Positions 1 through 42,710 of a DNA stretch of 42,710 nucleotides are shown here, one piece after another. Position numbers and translations under genes: made by a program. This DNA comes from Bacteroidales bacterium (GTDB lineage: Bacteria; Bacteroidota; Bacteroidia; Bacteroidales; UBA7960), in the NCBI GenBank assembly GCA_007118495.1, contig SKRM01000015.1, positions 1-42,710 of the forward strand. Direction: 5' to 3'. Position 1 is the first letter of the stretch. Every line of letters starts with the position of its first letter. The notes beneath the pieces are model-generated. The model saw nothing but the letters and a program-made list of their open reading frames with translations. It did not search any database and was not told the DNA's origin.

Positions 1-2
1 TG

Positions 3-2900
3 TTTGGGCAGCAAATCTCGGTGACAGGTAGGGTCACGGCTGCCGATGATGGCACCAGCCTTCCTGGCGTAACAGTTCGTGTACAAGGCACCACGCAAGG
101 TACAGTAACGGACTTTGACGGCCGTTACCAGCTGAGCGTTGCCGGTGATGCCGTGCTGGTATTTTCTTTTATCGGTATGAGATCGCACGAGGTAAATGTT
201 CAGGGACGCAGTGTCATTGATGTGGCACTGGAAAGTGACATTACAGCCCTGGGTGAAGTTGTTGTAATCGGATATGGTACCGCCCGGGCGGTAGGTACTG
301 TAGTGGGGTCCATTACAACAGTCAGTGCCGAAAAACTCGAATCAAGGCCTGTGGCCAATGTTTGGGATGGTATGCAGGGCCGTGTGGCTGGTCTGCAGGT
401 TTACTCTTCAAGTGGTGAACCGAGTGCCACTCCATCCATGCGTTTACATGGCGTCGGATCGCTGGGTGCCAGTTCAACCCCATTGTATGTACTGGACGGT
501 ATTCCCATAGCCCCAGGTAATGTTCTGTCAGTTAACCCCAATGACATTGAAAGCGTTACTGTGCTTAAGGATGCCTCTGCCACATCTATTTATGGTTCAA
601 GGGCAGCCAACGGAGTAATCTATATTACAACCAAAAGGGGGCACAGAGATACCAAAGCCATTATCAATGTCAATGCCCAGTATGGTACGTCAGCAATTGC
701 CAATACAGACTTCTTTGAGAACTTCCTGAATACTGCAGAACTCACCGGATTCTGGCTGGATGTAGGATACCGTTCCCAGGCGCAGATTGATGCACTGTTG
801 ACGCAGTTTCCACATGATACGCAGTGGTACAAATATTATTACAAGGAGTCAGCTCCAACATACCAGGGTGATATTTCCATCCGTGGTGGAGGTGGCAGAA
901 CAACCTATTATGTGTCTGGTGCATATTTCTGGCAGGATGGTTTGGCAACACGTTCAAAATATGAGCGCTATTCCATCAGGGCCAACCTCAATTCGCATGC
1001 CAATGACTGGTTCAGTTTTGGAGCCAATATCGGTTTGGCAGATGACCTTCGTCAGACAAACCCTTATGGAACAAACAATACCAACAGGGGTCTTGCTATG
1101 TTGGCACCACCATTCTATTCTCCTTATGATGAGGATGGCAACCCATACAGGGGCATTATTCCAGGATGGAACAGGTTTGACCCATACTACCTGCAAGAAA
1201 TGATTACCTCTGATGGCAATAATACCCAGGCCAATATCATGGGATTCATGCAGTTAAATCCGATAGAGGGCCTTACCGTCCGCTCTCAGGGTGGTTTTGA
1301 CGCCTATGATTACAGGAATACCCAGATCCGTTTCCCATCTTATGTGGGTGCCTTGAACAACGGTTACCGGTATGAATATTTTTCACGTAACATTACCCGG
1401 ACCATCACAAATACGGCAGAGTACAGGTTTAATATTGGGTTGCGCCATAACCTGAGTGCTCTTGCGGGTCAGGAGTATGTCGACAACAGGTCTGAGAATT
1501 TTGATGCTATTTCTTACGGTCAGACCGACGACCGCCTTGTATTGCTTGGTGCCGGTCCGGACAACAGGAATGTAACCCAGGCCATCTCAGAGTATGCCTA
1601 TAACTCTTTCTTTGGACGTTTAGACTATAGCCTTGACGACAAGTATTATGTTGACTTCTCCATTCGTCAGGATGAGTCATCACGTTTTGGTCGTGATAAC
1701 CGCGCAGCCACCTTTTATTCGGCAGGTGTGATGTGGGATATGAAAAAGGAATCGTTTATGCAGGGCTTGGACCTTATATCTTCTATGAATCTGAAAATCA
1801 GTATAGGTACTACCGGTAACTCAGCCATTGGCAACTATGCCCACCTGGCCACTGTAGGAACCACCCAGTATGACGAATCAACGGGCTGGTTAATTTCAGC
1901 ACCGGGTAACCCCCTGCTGGCATGGGAAAAGCAAACCAAGGCCACCATCGGCCTGAGGTTTTCACTTAATCAGGACAGATACCGTTTCAATGTAGAAGTA
2001 TATGACAGGGTCACCGATAATATGCTGATCGCTGTACCTATGCCTTACACCTCTGGTTTTGCCAGCGAGACCAGTAATGTGGGTTCTTTGAGAAACACAG
2101 GTATAGATGTTGAAGTTGATTTCGATCTGCTCAGGGGGCGTAATTACTATATAACACCTTTCCTGAACTTTAACTATAACCGTAACGAAGTGGTTGAACT
2201 CTTCCAGGGCCTCGATCAGTGGGTTATTCCAAATACAGGTGTTGCATGGGTAGTTGGTGAGCCTGTCAGGTTCTACTACCCTTACTATGCTGGTGTTGAC
2301 CCTGAAGATGGTCGTCCTATGTGGTATGTGCCAGGTGCAGACCGGTCAGTAACAACCACCGATCAGGGAACCACCAAGGTGTTTGACACCAATGCGTTGC
2401 AACAGAATCTTGGCATTCCACGTTATGCGCCATTTGCAGGCGGATTTGGACTTAACGCAGGGTATAGCAATTTCCAGGTGAGAATGGACTTTGCTTTTGT
2501 GAACGATAAATACTTGTTCAACAATGACCGCTACTTCTATGAGAACCCCAACGTATTTCCAGGGTTTAACCAGGCTAAAACGATTTTGGATTACTGGAAA
2601 CAACCAGGAGATGTAACTGAGTTCCCAAGATGGCAGAGTCAGTTTACCCAATTTGACTCCAGGCTTATTGAAGATGCTTCGTTTATGCGTCTGAAGAACC
2701 TGACAATTGAGTACAGATTGCCTCAGTCAATTGTTCAGCAAACTGGTTTCTTTACCAGGGCCAGGGTATTCGTTACCGGACGTAACCTCCTAACCTGGAC
2801 AGGCTATCGTGGTCCAGACCCGGAGATTGACTCCAATATCAGCCTTGGCGCCAACCCCAATACAAAGCAGTGGACATTTGGGATTCAAATGACCTTCTAA
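3..2900 (+). CDS. SusC/RagA-family TonB-dependent outer-membrane receptor (5' partial)
   Basis: Outer-membrane beta-barrel that imports a glycan or peptide with its SusD partner, powered by TonB. The reading frame is open to the left edge, and residues before the GTG at 21 still read like the family (FGQQISVTGRV), so only the signal peptide and first residues are missing and the GTG is not the start. A CarboxypepD_reg-like domain (roughly the first 85 residues, with GVTVRVQGTTQGTVTDFDG) is followed by the SusC plug signatures PLYVLDGIPI and KDASATSIYGSRAANGVI, then a long barrel ending in aromatic TFGIQMTF, the usual last strand. The length (about 965 residues visible) is normal. The susD gene starts 21 bases downstream and is surely co-transcribed. 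No glycoside hydrolase or peptidase lies next to the pair in the window, so the substrate cannot be guessed. Confidence 0.96.
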   Translation, partial: FGQQISVTGRVTAADDGTSLPGVTVRVQGTTQGTVTDFDGRYQLSVAGDAVLVFSFIGMRSHEVNVQGRSVIDVALESDITALGEVVVIGYGTARAVGTVVGSITTVSAEKLESRPVANVWDGMQGRVAGLQVYSSSGEPSATPSMRLHGVGSLGASSTPLYVLDGIPIAPGNVLSVNPNDIESVTVLKDASATSIYGSRAANGVIYITTKRGHRDTKAIINVNAQYGTSAIANTDFFENFLNTAELTGFWLDVGYRSQAQIDALLTQFPHDTQWYKYYYKESAPTYQGDISIRGGGGRTTYYVSGAYFWQDGLATRSKYERYSIRANLNSHANDWFSFGANIGLADDLRQTNPYGTNNTNRGLAMLAPPFYSPYDEDGNPYRGIIPGWNRFDPYYLQEMITSDGNNTQANIMGFMQLNPIEGLTVRSQGGFDAYDYRNTQIRFPSYVGALNNGYRYEYFSRNITRTITNTAEYRFNIGLRHNLSALAGQEYVDNRSENFDAISYGQTDDRLVLLGAGPDNRNVTQAISEYAYNSFFGRLDYSLDDKYYVDFSIRQDESSRFGRDNRAATFYSAGVMWDMKKESFMQGLDLISSMNLKISIGTTGNSAIGNYAHLATVGTTQYDESTGWLISAPGNPLLAWEKQTKATIGLRFSLNQDRYRFNVEVYDRVTDNMLIAVPMPYTSGFASETSNVGSLRNTGIDVEVDFDLLRGRNYYITPFLNFNYNRNEVVELFQGLDQWVIPNTGVAWVVGEPVRFYYPYYAGVDPEDGRPMWYVPGADRSVTTTDQGTTKVFDTNALQQNLGIPRYAPFAGGFGLNAGYSNFQVRMDFAFVNDKYLFNNDRYFYENPNVFPGFNQAKTILDYWKQPGDVTEFPRWQSQFTQFDSRLIEDASFMRLKNLTIEYRLPQSIVQQTGFFTRARVFVTGRNLLTWTGYRGPDPEIDSNISLGANPNTKQWTFGIQMTF

Positions 2901-2921
2901 TCTATTCACAAGTAAAAGCAA

Positions 2922-4409
2922 ATGATCATGAAAAAAATATTTCAATTTTTCCTGGCTGCTGTGGTCTTTGGTTTGGCCGCGGTGTCCTGTGATGTGGAGA
3001 GGCTTCCCTACAATGTGATAGAGCAGAGGGATGCTTTCCAATCAGTAAAAGATGCCACGACCATGAACAACGGGCTGTATGTCCAGCTCAGAAACAGGGT
3101 TCATGGTATCTATATGTTTAGCACTGATATCCAGGCTGACTTACTCAATGCATCACTTGATTTTGGTAATCGCAATGGTTTTCCCCACCGCTGGGAAGGT
3201 TTTATGGCCACTGACTACACCATCAGAGATGTGTGGGCCGGCTATTATAGTGCACTTGTAAACGTGAACAACATTATTGAGAACCAGCACCTGATCAAAG
3301 GCCAGAATGCGCAGGAAGAAGCACTTCTGCAGCGTTATCTCGGTGAGGCCCATCTGCTGAGGGCATATTATTATCATCGCCTGGCGTCAAGGTGGGGCAA
3401 GCCTTATAATCCTGGAAGTGCTGAAACTGACCTGGGTGTCCCGCTCATGCTGGAATTCAACATTACGTTACAGCCTCCAAGGAGTACAGTAGCAGTTACA
3501 TACCGTCAGATTCTTGATGATATCGCACAGGCGAAAACCCTGCTGGCCAATACTCCCGGACAGCAAGGTGCAAGCCGGATTACTCTGGATGCAGTACTTG
3601 CCCTTGAGACCAGGGTTCACCTCTATATGCAGAATTGGAGTGCCCTGATCCCGGTTGCACAGCAACTCATCAACTCAGGTAAATATCCGTTGGTGACCAC
3701 CGAAGCAGCCATGCGTGGCATGTGGCATAATGATTCTGGCGCTGAGATGATATTCCAGATGTACGCTAGCAGGCCCAGTGAGTTGGGAAGCTCCATGGTA
3801 CCACTTCTTGGATTCAGACCTGCTGCCAACGACTACAACCCCGACTTTATTCCCCAGCAATGGGTTGTTGACTTGTTTGCTGAAAACGACATCCGTCGCA
3901 ATGTTTACCTGGCTGAGTTGCCGGTGCATATCCAGGGTGTGAACTACAGCGGAATATACCTGATCAATAAGTTTCCCGGTAATCCGGCACTATGGGTAGG
4001 AAACACAAACTATCAGCACAAACCAAAGATATTCCGTATTGCAGAGGTTTATCTGAACCTGGCGGAGGCACAATACCATTCCAGTCCCGGTGCTGCTTTG
4101 GCAACGCTGAATACCCTCAGGGTAGCCCGTGGCCTTGCACCGCTAACCGGATTGTCTGGTGATGCCCTGTTGAATGCAATCAAGGAAGAACGCACCAGGG
4201 AACTGCTGGCAGAAGGATGGCGTCTTGATGACCTGATGCGTTGGGGCCAGGGTGTGCAACGCAGACCTCCACAAAACCCCAATCCGGTCAATACTGGTGT
4301 CCTTTACACTGAACTTTCCAAACCAGCTGGACATTACCAGTTTATATGGGGAATTCCTGACAGAGACCTAACGACTAATCCCAATCTGGTGCAGAACCCC
4401 GGTTGGTAA
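2922..4409 (+). CDS. SusD/RagB-family nutrient-binding lipoprotein
   Basis: Surface lipoprotein that caps the SusC barrel and binds the substrate. It has a typical lipoprotein signal: a short basic start, a hydrophobic stretch, then AAVSC with the lipidated Cys at residue 23 (residue 21 if the second ATG at 2928 is used; ATG ATC ATG gives two possible starts). The body shows the SusD tetratricopeptide-like region (LGEAHLLRAYYYHRLASRWG, near residue 145) and the C-terminal helices IAEVYLNLAEAQ and KEERTRELLAEGWRLDDLMR typical of RagB/SusD. The length, 495 residues, is usual. It follows the SusC gene by 21 bases and is followed by a strong intrinsic terminator, so these two genes end a transcription unit. 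The ligand is unknown. Confidence 0.96.
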   Translation: MIMKKIFQFFLAAVVFGLAAVSCDVERLPYNVIEQRDAFQSVKDATTMNNGLYVQLRNRVHGIYMFSTDIQADLLNASLDFGNRNGFPHRWEGFMATDYTIRDVWAGYYSALVNVNNIIENQHLIKGQNAQEEALLQRYLGEAHLLRAYYYHRLASRWGKPYNPGSAETDLGVPLMLEFNITLQPPRSTVAVTYRQILDDIAQAKTLLANTPGQQGASRITLDAVLALETRVHLYMQNWSALIPVAQQLINSGKYPLVTTEAAMRGMWHNDSGAEMIFQMYASRPSELGSSMVPLLGFRPAANDYNPDFIPQQWVVDLFAENDIRRNVYLAELPVHIQGVNYSGIYLINKFPGNPALWVGNTNYQHKPKIFRIAEVYLNLAEAQYHSSPGAALATLNTLRVARGLAPLTGLSGDALLNAIKEERTRELLAEGWRLDDLMRWGQGVQRRPPQNPNPVNTGVLYTELSKPAGHYQFIWGIPDRDLTTNPNLVQNPGW

Positions 4410-4431
4410 ATTAGAAAGTTGATAAATGCGG

Positions 4432-4465
4432 AAAAGCTGCTCCCGAAAGGAAGCAGCTTTTTTTT
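4432..4465 (+). terminator. Intrinsic terminator after susD
   Basis: AAAAGCTGCT (4432-4441) pairs with AGCAGCTTTT (4452-4461) around a ten-base loop and runs into a T tract. It lies 22 bases after the susD stop and before the oppositely oriented polyprenyl synthetase gene. Confidence 0.9.
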
Positions 4466-4492
4466 GGTGTGCCGTGTATGGCAATCAATGTT

Positions 4493-5470
4493 CTACCAGG
4501 TACGGTTAAACAAGTCTGTAGCCAGTCTTTTTAGTTTTTCTTTCTGTTTTTCGGGTTGATTGATCTTTTGCAGGAAGTCGAAGGCTTTAGTGTAGAATGT
4601 TTGCATAAAGTCCTGTGCCAGCTGGCTGATTTCCAGTTGATCATAAATGCCTTTAACCAGCCGTATCTTTTCTTCTTCATTATCGATGCGGTTCATAAAT
4701 GCATCCAGCAGTTGCTGTCGCTGGTGTTTGTCGGCCTTATCCAGTGCGTGAATGTATAACCAGGTTTTTTTGTTGGCTACGATATCCCCACCTGATTTCT
4801 TTCCCACCTTGCTTTCATCTCCAAAAACATCCAACCAGTCATCTCTGAGCTGAAAGGCCAGCCCGATATTTTCTCCAAACTGATACATGTATTCCTGTTC
4901 TTTTTGAGAAGCCCCTGCAATTATGGCTCCGGTTTTCAGGCAAGCAGCCGGAAGAACGGCTGTTTTGAGCCTGATCATCTGCATATACTGATCAGAAGAA
5001 ACAGAATCGGTGGTCTCAAAATCCATATCATATTGCTGCCCTTCACAAACTTCTATGACCGTTTGGTTGAATAGCGACAGTACGGGGTGAAGGTGCTCAT
5101 CAGCTACCTTGCTCATGTATTTGTAGGCAAGTGCAAACAAAACGTCGCCTGAGAGGATGGCTGTATTGGTGCTCCACCTGGCATGTACTGTTGGCTGGCC
5201 TCTTCGCATGGGTGCAGCATCCATGATGTCATCATGCATCAGGGTGAAGTTGTGAAAAAGCTCCAAACCCACAGCCGGTGCAATGGCATCATCTGTATTT
5301 CCTCCAAACATATCGCATGCCAGCAATGTCATCAATGGCCTGATGCGTTTCCCCCCAACTTGCAGGCTGTATTCAACCGGCGCATAAAGGTCCCTTGGTT
5401 CAATATCCAGAGGTATTTCACTTATGGTGTTTTCTATTTCATCAAGATATAATTCTGTTTTGTCTTTCAT
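4493..5470 (-). CDS. Polyprenyl (farnesyl/geranylgeranyl-type) diphosphate synthase
   Basis: Trans-prenyltransferase that condenses isopentenyl diphosphate with allylic diphosphates. Both aspartate-rich motifs are intact: DDIMD at residues 80-84 and DDWLD at 210-214, which bind the magnesium-diphosphate substrates. GGKRIRPL near residue 39 is the usual substrate-binding stretch. The residue five before the first motif is Phe75; in this family an aromatic there usually limits product length to about C15-C20, so a farnesyl or geranylgeranyl product is my inference. At 325 residues the length fits. It lies 47 bases downstream of the thymidylyltransferase gene on the same strand and probably shares its promoter. 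Octaprenyl synthesis for menaquinone is the main alternative. Confidence 0.93.
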   Translation of the reverse strand: MKDKTELYLDEIENTISEIPLDIEPRDLYAPVEYSLQVGGKRIRPLMTLLACDMFGGNTDDAIAPAVGLELFHNFTLMHDDIMDAAPMRRGQPTVHARWSTNTAILSGDVLFALAYKYMSKVADEHLHPVLSLFNQTVIEVCEGQQYDMDFETTDSVSSDQYMQMIRLKTAVLPAACLKTGAIIAGASQKEQEYMYQFGENIGLAFQLRDDWLDVFGDESKVGKKSGGDIVANKKTWLYIHALDKADKHQRQQLLDAFMNRIDNEEEKIRLVKGIYDQLEISQLAQDFMQTFYTKAFDFLQKINQPEKQKEKLKRLATDLFNRTW

Positions 5471-5517
5471 GGTTTCGACTTTTTACAAAATTTCAGGCCA
5501 TAAACTAACCGGAGGCG

Positions 5518-6390
5518 TTATCTTTTGTCTTCTTTCAAAATGCGGATCAGGTATTCTCCGTAGCCGCTCTTCATTAGGGGTTGAGCAATTGATTCAAGTT
5601 GTGCGGCGTCAATGAAGCCCTTTCTAAACGCAATCTCTTCAATACATCCTATTTTTAGTCCCTGCCGCTGCTCGATGACTTCAACGAATTGTGCGGCCTG
5701 AATGAGCGACTCGAAGGTGCCTGTATCAAGCCATGCCGTACCCCTGCTTAGAATCCCTACCTTGAGTTTGCCTTTTTCCAGGTAATGGCGGTTAACATCA
5801 GTAATTTCATATTCGCCTCTGGCACTGGGACGTATATTTTTAGCTACTTCCACAACAGTATTGTCATAAAAATACAGACCAGGAACGGCATAGTTTGACC
5901 TGGGGTTTTCAGGTTTTTCTTCAATGCTTATGGCCCTCAACCTACTGTCAAACTCAACCACGCCATATCGGGAGGGGTTGGCAACATGGTAAGCGAACAC
6001 AACGCCCCCATCCGGATCGTTATTGCCGGAGAGTGTATCCCAAAGGCCTGTACCATAGAATATATTATCCCCAAGTACCAGGGCTACTTTATCTTGTCCA
6101 ATAAAATCTTCACCAATTACAAAAGCCTGTGCCAAACCGTTGGGAACTTCTTGAACGGCATATTCAAAACGGCAACCAATGCGGGTTCCATCGCCCAGTA
6201 GCTTCCTGAACTGGGGGATGTCTTCAGGGGTTGAAATGATCAGTATTTCACGAATACCTGCCATCATCAGTATGGATAGCGGGTAATAGATCATGGGTTT
6301 ATCGTATACAGGCATAAGCTGTTTGCTCATGGCCATGGTAATGGGATAGAGACGGGTTCCTGATCCGCCGGCCAGTACAATTCCTTTCAT
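5518..6390 (-). CDS. rfbA: Glucose-1-phosphate thymidylyltransferase
   Basis: Makes dTDP-glucose from dTTP and glucose 1-phosphate, the first step to dTDP-rhamnose and other deoxysugars of surface polysaccharides. The start [16 protein letters not shown] holds the nucleotide-binding loop (residues 8-16) with its Arg. [27 protein letters not shown] and [16 protein letters not shown] are all diagnostic of RmlA/RfbA. At 290 residues it is full length. The rmlB, rmlC and rmlD genes are not next to it, which is unusual but not rare in this phylum. A TAnnTTTG box lies 20-27 bases upstream on the same strand. The polyprenyl synthetase gene follows. Confidence 0.96.
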
Positions 6391-6409
6391 AGGCTTGGGT
6401 TTGTCTGAC

Positions 6410-6417
6410 CAAAAATA
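6410..6417 (-). promoter_or_regulatory. Bacteroidota -7 box for rfbA
   Basis: On the minus strand this reads TATTTTTG, matching TAnnTTTG, about 20 bases before the rfbA ATG. No clear TTG is seen at the expected -33 distance. It is divergent from the uvrA promoter. Confidence 0.55.
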
Positions 6418-6488
6418 ACAAAAAATAAGCTTAAGACTCAGATTAAGGTCAAGGTTAAGGGGGGGTAGGAGTTTTCGTTAAAATGAAG

Positions 6489-6496
6489 TACCTTTG
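6489..6496 (+). promoter_or_regulatory. Bacteroidota -7 box for uvrA
   Basis: TACCTTTG matches TAnnTTTG and lies 19 bases before the ATG at 6515. It overlaps the in-frame TTG at 6494, which argues against that TTG as the uvrA start. Confidence 0.65.
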
Positions 6497-6514
6497 CGGG
6501 TTCATTTTGAATCT

Positions 6515-9391
6515 ATGGCTGAAGCTTTAAAAAACACATACACAGAGCATCTGGAGGTATATGGTGCCAGAGAGCATAATCTGAAAGATATTGATGTGCT
6601 GATCCCCCGCGGCAAACTGACTGTCATAACCGGTCTAAGCGGGAGTGGTAAATCATCTCTGGCTTTTGATACCATTTATGCAGAAGGACAACGGCGCTAC
6701 ATTGAAACTTTTTCTGCTTATGCAAGACAGTTTCTGGGTGCCCTTGAGCGACCGGATGTAGATAAGGTAACAGGCCTGAACCCGGTCATAAGTATTGAAC
6801 AGAAAACCTCTGGCCGCAATCCCAGATCAACCGTTGGAACCATTACAGAGATTTATGATTTTCTGAGGTTGCTTTTTGCCCGCACGGGTGAAGCCTATTC
6901 ATATGTTACCGGTGAGAAAATGGTCCGTTATCCTGAAGCGGGTATGCTTGACCTGATTCTTGAAAAGTTTTTGGGTAAGAAGATTCTGATGCTTGCTCCA
7001 CTGGTTAAGGGACGAAAAGGCCATTACCGTGAATTATTTGAACAGGTCAGAAAACAGGGATTCCTGAGGGTCAGGGTAGATGGTGAGATCAGAGAAATAA
7101 TCCCTGATATGAAACTTGACAGGTATAAAGTACATGATGTTGAAATACTTGTTGATCGTGTATTGGTAGATCAGAAACACAGAAAGCAGCTCACTTCTTC
7201 ACTTCAGACATCTCTGAAGTACGGAAAAGGAATGGTTATGGTGGTAGATGAAGAAACCCGCAGCATCCACCATTTTAGTAAAAGTCTGATGTGCCCGGTT
7301 TCTGGTATTGCCTATAAGGATCCTGAGCCAAACACATTTTCATTTAACTCTCCCTATGGTGCTTGTCAACGCTGCAATGGTCTGGGAACCATCAGTGAGA
7401 TGGATATTACGAAGATTATCCCCGATAATACACTTTCCATCAGACAAGGGGGGGTAGCACCATTGTCAAAGGCAAAAAATGCGTGGATTACCGGACAGCT
7501 TGAGGCCATAGGGCTAAAATACGGCTTTGATATGGATACCCCCATTTGTGAGTTTAGTGATGAAGCAATCAATACCGTGCTTTATGGATCTGATGAAATA
7601 TTCAGGGTTAAACATGAAAGACTGGGTGTAACCAGCACCTATACACTTAATTTTGAAGGGATCGTTCACTTTATAAGAAATCAGTTTGATGAAAGCCCTT
7701 CAGGGTCATTAAGAAGGTGGGCGGGAAGTTTTATGCGGCAAAAAAATTGTCCTGAATGCCATGGGAAACGCCTGAGAAAAGAATCGTTGCATTTTTTACT
7801 TGATGGTCTCAACATAGGGGACTATGCAGAAATGGAACTTGCGCAGCTTCGTGAATGCCTGGCTGCCCTGCCTGAAAAACTTGATAAAAGAAGATCTCTT
7901 ATTGCCGGAGAGATATTACGTGAGTTGAATCTTCGACTGGGGTTTTTATTGGATGTGGGTCTGGATTATCTTGCCCTGAATCGTCCATCCAAAAGCTTGT
8001 CAGGGGGCGAAAGCCAACGCATCAGGTTGGCCACCCAAATTGGATCTCAACTAACAGGTGTACTTTACATACTGGATGAGCCAAGTATTGGCCTTCACCA
8101 AAGAGATAACCAAAGGCTTATTGCGGCCCTGAAAGAGCTTAGGGATATTGGAAATTCAGTTATTGTGGTCGAGCATGACAGAGATATGATACTGGCTGCT
8201 GACCATGTTGTAGACATGGGTCCGGGAGCCGGAGCCAATGGTGGTCGGGTAGTTGCCTGGGGCACTCCCCTTGAATTGATGAAACACGGTTCACTCACAG
8301 CAGCCTATCTCAATGGCATGAAAGAAATTCCGCTTCCGTTGCAAAGAAGGCAGGGGAATGGGCAAAATCTGGTTTTAACTGGAGCAACAGGAAACAATCT
8401 ACTTGGTGTAAGCCTGACGCTTCCGTTGGGTAAGTTAATTTGTATAACCGGAGTTTCGGGTAGCGGCAAATCTTCACTTATCAATGAAACACTCTACCCG
8501 GTGCTCAGCAGGCATTTTTACCGTTCAGAGACGGAGCCCCTGGCCTATGATAAATTAATCGGTATCGAGAATCTTGACAAAGTCATTGAGGTAGATCAGT
8601 CACCCATTGGTAGAACCCCCAGATCTAATCCTGCCACCTACACCAAATTGTTTGATGAGATCAGGAAGCTTTTTGCTGCGCTGCCTGAATCACAGGTAAG
8701 GGGGTATAAGCCTGGACGATTCTCATTCAATGTGAAGGGTGGGCGATGCGAAACCTGTCAGGGAGGGGGTGTTCGGATCATTGAAATGAATTTTTTGCCC
8801 GATGTATATGTGCAATGCGAAACATGTCAGGGGAAAAGGTATAACAGAGAAACACTGGAGGTCAGGTATAAAGGTAAAAACATAAATGATGTGCTTAATT
8901 TGAGTATCAGCCAGGCCATGGCGTTCTTCGAACACATCCCCTCTGTAATGATCAAGCTAAAAACCCTCCATGATGTCGGCCTGGGTTATATCACCCTGGG
9001 GCAAAGCAGTACCACTTTGTCAGGAGGTGAAGCCCAAAGGGTTAAACTGGCATCTGAGCTATCAAGAAGAGATACCGGAAGGACGCTCTATATTTTGGAT
9101 GAACCCACAACCGGACTGCATTTTGAAGACGTAAGGGTGTTAATGGAAGTATTGCAAAAACTGGTTGACCGCGGAAACACGGTATTGGTCATAGAACATA
9201 ACCTTGATGTGGTTAAGGTGGCTGACCATATCATTGATATGGGTCCGGAAGGCGGCCGTAGGGGCGGAAAAATAATAGCAGAAGGCACCCCTGAAGAACT
9301 GGCAGGCAAATCTGTCGGATTTACGGCTAAATACCTGAAAGAGAGCCTTGAGGGGAATGGAATCTTTTCAATAAGGCAGATGGAACTCTAG
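6515..9391 (+). CDS. uvrA: Excinuclease ABC subunit A
   Basis: Damage-sensing ATPase of nucleotide excision repair; it loads UvrB at lesions, after which UvrC (also in this window at 26245) cuts. There are two ABC cassettes. The first has Walker A GLSGSGKSS at about residue 40 and LSGGESQRIRLA with ILDEPSIGLH; the second has GVSGSGKSS and LSGGEAQRVKLA with ILDEPTTGLH. The second zinc module keeps both CxxC pairs (CETCQGGG and CETCQGKR). In the first module the first pair reads CPVS instead of CxxC while the second pair (CQRC) is kept. I chose the ATG at 6515 (958 residues) over the in-frame TTG at 6494 because the latter lies inside the -7 box. The 3' end overlaps the convergent lipoprotein gene by 24 bases. 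Confidence 0.97.
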   Translation: MAEALKNTYTEHLEVYGAREHNLKDIDVLIPRGKLTVITGLSGSGKSSLAFDTIYAEGQRRYIETFSAYARQFLGALERPDVDKVTGLNPVISIEQKTSGRNPRSTVGTITEIYDFLRLLFARTGEAYSYVTGEKMVRYPEAGMLDLILEKFLGKKILMLAPLVKGRKGHYRELFEQVRKQGFLRVRVDGEIREIIPDMKLDRYKVHDVEILVDRVLVDQKHRKQLTSSLQTSLKYGKGMVMVVDEETRSIHHFSKSLMCPVSGIAYKDPEPNTFSFNSPYGACQRCNGLGTISEMDITKIIPDNTLSIRQGGVAPLSKAKNAWITGQLEAIGLKYGFDMDTPICEFSDEAINTVLYGSDEIFRVKHERLGVTSTYTLNFEGIVHFIRNQFDESPSGSLRRWAGSFMRQKNCPECHGKRLRKESLHFLLDGLNIGDYAEMELAQLRECLAALPEKLDKRRSLIAGEILRELNLRLGFLLDVGLDYLALNRPSKSLSGGESQRIRLATQIGSQLTGVLYILDEPSIGLHQRDNQRLIAALKELRDIGNSVIVVEHDRDMILAADHVVDMGPGAGANGGRVVAWGTPLELMKHGSLTAAYLNGMKEIPLPLQRRQGNGQNLVLTGATGNNLLGVSLTLPLGKLICITGVSGSGKSSLINETLYPVLSRHFYRSETEPLAYDKLIGIENLDKVIEVDQSPIGRTPRSNPATYTKLFDEIRKLFAALPESQVRGYKPGRFSFNVKGGRCETCQGGGVRIIEMNFLPDVYVQCETCQGKRYNRETLEVRYKGKNINDVLNLSISQAMAFFEHIPSVMIKLKTLHDVGLGYITLGQSSTTLSGGEAQRVKLASELSRRDTGRTLYILDEPTTGLHFEDVRVLMEVLQKLVDRGNTVLVIEHNLDVVKVADHIIDMGPEGGRRGGKIIAEGTPEELAGKSVGFTAKYLKESLEGNGIFSIRQMEL

Positions 9392-10156
9392 GTCAGCTAG
9401 TCTGATCCAGCGGTCATCGTAAAGGTCAAGTTGGTAAAACCCAAGCTTGTTGTCAAGCAGTACGGCAATTTTACCTGGCTCATAAGGGATAATGCCTTTG
9501 AAATTGTCCGGCAGCAGAAGTATAAATGGTTCATGATCAAGAAATTCCCATCCATCTTCAGGCCCAAGATAGTATATACCCAATTTATTATTCTGTACCA
9601 CGGCCAAAGTCATATCACCAAGGGGGTAATAGCTGTCAATGCCTTTGGGAATTGTAAAGCTGGCGCTGGGATCAACCTGCCACTCACCATCGTAAAAGAA
9701 ATAAAAATCAACCAGACCGTTTGACTCCAGACCCAACACACCCATTTCCCAGGGCATTTTCATGACAATGATACGGTCGTATCTGCGTGGCAGGGCGAAA
9801 TCGGCCCAATCGAGCCTCGACCACTGGTTTGTTGCGTCAAGCCTGTAAAAGTGTAAAACACCCTTGTTCGCAACTCCGATTGTTCCTATACCTGCGGCAA
9901 TTATGCCGGAGTTTGGTTGCGGAAGGTCAAACCTGGAGGCTTCATCCTGAAGCCAGGTTCTGACATCTTGAGGAAAATATATATTAATGGCATCCTCAGC
10001 TATCAGGCCGATGGTCCCCATTCCGGGTGCAATCATATGGGCAGACAGGGGGTTATGTGCTTGCTCAAGGTTGACGTTGTTGGTTTGCATTCGACTGCAA
10101 GCCGCAAGGCCAATGATAATCCCAAGCGACAGGATTAATGGACGTAAGTGTTCCAT
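9368..10156 (-). CDS. Lipoprotein of five ~45-residue repeats, predicted five-bladed propeller
   Basis: I do not recognise a named family. Residues 1-20 are a lipoprotein signal ending in GLAAC (Cys20). From about residue 41 the protein is five tandem repeats, roughly 41-84, 85-128, 129-175, 176-221 and 222-262. Each follows the pattern of a hydrophobic strand (such as GTIGLIAED), a second strand with an aromatic (INIYF, LHFYR, VDFYF, LGIYY, LGFYQ), a Trp about eight residues later, and a strand ending in F-x-[LI]-P. Repeats of this length, with a conserved Trp and no cofactor motif, suggest a small beta-propeller in which each repeat is one blade. It should be anchored to a membrane, outward-facing or periplasmic. 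It lies 29 bases after the arginine deiminase stop, so it is probably in that operon. Its role is unknown. Confidence 0.85.
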   Translation of the reverse strand: MEHLRPLILSLGIIIGLAACSRMQTNNVNLEQAHNPLSAHMIAPGMGTIGLIAEDAINIYFPQDVRTWLQDEASRFDLPQPNSGIIAAGIGTIGVANKGVLHFYRLDATNQWSRLDWADFALPRRYDRIIVMKMPWEMGVLGLESNGLVDFYFFYDGEWQVDPSASFTIPKGIDSYYPLGDMTLAVVQNNKLGIYYLGPEDGWEFLDHEPFILLLPDNFKGIIPYEPGKIAVLLDNKLGFYQLDLYDDRWIRLADLEFHLPY

Positions 10157-10185
10157 GATATGAGAAATTTTACAGAGTTACACCC

Positions 10186-11445
10186 TTAATCAACAGGTTT
10201 TCTACTTACAGGTAGCGTCATGCATCGTGCGCCACCTCCGCCTCTTGGCAATTCTGACCCTTCGATGGTTACCACATAGCGTTCTATGTCCTGAAGTTTG
10301 ACTTTGCCTTTGATTACGTCTCCTGAACGAATGATCTCAAATCCGCTCTTTTCCAATGCTTTCAATGTGTGGACATTTCTGGCATATCCAATGATCTTGC
10401 CCGGACCAATGGCAAAAAAGTTTGCCCCACTATGCCACTGCTCCCTCTCCTGGAACCATTGATCATCGCCTCCACCGCATAATACCGGCTGCAAATCCAT
10501 CCCCAACTTTCGCAAACCTTCAGGAAGATTCTTTACCTCACGGATATATTTAACTTCACCTCCTTCTGCATATATATGCACCGTCTGATACTTATTCATC
10601 TTCATGATGATTGGTTCATAGATCATGCATACATCTCTGTCAAGCAAAGTAAATACCATGTCCAGATGAATAAATGATTCAGGGGTCATTGGAAGTTCCT
10701 GTACCAATATATGCTGTTTTTCGTTTTTTGATTTCAGGTGTTCAATCAAAAAATCAATACCCTGTGGAGTTGATCTTGATCCGATGCCACATACCAGGAT
10801 GTCTTCTCTCGCAACAAGTACATCGCCGCCTTCTATGGCTATGTTTGCATTCTTTTTTTTCTCCGCATTGGGGTTGATGGTTTTGGTGCTGAATGAAGGG
10901 TGGAAATCAAAAATGGCCTCCATAATGATGCTTTCACGCATCCTGACCGGAGACGCCATTGATCCCACCACTACGTGATCATAAACAGAAATGGCGGCAT
11001 CTCTTGTAAAAAAGAAATTATGGAGTGGCTTCAAGGCAAAACGTTCCTTGTCCAAATAATTTGTCAGGGTGTTTTGCCTTACAGGAACCCCTTCAATGAG
11101 TGCCTTGGCCAGCATATCGCCGGGCATTTCAAGGAGGAAATCACAAATATCAAGTGCTCCTTCATGGGCACAGATCTTTGCGACAAGGCTCTGTTTAACC
11201 TTTTCATTGCGCAAAATACTTTTGAGTAAATCACCAACTTCAAAAGTTGTGGTGACCTTTTGCAGCACGCCCTTAAACTGGTTGTACTCTCTGCGCGCCA
11301 CACAAAGGTTCAGGATATCGCTGTAGAGCGCCCTCTCAGCATTTTCAGGCGTCATATTCTCAACTTCCTGGCCTGGTGAGTGGATAATTACACCATTAAG
11401 GTCACCAATCTCAGAGAAAATATGTGTTGGGATCTTTGCCTCCAT
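10186..11445 (-). CDS. arcA: Arginine deiminase
   Basis: Hydrolyses L-arginine to citrulline and ammonia in the cytoplasm. It has the guanidino-group-modifying fold signatures: FTRDAAISV, EGGDVLVAR with the paired acidic residues, ESFIHLDMVFTLLD with the catalytic His, and RGGGGARCMTLP near the C-terminus with the nucleophilic Cys (residue 408 of 418). The frame also has an ATG at 11481, but I prefer the ATG at 11445: a TAnnTTTG box on this strand at 11483-11490 would start transcription at or after 11481, and homologous proteins begin close to this point. No ornithine transcarbamylase or carbamate kinase gene is adjacent, so a complete arginine deiminase pathway is not shown here. The repeat lipoprotein gene follows. 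Confidence 0.93.
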   Translation of the reverse strand: MEAKIPTHIFSEIGDLNGVIIHSPGQEVENMTPENAERALYSDILNLCVARREYNQFKGVLQKVTTTFEVGDLLKSILRNEKVKQSLVAKICAHEGALDICDFLLEMPGDMLAKALIEGVPVRQNTLTNYLDKERFALKPLHNFFFTRDAAISVYDHVVVGSMASPVRMRESIIMEAIFDFHPSFSTKTINPNAEKKKNANIAIEGGDVLVAREDILVCGIGSRSTPQGIDFLIEHLKSKNEKQHILVQELPMTPESFIHLDMVFTLLDRDVCMIYEPIIMKMNKYQTVHIYAEGGEVKYIREVKNLPEGLRKLGMDLQPVLCGGGDDQWFQEREQWHSGANFFAIGPGKIIGYARNVHTLKALEKSGFEIIRSGDVIKGKVKLQDIERYVVTIEGSELPRGGGGARCMTLPVSRKPVD

Positions 11446-11482
11446 AATTTGTTGTTGCTTTTTGTTCCCTTTGGTTTTCAAG

Positions 11483-11490
11483 CAAAATTA
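11483..11490 (-). promoter_or_regulatory. Bacteroidota -7 box for arginine deiminase
   Basis: Minus-strand TAATTTTG matches TAnnTTTG. It abuts the upstream candidate ATG at 11481 and so supports the downstream start at 11445. No clear -33 TTG is seen. Confidence 0.5.
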
Positions 11491-11525
11491 GCAAATATTA
11501 AGTTCGGGCAGGTGTATAATTTGTC

Positions 11526-11533
11526 TAAATTTG
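11526..11533 (+). promoter_or_regulatory. Bacteroidota -7 box for purD
   Basis: TAAATTTG matches TAnnTTTG, with TTC in the place of TTG 20 bases upstream (11503). It ends 24 bases before the purD ATG and probably drives the purD to tex run. Confidence 0.6.
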
Positions 11534-11557
11534 CTATTTAACCAGATAGTTAAGATT

Positions 11558-12835
11558 ATGCGGATATTATTATTGGGAAGTGGTGGCCGTGAACATGCTA
11601 TTGCCTGGAAATTAGTTCAAAGCCAGAAATGTACAGGCTTGTTTATTGCTCCCGGAAATGCTGGCACTGCCCTATGCGGTAAGAATGTTCCTATTGATAT
11701 TTCTGCCTGGGATGCATTGGCCGATTTTGTAATCAGAGAATCTGTTGACATGGTGGTTGCAGGGCCAGAGGAGCCCCTTGTCAGGGGGGTGGCTGATTAT
11801 TTTGCCGGGCAGGAGGCATTAAAACATGTACTATTTGTGGGCCCTGGAGCTGCAGGTGCTAAGCTTGAAGGCAGCAAGGATTTTGCCAAGGCGTTTATGG
11901 CCAGAAATGAAATTCCAACGGCTGCTTACCGTTCTTTTACCCGTGAAACATTTGATGAGGCCGTGGCGTTTCTAAAGAGCCTTACTCCACCCTATGTGAT
12001 TAAAGCTGATGGACTTGCTGCGGGTAAAGGAGTCATTATTATTGAAAGCCTCACTGAAGCCATAGAGGTGCTCAAAGAAATGCTGTATGACAAGAAGTTT
12101 GGAGATGCATCAAATACCGTGGTAATTGAAGAGTTTCTCGAAGGAGTCGAAATGTCAGTGTTTGTCCTCACCGACGGGAAAGGCTATTGTATGTTGCCAG
12201 CGGCCAAAGACTATAAACGCATTGGTGAAGGTGATACTGGTGCCAATACTGGTGGAATGGGAGCTGTGAGTCCTGTGCCTTTTGCATCAAGTGAGTTAAT
12301 GGCGCGTATTGAGAAACAGGTAATTGTCCCCACCATTGAGGGGCTTATCAATGAAAATATTCCATATTGCGGGTTTATTTTCTTTGGACTAATGATAGTA
12401 GATGGTCAGCCTTACGTTATAGAATATAATGTCAGGCTTGGTGATCCTGAGGCAGAGGCGATCATTCCGAGAATAGACAGCGATTTGACAGCAATGCTTG
12501 AGGCAGCCTGCAAGGGTCAGATTTCAGATTGTATGCCGCAGATTTCATCCAGGCATGCTGCAACTGTAATTCTGGCAAGTGGAGGATACCCAAATGCATT
12601 TGATAAGGGGTTTGCAATTAAAAACCTTGAGCAGGTAAAAGACAGCCTGGTGTTTTATGCCGGAGTTGAGGAAAAAGATAATCATTTGTGTACAAGCGGA
12701 GGCAGGGTAATGGCCATAACAAGTCTGGCTGAAAACCTTGAGGATGCACTTACATTGTCATTGAACAATGCCCGGCAGATTGACTTTAAGGGTAAATATT
12801 TTCGCCGGGATATAGGAAAAGATCTTTTACACTAA
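11558..12835 (+). CDS. purD: Phosphoribosylamine-glycine ligase (GAR synthetase)
   Basis: Second step of de novo purine synthesis: ATP-dependent ligation of glycine to phosphoribosylamine. The start MRILLLGSGGREHAIAWKL is the classic N-terminal motif. The ATP-grasp core shows KADGLAAGKGV, VIEEFLEGVEMSVF, GANTGGMGAVSP and YNVRLGDPEAEA. I use the ATG at 11558 (425 residues); the in-frame TTG at 11531 lies within the promoter box and adds residues the family lacks. The next gene, a membrane protein, follows by 18 bases and purQ lies beyond, so this is a purine-containing operon. Confidence 0.96.
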   Translation: MRILLLGSGGREHAIAWKLVQSQKCTGLFIAPGNAGTALCGKNVPIDISAWDALADFVIRESVDMVVAGPEEPLVRGVADYFAGQEALKHVLFVGPGAAGAKLEGSKDFAKAFMARNEIPTAAYRSFTRETFDEAVAFLKSLTPPYVIKADGLAAGKGVIIIESLTEAIEVLKEMLYDKKFGDASNTVVIEEFLEGVEMSVFVLTDGKGYCMLPAAKDYKRIGEGDTGANTGGMGAVSPVPFASSELMARIEKQVIVPTIEGLINENIPYCGFIFFGLMIVDGQPYVIEYNVRLGDPEAEAIIPRIDSDLTAMLEAACKGQISDCMPQISSRHAATVILASGGYPNAFDKGFAIKNLEQVKDSLVFYAGVEEKDNHLCTSGGRVMAITSLAENLEDALTLSLNNARQIDFKGKYFRRDIGKDLLH

Positions 12836-12853
12836 TCAGAAGCCTGCCAATAT

Positions 12854-13855
12854 ATGCTTGTAGGTCTTTTCAGAAAGTCTCATTGGTATACACCCGTTTT
12901 ATTGGTGGTTGCAGGGAGTTTGCTTTGGATTGACTCCATCTGGCATCCTGACAGATTACCTTTACATGCTGATCTTAGCAGTGGCCCTTTGTATCACCTG
13001 ATCCTTCCCCTTCTTGAACTAAGTCCATTGGTTTCACTTCTGGTGGCCTTCACCATACTTATCGTACAGGTTTTGTATATTAACCATATTGCCACACTCG
13101 GAGAATTTACCGACAGGTTCTCTGCCCTTGCGGCCTTGATTTACTTATTGATCATGAGTAGCACCACTACAATGATTGATGTCCATCCGGTTTTATTTGC
13201 CAACTTGTTTCTGATACTTGCCCTAAACAAGATATTTAAGGCCAATCAAGAACATTTGGTTATGGTTGAAGTTTTTGATGTGGGGTTTCTGACAGCCCTT
13301 GCCGGATTGTTTTACTTTCCGGCCATGGCCATTTTTCTGTTGCTCATAATGTCACTTTTTGTTTATTATCTGATAAGCATGAGGGCTATACTGGCCGCAC
13401 TTTTTGGGGTTCTGACTCCTTTTGTTTTTCTTGGCATCTATTATTTTATGACAGATAAACTTGAATCGCAGATTGGTGCAGTTGCAATACATATCGAGCC
13501 CCTGAAGATACTTTATGGGTCGCCCAATATTTTTGAACAGGTTTTTATGCTGACAATTGGGATTATGGCCATGGTGGCTTTTTTGCGCCTGTTGTTGATT
13601 TTCATGCCCGATAAACCAATCAGAATGCGTAAAAGGATAATGGTGTTGTTTCTATTTTTTGTGATTTCATTGATATCTTACACAATAGCCACAGACTATA
13701 TACATATTCACCATGGTATGGTGGCTATCCCACTCAGCATTTCACTTGCATCTTTTTTTGATGATATGGGCAGGAAAAAGCTATCTGAATCAGTATTTGG
13801 TATATTGGTGCTTGTGGTTCTTGTCAGCCGCTTCTCAGTATATTTTAATTTTTGA
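12854..13855 (+). CDS. Polytopic membrane protein, DUF6427-like
   Basis: An integral membrane protein of 333 residues with about eight to ten hydrophobic segments spread along its whole length and no catalytic motif I can see. The N-terminus (MLVGLFRKSHWYTPVLLVV) and the position directly after purD recall the uncharacterised Bacteroidota family DUF6427; this is from memory and not certain. The segments TFILIVQ-like near residue 70, LANLFLILALNKIFK-like near 120 and the C-terminal LSISLASFFDDMGRKK give a pattern of helices joined by short loops. It is 18 bases after purD and 47 bases before purQ. Function is unknown; co-expression with purine genes is the only clue. Confidence 0.8.
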   Translation: MLVGLFRKSHWYTPVLLVVAGSLLWIDSIWHPDRLPLHADLSSGPLYHLILPLLELSPLVSLLVAFTILIVQVLYINHIATLGEFTDRFSALAALIYLLIMSSTTTMIDVHPVLFANLFLILALNKIFKANQEHLVMVEVFDVGFLTALAGLFYFPAMAIFLLLIMSLFVYYLISMRAILAALFGVLTPFVFLGIYYFMTDKLESQIGAVAIHIEPLKILYGSPNIFEQVFMLTIGIMAMVAFLRLLLIFMPDKPIRMRKRIMVLFLFFVISLISYTIATDYIHIHHGMVAIPLSISLASFFDDMGRKKLSESVFGILVLVVLVSRFSVYFNF

Positions 13856-13863
13856 CAAATGCT

Positions 13864-13871
13864 TACCTTTG
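13864..13871 (+). promoter_or_regulatory. Internal -7 box before purQ
   Basis: TACCTTTG in the 47-base gap after the membrane-protein stop, 31 bases before the purQ ATG. It could give purQ-rnhB-tex a second start. No TTG at the right -33 distance is visible. Confidence 0.5.
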
Positions 13872-13902
13872 CTTTTTCTTTCACTGAATAATCCGTTAAG
13901 AT

Positions 13903-14610
13903 ATGAAGTTTGGCGTGGTGGTTTTCCCGGGATCAAATTGTGACCATGATATGATATATGTTCTGAAAAAGAAATTGGGACAGGAGGTGGTTGCTCTTTG
14001 GCATAAGGATACGCATCTCCAGGATGTTGACTTTGTGGTTTTACCAGGAGGATTCTCATATGGTGATTATCTTAGGTCGGGAGCCATAGCACGGTTTTCA
14101 CCTATTATGGAACAGGTCATTGCATTTGCCCAAAAAGGTGGTTATGTACTTGGTATCTGTAATGGGTTTCAGATTCTTTGTGAGGCGCATTTGTTGCCAG
14201 GTGCCCTGTTACACAATCCGAGCCATAGATTTATCTGCCAGAATGCATATATTACCAGTATTACAAATAATAGCCTTGTTACTGCAGCCACAACTCCGGG
14301 TAAAGTCTTAAAAATTCCAATAGCTCATGGTGAGGGGCGGTATTACGCAAGTGAAAAAACCCTTGATTTGCTCAGACAGAATGATCAGATATTGTTCAAA
14401 TACTGTGATGCAAACGGAAACATCAGTCCAGAGTCAAACGCCAATGGCTCAGTTGAAAACATTGCTGGTATCTGCAACGAGAACCGGAATGTATTTGGCA
14501 TGATGCCCCATCCGGAAAGAGCTGCAGATCAGGAGTTGGGTAATGTGGATGGGCAACTCATTTTTGAGGGCATACTGCAGGCTTTTTCTCAAACATGTAC
14601 CAACCACTAA
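13903..14610 (+). CDS. purQ: Phosphoribosylformylglycinamidine synthase, glutamine amidotransferase subunit
   Basis: Releases ammonia from glutamine for the fourth step of purine synthesis, in complex with PurL and PurS. It is a class I glutamine amidotransferase: LPGGFSYGDYLRSGAIA forms the oxyanion region, GICNGFQ holds the nucleophile Cys86, and MMPHPER gives His203 and Glu205 of the triad. At 235 residues it is a stand-alone PurQ rather than part of the large fused PurL of Proteobacteria; purL and purS are not in the window. The last 16 bases overlap the start of rnhB in another frame, suggesting translational coupling. Confidence 0.95.
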   Translation: MKFGVVVFPGSNCDHDMIYVLKKKLGQEVVALWHKDTHLQDVDFVVLPGGFSYGDYLRSGAIARFSPIMEQVIAFAQKGGYVLGICNGFQILCEAHLLPGALLHNPSHRFICQNAYITSITNNSLVTAATTPGKVLKIPIAHGEGRYYASEKTLDLLRQNDQILFKYCDANGNISPESNANGSVENIAGICNENRNVFGMMPHPERAADQELGNVDGQLIFEGILQAFSQTCTNH

Positions 14611-15218
14611 AAGCATATTTTAGCAATCATGAACCGGAGGCCGGTTGCGATGAAGCAGGGCGGGGTTGTCTGGCCGGTCCTGTTTTTGCCGCTGCTGTCG
14701 TTTTACCCAGGATGCCCCACCATGATTTATGCGAAGGGCTGAATGACTCCAAAAAACTATCCCATCGTGAAAGGCTGCGACTTAGAGATGTGATTTTAAA
14801 GCATGCACTGGCAGTGCATGTTGCAATGGTTGATAACCAAACCATAGACAGAATCAATATTTTGAATGCGAGTATAAAAGCGATGCACATGGCGCTTGGG
14901 AAACTTTCGCTCCGCCCGGCTTCAATACTTGTTGACGGGAACAGGTTTAAGGCCTATGGGGATATACCCCACCATTGTATTGTACGGGGAGATGCATCCT
15001 TTCTCTCAATTGCCGCAGCCTCTATTATGGCAAAAACCAGCCGGGACGAGTATATGGTTGCCATACATGCTGAACACCCGCATTATGGTTGGATGCAAAA
15101 CAAGGGATACCCCACCAGACAGCACAGGCTGGCCATTTCTAACCATGGTCTGAGTCCTTATCATCGGCTTTCGTTCAGACAGGTATCACAGTTACGCCTG
15201 CCCATAGGAGAAGTATAG
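14595..15218 (+). CDS. rnhB: Ribonuclease HII
   Basis: Cuts RNA in RNA-DNA hybrids and single ribonucleotides in DNA. The N-terminal GCDEAGRGCLAGPV carries the first catalytic Asp19 and Glu20; LNDSKKLSHRERL and ILVDGNRF (third Asp) follow, and AAASIMAKTSRDEYM carries the last acidic residue. The tail GWMQNKGYPTRQH and SPYHRLSF is typical. The 207-residue length fits. The start overlaps the purQ end by 16 bases and tex begins 13 bases after the stop, so it is embedded in the operon. Confidence 0.96.
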   Translation: MYQPLKAYFSNHEPEAGCDEAGRGCLAGPVFAAAVVLPRMPHHDLCEGLNDSKKLSHRERLRLRDVILKHALAVHVAMVDNQTIDRINILNASIKAMHMALGKLSLRPASILVDGNRFKAYGDIPHHCIVRGDASFLSIAAASIMAKTSRDEYMVAIHAEHPHYGWMQNKGYPTRQHRLAISNHGLSPYHRLSFRQVSQLRLPIGEV

Positions 15219-15231
15219 AAAAAAAAGAAAG

Positions 15232-17373
15232 ATGACCGAGATTTTATCAAAACATATAAACCGCATTGCAGAAGATATTGGTATATCATATAAACAGGTT
15301 GCCCTGACCGCTGGTCTGCTTAAACAGGGTGCGACCATCCCTTTTATTGCCCGGTACCGCAAAGAATTAACCGGCTCGCTTGATGAGGTTCAAATAACTT
15401 CTGTGAGAGATTTGCTACATCGATTTGAAGAACTGGAGAAAAGGCGGCAAACCGTGCTTTCGTCTATTGAGGAGCAAGGAAAATTAACCCCTGAACTTGA
15501 ACATGCTATTAGTCAAGTGTCAACTCTTTCTGAGCTTGAGGATCTTTACCTGCCTTTCAGGCCCAAAAGAAAAACCAGGGCCACCATTGCGATAGCCATG
15601 GGATTGGAACCCCTGGCCAGGAAAATTTTGACCCAGGGACACGACGACCCCCATAAACTGGCAGCAGGTTATATAAACATTGAGAATGATGTGCCAGGTG
15701 TAGAAGAGGCTCTTGCCGGAGCCCGAGATATTATAGCTGAGTGGATTAATGAAGACAGCAGGGCCAGGGGGCGGTTGCGCAGGTTAATGGAGCGTGAAGC
15801 CAGGATTATCAGTAAGCTTGCAAAAGGAAAAGAAGCCATGGCGACAAAATATGCCACCTATTTTGAGTGGTCAGAGTTGGCCGGGCGAGCTCCTTCTCAT
15901 CGGATTCTTGCAATGTTGCGTGGAGAGAAGGAAGGTTTTCTGAAGGTTGGAATTGCTCCTGAGCCGGAATCAGCATATGCCATACTTGATCGTTTGTTTT
16001 ACAAGGGAAACGGACCTTGCTCCGAACAGGTATATGTATCAATCAGGGATGCCTGGAAACGATTGATGCTGCCTTCACTTGAAACAGAGATCCGCAATGT
16101 CCTGAAGCAGTTGGCTGATAAGAAAGCTATTGCTGTATTTGCTGATAATTTACGGCAGTTATTGCTGTCGCCTCCCCTGGGTCAAAAGCGTGTTTTGGCC
16201 ATTGATCCTGGTTTTAGAACAGGGTGCAAGCTAGTATGCCTCGACGAAGAAGGCAGGTTACTGCATAATGAGACCATTTTTCCCCATCCCCCGGCAAGTC
16301 AAAAAACCCAGGCCATGTCAAAAATACAGAACCTGGTCAGCGCCTACGAAATTGAAGCCATTGCCATAGGGAATGGCACAGCCGGAAGGGAAACTGAACA
16401 GCTTGTGAGGAAAATGCGCTTTGACAAAGATATCATGGCGGTTATGGTAAATGAAAGCGGTGCGTCGGTTTACTCAGCCTCTGATGCAGCCAGAGATGAG
16501 TTCCCTGACTATGATGTCACCGTCAGGGGTGCCATTAGTATAGGCCGCAGACTAACTGATCCACTGGCAGAGCTGGTCAAAATAGATCCAAAAGCGATAG
16601 GTGTGGGTCAGTATCAGCATGATGTTGACCAAAAAATGCTCAAACAATCACTTGATGATGTGGTTACAAGTTGTGTGAATGCCGTTGGGGTAGAACTAAA
16701 TACTGCCAGTAAACAACTGTTGTCATATGTATCCGGAATAGGTCCTGCGCTGGCAGCAGCCATTGCAGACTACAGGCATCATCATGGGGCTTTTCGATCA
16801 AGAGAAGATTTAAAAAAAGTTCCCCGTCTGGGAGATAAAGTATTTGAACAGGCTGCCGGGTTTATTCGTGTTGGGCAATCGCCCAATCCGCTTGATCGTA
16901 GTGCAGTGCATCCTGAAAGTTATGGGGTTGTAGAAAGGATGGCCAATGATCTGGGCGCAACGATTGAACAGTTGATTGCTGATAAATCCCTAAGGGAACG
17001 TATTGATTTGCAGCAATATATTACAGATAAAACAGGGCTACCCACCCTGAAAGATATATTAACTGAGCTTTCCAAGCCTGGACGTGACCCCAGAAAAGGC
17101 TATGATATGTTTGAATTTGACAAAGGAGTCAATAGCATTGAAGACCTTGAAGAAGGGATGGTTTTACCTGGTATTGTGACCAACATAACTGCTTTTGGAG
17201 CTTTTGTTGATGTTGGAGTGCATCAGGATGGCCTGGTACATATCAGCCATCTGGCAGATCGTTTTGTAAAAGAACCTGCAGAGGTTGTCAGACTGAATCA
17301 AAAGGTAATGGTCCGGGTTCTTGCCGTTGACAGGGAGCGAAAACGTATTAACTTATCCATAAAAGAAGCCTGA
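15232..17373 (+). CDS. tex: Tex-family S1 RNA-binding protein
   Basis: Conserved nucleic-acid-binding protein linked to transcription. Order of parts: helical N-terminal region with GATIPFIARYRKELTGSLDE (about residues 34-53), YqgF/RNase-H-like domain (VLAIDPGFRTGCKLVCLD, near residue 320), helix-hairpin-helix region (LLSYVSGIGPALAAAIADY, near residue 500), and a C-terminal S1 domain (GMVLPGIVTNITAFGAFVDV, from about residue 642) ending in KRINLSIKEA. The 713 residues are slightly shorter than the ~770 of E. coli Tex, mainly at the C-terminus. It closes the purD-led run; its stop codon lies inside the terminator stem. Confidence 0.95.
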   Translation: MTEILSKHINRIAEDIGISYKQVALTAGLLKQGATIPFIARYRKELTGSLDEVQITSVRDLLHRFEELEKRRQTVLSSIEEQGKLTPELEHAISQVSTLSELEDLYLPFRPKRKTRATIAIAMGLEPLARKILTQGHDDPHKLAAGYINIENDVPGVEEALAGARDIIAEWINEDSRARGRLRRLMEREARIISKLAKGKEAMATKYATYFEWSELAGRAPSHRILAMLRGEKEGFLKVGIAPEPESAYAILDRLFYKGNGPCSEQVYVSIRDAWKRLMLPSLETEIRNVLKQLADKKAIAVFADNLRQLLLSPPLGQKRVLAIDPGFRTGCKLVCLDEEGRLLHNETIFPHPPASQKTQAMSKIQNLVSAYEIEAIAIGNGTAGRETEQLVRKMRFDKDIMAVMVNESGASVYSASDAARDEFPDYDVTVRGAISIGRRLTDPLAELVKIDPKAIGVGQYQHDVDQKMLKQSLDDVVTSCVNAVGVELNTASKQLLSYVSGIGPALAAAIADYRHHHGAFRSREDLKKVPRLGDKVFEQAAGFIRVGQSPNPLDRSAVHPESYGVVERMANDLGATIEQLIADKSLRERIDLQQYITDKTGLPTLKDILTELSKPGRDPRKGYDMFEFDKGVNSIEDLEEGMVLPGIVTNITAFGAFVDVGVHQDGLVHISHLADRFVKEPAEVVRLNQKVMVRVLAVDRERKRINLSIKEA

Positions 17374-17400
17374 CTGTTTTTGCAGTCAGGCTATTCCTTT
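17367..17400 (+). terminator. Intrinsic terminator overlapping the tex stop
   Basis: AGCCTGACTG (17367-17376) pairs perfectly with CAGTCAGGCT (17383-17392) around a six-base loop and is followed by ATTCCTTTATT. The tex TGA at 17371-17373 lies in the left arm, so ribosomes finishing tex would cover part of the hairpin. Confidence 0.85.
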
Positions 17401-17489
17401 ATTGATTTTTATTACCCTTACATAGCACTTCAACCAACTTGGTTTATGCCTCCGGCTGAACTGATGCCTGTAATGGGTTATCCCCAGGT

Positions 17490-18854
17490 CTATTTTTCTG
17501 CAAAATATTTATAAAAGTAGGGGATGGTTTCAAAACCCTTCAAAAACTGCGATAAGGGGTAGTTTTCATTGGGTGAGTGGATGGCATCTGATTCCAGGCC
17601 AAACCCCATGAGAATGGTTTTGGTTTCGAGAATTTGCTCAAACATAGAGATGATTGGGATACTGCCGCCACTTCTGTACGGAATTGGCTTAATCCCATAG
17701 GTTTGCTCGTAAGCCTTACTTGCGGCCTTGTAAGCGTGGGTGTCTGTAGGGCTTACATAGCCTTCACCCCCGTGCAGAAATTCTACCTCGACCTTTACCG
17801 ATTTGGGAGCTATTGATAAGAAATGGTCTTTAAATAACTGTGTGATTTTTTCGGATTTTTGATGGGGAACCAGGCGCATGGAAATTTTTGCATGTGCTTC
17901 AGAAGGAAGTACGGTTTTGGCTCCTTTGTCAGTATAACCTCCCCAAATTCCATTGACATCAAGTGTTGGCCTGATACCTGTTCTTTCAAGTGTGGTATAT
18001 CCTTTCTCACCGGCAAGCTCATGCACATCCAGTGCATTTTTGTAGGCTTCATCATCAAAGGGAGCACGCCCCATATCGGCTCTTTCTTCATCTGAAAGCT
18101 CCTCTACATCATCATAAAAGCCTTTTACTGTGATGTGTCCGTTTTCATCAATCAGGCTGCCAATCATTTCACATAAAACATTGATCGGGTTGGCAACGGC
18201 ACCGCCAAACAATCCTGAATGCAGGTCACGATTGGGTCCGGTAACATGTACTTCGCAATATGATAGCCCGCGCAGCCCTGTGGTTATGGATGGGGTTTCT
18301 GCTCCCAGCATAGAGGTATCTGATACCAGAATAATATCACCTGATAACTTCTCCTTGTTTTCTTTTAAGAAATTCCCCAGGCTGGGTGAACCAATCTCTT
18401 CTTCTCCTTCAATCATGAATTTAACATTGCAAGGAAGCTGATTGGTATTGACAAGGTATTCGAATGCGGCAAAATGCATAAACATCTGCCCCTTATCGTC
18501 ATCTGCTCCACGTGCATAGATTTTTCCGTCGCGGATTTCTGGCTCAAAGGGCGGTGTTTTCCAAAGTTCAAGTGGTTCAGCCGGTTGAACATCATAGTGC
18601 CCATAAATAATGACAGTAGGCAGAGACGGGTCAATGATTTTTTCGCCGTAAACCACAGGGTGTCCTTCCGTATCACATACTTCAGCCTGATCAGCGCCTT
18701 TTTTAACCAGGTACTCACTGATCCAGTTGGCTGCTTTATACATGTCATCCTTGTGCGCCTCTTTTGAACTGATAGAGGGTATCCGAATGAGCTCAAACAG
18801 GTCATTGAGGATGCGGTCTTTGTTGTCTTGGATATACGCTTTTAAGTCTTTCAT
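17490..18854 (-). CDS. M20-family metallodipeptidase (CNDP/DUG1-like)
   Basis: Zinc dipeptidase of the M20/M25/M40 fold. The motif set is complete: YGHYDVQP (His86 and Asp88), ARGADDDKGQ with the metal-bridging Asp near residue 119, EGEEEIGS with the catalytic Glu at about 152, SDTSM near residue 178, DLHSG in the dimerisation domain, and HSPNE near the C-terminus supplying the last metal ligand. At 454 residues it fits cytosolic nonspecific dipeptidases, and there is no signal peptide, so it is cytoplasmic. It has its own strong promoter between it and the upstream hslR gene. The dipeptide specificity cannot be read from the sequence. Confidence 0.93.
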   Translation of the reverse strand: MKDLKAYIQDNKDRILNDLFELIRIPSISSKEAHKDDMYKAANWISEYLVKKGADQAEVCDTEGHPVVYGEKIIDPSLPTVIIYGHYDVQPAEPLELWKTPPFEPEIRDGKIYARGADDDKGQMFMHFAAFEYLVNTNQLPCNVKFMIEGEEEIGSPSLGNFLKENKEKLSGDIILVSDTSMLGAETPSITTGLRGLSYCEVHVTGPNRDLHSGLFGGAVANPINVLCEMIGSLIDENGHITVKGFYDDVEELSDEERADMGRAPFDDEAYKNALDVHELAGEKGYTTLERTGIRPTLDVNGIWGGYTDKGAKTVLPSEAHAKISMRLVPHQKSEKITQLFKDHFLSIAPKSVKVEVEFLHGGEGYVSPTDTHAYKAASKAYEQTYGIKPIPYRSGGSIPIISMFEQILETKTILMGFGLESDAIHSPNENYPLSQFLKGFETIPYFYKYFAEK

Positions 18855-18892
18855 TGAAATATATTGTTATGTATTAATAATTTCGGGAATGG

Positions 18893-18923
18893 CAAATATA
18901 GAAATTGCCGGAATGAAAACCAA
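18893..18923 (-). promoter_or_regulatory. Complete Bacteroidota promoter for the M20 dipeptidase
   Basis: On the minus strand a TTG (18923-18921), a spacer of exactly 20 bases and TATATTTG (18900-18893) match the -33/-7 consensus. The -7 box ends 38 bases before the ATG. Confidence 0.8.
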
Positions 18924-18930
18924 TGATCAC

Positions 18931-19317
18931 CTAATTATCTGGTCCAAACCACTGATCAAGTTCACGACGTTCCTTTTTTGTGGGTCGACCACTTCTGTAA
19001 GGCCTGTTTCCTGACTGCGCCCTGATCTGATCCATTTTTTGGTATTCTTTTTCGGGTGTCAGATCTTCCATATAATTTGGCACAAGCTTGGCTCCCACAC
19101 GGTTGTGCAAAACTGACAATACCCTGAAAATACGTTTCACCGGGCCTGTCTGAATGGTGATTTCCATCCCTTCTCTGATCTCCCTTGAAGGCTTCACGGC
19201 CTCGTTATTCACCTTAACCTTGCCTGATCTGCATGCCTGTGTGGCCATGCTTCTTGTTTTGAAAAGGCGCACAGCCCATAACCATTTGTCAATTCTGGGG
19301 GCATTTGTTCCTTCCAT
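18931..19317 (-). CDS. hslR: S4-domain RNA-binding protein (Hsp15-like)
   Basis: Small ribosome-associated heat-shock-type protein that binds stalled 50S subunits in E. coli. The N-terminal S4 domain is clear: APRIDKWLWAVRLFKTRSMA (about residues 6-25) and CRSGKVKVNNEAVKPSREIR. The C-terminal tail is basic and polar (RPYRSGRPTKKERRELDQWF), as in HslR. At 128 residues the length is right. It starts 8 bases after the der stop, so it should be co-transcribed with era and der. Confidence 0.92.
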   Translation of the reverse strand: MEGTNAPRIDKWLWAVRLFKTRSMATQACRSGKVKVNNEAVKPSREIREGMEITIQTGPVKRIFRVLSVLHNRVGAKLVPNYMEDLTPEKEYQKMDQIRAQSGNRPYRSGRPTKKERRELDQWFGPDN

Positions 19318-19325
19318 GGGTCATC

Positions 19326-20636
19326 TTATTTCTTTCTGCAATAGATTTTCATGGGTACCCCTGAAAAATTCCAGTTGGCACGGATTTGATTCTCAAGATA
19401 CCGCATATAGGGTTCCTTGACATACTGGGGCAGATTACAGAAAAAGGCAAATGAGGGATAATGGGTGGGCAACTGTGTTATGTATTTGATCTTTATGTAT
19501 TTACCCTTGGTGGCAGGTGGTGGATTTTTTTGTATAAGGGGTAACAGAACCTCATTTAATGTATGGGTTGCAATCCGCCTTTGCCTGTTGTGGTATACTT
19601 CAACAGCGGTTTCAATGGCTTTAAATATTCGTTGTTTGTTTAATACTGAGGTGAACAGAATGGGGATGTCTGATAAAGGGGCTAAACGCTCATGAATGTC
19701 ACGGGTAAACTGTTTAACTGAGTGCTGATCCTTATCGCTGACAAGGTCCCACTTGTTTACCAATATCACCAGGCCTTTGTTATTTCTGGCCGCAAGGCTG
19801 AAAATATTCAAGTCTTGTGATTCAAAACCACCGGTGGCGTCAATCATCAGGAGACAAACATCAGCACGTTCAATAGAACTGACTGAACGCATTACTGAGT
19901 AAAACTCAATGTTTTCGGTTACCTTGCCTTTTTTACGTAATCCGGCTGTATCAACAAGGTAAAAGTCAAAACCAAATCGGTTGTACCTTGAGTAAATTGA
20001 GTCTCTGGTTGTGCCTGGTATCTCCGTGACAATGTTTCTCTCATTTCCCAGCAGCGCATTTATCAGAGAAGATTTACCCACGTTTGGTCTTCCGATGACA
20101 GCAAAACGTGGAATGTCTTCTTCAGTTTCCTCTTCCGGAAGTTTCTCCATGATTTTTACCACTTCATCAAGCAGGTCTCCGGTTCCACTGCCATTGATTG
20201 ACGACACGGGAAACACCTGCTCAACACCCAACTCATAAAATAAAGCCGACTGGTTCATGAGCTGCCCGTTGTCAGCTTTATTGGCAACCAGAAAATAGGG
20301 TTTGCCGCTTCGGCGCAACAAATCAGCCACTTCTTCATCCATGGGTGTAATTCCTTCTTTTACGTCAACCAGAAAAAGAACCACATCTGACTCTTTAAGT
20401 GCAATTTCTACCTGGGCTTTTATGTGCTGTTCAAAAACATCGCCTGATCCGCTTACATATCCACCTGTATCAATAACAGAGAATTCCTTCCCATTCCAGT
20501 CAGACTTGCCATAATGCCGGTCACGGGTTACTCCGGCAGTCGGGTCAACAATGGCCATCCGCCTTTTGGTCAGACGATTGAAAAGGGTCGATTTGCCTAC
20601 ATTCGGGCGGCCTACCAATGCGAGGATATTGGGCAT
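19326..20636 (-). CDS. der: Ribosome assembly GTPase Der (EngA)
   Basis: Double GTPase needed for 50S ribosomal subunit maturation. Two G domains are visible: [12 protein letters not shown] (residues 8-19) with DTGG, NKAD; and [14 protein letters not shown] near residue 181 with DTAG and NKWD. The C-terminal KH-like domain ends in [20 protein letters not shown]. The 436-residue length is standard. It lies 24 bases after the era stop and 8 bases before hslR, forming an era-der-hslR ribosome-biogenesis operon. Confidence 0.97.
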
Positions 20637-20660
20637 GGGGTGTTTATTGTTTAATGATTA

Positions 20661-21536
20661 TTACTGGGTATAACCAAAACGGCGCAATTGGATATCATTT
20701 TCCCGCCAGTTCTTACTTACCTTTACATGCAACTCAAGAAACACTTTCTTTCCAAGAAATGCCTCTATACTTTGTCGGGCTTCTGTACCAACTTTCTTCA
20801 GGGCTTTCCCCTGATGCCCAATGATAATCCCTTTCTGGGTTTCACGGGCGACATGAATTACGCAACGAATACTGGTAAGGTTTTCTTCTTCTTTGAAAGA
20901 ATCAACCACCACCTCAACGGAGTATGGAATTTCTTTCCGGTAATTCATAAGAATGCGTTCTCTGACCATTTCTGCTATAAAAAACCGGACAGGTTTGTCT
21001 GTGAGCTCATCCTTGGGATAAAAAGGAGGAGATTCAGGCAAGAGTTCAATGATTTTGTCAAACACAGCTTGTATATTGAACTGCTCCAAGGCTGAGATGG
21101 CCAGCACATACCAATGTGGGTAAGTCGCTTTCCATTTCTCACATGCAAGCACAACTTCTGCCTGTTTTGCAAGGTCTATCTTGTTAACAAGAAGCATGAC
21201 CGGCACATTGCTTTTCTCAACCCGTCTGAGAATTTCCTCATGGGCAAATGGCTCGTTAATTTCAGTAAGTATGATAAACAAGTCGGCATCTTCCAGAGCT
21301 GATTTAACAAAATGCATCATTTGCTCCTGAAGCTTATAGTTTGGAGTCAGCACACCTGGGGTATCAGAAAAGACAACCTGGTAGTTTTCTTCGTTTGCAA
21401 TGCCTAATATTCTATGCCTTGTTGTTTGTGCTTTGGGTGTGATTATGCTCAGCTTTTCGCCAAGCAGTGCATTCATCAGGGTTGATTTGCCCACATTGGG
21501 ATTTCCTATGATATTTACAAAACCTGCTTTATGCAT
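20661..21536 (-). CDS. era: Ribosome assembly GTPase Era
   Basis: Binds the 3' end of 16S rRNA and guides 30S assembly. GTPase motifs [16 protein letters not shown] (G1, starting near residue 9), the DTPG loop and NKID are followed by the C-terminal KH domain with GIIIGHQGKALKKVG. I use the ATG at 21536 (291 residues). The frame stays open for 56 more codons to 21704, but that stretch runs through the promoter and the oppositely encoded tRNA and has no resemblance to Era; a -7 box sits between it and this ATG. First gene of the era-der-hslR operon. Confidence 0.96.
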   Translation of the reverse strand: MHKAGFVNIIGNPNVGKSTLMNALLGEKLSIITPKAQTTRHRILGIANEENYQVVFSDTPGVLTPNYKLQEQMMHFVKSALEDADLFIILTEINEPFAHEEILRRVEKSNVPVMLLVNKIDLAKQAEVVLACEKWKATYPHWYVLAISALEQFNIQAVFDKIIELLPESPPFYPKDELTDKPVRFFIAEMVRERILMNYRKEIPYSVEVVVDSFKEEENLTSIRCVIHVARETQKGIIIGHQGKALKKVGTEARQSIEAFLGKKVFLELHVKVSKNWRENDIQLRRFGYTQ

Positions 21537-21584
21537 GTAGTATTGATTTAATAACCCGAGTTGCAGTGTATCTGAACTTTCATG

Positions 21585-21592
21585 CAAAGGTA
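21585..21592 (-). promoter_or_regulatory. -7 box for the era operon
   Basis: Minus-strand TACCTTTG matches TAnnTTTG and ends 48 bases before the era ATG, supporting the start at 21536. No clear -33 TTG is seen. Confidence 0.6.
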
Positions 21593-21622
21593 GCCTTTTT
21601 CTGAAAATTCTTTTGGAGGCCT

Positions 21623-21652
21623 TTGTTGTTGTACCGAAATATAGTATATTTG
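21623..21652 (+). promoter_or_regulatory. Promoter of the initiator tRNA gene
   Basis: TTG (21623-21625), 19-base spacer and TATATTTG (21645-21652) match the Bacteroidota consensus and end 17 bases before the tRNA. It is divergent from the era promoter about 30 bases away. Confidence 0.75.
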
Positions 21653-21669
21653 CACCCTGATTAACATAC

Positions 21670-21741
<72 letters not shown>

Positions 21742-21745
21742 CTAA

Positions 21746-21787
21746 AATAGCCTGCTTATCATCTGATAGGCAGGCTATTGTGTTTTT
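21746..21787 (+). terminator. Terminator of the tRNA gene
   Basis: AATAGCCTGC (21746-21755) pairs with GCAGGCTATT (21770-21779), with an inner TATCA/TGATA helix, followed by GTGTTTTTA. It starts five bases after the tRNA. Confidence 0.85.
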
Positions 21788-21822
21788 ATACGTAAAAGTA
21801 TGTAAACAAAATTCAAAACATT

Positions 21823-21830
21823 TATTTTTG
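21823..21830 (+). promoter_or_regulatory. -7 box before the 175-residue lipoprotein gene
   Basis: TATTTTTG matches TAnnTTTG, 56 bases before the ATG at 21887. The -33 position is ATG rather than TTG. Confidence 0.45.
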
Positions 21831-21886
21831 CATGTGCCCGATTCTTACATTGCCAATACAAAACACAGTTTAATAGCCAAATACTT

Positions 21887-22414
21887 ATGAAGACAAAGAT
21901 GATCTCAGTTTTGATAGCCATGCTTGTGATGGTTTCGTGTCAAAAGGGTGAGCGACCGCCTTTGGAGCAGACCCGTGCGGCCATTTTGAAACACTTTGAA
22001 TTGCCCGTTTATGCCGGAATGGTAGAGGTTCTGGATATGGAGTATGTTGATGGTCTTCATCAGGACTATCAGGAAAGCGAATTCTTCGATCTGGTCATGC
22101 GGGTGTCGATTCGGGTGCACGAAAGCTATAAGGTTTCACGGATATTTGCCCACGGTGCGTTTGATATTGACCACACCTGGCCAGATATTATGCGTGAACG
22201 CATTGAGAACGCTCCGGATGAGGAGGCCCGGCAGCGGATCATTGAGTTATATGAAAGCCGCACATTTACAGCCGGAGAGCATATGATTAATGTAGTTGTC
22301 ACTATGGTAAGACCTGAAAACCAATGGATATTCCTGAGTCTTTTCATGGAACCTTTGGAAGAAATGGGCGATGTGTTGCCAAAACAAATGCAGGAAGACG
22401 ATCCCTCATTGTAG
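21887..22414 (+). CDS. Small lipoprotein of unknown function
   Basis: Not recognised. A lipoprotein signal (MKTKMISVLIAMLVMVSC, Cys18) is followed by about 155 residues of mixed charge with no known motif. The body is acidic overall and looks alpha/beta: hydrophobic strands (FFDLVMRVSIRV, HMINVVVTMV, WIFLSLFMEPL) alternate with a charged helix rich in Glu and Arg (MRERIENAPDEEARQRIIEL). It has its own candidate promoter and ends 82 bases before the HMA protein gene, which has a separate strong promoter, so a link to the metal locus is possible but not shown. Probably a periplasmic-facing or surface lipoprotein. Confidence 0.8.
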   Translation: MKTKMISVLIAMLVMVSCQKGERPPLEQTRAAILKHFELPVYAGMVEVLDMEYVDGLHQDYQESEFFDLVMRVSIRVHESYKVSRIFAHGAFDIDHTWPDIMRERIENAPDEEARQRIIELYESRTFTAGEHMINVVVTMVRPENQWIFLSLFMEPLEEMGDVLPKQMQEDDPSL

Positions 22415-22433
22415 TTAATGGATGTTAAAACCC

Positions 22434-22464
22434 TTGTTTTAAAACAACAGTCAGCTTATATTTG
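22434..22464 (+). promoter_or_regulatory. Complete Bacteroidota promoter for the HMA protein locus
   Basis: TTG (22434-22436), spacer of 20 bases and TATATTTG (22457-22464), 32 bases before the ATG. One of the clearest consensus promoters in the window. Confidence 0.8.
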
Positions 22465-22496
22465 TATATATAGATAAACAACTAAATTGTACGATT

Positions 22497-22898
22497 ATGC
22501 GTTCAGGAATGATTTCTTTGGTAAGCTTATTGTTCGTTGTATTCATATCCTTACCAACCTTCGGATCAGAAGAGAGTAAAAAGGAGGCGACACCAGGCGA
22601 GGCTGAATTTACTGTATTGGGTATGTGTGGTATGTGTAAGGATCGAATTGAACGTGCTGCTTATAGCGTGCGTGGTGTCAGGTTTGCCCAATGGGATCAG
22701 GAAGAGCAGCTTTTATCAGTCAGGTACCGCCCCAACAGAACCAATCAGGAAGAAATTGAGAGAGCTGTTGCCAAAGTCGGACACGACACAGAAAATTTTT
22801 TAACAGATGAGGAGACCTATAAAAACCTTCATCATTGTTGCGTGTACCCCCGTGACCCTGAAATGTTGAAAAACAACAAAGTGCACAACGAGCCTTAA
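22497..22898 (+). CDS. Periplasmic heavy-metal-associated (HMA) domain protein
   Basis: Predicted soluble metal carrier. A signal peptide (residues 1-23, ending near LPTFG) precedes a single HMA/MerP-like fold at about residues 36-100. The metal site is MCGMC (Cys44 and Cys47), a CxxC as in copper and mercury chaperones, in the context GMCGMCKDRIERAAYSVRGV where the following helix and the loop VRGV fit the family. The C-terminus has a second Cys pair in YKNLHHCCVYP, with two His, seen in other Bacteroidota HMA proteins and possibly a further metal ligand set. It starts a locus with a Cys-rich anchored protein 21 bases downstream and a TonB receptor after that. Copper is the likeliest metal, but zinc or mercury cannot be excluded. 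Confidence 0.88.
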   Translation: MRSGMISLVSLLFVVFISLPTFGSEESKKEATPGEAEFTVLGMCGMCKDRIERAAYSVRGVRFAQWDQEEQLLSVRYRPNRTNQEEIERAVAKVGHDTENFLTDEETYKNLHHCCVYPRDPEMLKNNKVHNEP

Positions 22899-22907
22899 TA
22901 AATTGCT

Positions 22908-22915
22908 TATCTTTG
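22908..22915 (+). promoter_or_regulatory. -7 box immediately before a GTG start
   Basis: TATCTTTG matches TAnnTTTG and ends only four bases before the GTG at 22920, so transcription from it would start at about the start codon. No TTG lies at the -33 distance. Confidence 0.4.
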
Positions 22916-22919
22916 TGGT

Positions 22920-23414
22920 GTGAAGCGTTTTGCAACTATTTCCATAGCCTTTGTGTTGGCTGCCCTGGTCCTGGTATCTTTTACCGGGTTAAGGCTGCTG
23001 ATACACCATTGCTTTGCTTGTGAGACCACCGATGTGGTCTGGGCCGCTTTTGCACCTGAAAGTTGTGAAGAGTTGCATACCAGACATAAAGGGCAAGATC
23101 AATGCACATTAGTTGGTCATAACCTTGAATCAGATTCATGCTGTGGACTTGATGGTACAGATCATCTGCCTGACTGTCATAATTGCTGTGATACCGAACA
23201 TCAATATGTCAAAACTGATCTCAGGGTAACCCAAGACAAGAACGATGTCAGAATACTACCCCATGAGTTGGATGTTAAGCTGACTGGAAAGATTGATTTT
23301 GAGTCTGCCGGGTTTTCAACTGAAAGTGGTAAGCTGCTTATTCCTTCCGAACCACCACCGGTTCAATGGGGGAGAGATTTTTTGATCTTTTCCCAGCAAT
23401 TAAAATACTGCTAG
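22920..23414 (+). CDS. Cys/His-rich membrane-anchored protein, HYC_CC_PP-like
   Basis: Predicted to be anchored by one N-terminal hydrophobic segment (about residues 4-27), with the rest in the periplasm. It carries HHCFACE just after the anchor, then CC and CHNCCD clusters, and ends with EPPPVQWGRDFLIF. This order (His-Cys, then Cys-Cys clusters, then Pro-Pro before a hydrophobic tail) matches the uncharacterised Bacteroidota HYC_CC_PP family that is often found with copper-type TonB receptors; the match is from memory. Start is GTG at 22920; no ATG fits upstream. It lies 21 bases after the HMA gene and 81 bases before the receptor ATG. The many Cys and His residues suggest metal binding or sensing. 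The biochemical role is unknown. Confidence 0.8.
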   Translation: MKRFATISIAFVLAALVLVSFTGLRLLIHHCFACETTDVVWAAFAPESCEELHTRHKGQDQCTLVGHNLESDSCCGLDGTDHLPDCHNCCDTEHQYVKTDLRVTQDKNDVRILPHELDVKLTGKIDFESAGFSTESGKLLIPSEPPPVQWGRDFLIFSQQLKYC

Positions 23415-23495
23415 TTACTTCTGTTTGAATTAATTCCAGCCTTGGTATTGCTTGGCTGATTGTTTCTATTGTTTAATTATTCAGACAGATTGATC

Positions 23496-25733
23496 ATGCA
23501 AATTAAAAATATTATCACCAGCTTTTTTGTCCTTGTGTTGCTATCTGGTAACACTGTGTTTGCACAGCGTGTCCAGATTCATGGCAATGTTTACGAACGT
23601 GAGGCCCATGGAGACCATTACCATTATCATCCACTGGCCGGAGCCAATGTGGTATGGCTTGGTACCACAAGCGGTACAGCCACCAATGCCGATGGACATT
23701 TTCACCTTGCTGTAACTGTTGAATTGCCCCATGAGATTGTGGTTAGTTATATCGGTTATCAAAGCGATACAATCATGGTTCATACTCCTCAGGATGAACT
23801 GGAAATTGTTTTGCTTTCATCTCAGGATCTTGGCGAGGTGGTTGTTTCAGGCAGACGGCCGGGTGCACATGTGTCGTCTATGGATCCTATTTTGACCAAT
23901 GTAATTACCACCAGTGAGCTGCAGCGTGCCGCTTGCTGTAATCTCTCAGAAGCCTTTGAAACCAATATTTCTGTCGACGTTTCATACAGTGATGCTGTTT
24001 CAGGGGCGCAGCAAATTCAAATGCTCGGATTGGCCGGAATTTACAGTCAGATTATGACAGAGAATATTCCATCCATAAGGGGGCTTGGGCAACCTTTTGG
24101 GTTGTCGTATATACCCGGACCATGGATGGAGTCAATCAGTATTTCAAAAGGAGCTGCCAGTGTGGTGAATGGCTATGAATCGCTGACAGGCCAGATCAAT
24201 GTTGACCTGAAAAAACCCGAAGGCCCGGAACAGTTCCATTATAATGCTTTTGCCAGTGATGATGGCCGTATGGAGACCTCCCTTGTTGCAGCCATGGATC
24301 TGGGACATAATTGGTCTACCATGATCATGGCCCATGGTGAGATGTTTAATAACCAGGTTGATCATAATCACAATTCATTTCTCGATCATCCACTGGTTAA
24401 AAAATACAATGTGATCAATCGTTACCGCTATGACCGGCATGGGGTGATGGACTCTCAATTTGGGTTTAACCTTATGCAGGAAGAACGTGAAGGCGGACAA
24501 AAAGCCTTTTTTTCAAATGGTGCTGATTTTGGTTCAAATCAGTATTATGGTTTTGGTATTAATACAACCCGCTTTCAGGCATTTGCCCGAACAGGCTTTT
24601 ATATGCCAGAAAAAGAAGATGCAAGCATAGGCACCCAAATTCAATACACCCACCAAAGCCATAATTCACATTATGGGTTGAGAACCTATGATGGAGAGCA
24701 GAATACTCTTTACCTTAACCTGTTGTTTACGGATATTATCCGAACACCCGATCACAGGTTTATTACAGGTGCCAGTTTTTTGCTTGATGATTACAGCGAA
24801 CAGTTGGGAGATTCATTGTTTGAAAGAAGAGAAGCTGTACCAGGAGTGTTTTTTGAATACACCTACCATACACATGAGAAGTTTACTGCTATTCTGGCAG
24901 CCAGGGCAGACTACCATAATTTGTATGGTATGCTTCTGACCCCGAGATCACACTTGCATTTTAACATCAGTATGCAAACCACAATAAGGGCCTCAGCTGG
25001 TAAAGGGTATAGGGTTCCCAATCCCATCGCTGAAAACACTGGCCTTTTGGTTAGCAATCGTGCCATCAGGCTGATGGAAGAAATTAAACCTGAGGAGGCC
25101 TGGAATTATGGTGGAAGCATTACCCACCGGTTTAACCTCTTTGGCAGTGAAGCTTCAGTAGTGGGTGAGGTTTACCGCACTAATTTCATTAACCAGATGG
25201 TTGTTGATGTGGATACAGACCACAACCAGGTGTTATTTTACAATCTGGATGGGAAGTCTTTTGCTAACAACTACCAGTTGGAGTTAAACTTTGAGCCTGT
25301 CCGTTTACTTGAAATTACTGCTGCATACAGGCATTCAGATGTGCAGTTGACCATTGGAGATGAGCTCAGATCGAAACCATTTGTGAATAAATACAGGGGT
25401 ATGGTTAGTGGATCATATGCCACACCACGCAATGACTGGCAGTTTGACCTTACTGCCCAGTTTAACGGGGTAAGCCGGCTGCCAGATATGCCTGAAGCTT
25501 TCAACCTGAGGTCTGAATCACCCTCTTACACCATTTTAAATGCCCAGGTAACCTATAGGTGGAGAAGTATGGATATTTATCTTGGTGGTGAAAACCTGAC
25601 TGACTATATCCAGAAAGATCCCATTCTCAATCCCCACTCTCCATTTGATGAGGGTTTCGATGGAAGCATGATCTGGGGTCCGCTTTTGGGGCGGAAGTTT
25701 TATCTTGGTCTGAGGATCTCTATTGAACGTTAG
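23496..25733 (+). CDS. TonB-dependent receptor of a metal-linked family
   Basis: Outer-membrane receptor of 745 residues. Signal peptide MQIKNIITSFFVLVLLSG to about residue 24; the ATG at 23496 is chosen over the in-frame upstream start at 23460 because it starts directly with the signal peptide. A CarboxypepD_reg-like domain follows (GANVVWLGTTSGTATNADG), interrupted early by the His-rich stretch HGDHYHYHP near residue 42. The plug region has the paired-Cys motif RAACCNLSEAFETN and GASSVVNGYE-like SKGAASVVNGYESLTGQI, which I associate with receptors located beside HMA and HYC_CC_PP genes. More His occurs in a loop, QVDHNHNSFLDHP. The barrel ends with GRKFYLGLRISIER. The pattern suggests a thiophilic metal or a metal complex as ligand; this is an inference. 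Confidence 0.92.
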   Translation: MQIKNIITSFFVLVLLSGNTVFAQRVQIHGNVYEREAHGDHYHYHPLAGANVVWLGTTSGTATNADGHFHLAVTVELPHEIVVSYIGYQSDTIMVHTPQDELEIVLLSSQDLGEVVVSGRRPGAHVSSMDPILTNVITTSELQRAACCNLSEAFETNISVDVSYSDAVSGAQQIQMLGLAGIYSQIMTENIPSIRGLGQPFGLSYIPGPWMESISISKGAASVVNGYESLTGQINVDLKKPEGPEQFHYNAFASDDGRMETSLVAAMDLGHNWSTMIMAHGEMFNNQVDHNHNSFLDHPLVKKYNVINRYRYDRHGVMDSQFGFNLMQEEREGGQKAFFSNGADFGSNQYYGFGINTTRFQAFARTGFYMPEKEDASIGTQIQYTHQSHNSHYGLRTYDGEQNTLYLNLLFTDIIRTPDHRFITGASFLLDDYSEQLGDSLFERREAVPGVFFEYTYHTHEKFTAILAARADYHNLYGMLLTPRSHLHFNISMQTTIRASAGKGYRVPNPIAENTGLLVSNRAIRLMEEIKPEEAWNYGGSITHRFNLFGSEASVVGEVYRTNFINQMVVDVDTDHNQVLFYNLDGKSFANNYQLELNFEPVRLLEITAAYRHSDVQLTIGDELRSKPFVNKYRGMVSGSYATPRNDWQFDLTAQFNGVSRLPDMPEAFNLRSESPSYTILNAQVTYRWRSMDIYLGGENLTDYIQKDPILNPHSPFDEGFDGSMIWGPLLGRKFYLGLRISIER

Positions 25734-25782
25734 AATATTTTATCCGAAGTGCGTTTTTTTTGGTTATGTTTTCCTGTATTAA

Positions 25783-26184
25783 GATGGCAGGGGCATATCC
25801 TTGCTGAAAATTCTTTACACCAATCATTGTATATATGACTGTGCCTATTGTATCAATAGGCGCAGCAATGATTTGCCACGGGCTTTCTTTACCCCTAAAG
25901 TGCTTGCTGAACTTACCATTAACTTTTATCGCAGAAATTATATCGAAGGGCTGTTTTTAAGTTCAGGTGTCGTCAGAAATCCTGATTATACAATGGAACA
26001 ACTGATTGCCAGTATTGCCATGTTGCGAGGTGCTTATCGCTTTAACGGGTACATTCACATGAAGGCCATACCGGGTTGTGACATCAATATAACCGAAAGA
26101 AAGAACCTTCGCCAAATGAGAGCTTTCATGCCTAAAAGGTATTGGAAGTACTTGCCAGAGAAGAATGGCTCGATCAACTTCTGA
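25783..26184 (+). pseudogene. Relic: radical SAM (TIGR03916-like) head fused to DUF4130 (TIGR03915-like) tail
   Basis: A short frame, open from just after a TAA at 25780, shows DGRGISLLKILYTNHC, then the radical SAM cluster motif CxxxCxxC as CIYDCAYC, and NRRSND and FYRRNYIEGLFLSSGV, all typical of the putative DNA-modification/repair radical SAM family of about 420 residues. Homology begins upstream of any start codon (the first usable one is the TTG at 25801), so the N-terminus is lost. After KAIPGCD (about 26082) the family sequence stops and the frame continues as NITERKN, then FMPKRYWKYLPEK. That tail matches, from memory, the C-terminus of the DUF4130 protein normally encoded next door. 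The simplest reading is one in-frame deletion of about 1.5 kb or more joining the two genes, plus loss of the 5' end. A functional mini-protein is unlikely, since the SAM barrel is cut short. Confidence 0.75.
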
Positions 26185-26186
26185 TA

Positions 26187-26218
26187 TTGGACGTTCTCAA
26201 AAAAAATCACCAAATTTG
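26187..26218 (+). promoter_or_regulatory. Candidate promoter for uvrC
   Basis: TTG (26187-26189), 21-base spacer, then CAAATTTG (26211-26218), one mismatch from TAnnTTTG, 26 bases before the uvrC ATG. Confidence 0.5.
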
Positions 26219-26244
26219 CGGAAAAGAGTATCAACTGCCCAGAC

Positions 26245-28077
26245 ATGTCAACCCGGCAAGAAAATAAATACTGGCCACAACTGGAGCCTGTTATCAGGTC
26301 TTTACCAGATAAACCAGGTGTTTACCAGTATTTTGATGACAACGGAAGAGCCATTTACATTGGAAAAGCCAAAAGCCTGAAAAAACGGGTCATGTCTTAT
26401 TTTGCAAAGGATACCCATGAGAGTGCCAGAATCAGGATGATGGTCAGGCGTATCGCCGAAATCAGACATATTGTCGTGGGGACTGAATTGGACGCACTTT
26501 TGCTGGAGAATAACCTCATCAAAAAATACCAGCCGCGTTACAATGTAATGTTAAAGGATGACAAGACCTTTCCGTGGATTTGCATTAAAAACGAGCCTTT
26601 CCCCAGAATATTTCCTACGCGCCAGGTGCTAAAGGATGGAAGCAAATATTTTGGTCCTTATGCTTCGGTAAAAATGATGAATGCCTTACTGGAACTGATC
26701 AGGCAACTTTTTCAGTATCGTACCTGCCGGCTTAATCTTACCCGTGAAAATATCGATGCAGGAAAATTCAGGGTATGTCTTCAATATCATATTGGCAACT
26801 GCAGGGGACCATGTGAGGGACTGCAGGATGAGGCCGACTATATGTTAACCATAGACCGCATAGAGCATATATTGAAAGGAAACCTGAATCTGGTGATGGC
26901 TGAGCTAAGAAAGATGATGAAGGAGTATGCTGATAAATATGCCTTTGAGCAGGCAGGAATGATTAAGGAAAAGCTCATGCTGCTTGAGAAATTTCAGAGC
27001 AAGTCAACTGTTGTGAATCCATCACTGACCGATGTGGAAGTTTTCTCCATTGTAAGTGATCAACGTTATGGCTTTGTTAACTACTTACGGGTGGTTAGCG
27101 GTGCTGTTGTACAATCACATACTGTTGAATTGAAGAAACAGCTTGATGAGTCTGATAGTCAGCTTCTTGATTTGACAATTCTGGACCTTAGGCAGAGGTT
27201 TGACAGCAAAGTCGATGAGGTGATTGTACCAATCAAACCTTCCTTTACCCTACCTGGTATCCGCTTTACTGTGCCCCGGCGGGGGGATAAAAAGCACTTG
27301 CTTGAATTATCTGAAAGGAATGCCAAATACTATCGGCTTGAAAAGCTGAAAAGACAAGAGCTGGTTGATCCGGATCGACATGCCAGAAGGCTGATGGAGC
27401 AAATACGCAAGGATATGCGGCTAGAAGTACTGCCTGAGCACATGGAGTGTTTTGATGTGAGCAATACCCAGGGTAATTATTCGGTAGCTGCACTGGTGGT
27501 GTTTCGCAAGACCCGCCCCAGCAAGAGAGAATACCGGCACTTTAATATTCAAAGTGTGAGTGGAGCAAATGATTTTGCCTCAATGGAGGAGGCAGTATAC
27601 AGGCGCTACCGTAGGCTTAAAGATGAAGAACTGCCTTTACCTCAACTGGTAGTAGTTGATGGAGGTAAAGGTCAGCTGAGCTCTGCTTTGGCTGCACTTG
27701 AAAAACTTGGTTTACGCAAAAAGGTGCCCGTAGTGGGTATTGCCAAACGGCTTGAAGAGATCTATTTTCCGGGAGACAGTATTCCTTTGTATATTGACAA
27801 GAAATCTGAAACACTCAAAGTGATACAACATATGCGGGATGAGGCCCATCGGTTTGGGGTAAAACACCACAGAGGCAGACGTGAGAAAGGCAGCCTTCAA
27901 TCTGGGTTGACCCTGATTAAAGGTATAGGCCCGGTAACAGTGCAGACACTGCTTAAAGAGTTTAAATCGGTGGCTGGCATCCATAAAGCCACAGAAGAAG
28001 AACTTATTCAGTCAGTAGGCTTGGCCAAGGCTAAGATTATTCGAAACCATTTTAAGAAGGATAAATGGATGAAATAA
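26245..28077 (+). CDS. uvrC: Excinuclease ABC subunit C
   Basis: Dual endonuclease of nucleotide excision repair that makes the cuts on both sides of the lesion after UvrA and UvrB act. The GIY-YIG domain is at the N-terminus (KPGVYQYFDDNGRAIYIGKA, residues 24-43), followed by the UVR motif (about residues 210-245), the RNase-H-like C-terminal nuclease (ECFDVSNTQGNYSVAALVVF near residue 395, with the catalytic Asp, and VVVDGGKGQL) and helix-hairpin-helix repeats (LTLIKGIGPVTVQTLLKEF near 555). At 610 residues it is full length. The next gene, a ClC transporter, overlaps its end by 13 bases, implying coupled translation. Confidence 0.97.
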   Translation: MSTRQENKYWPQLEPVIRSLPDKPGVYQYFDDNGRAIYIGKAKSLKKRVMSYFAKDTHESARIRMMVRRIAEIRHIVVGTELDALLLENNLIKKYQPRYNVMLKDDKTFPWICIKNEPFPRIFPTRQVLKDGSKYFGPYASVKMMNALLELIRQLFQYRTCRLNLTRENIDAGKFRVCLQYHIGNCRGPCEGLQDEADYMLTIDRIEHILKGNLNLVMAELRKMMKEYADKYAFEQAGMIKEKLMLLEKFQSKSTVVNPSLTDVEVFSIVSDQRYGFVNYLRVVSGAVVQSHTVELKKQLDESDSQLLDLTILDLRQRFDSKVDEVIVPIKPSFTLPGIRFTVPRRGDKKHLLELSERNAKYYRLEKLKRQELVDPDRHARRLMEQIRKDMRLEVLPEHMECFDVSNTQGNYSVAALVVFRKTRPSKREYRHFNIQSVSGANDFASMEEAVYRRYRRLKDEELPLPQLVVVDGGKGQLSSALAALEKLGLRKKVPVVGIAKRLEEIYFPGDSIPLYIDKKSETLKVIQHMRDEAHRFGVKHHRGRREKGSLQSGLTLIKGIGPVTVQTLLKEFKSVAGIHKATEEELIQSVGLAKAKIIRNHFKKDKWMK

Positions 28078-29852
28078 AGAAAAGATCCTGGCTTGAGCGT
28101 ATCCTGATATGGCGGATGCGGCACATCAGTGAAAAGCAGCTCATGCTCATTTTGAGCGTTATAATTGGCATTCTGGCTGCCATTGCTGCTGTGGTGCTGA
28201 AAACATCGGTACACTACCTCGAGGGCTGGGTTCGCAGTGTTCCGGGGGCACATATAGGCAACTGGCTATTTCTTATATTTCCGGTTATTGGCATTCTACT
28301 CACCGTAATCTATATCCGCAAATTTGTCAAAGACGATATCAGCCACGGAGTATCCAAGATACTGTATGCCATATCAAGGAATAAGGGGGTCATGAAATTG
28401 CACAACACCTATTCTTCGATCATTGCCTGCACTTTTACCGGTGGCTTTGGCGGATCTGTTGGGATGGAGGCGCCCATCGTTTCTACCGGAGCAGCTATTG
28501 GCTCAAATGTTGCCCAGGCCGCCAGGTTGGGGTTCAGGCGCACAAACCTTCTCATTGGCTGTGGGGCTGCTGCAGCCATCGCTGCCATATTCAAAGCACC
28601 CATAGCAGGATTGATATTCTCTCTTGAAGTGCTCATGCTTGATCTGACCATGGCTTCAATTATCCCATTGTTGATTGCCACGGTGGTTGGAGCAATTTTT
28701 TCCACCATTTTTCTCGGTGAGGGTGTTGAGTTTTACTTTGCCCTGAAAGACCCTTTTAATTATGGCCATATCCCCTTATACATATTGTTGGGTGTGGTAA
28801 CAGGTATGGTATCTCTTTATTTTTCGTGGATGAATTCAAGGGTCGAATCAAGTATTAAAAAAATAGACCACCCATACAAAAGGGTAATCTATGGTGGGAG
28901 CATTTTAGGAATACTTATTTTTCTTTTTCCACCACTGTTTGGCGAAGGTTATTACACTATGCGAAGTATGTTGTCAGGGCAGCCTGAACAACTACTTGAA
29001 CAAAGCATATTTGGACATCTGGTTGATGACACTGGTCTTGTCTTTGTAGCCTTTATGGTCTTTGTCCTCTTTTTTAAAGCTATTGCCACCTCGCTCACCA
29101 CCGGCTCAGGTGGAATTGGCGGTGTGTTTGCGCCCAGTTTGTTTATGGGAGGGATTACGGGTTTTATTTTTTCCAGGCTGGTAAACCTGTTTAGTGGATG
29201 GAAAATATCAGAATATAATTTCTCACTGGTTGGCATGGCCGGTTTGATAGCCGGGGTTATCCACGCACCCCTAACGGCCATATTCCTGATCGCAGAGATT
29301 ACAGGCGGATACGAACTTTTTATTCCGTTGATTCTGGTCTCATCCATTTCATACCTTACCGTTGTGTATTTCCAGCCACATTCACTTTACACAAAAAAGC
29401 TGGCACAGAAAGGACACTTGATTACCCACCATAAAGACAAGACGGTTCTTACCCTGCTCAATGTGGAGAACGTGCTTGAAACGAGTTTTGATAAAGTCAG
29501 ACCAGCTGATTCACTCGGTGACCTGGTGAAGGTCATAGCCAGGGCAAACAGGAATATTTTTCCCGTGACAGATCATGACAATAATTTTTTGGGGATTGTG
29601 CGGCTTGACGATGTGCGTGAAATCATGTTTGACCGGTCAAAATATGACAGCCTGAAAGTTCATCAAATGATGATTCAGCCCAGGGCAACAGTAAGTTTTG
29701 ATGATAATATGGACACTGTTATGCAGAAGTTCAGAGATTCAGGTTTATGGAATATGGCTGTGATTGACAAAGGAAAATACAAAGGTTTTGTATCCCGATC
29801 GAATGTTTTTAATATATACCGTAAAATGTTGCAGGAAGTATCTGAAGATTAA
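28065..29852 (+). CDS. ClC-family chloride channel/antiporter with C-terminal CBS pair
   Basis: Inner-membrane anion transporter of 595 residues. About ten to twelve membrane helices cover residues 28-440. Signature segments are GGFGGSVGMEAPIVSTGAA with the gating Glu at residue 135, and TTGSGGIGGVFAPSLFMGG near residue 350, which forms the anion-selectivity region. The gating Glu is kept, which in the family favours proton-coupled exchange over passive conduction. A pair of CBS domains at about 465-590 probably senses nucleotides or ionic strength. The first GSGIP-type motif reads SHGVSK here, a common variant. It overlaps the uvrC end by 13 bases. A repeat array begins eight bases after the stop. 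Confidence 0.95.
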   Translation: MDEIKKRSWLERILIWRMRHISEKQLMLILSVIIGILAAIAAVVLKTSVHYLEGWVRSVPGAHIGNWLFLIFPVIGILLTVIYIRKFVKDDISHGVSKILYAISRNKGVMKLHNTYSSIIACTFTGGFGGSVGMEAPIVSTGAAIGSNVAQAARLGFRRTNLLIGCGAAAAIAAIFKAPIAGLIFSLEVLMLDLTMASIIPLLIATVVGAIFSTIFLGEGVEFYFALKDPFNYGHIPLYILLGVVTGMVSLYFSWMNSRVESSIKKIDHPYKRVIYGGSILGILIFLFPPLFGEGYYTMRSMLSGQPEQLLEQSIFGHLVDDTGLVFVAFMVFVLFFKAIATSLTTGSGGIGGVFAPSLFMGGITGFIFSRLVNLFSGWKISEYNFSLVGMAGLIAGVIHAPLTAIFLIAEITGGYELFIPLILVSSISYLTVVYFQPHSLYTKKLAQKGHLITHHKDKTVLTLLNVENVLETSFDKVRPADSLGDLVKVIARANRNIFPVTDHDNNFLGIVRLDDVREIMFDRSKYDSLKVHQMMIQPRATVSFDDNMDTVMQKFRDSGLWNMAVIDKGKYKGFVSRSNVFNIYRKMLQEVSED

Positions 29853-29860
29853 AACCTACT

Positions 29861-29900
29861 AACCTTCAAACCTTCAAACCCACCAACCTTCAAACCTTTA
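29861..29900 (+). repeat. Short 8-base repeat array (CCTTCAAA)
   Basis: CCTTCAAA occurs at 29863-29870, 29871-29878 and 29887-29894, with degenerate copies (CCCACCAA, CCTTTAAC) in register. It fills the gap between the ClC and S9 peptidase genes. Its complement, TTTGAAGG, is the core of the larger array at 34115-34216. Confidence 0.85.
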
Positions 29901-29913
29901 ACAACTTACAAAC

Positions 29914-31923
29914 ATGATGAAATCCTTTCTATGTAAAACAACTCTTCTGCTGGCCACTTTTTTGATGGCCGCGCAGACACCTGCAATTACGCAGGATGTG
30001 AAAAAGCTGGAACTTGAGCATTTCTTTGACATGATCAGCGTATCCGGACCACAGATTTCTCCTGATGGGAAAGAAATCATTTTTACCCGCGGATGGATTG
30101 ACAAGGTCAATGACAGCAGGCGCAATGAACTATTTATCATGGATGCGGATGGAAATCGCAACCGTTTTTTTACCAGGGGTTCAAGCCCGGTATGGTCACC
30201 CGATGGAGCACGCGTGGCTTATCTGGCTTCTGGTGAACCCAGAGGTAGTCAGATCTATGTCAAATACAAAGATCTGGAAGGGACCACACAGATTACCAGG
30301 CTTGAGAAAGCACCTTCAAACATTACCTGGTCACCTGACGGACGCTATATCGCTTTTTCAATGCTGGTTCCCTACAGTGAGACATGGCCTGTGAAAATGC
30401 CGGCCAGGCCCGATGGAGCGCAGTGGACCCAGAGCCCAAGAATCATCACCAATCTGGTTTACCGGCGTGACCGCCAAGGGTTTATTGAAGAAGGGTACAG
30501 GCACATCTTTATTGTGCCGGCCGATGGCGGGGCACCCCGTCAAATCACCCATGGAAACTGGGATCATAATGGGATTGAGTGGACTCCTGACGGGAAAGAG
30601 ATACTTTTTACCAGTTTAAGGGTTGAAGAAGCCGAATATGCTTACCGTGAGTCAGAGATATATGCAGTAAATATTGAAACTTCAGATATCCGGCAACTTA
30701 CCAGCCGGTACGGTATTGACAGGTCTCCAGTTGTGTCACCTGATGGCCGCAAGGTTGCTTACATTGGCTATGACTGGACAGATGATACCTATATTGAAAA
30801 CAAACTATACGTCATGAATATCGACGGCTCCAATCCTATAGAAATTGGCACCGGTCTTGATCGAACACCTTCAAACCTAGTCTGGGCCAGGGATAACTCC
30901 GGAGTATACTTTAATGCCGACTACAATGGAACCCGAAATCTTTATTTTGCTCCTTTGAGGGGTGACTACAGACAGGTTACAACCGGAAACCATATGTTGA
31001 CGGTAACAGACATCAATTCAAATGGGATGGCTGTCGGGACTTTGACAGATTACCATAACCCGGCAGATCTTGTAGCATTCAGTACAAGCCGCCCACGTAT
31101 TCAAAAGCTGACAGCTGTCAATGAAAGTCTGTTGAAAAACATCACATTGGGTGAGGTGGATGAATTATGGTATAAGTCAACGGATGATTTTGATGTTCAT
31201 GGATGGGTGATCAAACCACCCGATTTTGATCCGACAAAAAAATATCCCTTGATTCTTGTCATTCACGGCGGGCCTCATGCCATGTACAATGTTGGCTTTA
31301 ACTTCACCTGGCAGCATCATGCAGCAGAAGGGTATGTAGTTTTGTATACAAACCCCCGGGGCTCTTCAGGCTATGGCAGCGTTTTTGGAAATGCCATCAA
31401 GAATGCATATCCCGGAAAAGATTATGATGACCTTATGAACGGGGTGGATGAAGTTATCAACATGGGCTTTATTGACGAAAGCAATTTGTTTGTTTATGGT
31501 GGAAGTGGTGGGGGAGTTCTTACCTCATGGATTGTGGGACATACCCACCGGTTTGCAGCTGCATCGGTTAATTTTCCTGTTACCAACTGGCTCTCGTTTG
31601 TTGGGACAACCGACGGTGTGAGTTGGTACCGGAATTTCAAAGAATACCCCTGGGATGATCCCACTGAGCACCTTGAACGTTCACCACTAATGTATGTGGG
31701 TAATGTGACCACACCCACCTTGCTCATGTGTGGTGAAAATGATCTGCGTACACCCATTGCCCAAACGGAGGAATATTACCAGGCATTAAAAGTGCTCAAG
31801 GTACCCACGGCTATGATCCGTTTTCGTGACGAGTTTCACGGAACTGGCACCAATCCGTCAAACTACATTCGTACCCAGCTGTATTTGTATTACTGGTTTA
31901 ATAAATTCAAGAACGAATTATAA
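29914..31923 (+). CDS. S9-family prolyl oligopeptidase / acylaminoacyl peptidase, exported
   Basis: Serine peptidase acting in the periplasm or outside. A signal peptide (residues 1 to about 26, MMKSFLCKTTLLLATFLMAA) precedes a beta-propeller with repeated SPDG motifs (ISPDGKEIIF, WSPDGARVAYL, WSPDGRYIAF, WTPDGKEILF, VSPDGRKVAYI), then a C-terminal alpha/beta-hydrolase domain from about residue 420. The catalytic triad is readable: Ser531 in YGGSGGG, Asp610 in GENDLRTP and His642 in EFHGTG. HGGPHAMYN gives the oxyanion region. The length of 669 residues fits. It lies directly after an 8-base repeat array, so no consensus promoter can be named. It ends in a terminator shared with a convergent M14 peptidase. 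ATG at 29917 is an equal start. Confidence 0.95.
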   Translation: MMKSFLCKTTLLLATFLMAAQTPAITQDVKKLELEHFFDMISVSGPQISPDGKEIIFTRGWIDKVNDSRRNELFIMDADGNRNRFFTRGSSPVWSPDGARVAYLASGEPRGSQIYVKYKDLEGTTQITRLEKAPSNITWSPDGRYIAFSMLVPYSETWPVKMPARPDGAQWTQSPRIITNLVYRRDRQGFIEEGYRHIFIVPADGGAPRQITHGNWDHNGIEWTPDGKEILFTSLRVEEAEYAYRESEIYAVNIETSDIRQLTSRYGIDRSPVVSPDGRKVAYIGYDWTDDTYIENKLYVMNIDGSNPIEIGTGLDRTPSNLVWARDNSGVYFNADYNGTRNLYFAPLRGDYRQVTTGNHMLTVTDINSNGMAVGTLTDYHNPADLVAFSTSRPRIQKLTAVNESLLKNITLGEVDELWYKSTDDFDVHGWVIKPPDFDPTKKYPLILVIHGGPHAMYNVGFNFTWQHHAAEGYVVLYTNPRGSSGYGSVFGNAIKNAYPGKDYDDLMNGVDEVINMGFIDESNLFVYGGSGGGVLTSWIVGHTHRFAAASVNFPVTNWLSFVGTTDGVSWYRNFKEYPWDDPTEHLERSPLMYVGNVTTPTLLMCGENDLRTPIAQTEEYYQALKVLKVPTAMIRFRDEFHGTGTNPSNYIRTQLYLYYWFNKFKNEL

Positions 31924-31943
31924 GCCAGAATGTCGATATATGA

Positions 31944-31974
31944 TAATGCCCGCTTTGGCGGGCATTATTTTTTA
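31944..31974 (+). terminator. Terminator of the S9 peptidase gene
   Basis: TAATGCCCGC (31944-31953) pairs perfectly with GCGGGCATTA (31958-31967) around TTTG, followed by a T tract. It sits in the gap between convergent genes; the T tract is on the plus strand, so it mainly serves the S9 gene. Confidence 0.9.
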
Positions 31975-33735
31975 CGGATGGTATATTCTGGATACAGGAT
32001 AAAAATCGGCACTGGTTACCACATCTGACTGTGGTAACTGATCATAAAGAAATTGCAGTTGTGCAAGCGGATCGTTGGCAAAGTCGTGGTCAGAAGCCTT
32101 CATGTTTTCAAAAGTTTCTAAAAGTGCAGGGTTGTTCATCAGCATTTCGTAGGCCAGGTTTTCAAATGAATACAGAGAGAACCATTCTCCGTCTTCAAGT
32201 GTGGAATTGAAAAAGCCCCAACTGAAAAATGAAGCCGGTGCCAATGGTTCAAGCATGTGCACGATATAATTATTGCTATCTTGGTTCACATAGATTATCA
32301 CGTCGCCCTGGTAAAACTGTCGTTTGACCATCCTGGTTCTGGTTGTTGCCTGACTAATAAGTTGTCTCCCCTGATTTGGTCTCTGTGAGGCCTGAAAGCT
32401 GTCAATAAAAATAATTTCCACTTCGATGATACTGTCTTGCTGTAGTCTGTTCATCTTAACCCCATTGAGCTCCATCCGATTGATTACATCATCCCATGCT
32501 TGTGGGATGATGTAGGCGGTGGGGGCTTCGACTTTCAGGCTGGGGAGATAATAATTGTAAAAGGCAACCGTGTCTTCCCAGGGTTTGTCGTGGTTGAATA
32601 TGTTAATGGTTCGACCAGTAACCGGACTCAAACTTTCTTCCATTTCATACCCCCTGAAATAAAAAGGCTCATGCCGAGATCGGTCCAGCGACCAGTCAAG
32701 TACAAATTCACGGGTATGTTTTGTGTACTGTTTTGCGTCAGCTCTAAGCGTCCTGATTTGCTCATTATTTTCTGAAGAAAATTCTGTTAGCATACGGATG
32801 AAATCTATTGTTGACCTTACCCTGTCAGGAAATGGCTTGTAAACAAGGGTTTCGGTGATAAAAGGAAAAGTGTTGAATAGCGCTGCATACCCAGATGAAA
32901 AATACGGATGGTCGTTAAATCCGGTCAGCCCACTTCTCACATCGCCACGGCGGATGGTTTGCACATAAGGGCACATGCCCCAGGGTGTTTCGCTGTTCAT
33001 CCGCTCATACATGGTGGCTACCATCTCCTTATGAAAGAACTCCCCCATGGCAGGTGGTAGTTTTTGATAAAGTGTTGGGATCAGGGTCATGGTAAACTGA
33101 TGGTCAGCCCCGTTGGTTGTATGGGTGTCGATGAATATGTCAGGGTCAAGGTAATGGAATAGCGATGCAAATGACTTTGAGGCCCGGGAGTCTTGTTTGA
33201 CAAAGTCTCTGTTCAGATCGATGTTGAGCGCGTTTCGCCTTGATCCTTTTACCTCAGGACCATCCTGGTTCATCCTGAAGTACGGACTTCGGTTCAGTGA
33301 TCCATCTATATTGTAAACTGGAATAATGGCAAGTACAGTATTCTCAAGAACATTGGCTGCCCCATCACGATTATCCAATACATCTATGGCATATTGAATG
33401 CTGGCATCTATGCCCACAGGCTCACCTGCATGAATACCGTTCATGATCAGTATAATGGTTTTTCCTTTGGCTTTGATTGAAACAGGGTCAAAATCACTGT
33501 TCCCGGAGATCATAAAAAGATGCAGGGGCTTTCCTGTGTCGGAGATGCCCATCTCTATGAGGCTGGCTTCACTGTAATAGTCAGATAGCTTTTGGTATGC
33601 GTCAATGGTTTCGTAGTAGTCAAAGCTTTGGTTTTGATCATACCTGAGATTAATATCGGGGGGGGTAGCTGTTGAACAGCCAAAGAAAACAACAGCGCCA
33701 GACATAATAAGCGCCAAAGCAAAAAGGGTTTTCAT
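31972..33735 (-). CDS. M14-family zinc carboxypeptidase lipoprotein
   Basis: Predicted membrane-anchored metallopeptidase. I use the ATG at 33735, which starts a clean lipoprotein signal (MKTLFALALIMSGAVVFFGC, Cys20); the longer frame to 33786 adds residues that spoil it. The M14 zinc site is seen as NGIHAGEP (His102 and Glu105) and the third ligand in FIDTHTTNG. LNIDLNRDFVKQ with its Arg for substrate carboxylate binding follows the family pattern. At 587 residues it has a long C-terminal extension beyond the ~300-residue catalytic domain, seen in other Bacteroidota M14 lipoproteins. The dehydratase gene lies 66 bases upstream on the same strand and the S9 peptidase is convergent, so two exported peptidases face each other here. 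Confidence 0.9.
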   Translation of the reverse strand: MKTLFALALIMSGAVVFFGCSTATPPDINLRYDQNQSFDYYETIDAYQKLSDYYSEASLIEMGISDTGKPLHLFMISGNSDFDPVSIKAKGKTIILIMNGIHAGEPVGIDASIQYAIDVLDNRDGAANVLENTVLAIIPVYNIDGSLNRSPYFRMNQDGPEVKGSRRNALNIDLNRDFVKQDSRASKSFASLFHYLDPDIFIDTHTTNGADHQFTMTLIPTLYQKLPPAMGEFFHKEMVATMYERMNSETPWGMCPYVQTIRRGDVRSGLTGFNDHPYFSSGYAALFNTFPFITETLVYKPFPDRVRSTIDFIRMLTEFSSENNEQIRTLRADAKQYTKHTREFVLDWSLDRSRHEPFYFRGYEMEESLSPVTGRTINIFNHDKPWEDTVAFYNYYLPSLKVEAPTAYIIPQAWDDVINRMELNGVKMNRLQQDSIIEVEIIFIDSFQASQRPNQGRQLISQATTRTRMVKRQFYQGDVIIYVNQDSNNYIVHMLEPLAPASFFSWGFFNSTLEDGEWFSLYSFENLAYEMLMNNPALLETFENMKASDHDFANDPLAQLQFLYDQLPQSDVVTSADFYPVSRIYHP

Positions 33736-33801
33736 AAAAAAGGCAGTTGGGTGGTTTTTGGCTGCAAAATAGAAAAAATAAATCAACCCTGCTACGCCTT
33801 A

Positions 33802-34032
33802 TTACAAGAGTTCGTCTATGGCTTTTGCCAGCTTTCTGTCTTTTTCGGTAATCACATTTCCCGCATCATGGGTAGATAGCTTTATTTCCAATTTATTATA
33901 AACATTTGTCCACTCCGGGTGGTGGTTGTGTTTTTCAGCCAGGATGGCAACCCTGGTCATGAAAGCAAATGCTTCAGAGAAATCACCGAATTCAAAAGTT
34001 CTGACTAATTGATTGTTCTGTTCTTTCCACAT
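33802..34032 (-). CDS. Pterin-4a-carbinolamine dehydratase
   Basis: Dehydrates 4a-hydroxytetrahydrobiopterin during recycling of the pterin cofactor; in bacteria lacking the hydroxylase it may support molybdopterin or folate metabolism. The diagnostic catalytic motif EKHNHHPEW (residues 33-41, with His35, His37 and His38) is intact and the surrounding [18 protein letters not shown] fits. At 76 residues it is a short but complete form, slightly below the usual ~95-110 because the N-terminal strand is brief. No aromatic hydroxylase gene is in the window. The gene is divergent from the acyl-ACP thioesterase gene, with a repeat array between them, and is followed by the M14 peptidase. Confidence 0.92.
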
Positions 34033-34082
34033 ATTTAGATCGTTTTAAAGTTAAGCGGTTTCGCCGCAGTTGAATGTTAATG

Positions 34083-34216
34083 GGTTTGAAGGTTTTAAGG
34101 TTAACAAGTTAAGAGGTTGGAAAGTTTGAAGGTTGGAAAGTTTGAAGGTTGGAAAGTTTGAAGGTTGGAAAGTTTGAAGGTTGGAAAGTTTGAAGGTTGG
34201 AAAGTTTGAAGGTTGG
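34083..34216 (+). repeat. Tandem array, six 16-base units plus degenerate leader
   Basis: GGTTGGAAAGTTTGAA repeats six times without a mismatch (34115-34210), ending in a partial GGTTGG. Upstream (34083-34114) are degenerate copies of an 8-base element, e.g. GTTTGAAG. The unit is two related 8-mers. It lies in the divergent gap between the dehydratase and thioesterase genes. The core is the inverse of the array at 29861-29900. There are no spacers, so it is not CRISPR. Confidence 0.95.
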
Positions 34217-34249
34217 TGTTGAATCTGTGGTGGGTCTGATTGAATTTTC

Positions 34250-34257
34250 TAATTTTG
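34250..34257 (+). promoter_or_regulatory. -7 box for the thioesterase gene
   Basis: TAATTTTG matches TAnnTTTG, 45 bases before the ATG and 33 bases after the tandem array. Confidence 0.5.
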
Positions 34258-34302
34258 GGCTTTGTTTTTGCCTTTATCTGATTTATTTTAAAACTGAAGA
34301 CA

Positions 34303-35055
34303 ATGGCCGGTAAAGCATTTGAAAAAGAGTACAGTGTACATATTTACGAAACCGGGATCGATGGGATGCTCAGGATCGATTCATTGATGCATTACTTTGA
34401 AGAACTTGCCTTGCTTCAGAGTGAGGCCGAAGGAGTGGGCCTTGAATACTACCGCAAACATGGGGTAATCTGGATGCTTCATGGTTTTGATATTCGGCTG
34501 AACCAACCACCGGCATTCAATGAGCGCATATTGGTACAGACACTTCCGAGCTCTGTCTACAGGTTTATGGGCTTTAGGAACTATCGTGTTCTTGACTCTG
34601 AAGGCTGCGAGTTGGTGACAGCCCAATCGTCATGGATCTTTCTGGATACCCATAGAAAAAGACCTCTACGTGTAGATGAAAACATGAAAAAAGCTTATGG
34701 ACATGATGGCTCACCTGAGGAGAGGCTTCAAATTGATGCAATAGCTATCCCATACAGATCTGATTACTTAACCAGATTCCGTGTGTTGACTTCAGATATA
34801 GATATTAACCAACACGTAAACAATGTGGTTTATGTGAATTGGGCCATTGAATCGCTGCCAGCCTCTTTTCAGGAATCACACCGGATAGTCCGCCTTCAGG
34901 TGCAATGGCAAAAGGAAACCTTTGCAGGAAGTACAATTGAAGTCTCAACCCAAATTGATACTGAGTCAGACCATACACTTTGTCTGCATACCATTACTGG
35001 TATCGATCAACAGGTAAAGTGCAGGCTGGCCACGCACTGGCACCCAAGGGTGTGA
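34303..35055 (+). CDS. Acyl-ACP thioesterase
   Basis: Releases free fatty acid from acyl carrier protein; bacterial members are related to plant FatA/FatB. It is two hot-dog domains in 250 residues. The first is about residues 1-125 (EYSVHIYETGIDGMLRIDSL). The second, about 148-245, carries DIDINQHVNN, in which Asp167, Asn169 and His171 match the plant-family catalytic triad region. WIFLDTHRKRPLRV is the inter-domain segment typical of the family. It has its own -7 box and converges on an oxidoreductase gene 8 bases after its stop. The chain-length preference cannot be read from the sequence. Confidence 0.93.
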   Translation: MAGKAFEKEYSVHIYETGIDGMLRIDSLMHYFEELALLQSEAEGVGLEYYRKHGVIWMLHGFDIRLNQPPAFNERILVQTLPSSVYRFMGFRNYRVLDSEGCELVTAQSSWIFLDTHRKRPLRVDENMKKAYGHDGSPEERLQIDAIAIPYRSDYLTRFRVLTSDIDINQHVNNVVYVNWAIESLPASFQESHRIVRLQVQWQKETFAGSTIEVSTQIDTESDHTLCLHTITGIDQQVKCRLATHWHPRV

Positions 35056-35063
35056 CATTCTTA

Positions 35064-36002
35064 TTAAAAAGTATTCACCAAGACCAGTTTGCCCCGTACC
35101 CTTTGAGATTCCAGTAGCTGATGTGCAGCGCCTCCCTCATCCATGGGGTAAGTTTTTTCTACCACAGCCTTTACCTGACCTTTCTCAATTAAATCGGCTA
35201 TTATGGCCAAGTCTCCACCTGATGGTTTGACGAGAATGTAGCTTGCTTTTTTGCTTCGCAAAAAGTTGGCTGGCATATGCCTGAAAAGGCCATTATTTGG
35301 AACGGTTGTGATGTACTGACCATTTTTATTCAAAATGCCCTTGCATTTTGGAAAAGAACTTTTCGCTACTGCATCAAATACAGTATCAAACCGCAAACCG
35401 GTTTTGGTAAAATCTTCGCGGGTATAGTCTATTACCCTATGGGCTCCCAGTTGCGCTGCAAATTCTACATTTTTACTGCTGGTAACAGCTGTTACCTCCA
35501 GGCCCATAGCACGGGCAATCTGAACTGCAAAACTGCCTACACCACCCGATGCCCCATTGATTAATACTTTTTTGCCCGCCTCAAGGCTATTTGTTTTTAA
35601 AAAAGCCTGGTAGGCTGTCAGTGCAGCCAGTGGGGTTGCAGCAGCCTCTTCATAGCTAATCATTTTTGGGATGCTGTATACATACTTTTCAGCAACCGCC
35701 ACAAACTCTGCATAACCACCTCCCGTAAACGGAAGCATGGCAAAAACCCTGTCTCCAGGTTTGTGTTTTGAGCCTGAATCAGCTTGTTCGATTGTTCCTG
35801 CCACGTCAAATCCCAATATGCGCGGAAACTTTCTTCCGGTTATCCATTTCATCGACCCGTTTCTGATTTTATAATCAACCGGATTAACCCCTGCTGCATG
35901 TACCCGTATCAAGACTCCTCTGCGTTTTGAAGAGGGCATGGCGTAATCTGATACCTGTAGTCTTTCCGGACCTCCAAATTGATTGATCACCAAAGCTTTC
36001 AT
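35064..36002 (-). CDS. Medium-chain NADPH:quinone-type oxidoreductase (zinc-free MDR family)
   Basis: Cytoplasmic NADPH-dependent reductase of quinones or enones; the exact substrate is open. The N-terminal GroES-like domain has HAAGVNPVDYKIRNG and FDVAGTIE; the Rossmann domain has NGASGGVGSFAVQIA near residue 148, the usual nucleotide-binding loop. The Cys and His ligands for structural or catalytic zinc are absent, placing it with quinone oxidoreductases. At 312 residues it is normal. It converges with the thioesterase gene and has a -7 box about 30 bases upstream. Confidence 0.92.
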   Translation of the reverse strand: MKALVINQFGGPERLQVSDYAMPSSKRRGVLIRVHAAGVNPVDYKIRNGSMKWITGRKFPRILGFDVAGTIEQADSGSKHKPGDRVFAMLPFTGGGYAEFVAVAEKYVYSIPKMISYEEAAATPLAALTAYQAFLKTNSLEAGKKVLINGASGGVGSFAVQIARAMGLEVTAVTSSKNVEFAAQLGAHRVIDYTREDFTKTGLRFDTVFDAVAKSSFPKCKGILNKNGQYITTVPNNGLFRHMPANFLRSKKASYILVKPSGGDLAIIADLIEKGQVKAVVEKTYPMDEGGAAHQLLESQRVRGKLVLVNTF

Positions 36003-36033
36003 TGTTTTACCTTTCTTTTATATATAATTACAA

Positions 36034-36041
36034 CAAATATA
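36034..36041 (-). promoter_or_regulatory. -7 box for the oxidoreductase gene
   Basis: Minus-strand TATATTTG matches TAnnTTTG, 31 bases before the ATG at 36002. No -33 TTG at the usual distance. Confidence 0.5.
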
Positions 36042-36155
36042 ACTTCCTAAAGTTTTTAAGAGGATGCTTTTTCTGTTATTTGAGTGATACTGGTGAACTT
36101 TTATCAGGTAATGGGATTTATTATATAACACACTGTATTCAAATTCAATATCCGA

Positions 36156-37496
36156 ATGCTTATTTCAAATGTAAAAAAGGGTGTATTGGCTGGTAAGCCT
36201 TTGGTTTGGTGGCAGCGTATGGTGTTTTATGCATTGGCTGTTTTGCTGCCATTTTCAATTGAGGTTAGCTTTGCTGCTGGTCATATGCTAATGTTGCCTT
36301 CTGAACTACTCGTTGGGATTGGCCTGGCCCTGCTAGTTTGGGATGTTCTGATTTTTCGGAAAGCCTGGAAAAGTTTTTTTAGCAAGGAATTGTTATGGGT
36401 GATTCCTTTGTTGTTGGCCTTTATGATTACAACTGCTTTTTCAGAAAACCTGGTAGTTTCTGTAAAATCTGCCTTGAAACAATCTGCGTACTTTCTTGTG
36501 TTTTATGTTTTAATGAGCAGGGTGTTGGCATCTTACCCCAAATTGTTTTACAGGCTTGTGGGTTTATACGCATTGGGTCTATTCATTGTATTTGTAATGG
36601 CAGTTTATCGTTTTGGAAATTATAATTGGAATATCCTTACGGTTAGGGGCTTATATGAGCCCTTTTACAATGATCACACCATATTTGGAGCCGCAGCTGC
36701 CCTGATTTCAGCATATTTTCTGGCTATGCGCGGCAGTCGCCACCGGGTGTTCGGTCTGGTATTTCTTGTTGCGGTTTTTTTCAGCACCAGCAGAGCGGCT
36801 ATTTTGAGTATGGGGGTGTTTGTATTTTTCGTTTTTGCTGCCCGGTCAAGATTCAGAATGTATTTGTTTTTGGCTGCCACATTTATTTTTTTGATCGCTT
36901 CAGGAGTGTATGTCGGGAGCATAAGAGAAAAAATATCATCATCCGGTAGAGATTCTGCAGAGTTCGGCTGGCAATCAACGGGCAGAAGTTTTACCCCGGC
37001 CAGCGCTTTATCAGATGTTTCTGCCATGGAGAGAACAAACCGTTGGGTTGCAGCCTGGCGCATGTTCAAAGAAAGACCAGTAACCGGTTTTGGACCAGGC
37101 ACTTATCAGTTTCAATATATTCCATATCAGGATCCGGCTTTTGTTAACCGGCTTACCGTACTTGATTCCGCTCATATTCCTGAGGGATCGGGTGGAACGG
37201 CGCACTCTGAATATCTTCTGATAGCGGCTGAAATGGGGGTGATTGGCTTAATTGCATTCTTGCTGATTACAGGACGATGGTTGTTATTATTTAAGCAGAC
37301 GTTGCCCAGCACAACCCCAGGCAAATACATCATACTTGCAGTAGCATCACTATCAACCTATATGTTTCATGGGCTTTTCAATAACTTTCTTACAACCGAT
37401 AAATTTGCCTTCTTGTTTTGGAGTTTTGGAGCGCTGATTATTGCCAGCAAACATTGGGGAAAAATGAACAATCAAGAAAAAAATCAAATAATATGA
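36156..37496 (+). CDS. O-antigen ligase/polymerase-family membrane protein
   Basis: Polytopic protein of 446 residues with about ten to twelve membrane helices, of the Wzy_C (O-antigen ligase) type that attaches or polymerises surface glycans. The central helices carry YNDHTIFGAAAALISAYFLA and FFSTSRAAILSMGVF, where the Arg after STS is typical. The large periplasmic loop at about residues 250-345 contains RTNRWVAAWRMFKERPVTGFGPGTYQF, shortened here as the family hallmark RPVTGFGPGTY, and TAHSEYLLIAAEMGVIGL, with the conserved His. Whether it is a ligase, a polymerase or a related glycosylation enzyme cannot be told. Its TGA overlaps the next ATG by four bases, so it is coupled to the methyltransferase gene. 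Confidence 0.88.
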   Translation: MLISNVKKGVLAGKPLVWWQRMVFYALAVLLPFSIEVSFAAGHMLMLPSELLVGIGLALLVWDVLIFRKAWKSFFSKELLWVIPLLLAFMITTAFSENLVVSVKSALKQSAYFLVFYVLMSRVLASYPKLFYRLVGLYALGLFIVFVMAVYRFGNYNWNILTVRGLYEPFYNDHTIFGAAAALISAYFLAMRGSRHRVFGLVFLVAVFFSTSRAAILSMGVFVFFVFAARSRFRMYLFLAATFIFLIASGVYVGSIREKISSSGRDSAEFGWQSTGRSFTPASALSDVSAMERTNRWVAAWRMFKERPVTGFGPGTYQFQYIPYQDPAFVNRLTVLDSAHIPEGSGGTAHSEYLLIAAEMGVIGLIAFLLITGRWLLLFKQTLPSTTPGKYIILAVASLSTYMFHGLFNNFLTTDKFAFLFWSFGALIIASKHWGKMNNQEKNQII

Positions 37497-38302
37497 CAGC
37501 GTTTTACGAAGAGGTTGAAAATTACTATGATAGTGATGCCCATGATTTTGACCGCCGATACTGGAACAATAAAACCTTACAGCTTATTCGTCAAGATTTT
37601 CGCGAACAGCTAAAACGCTTCCGGTTCACCCATATGCTTGAAATTGGCTATGGTACTGGTCTTGATATGATACATTTTGCAAAAACACATCCTGACGCTA
37701 ACATAGCCGGTATAGATATAGCTGCAAATATGCAGCAAATAACTGAAGCAAAAATTCGTCAGGAAGGTTTGGAAAATGTGGTGGCCCTTAAAGGCGGGGT
37801 GGAAGATTTGCCAAAATTGTTTCCAGGACACAAATTTGACATGATCTATGTTTATTTTGGTGCATTGAATACGGTTGAAGACTTGTCGCTTGCTGCAAAA
37901 GTATTGATCCGTATGACCAAACCAGGGGGGATCATGATTTTGTCATTTGTCAACAAATACTATGTGGCCGGTATGCTTATTGAGCTTCTTAAGCTTAGAC
38001 CAAAAGCTGCGTTTTCACGCCTGAGGAAAGTATGGGGCGGATACTCCCCGACAGTTTATCTGCCAAGTCGATGCTACAGCCCAAAAGAGATCAGGCATGC
38101 ATTCGGTTCATGTAATATCCTGTTAAAAAAAGGGTATTGCATATTCCATCCTGCATGGTATTACCATGGGCTGAATAGCTTGTTGCGGCGCTTTAGCCGG
38201 TTGTTATGGAAGATTGATATGTTCATAAACAAAACACCCATGTGGTCACTGGGTGAATACACCCTCTTTGCTTTTCAACGACCTGACGACATCAGCCAAT
38301 AA
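37493..38302 (+). CDS. Class I SAM-dependent methyltransferase
   Basis: Methyltransferase of 269 residues. MLEIGYGTGLDMIHFA near residue 49 is the SAM-binding motif I, with GIDIAANM ending the second strand and MTKPGGIMILSF a later core strand. The N-terminus FYEEVENYYDSDAHDFDRRY resembles ubiquinone/menaquinone-like and sugar-linked methyltransferases. I use the ATG at 37493, giving a four-base ATGA overlap with the ligase stop, instead of the 25 extra codons from 37418 that lie within the ligase gene. The substrate is unknown; the context suggests a surface glycan. Its 3' end overlaps the convergent epimerase-like gene by 57 bases. Confidence 0.9.
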   Translation: MTAFYEEVENYYDSDAHDFDRRYWNNKTLQLIRQDFREQLKRFRFTHMLEIGYGTGLDMIHFAKTHPDANIAGIDIAANMQQITEAKIRQEGLENVVALKGGVEDLPKLFPGHKFDMIYVYFGALNTVEDLSLAAKVLIRMTKPGGIMILSFVNKYYVAGMLIELLKLRPKAAFSRLRKVWGGYSPTVYLPSRCYSPKEIRHAFGSCNILLKKGYCIFHPAWYYHGLNSLLRRFSRLLWKIDMFINKTPMWSLGEYTLFAFQRPDDISQ

Positions 38303-39184
38303 ATCACTGATCTTCAAGTGTTTTATATTGGTTTTTTGATGAAGGTCCGGATAAAGGGTGCTCAGTGGAATGGAGGTAGTGAGGGCAGTAGCGGTAGTCT
38401 GCCCGTACATATTGACGATTTCAGGATATGGGATCAATTTGATTTTTTTCCCGGTTTGTAAGGCCAGCGCCTCACTGAACTCTTCTTGTGTAATGGGGTG
38501 ACCCGAGAAAATATTCAGGTCGTGTCCAGGTTGTCCATACATGCCAAGTGTATTAATCATAGCTGCTCCATCGTCCAAATGAATTACCGACATGAGCTGC
38601 TGCCCTGTACCATAACATGGAACCCTTCCAGTGTTTTGGATAACGTCCCAGAAATACGTCTTAAACCAAGAGCCAGGGCCTGTAATCCAGCCTGGTCTGG
38701 CAAATCTCACATCCAGCACACCCTTTTCTCTGGCCTTTTTCCATGGAATCTCATTTGCAAAATAAGACTGTGCATAACTTGCGGGTTGCAGCTTACTTTT
38801 TTCGCTCGCAGCCCGGCCTTCTGATATCTGGCCATATACCAGTGATCCGGAAACATATATAACTACAGGTGGGGAGGGTAAGGAAGAAAAAATGCTTACC
38901 AGGCGGCTGTTGGCTATATGCCCTAAGTTAGAAGCAACGGTTCGGGTTAAGAAAGTGCTACCGGCTGGTCGGGCAAGATGAAAGACTAAATCTGGAGGGT
39001 ATCTTTCAAACCAGACACGATCAATTGATAAAATATTTCCGGTGAATGTATTGAATGATTCAAATTCTCTGAAAGATTTGCGCTTGTGAAGCAACAACTG
39101 GATTAGGTTCTTTGGGTCGGCTGCAAGCTGCCCGATGATAGCTCTCCCGATAAATCCTGTCCCGCCAAGGATCCAAATATTCAT
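38246..39184 (-). CDS. Extended SDR (NAD-dependent epimerase/dehydratase) with atypical active site
   Basis: Rossmann-fold nucleotide-sugar-type enzyme of 312 residues. The start at 39184 gives MNIWILGGTGFIGRAI, a classic NAD-binding loop; the 10 upstream codons overlap the previous gene. VFHLARPAGST and VIYVSGSLVYG match the family. The catalytic region, where YxxxK is expected, reads PASYAQSYFANE: the Tyr is present but the Lys four residues on is a Tyr. That loss should weaken or change ordinary epimerase chemistry, so the protein may be a reductase of another type or non-catalytic. RPGWITGPG and GTGQQLMSVIHLDDGA fit the sugar-binding half. It follows the nucleotidyltransferase gene with an 11-base gap. 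Confidence 0.85.
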   Translation of the reverse strand: MNIWILGGTGFIGRAIIGQLAADPKNLIQLLLHKRKSFREFESFNTFTGNILSIDRVWFERYPPDLVFHLARPAGSTFLTRTVASNLGHIANSRLVSIFSSLPSPPVVIYVSGSLVYGQISEGRAASEKSKLQPASYAQSYFANEIPWKKAREKGVLDVRFARPGWITGPGSWFKTYFWDVIQNTGRVPCYGTGQQLMSVIHLDDGAAMINTLGMYGQPGHDLNIFSGHPITQEEFSEALALQTGKKIKLIPYPEIVNMYGQTTATALTTSIPLSTLYPDLHQKTNIKHLKISDLLADVVRSLKSKEGVFTQ

Positions 39185-39195
39185 TGGAGAATTTT

Positions 39196-40149
39196 CTATG
39201 ATTGTTTTGCACATATCTTTTCTTCGGAGAATAAAGGTGTTTCAAAATGCTTTCTCAGTATTTGCTTTTTTCTCCTGAACTGTTTCAATATCTGAAACTG
39301 TCTTCTGTTAGGGAGGAATCTCAGTTCATGGGGTTTTATACTGAAAGCCTGGTCAAACGAATCTTTGTCCATGTGAGAGAATTTTCTCCGGATATATTTT
39401 TGCGAAATCCCTTGCAGGTAACGATCAAGCTTATCGAACATAGATCCTTTCATAAAATACTCAGAAATTCTTTTGACCAACGGGTAATTGTTACGCAGAG
39501 GGCCAGTAAATCCCGGCATATAAAACGGATAGAAGCACCTGACCCATTGGTTCTCACTGATCATTAATTCATATACTCCCATATCGTACATGGGAACAAG
39601 AAAAGCAAGTTCAGTGGCTGTGAAGCGATTTTGCTCCCTGATGTAAAGTGATTTTTCGTCAACAAAATAATTGATGCAGAAATTTCTGTGCGAGTTGAGT
39701 AAAAAGATTTTTTTAAAAAGTGTCAGCAAACTTCTGACAATCCATAATCTACCGGGTGAGGTAATGATAAAATAATCGATATCATCATTGTCAGTCATGA
39801 AACCTTTTGCAATGGATCCTGATAAAAACACGCCTCTGACAAAAGGGAAATAAGAGATAATCATAGAATAAAACCTGGCTTGCCTGAATCTCAGGTTTGC
39901 TTTTAAATTCCCATCAATACGGCGCTTAACAATAGAGGGGCAGGATCCCAAATACACATACTCTTTGTGTTGGCCTCCCAGTCTGTATTTTGCAAGTTTT
40001 TTTACTGTTATATCAATTGATGTTCGCTCAGATGAGCGAACATCTGTGTATAACAGCAATTCATCGAGGGTAAGGGGGTAAGAGAATACATCAAAGTACG
40101 CCAGGGTGTCCAGGATTTTTTCTGCTATATGTTTTTCGGATCTTGCCAT
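39196..40149 (-). CDS. Nucleotidyltransferase-fold protein (uncharacterised)
   Basis: A protein of 317 residues from the ATG at 40149; a longer frame from 40176 is possible. Residues about 10-90 look like a winged-helix or helical region (AEKILDTLAYFDVFSYPLTL). At about 100-125 is the pol-beta-type nucleotidyltransferase signature FLSGSIAKGFMTDNDDIDYF, with the GS motif and the D-x-D pair of the metal site. The C-terminal half is rich in aromatic and basic residues and ends in a Lys/Arg-rich helix. I have seen similar proteins next to Bacteroidota surface-glycan genes, but the activity is unknown. The epimerase-like gene follows by 11 bases, likely in one operon. Confidence 0.75.
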   Translation of the reverse strand: MARSEKHIAEKILDTLAYFDVFSYPLTLDELLLYTDVRSSERTSIDITVKKLAKYRLGGQHKEYVYLGSCPSIVKRRIDGNLKANLRFRQARFYSMIISYFPFVRGVFLSGSIAKGFMTDNDDIDYFIITSPGRLWIVRSLLTLFKKIFLLNSHRNFCINYFVDEKSLYIREQNRFTATELAFLVPMYDMGVYELMISENQWVRCFYPFYMPGFTGPLRNNYPLVKRISEYFMKGSMFDKLDRYLQGISQKYIRRKFSHMDKDSFDQAFSIKPHELRFLPNRRQFQILKQFRRKKQILRKHFETPLFSEEKICAKQS

Positions 40150-40265
40150 GAGCTTGGATAAGTGATATTTTAACAATAAAGCATCATGATTTGTTTTTCA
40201 TTTCTTCTTGATAATGAAGCAAAAAAATGCTAAATTCATGGGTAGGTGATCGTGCAGGTAATGTG

Positions 40266-42710
40266 ATGGTAAAACTTCATTGGTATTGTTTAAGGATTCT
40301 GTTGCAGATATCTTTCCTGATAATGGTTGGAACGGGTGTTATTTGCGCTCAGCCCCATACCCAGCAAGAAAGACTGATGCGCATTGCCGCATTAAGTGAA
40401 TATCAATTTGAAGCAGAAAAGTTGTTGGCTCTTGAAAAGGCCAGGCAACTGGCAATCCCTTCGTTCCGATTACTGGCCGACGGTCGGGCAATGGAATTAA
40501 TGCGCTTTCAAGATGGTATCCCGGTTTACTACATTACACATAATGCAGGAGGGGCAAGTCTTATCCGTGCAGATAAACTATATCCTGGTGGCGACTCCGG
40601 CTTAAACCTGACTGGTGCAGATGTTTTACTTGGTATGTGGGATTCGGGCAAGGTACGTGATACACATCAGGAATTTGGAGGAAGGGTGATCCAGGTAGAT
40701 GGTGCATCAAGTCTGAGCAATCATGCTTCACATGTCGCAGGAACCCTCATAGCCGGTGGCGCTGTCGCCCAGGCAAGGGGTATGGCATATGAAGCCAGTT
40801 TGCATGCATACGATTGGAATAATGATGATGCCGAGATGGCTGCGGCTGCAGCTGATGGACTTAGAGTTTCGCAGCACTCTTATGGATTTATCACAGGCTG
40901 GCATTTTGATGATGGTGACTGGTATTGGTATGGAAACATCAACATCAGTGAGACTGAGGACTATTTTTTTGGGTTTTATGATTCGTCAGCAGAGGCTTGG
41001 GATGAAATTGCATATAACGCTCCCTATTATCTGATCGTTAAATCGGCAGGTAATCACAGAGGCGGTGGTCCGTCGGCCGGAACCCTTCATTACTACTGGG
41101 ATGGAGTAGGATGGGCTACCAGCACTGCAACCAGAGATCTGAACGGAGGACCCGATGGTTATGATTCCATGTCAAGGACTGCAACAGGAAAAAATCTGCT
41201 TACGGTAGGTGCGGTGAATGCCAGTGGAAATATGACCAGTTTCAGCAGTTGGGGTCCTACAGATGATGGCAGAATCAAACCAGATATAGTGGCAAAGGGC
41301 GTATCGGTATATTCTTCAATGGCTACTGGCGATGATCAATATGGTTATTCCAGCGGCACTTCCATGTCGGGCCCCATGATCAGCGGGGCATCAGCATTGC
41401 TTTTGGAACACCAGCAAAACCTGCATCCGGATACAGTACTTTTGGCTTCTACCCTGAAGGCGTTAATCATTCATACTGCAAATGATGAATTGGGTGGGGC
41501 TCCAGGTCCAGACTACCGCTTTGGCTGGGGTTTGATGGATACAGAAAAAGTGGCCGGTGTAATGCGTCTGAATAAACTTGCAGACGGACTGCATATTATT
41601 GAAGGAAACTTGCAGGATGCAACACAAAATACAATTGAACTGACAGCAAGGGGTGGTGAGCCTCTCAGGGCAACACTCGTATGGACGGATCCTCCGGGAA
41701 ATCCACCTGTGGCATCGTTAAATCCTCCAGACCTGATGCTGGTTAATGACCTGGATATGCGGATTAACCACTCAGGAGGCGCAACCTGGTATCCATACGT
41801 GCTTGACCCGGCCAACCCCTCGCTGGCTGCAAGTTCTGGAGATAACTTCAGGGATAATGTCGAAGTGATTCATATCGAAGAACCACTGGCGGGCGAAATC
41901 TATGAACTCATTATATCACATAAAGCTTCTCTTGAGGGAGGAAGCCAATCTTACTCACTGGTGGTTACCGGAAATATGGCTGAGGATGAAGGTCCCGTGG
42001 CGACAATTCCAACGGTAACCACTTCGGCCGTATCAGACATTGGTATCACAGAGGCGAAGGGAGGGGGGAATGTGGAATCGGATGGAGGCGCAGAGGTTAC
42101 TCAGCGGGGTTTGGTGTGGTCAGCTGGGGTGACTCCTTACTATGAAAATCATGAAGGGATTGAAATACAGGGTTCGGGTGCCGGGCATTTTACGATCACG
42201 ATGTCATCTCTGACATCGTCAACCACCTACCATGTACGCGCATTTGCAATAAACCAGGAGGGGACAGCCTATGGTCAGGAAGAGATATTTACAACCCTGG
42301 CTCAGACATATACGTTGAATCTTCAGGCTGAACCTTCCGGAGCCGGAGATCTATCCGGAGACGGCACATATGTCGCCGGCGACACCATTTCGATTGAAGC
42401 AAACCCAAAAACCGGATATATTTTCAGAGATTGGACAGGTGGTGCAGAATTTCTTTTTGAACCTGAAATGGCAACAAACGCCATTGTGATGCCTGACGAT
42501 GACCTGACCATTCTGGCTCGCTTTGATGCTGTTCAATACCTGATTACGGCTACATCTGATGGTAGTGGTCATATTGAACCTGAAGGAGAAATTGCAATAC
42601 CTGAAGGCGGGACGCAGACTTTTGTGATGACAGCTGAAACTGGACATTACCTGCATGATGTTGAAGTTGATGGTGTGGGTGTTGGAGAAGTGGCAAGTTA
42701 TGTATTTGAA
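40266..42710 (+). CDS. Secreted S8 (subtilisin-family) serine protease, 3' partial
   Basis: The frame is open from the ATG at 40266 to the right edge (815 codons, no stop). Residues 1-28 are a signal peptide ending ICA. The catalytic residues are readable: Asp126 in GMWDSGK, His153 in SNHASHVAGT (a variant of HGTHVAGT), Asn263 in SAGN, and Ser366 in SSGTSMSGP. After the protease domain comes a beta-sandwich (about 435-580) of the type seen in other Bacteroidota S8 enzymes, a fibronectin-like module (about 585-680, ending YHVRAFAINQEG), and at least one InlB-B-like repeat (about 683-757, SIEANPKTGYIFRDWTGG) with a second starting at the edge. This layout suggests a surface or type IX-secreted enzyme, but the sorting domain is beyond the window. 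The small frames inside are shadows. Confidence 0.93.
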   Translation, partial: MVKLHWYCLRILLQISFLIMVGTGVICAQPHTQQERLMRIAALSEYQFEAEKLLALEKARQLAIPSFRLLADGRAMELMRFQDGIPVYYITHNAGGASLIRADKLYPGGDSGLNLTGADVLLGMWDSGKVRDTHQEFGGRVIQVDGASSLSNHASHVAGTLIAGGAVAQARGMAYEASLHAYDWNNDDAEMAAAAADGLRVSQHSYGFITGWHFDDGDWYWYGNINISETEDYFFGFYDSSAEAWDEIAYNAPYYLIVKSAGNHRGGGPSAGTLHYYWDGVGWATSTATRDLNGGPDGYDSMSRTATGKNLLTVGAVNASGNMTSFSSWGPTDDGRIKPDIVAKGVSVYSSMATGDDQYGYSSGTSMSGPMISGASALLLEHQQNLHPDTVLLASTLKALIIHTANDELGGAPGPDYRFGWGLMDTEKVAGVMRLNKLADGLHIIEGNLQDATQNTIELTARGGEPLRATLVWTDPPGNPPVASLNPPDLMLVNDLDMRINHSGGATWYPYVLDPANPSLAASSGDNFRDNVEVIHIEEPLAGEIYELIISHKASLEGGSQSYSLVVTGNMAEDEGPVATIPTVTTSAVSDIGITEAKGGGNVESDGGAEVTQRGLVWSAGVTPYYENHEGIEIQGSGAGHFTITMSSLTSSTTYHVRAFAINQEGTAYGQEEIFTTLAQTYTLNLQAEPSGAGDLSGDGTYVAGDTISIEANPKTGYIFRDWTGGAEFLFEPEMATNAIVMPDDDLTILARFDAVQYLITATSDGSGHIEPEGEIAIPEGGTQTFVMTAETGHYLHDVEVDGVGVGEVASYVFE

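Follow-up and report, generated by a model that had tools for sequence, protein, structure and literature searches.

The closest described counterpart of the locus analyzed here is the gene pair rSAM_link_UDG/SAM_7_link_chp (TIGR03916 and TIGR03915; DUF4130, PF13566). The rSAM_link_UDG protein is presumably the one catalogued as COG4277. PMC3765255 presents DUF4130 as a predicted mutagenesis-related, SOS-associated enzyme, and the genes concerned there are working ones, whereas the pair described below is a scar. Sanchez-Osuna et al. (2021, PMC8565304) describe non-canonical LexA regulators of the SOS response in Bacteroidetes, which combine an HTH with an S24 peptidase and have N5-spaced palindromic operators. 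According to that study, the regulon contains dinB and a two-gene COG1573-COG4277 operon, and there is evidence for uvrC in the regulon of several species; both regulator groups are reported there as absent from Bacteroidales, and diverged N5-spaced palindromes are reported in other families (PMC8565304).

The window, meaning the whole 42,710-nucleotide stretch of Bacteroidales DNA that was analyzed, contains an open frame that translates into 133 residues (positions 25783-26184, forward strand) and consists of pieces of both members of the pair in their usual order. Residues 1-109 matched positions 47-155 of the 415 positions of TIGR03916 (E = 5.2e-54), and residues 101-127 matched positions 217-243 of TIGR03915, where the model ends (E = 9.4e-9; both NCBIfam). 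The last 29 residues taken alone matched TIGR03915 (E = 5.1e-7) and Pfam DUF4130, in the latter case up to the last profile position (E = 7.9e-6). The first part of the frame is thus a fragment of about 100 codons of the radical SAM (rSAM) gene (25783-26082, forward strand, as judged by profile match and alignment), in which the radical SAM motif CxxxCxxC is kept as CIYDCAYC. It runs on, in frame, into the final 27 codons of the DUF4130 gene (26083-26163), after which come a short extension without a profile match and a stop codon (26164-26184). A preliminary description made from the sequence alone had proposed such an in-frame fusion, with the C terminus of DUF4130 as its tail, a change of family near 26083 without a frameshift, and homology beginning upstream of any start codon. 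All of this was borne out: the junction lies at about 26082/26083, and a TAA codon (25780-25782) directly precedes the first homologous codon.

Both genes are truncated, and their products score below the family cut-offs. The relic scored 183.9 bits over 109 residues against TIGR03916 (cut-off 343.5 bits), marking it as a fragment rather than a member protein, and 35.3 bits against TIGR03915 (cut-off 112.25 bits), for positions 217-243 of 243 only. Against Pfam DUF4130 (cut-off 27 bits) the tail alone fell just short with 26.4 bits and the whole frame exceeded the cut-off with 30.7 bits. By comparison, the intact rSAM gene of relative G011 scored 634.2 bits against TIGR03916, and both members of the G011 pair lay above their NCBIfam cut-offs. 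The G011 partner protein matched DUF4130 as its only Pfam family, with no glycosylase domain. In sequence searches of solved structures, the sole match of the rSAM protein was a 75-residue ComEA-related chain at one end (E = 0.0012), and the DUF4130 protein had no match at E values up to 0.1. When the assembly that contains the window (98% complete, 78 contigs) was searched at E = 0.001, no other copy of either NCBIfam family was found.

The relic lies between a TonB-dependent receptor gene with Pfam plug and beta-barrel domains (23460-25733, forward strand) and a gene that we take to be uvrC from its name in the preliminary description and from its general features (26245-28077, forward strand). 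The uvrC gene is 69-73% identical to those of relatives over long matches. The next neighbor encodes a ClC-type chloride channel with CBS domains (28065-29852, forward strand), and a gene of this type also lies 3' of uvrC in relatives. Ten relatives have TonB receptor, rSAM, DUF4130, and uvrC in this order on one contig, some of the end genes being cut by contig ends; eight belong to the same genus (G003, G005, G007, G008, G011, G012, G014, and G015) and two to the wider family (G026 and G031). Two further genomes, G006 and G023, have the same gene order split over two contigs. In the window these same flanks enclose the relic, and the intact genes that the preliminary description had proposed looking for before uvrC are present in relatives. 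Homology to both genes, in order and in the syntenic place, with parts missing relative to intact relatives, identifies the frame as a relic. It is most probably a pseudogene scar of the rSAM_link_UDG-DUF4130 pair at the ancestral locus, and no fewer than two deletions would account for it.

The slot before uvrC is the ancestral site of the pair for this family. The suggestion that the uvrC side is the original neighborhood thus holds for the window's own family of genomes, but it does not extend further. In a sample covering the order, the 30 rSAM loci with the best scores all came from other families; 28 of them had DUF4130 adjoining rSAM, and none had uvrC in the approximately 1.5 kb of flank examined. 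At least 80 uvrC loci were found, 6 of the 80 listed being from the genus; at the other 74 among the matches listed, some on contigs that end near uvrC, no TonB, rSAM, DUF4130, or ClC gene was detected beside uvrC at E = 1e-3. One genome of the genus, G010 (93% complete), has its TonB gene (L223) and rSAM pair (L007) on different contigs, neither with its usual neighbor in the flank. Neither rSAM nor uvrC lies within 1.5 kb downstream of the TonB gene, and no uvrC gene was found in the genome; this arrangement is perhaps a rearrangement.

The same pair has been lost from the same slot in other relatives. A single contig spans the slot in fifteen genomes; the pair is intact in ten of these and lost in five, and uvrC is present every time. 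This count leaves out G006 and G023, where the pair is spread over two contigs, G004, whose contig ends inside uvrC, G010 and G020, where neither TonB nor uvrC was seen beside the pair, and the genomes of the genus in which uvrC was not found (G001, G002, G009, G010, G017, G018, and G020). Besides the window, the losers are G016 and G019, where about 16 codons of the DUF4130 end are left, G025, which retains the operator described below and about 30 rSAM codons, and G013, which has no recognizable piece of the pair. A tree of the TonB, uvrC, and ClC proteins of the window and 18 relatives, which contains gaps and was rooted by hand on G031, places these losses on four separate branches. Specifically, the window groups with intact G008 (support 88), G016 and G019 with intact G014 (support 100), and G013 with G012 and G010 (support 97), and G025 stands next to G031, an intact member of the same genus. 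By this tree there were four independent losses. Transfer of the pair between genomes was also considered, as the relic lies near G010 and G020 in the rSAM tree (support 62) and near G008 in the tree of neighboring genes (support 88); this conflict was judged too weak to support a transfer.

Across the order the pair is patchy, with a TIGR03916 match above the cut-off in 56 of 295 sampled genomes. In two of the sampled genomes the rSAM_link_UDG gene itself appears broken, being in two overlapping pieces in G258 (contig C1, 635270-636486) and truncated with internal stops in G198 (contig C68, 20358-21053). Either sequencing error or genuine decay may explain these copies.

One point against reading the frame as a scar is that it remains open and has stayed well conserved. 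The relic shares 63-84% identity with 18 intact homologues over 98 alignment positions (78 for G023). Divergence of the fragment per unit of uvrC divergence shows no excess (0.73 versus 0.74 in other pairs), but it is raised relative to TonB (0.83 versus 0.66) and to ClC (1.24 versus 0.88). A codon model rejected omega = 1 over the whole relic branch (p = 2e-8), and a freely estimated omega for the relic was 0.014 versus a background of 0.039 (p = 0.06), in both cases with the branch length at its bound, that is, saturated. Rejection of omega = 1 over the whole branch is expected if most of that branch was functional. Three of 49 otherwise invariant positions are changed in the relic, one of them beside the junction, compared with 0-2 in single intact genes, and one invariant cysteine is lost. 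The relic looks young and the loss recent.

The same data could be taken to mean that the fused frame is a working small protein under selection, given 133 open codons with CxxxCxxC in place, the identity to intact homologues, the lack of excess divergence relative to uvrC, and the rejection of omega = 1 on its saturated branch. We consider this very unlikely. There is no ATG before the CxxxCxxC motif, the only candidate start being a TTG at 25801, and recent loss accounts for the conservation equally well. The divergence relative to TonB and ClC and the lost cysteine also argue against it. The preliminary description had named the same short frame under purifying selection in close relatives as evidence against its own reading; none of the 20 other genomes of the genus (21 with the window's) carries it. 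Residual function is unlikely, since the operator, the usual start, most of rSAM, and nearly all of DUF4130 are gone and the frame recurs in no genome of the genus.

At the internal junction the rSAM-like codons ..CCG GGT TGT GAC are followed by the DUF4130-like codons ATC AAT ATA ACC GAA AGA AAG AAC. Relative to the eight intact slots in which it could be measured, the internal loss amounts to 1502-1720 nucleotides; the tail pattern used for this measurement missed G008 and G031 (in the relic alignment also G006), which gave no value. The 5' end of the operon is missing as well. The distance from the end of the TonB match to the first homologous rSAM codon is 52 nucleotides in the window versus 211-404 nucleotides in the ten intact slots, and none of the three forward reading frames in the interval from the TonB gene to the relic encodes the rSAM N terminus. 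In the ten intact slots the start of the operator lies 165-184 nucleotides before the first homologous rSAM codon. The window has thus lost the operator, the start codon, and the first 45-49 rSAM codons (45 by profile-match numbering, 49 counted from the ATG of G011). A stretch just upstream, TTTTCCTGTATTAA (25769-25782, forward strand), resembles by eye the box TTTTCCTTATATTA of intact operons, and MAFFT left this stretch unaligned. It may be what is left of the operon promoter; beyond it the window passes, again by eye, directly to GATGGC inside the rSAM gene, without the operator and start codon that should come next.

Because the 5' end is missing in addition to the internal segment, at least two junctions are required. 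One deletion would have run from the operon promoter into the rSAM gene, taking with it the operator, the start codon, and the first 45-49 codons, and another, of about 1.5 kb, would have brought the central part of the rSAM gene next to the 27 terminal DUF4130 codons, in frame by chance. The preliminary description had proposed looking for short direct repeats at the junction. No long repeat could be deduced, and comparison by eye with relatives, which stood in for the ancestral sequence, gave about 1-3 shared bases. So few bases common to both sides suggest illegitimate joining.

The window's assembly is a draft of 78 contigs, and the join was judged from this assembly alone, which leaves room for an assembly artefact. 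We regard this as highly improbable. The 1-3 bases shared at the junctions by eye are far below the overlap that assemblers use, two such junctions would be required, the rest of the genome did not yield the missing parts, and other deletions are present at the same slot in separate genomes. That a single deletion fused the two genes with nothing else lost, as in the preliminary description, where one event was to explain everything, is scarcely credible: one in-frame internal junction does account for the two-family fusion, but the rSAM start, operator, and 45-49 codons are also gone, and one complex event keeping a middle piece, possible in itself, would still need two junctions. Considering the evidence as a whole, we hold with good confidence that the frame is a non-functional scar of the TIGR03916-TIGR03915 operon that the ancestor of the family had between the TonB gene and uvrC, that at least two deletions produced it, and that the pair was probably damage-induced before it was lost.

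The case for damage induction comes from a palindrome, TGATYA-N5-TRATCA, found at a nearly fixed distance before all 14 intact rSAM genes of genera g1, g4, g6, and g7. Eleven sites are exact, and those of G005, G006, and G023 have one mismatch. The operator is also present at the G025 scar. In G024, of the same family, it is missing before rSAM (3 mismatches), and a search allowing up to one mismatch found it at none of the 30 best-scoring rSAM loci from the rest of the order. The window's genome (G000) contains only two exact 18-base sites, TTGATYANNNNNTRATCA, which form a tandem pair. These two TTGATYA-N5-TRATCA sites lie between diverging genes for a LexA-like HTH-S24 regulator and a DinB-type polymerase (L160, 651-2788 on contig C28). 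A one-mismatch search of this genome gave 47 rows versus 5 in the control. Exact 18-base sites occur at 44 distinct places in the genus by hand count, compared with one match in the control; 9 are before rSAM, 16 at regulator/dinB promoters, and 19 elsewhere.

The S24 protein of L160 (651-1478) matches Pfam HTH_3 and Peptidase_S24. An Ala-Gly site together with a Ser/Lys pair is the hallmark of LexA-type S24 regulators. The regulator was found in 31 of 59 genomes (E = 1e-30 or better), and the Ala-Gly, Ser, and Lys residues are kept in all 31 (32 rows, one genome appearing twice). A dinB gene lies within the regulator locus in 25 of the 31. An exact operator within 260 nucleotides upstream of the regulator was present in only 16 of the 31, including four genomes of other families (G039, G041, G044, and G051).

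The L160 protein, with its HTH, S24 domain, Ala-Gly site, and Ser/Lys pair, was likened to the published regulator groups by these features rather than by sequence comparison. The system resembles the Bacteroidetes LexA regulators of PMC8565304 in having HTH and S24 domains, an N5-spaced palindrome, dinB, and a two-gene operon in the regulon. It differs in its operator, TGATYA-N5-TRATCA, where that study gives CTAA-N5-TTAG or GGA-N5-TCC, and in its occurrence in Bacteroidales genomes, from which both published groups are there said to be absent (PMC8565304). A word search of one open-access collection found no Bacteroidales operator of this kind in print, the motif letters being sought only inside PMC8565304.

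The operator shared by rSAM and the regulator/dinB promoters suggests that the pair lost from the window is probably SOS-induced in this family. When DNA is damaged, an S24 repressor of the LexA-like type would cleave itself and free the TGATYA-N5-TRATCA sites before dinB and the rSAM gene, and the rSAM and DUF4130 proteins would then act on a damaged or modified base.

Several related arrangements were seen. A relative of the S24 regulator (35-39% identical) adjoins rSAM in 5 of the 30 order-wide loci (L005 in G046, L299, L304, L307, and L308), all five without the TGATYA-N5-TRATCA operator; at L304 dinB also lies beside rSAM and the S24 relative. On contig C44 of G020 (L216, 3-1390), tandem operators lie between dinB and a stretch on the opposite strand that encodes a weakly M15-peptidase-like protein and an AP_endonuc_2 (endonuclease IV-like) protein, with one more operator site at the far side; contig C6 of G010 has similar site spacing. 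In the loser G019 (92% complete), neither the S24 regulator (E = 1e-30) nor DinB (E = 1e-60) was matched; its sister G016 has DinB, and two exact operator sites are present elsewhere in the G019 genome. Perhaps the whole regulon is shrinking in G019.

Loss of the pair may also have consequences for uvrC. Between the end of the DUF4130 match and the uvrC start there are 36-133 nucleotides in ten of the 12 intact genomes; the gap is 394 nucleotides in G005 and 468 in G006. Given this proximity, uvrC may also be read from the operon promoter. Promoters of Bacteroidetes carry the element TAnnTTTG. A search of 17 slots for CANNTTTG, a box that we take to resemble this element, found it 15-58 nucleotides upstream of uvrC in 15 of them, the five losers among these, a count made without a shuffled control. 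The copy in the window is CAAATTTG (26211-26218, forward strand). The best operator-like sites at the loser slots have 3 (window), 5 (G013), 4 (G016), and 4 (G019) mismatches. If uvrC is read with the operon, the losses in these four genomes would cut it off from the operator and leave it with its own promoter-like box. The loss in G025 would instead leave the operator before uvrC, with only the rSAM scar of about 30 codons in between.

The scar itself is an ordinary kind of thing, and what it adds is the recurrent loss and the operator in Bacteroidales. Tentatively, and with slightly less than even confidence, we propose that TGATYA-N5-TRATCA and the S24 repressor form an SOS-like regulon in Bacteroidales and that the slot is a recurrent deletion site at which loss of the pair rewires uvrC. 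Gene loss is usually visible only as absence. Here one slot presents intact operons, three kinds of scar, and one case without recognizable remains, so that the successive stages by which a repair system disappears can be followed. Comparison of operators links a pair that has received little study with dinB and a LexA-like repressor in Bacteroidales, which makes it possible to test directly when the cell uses the pair.
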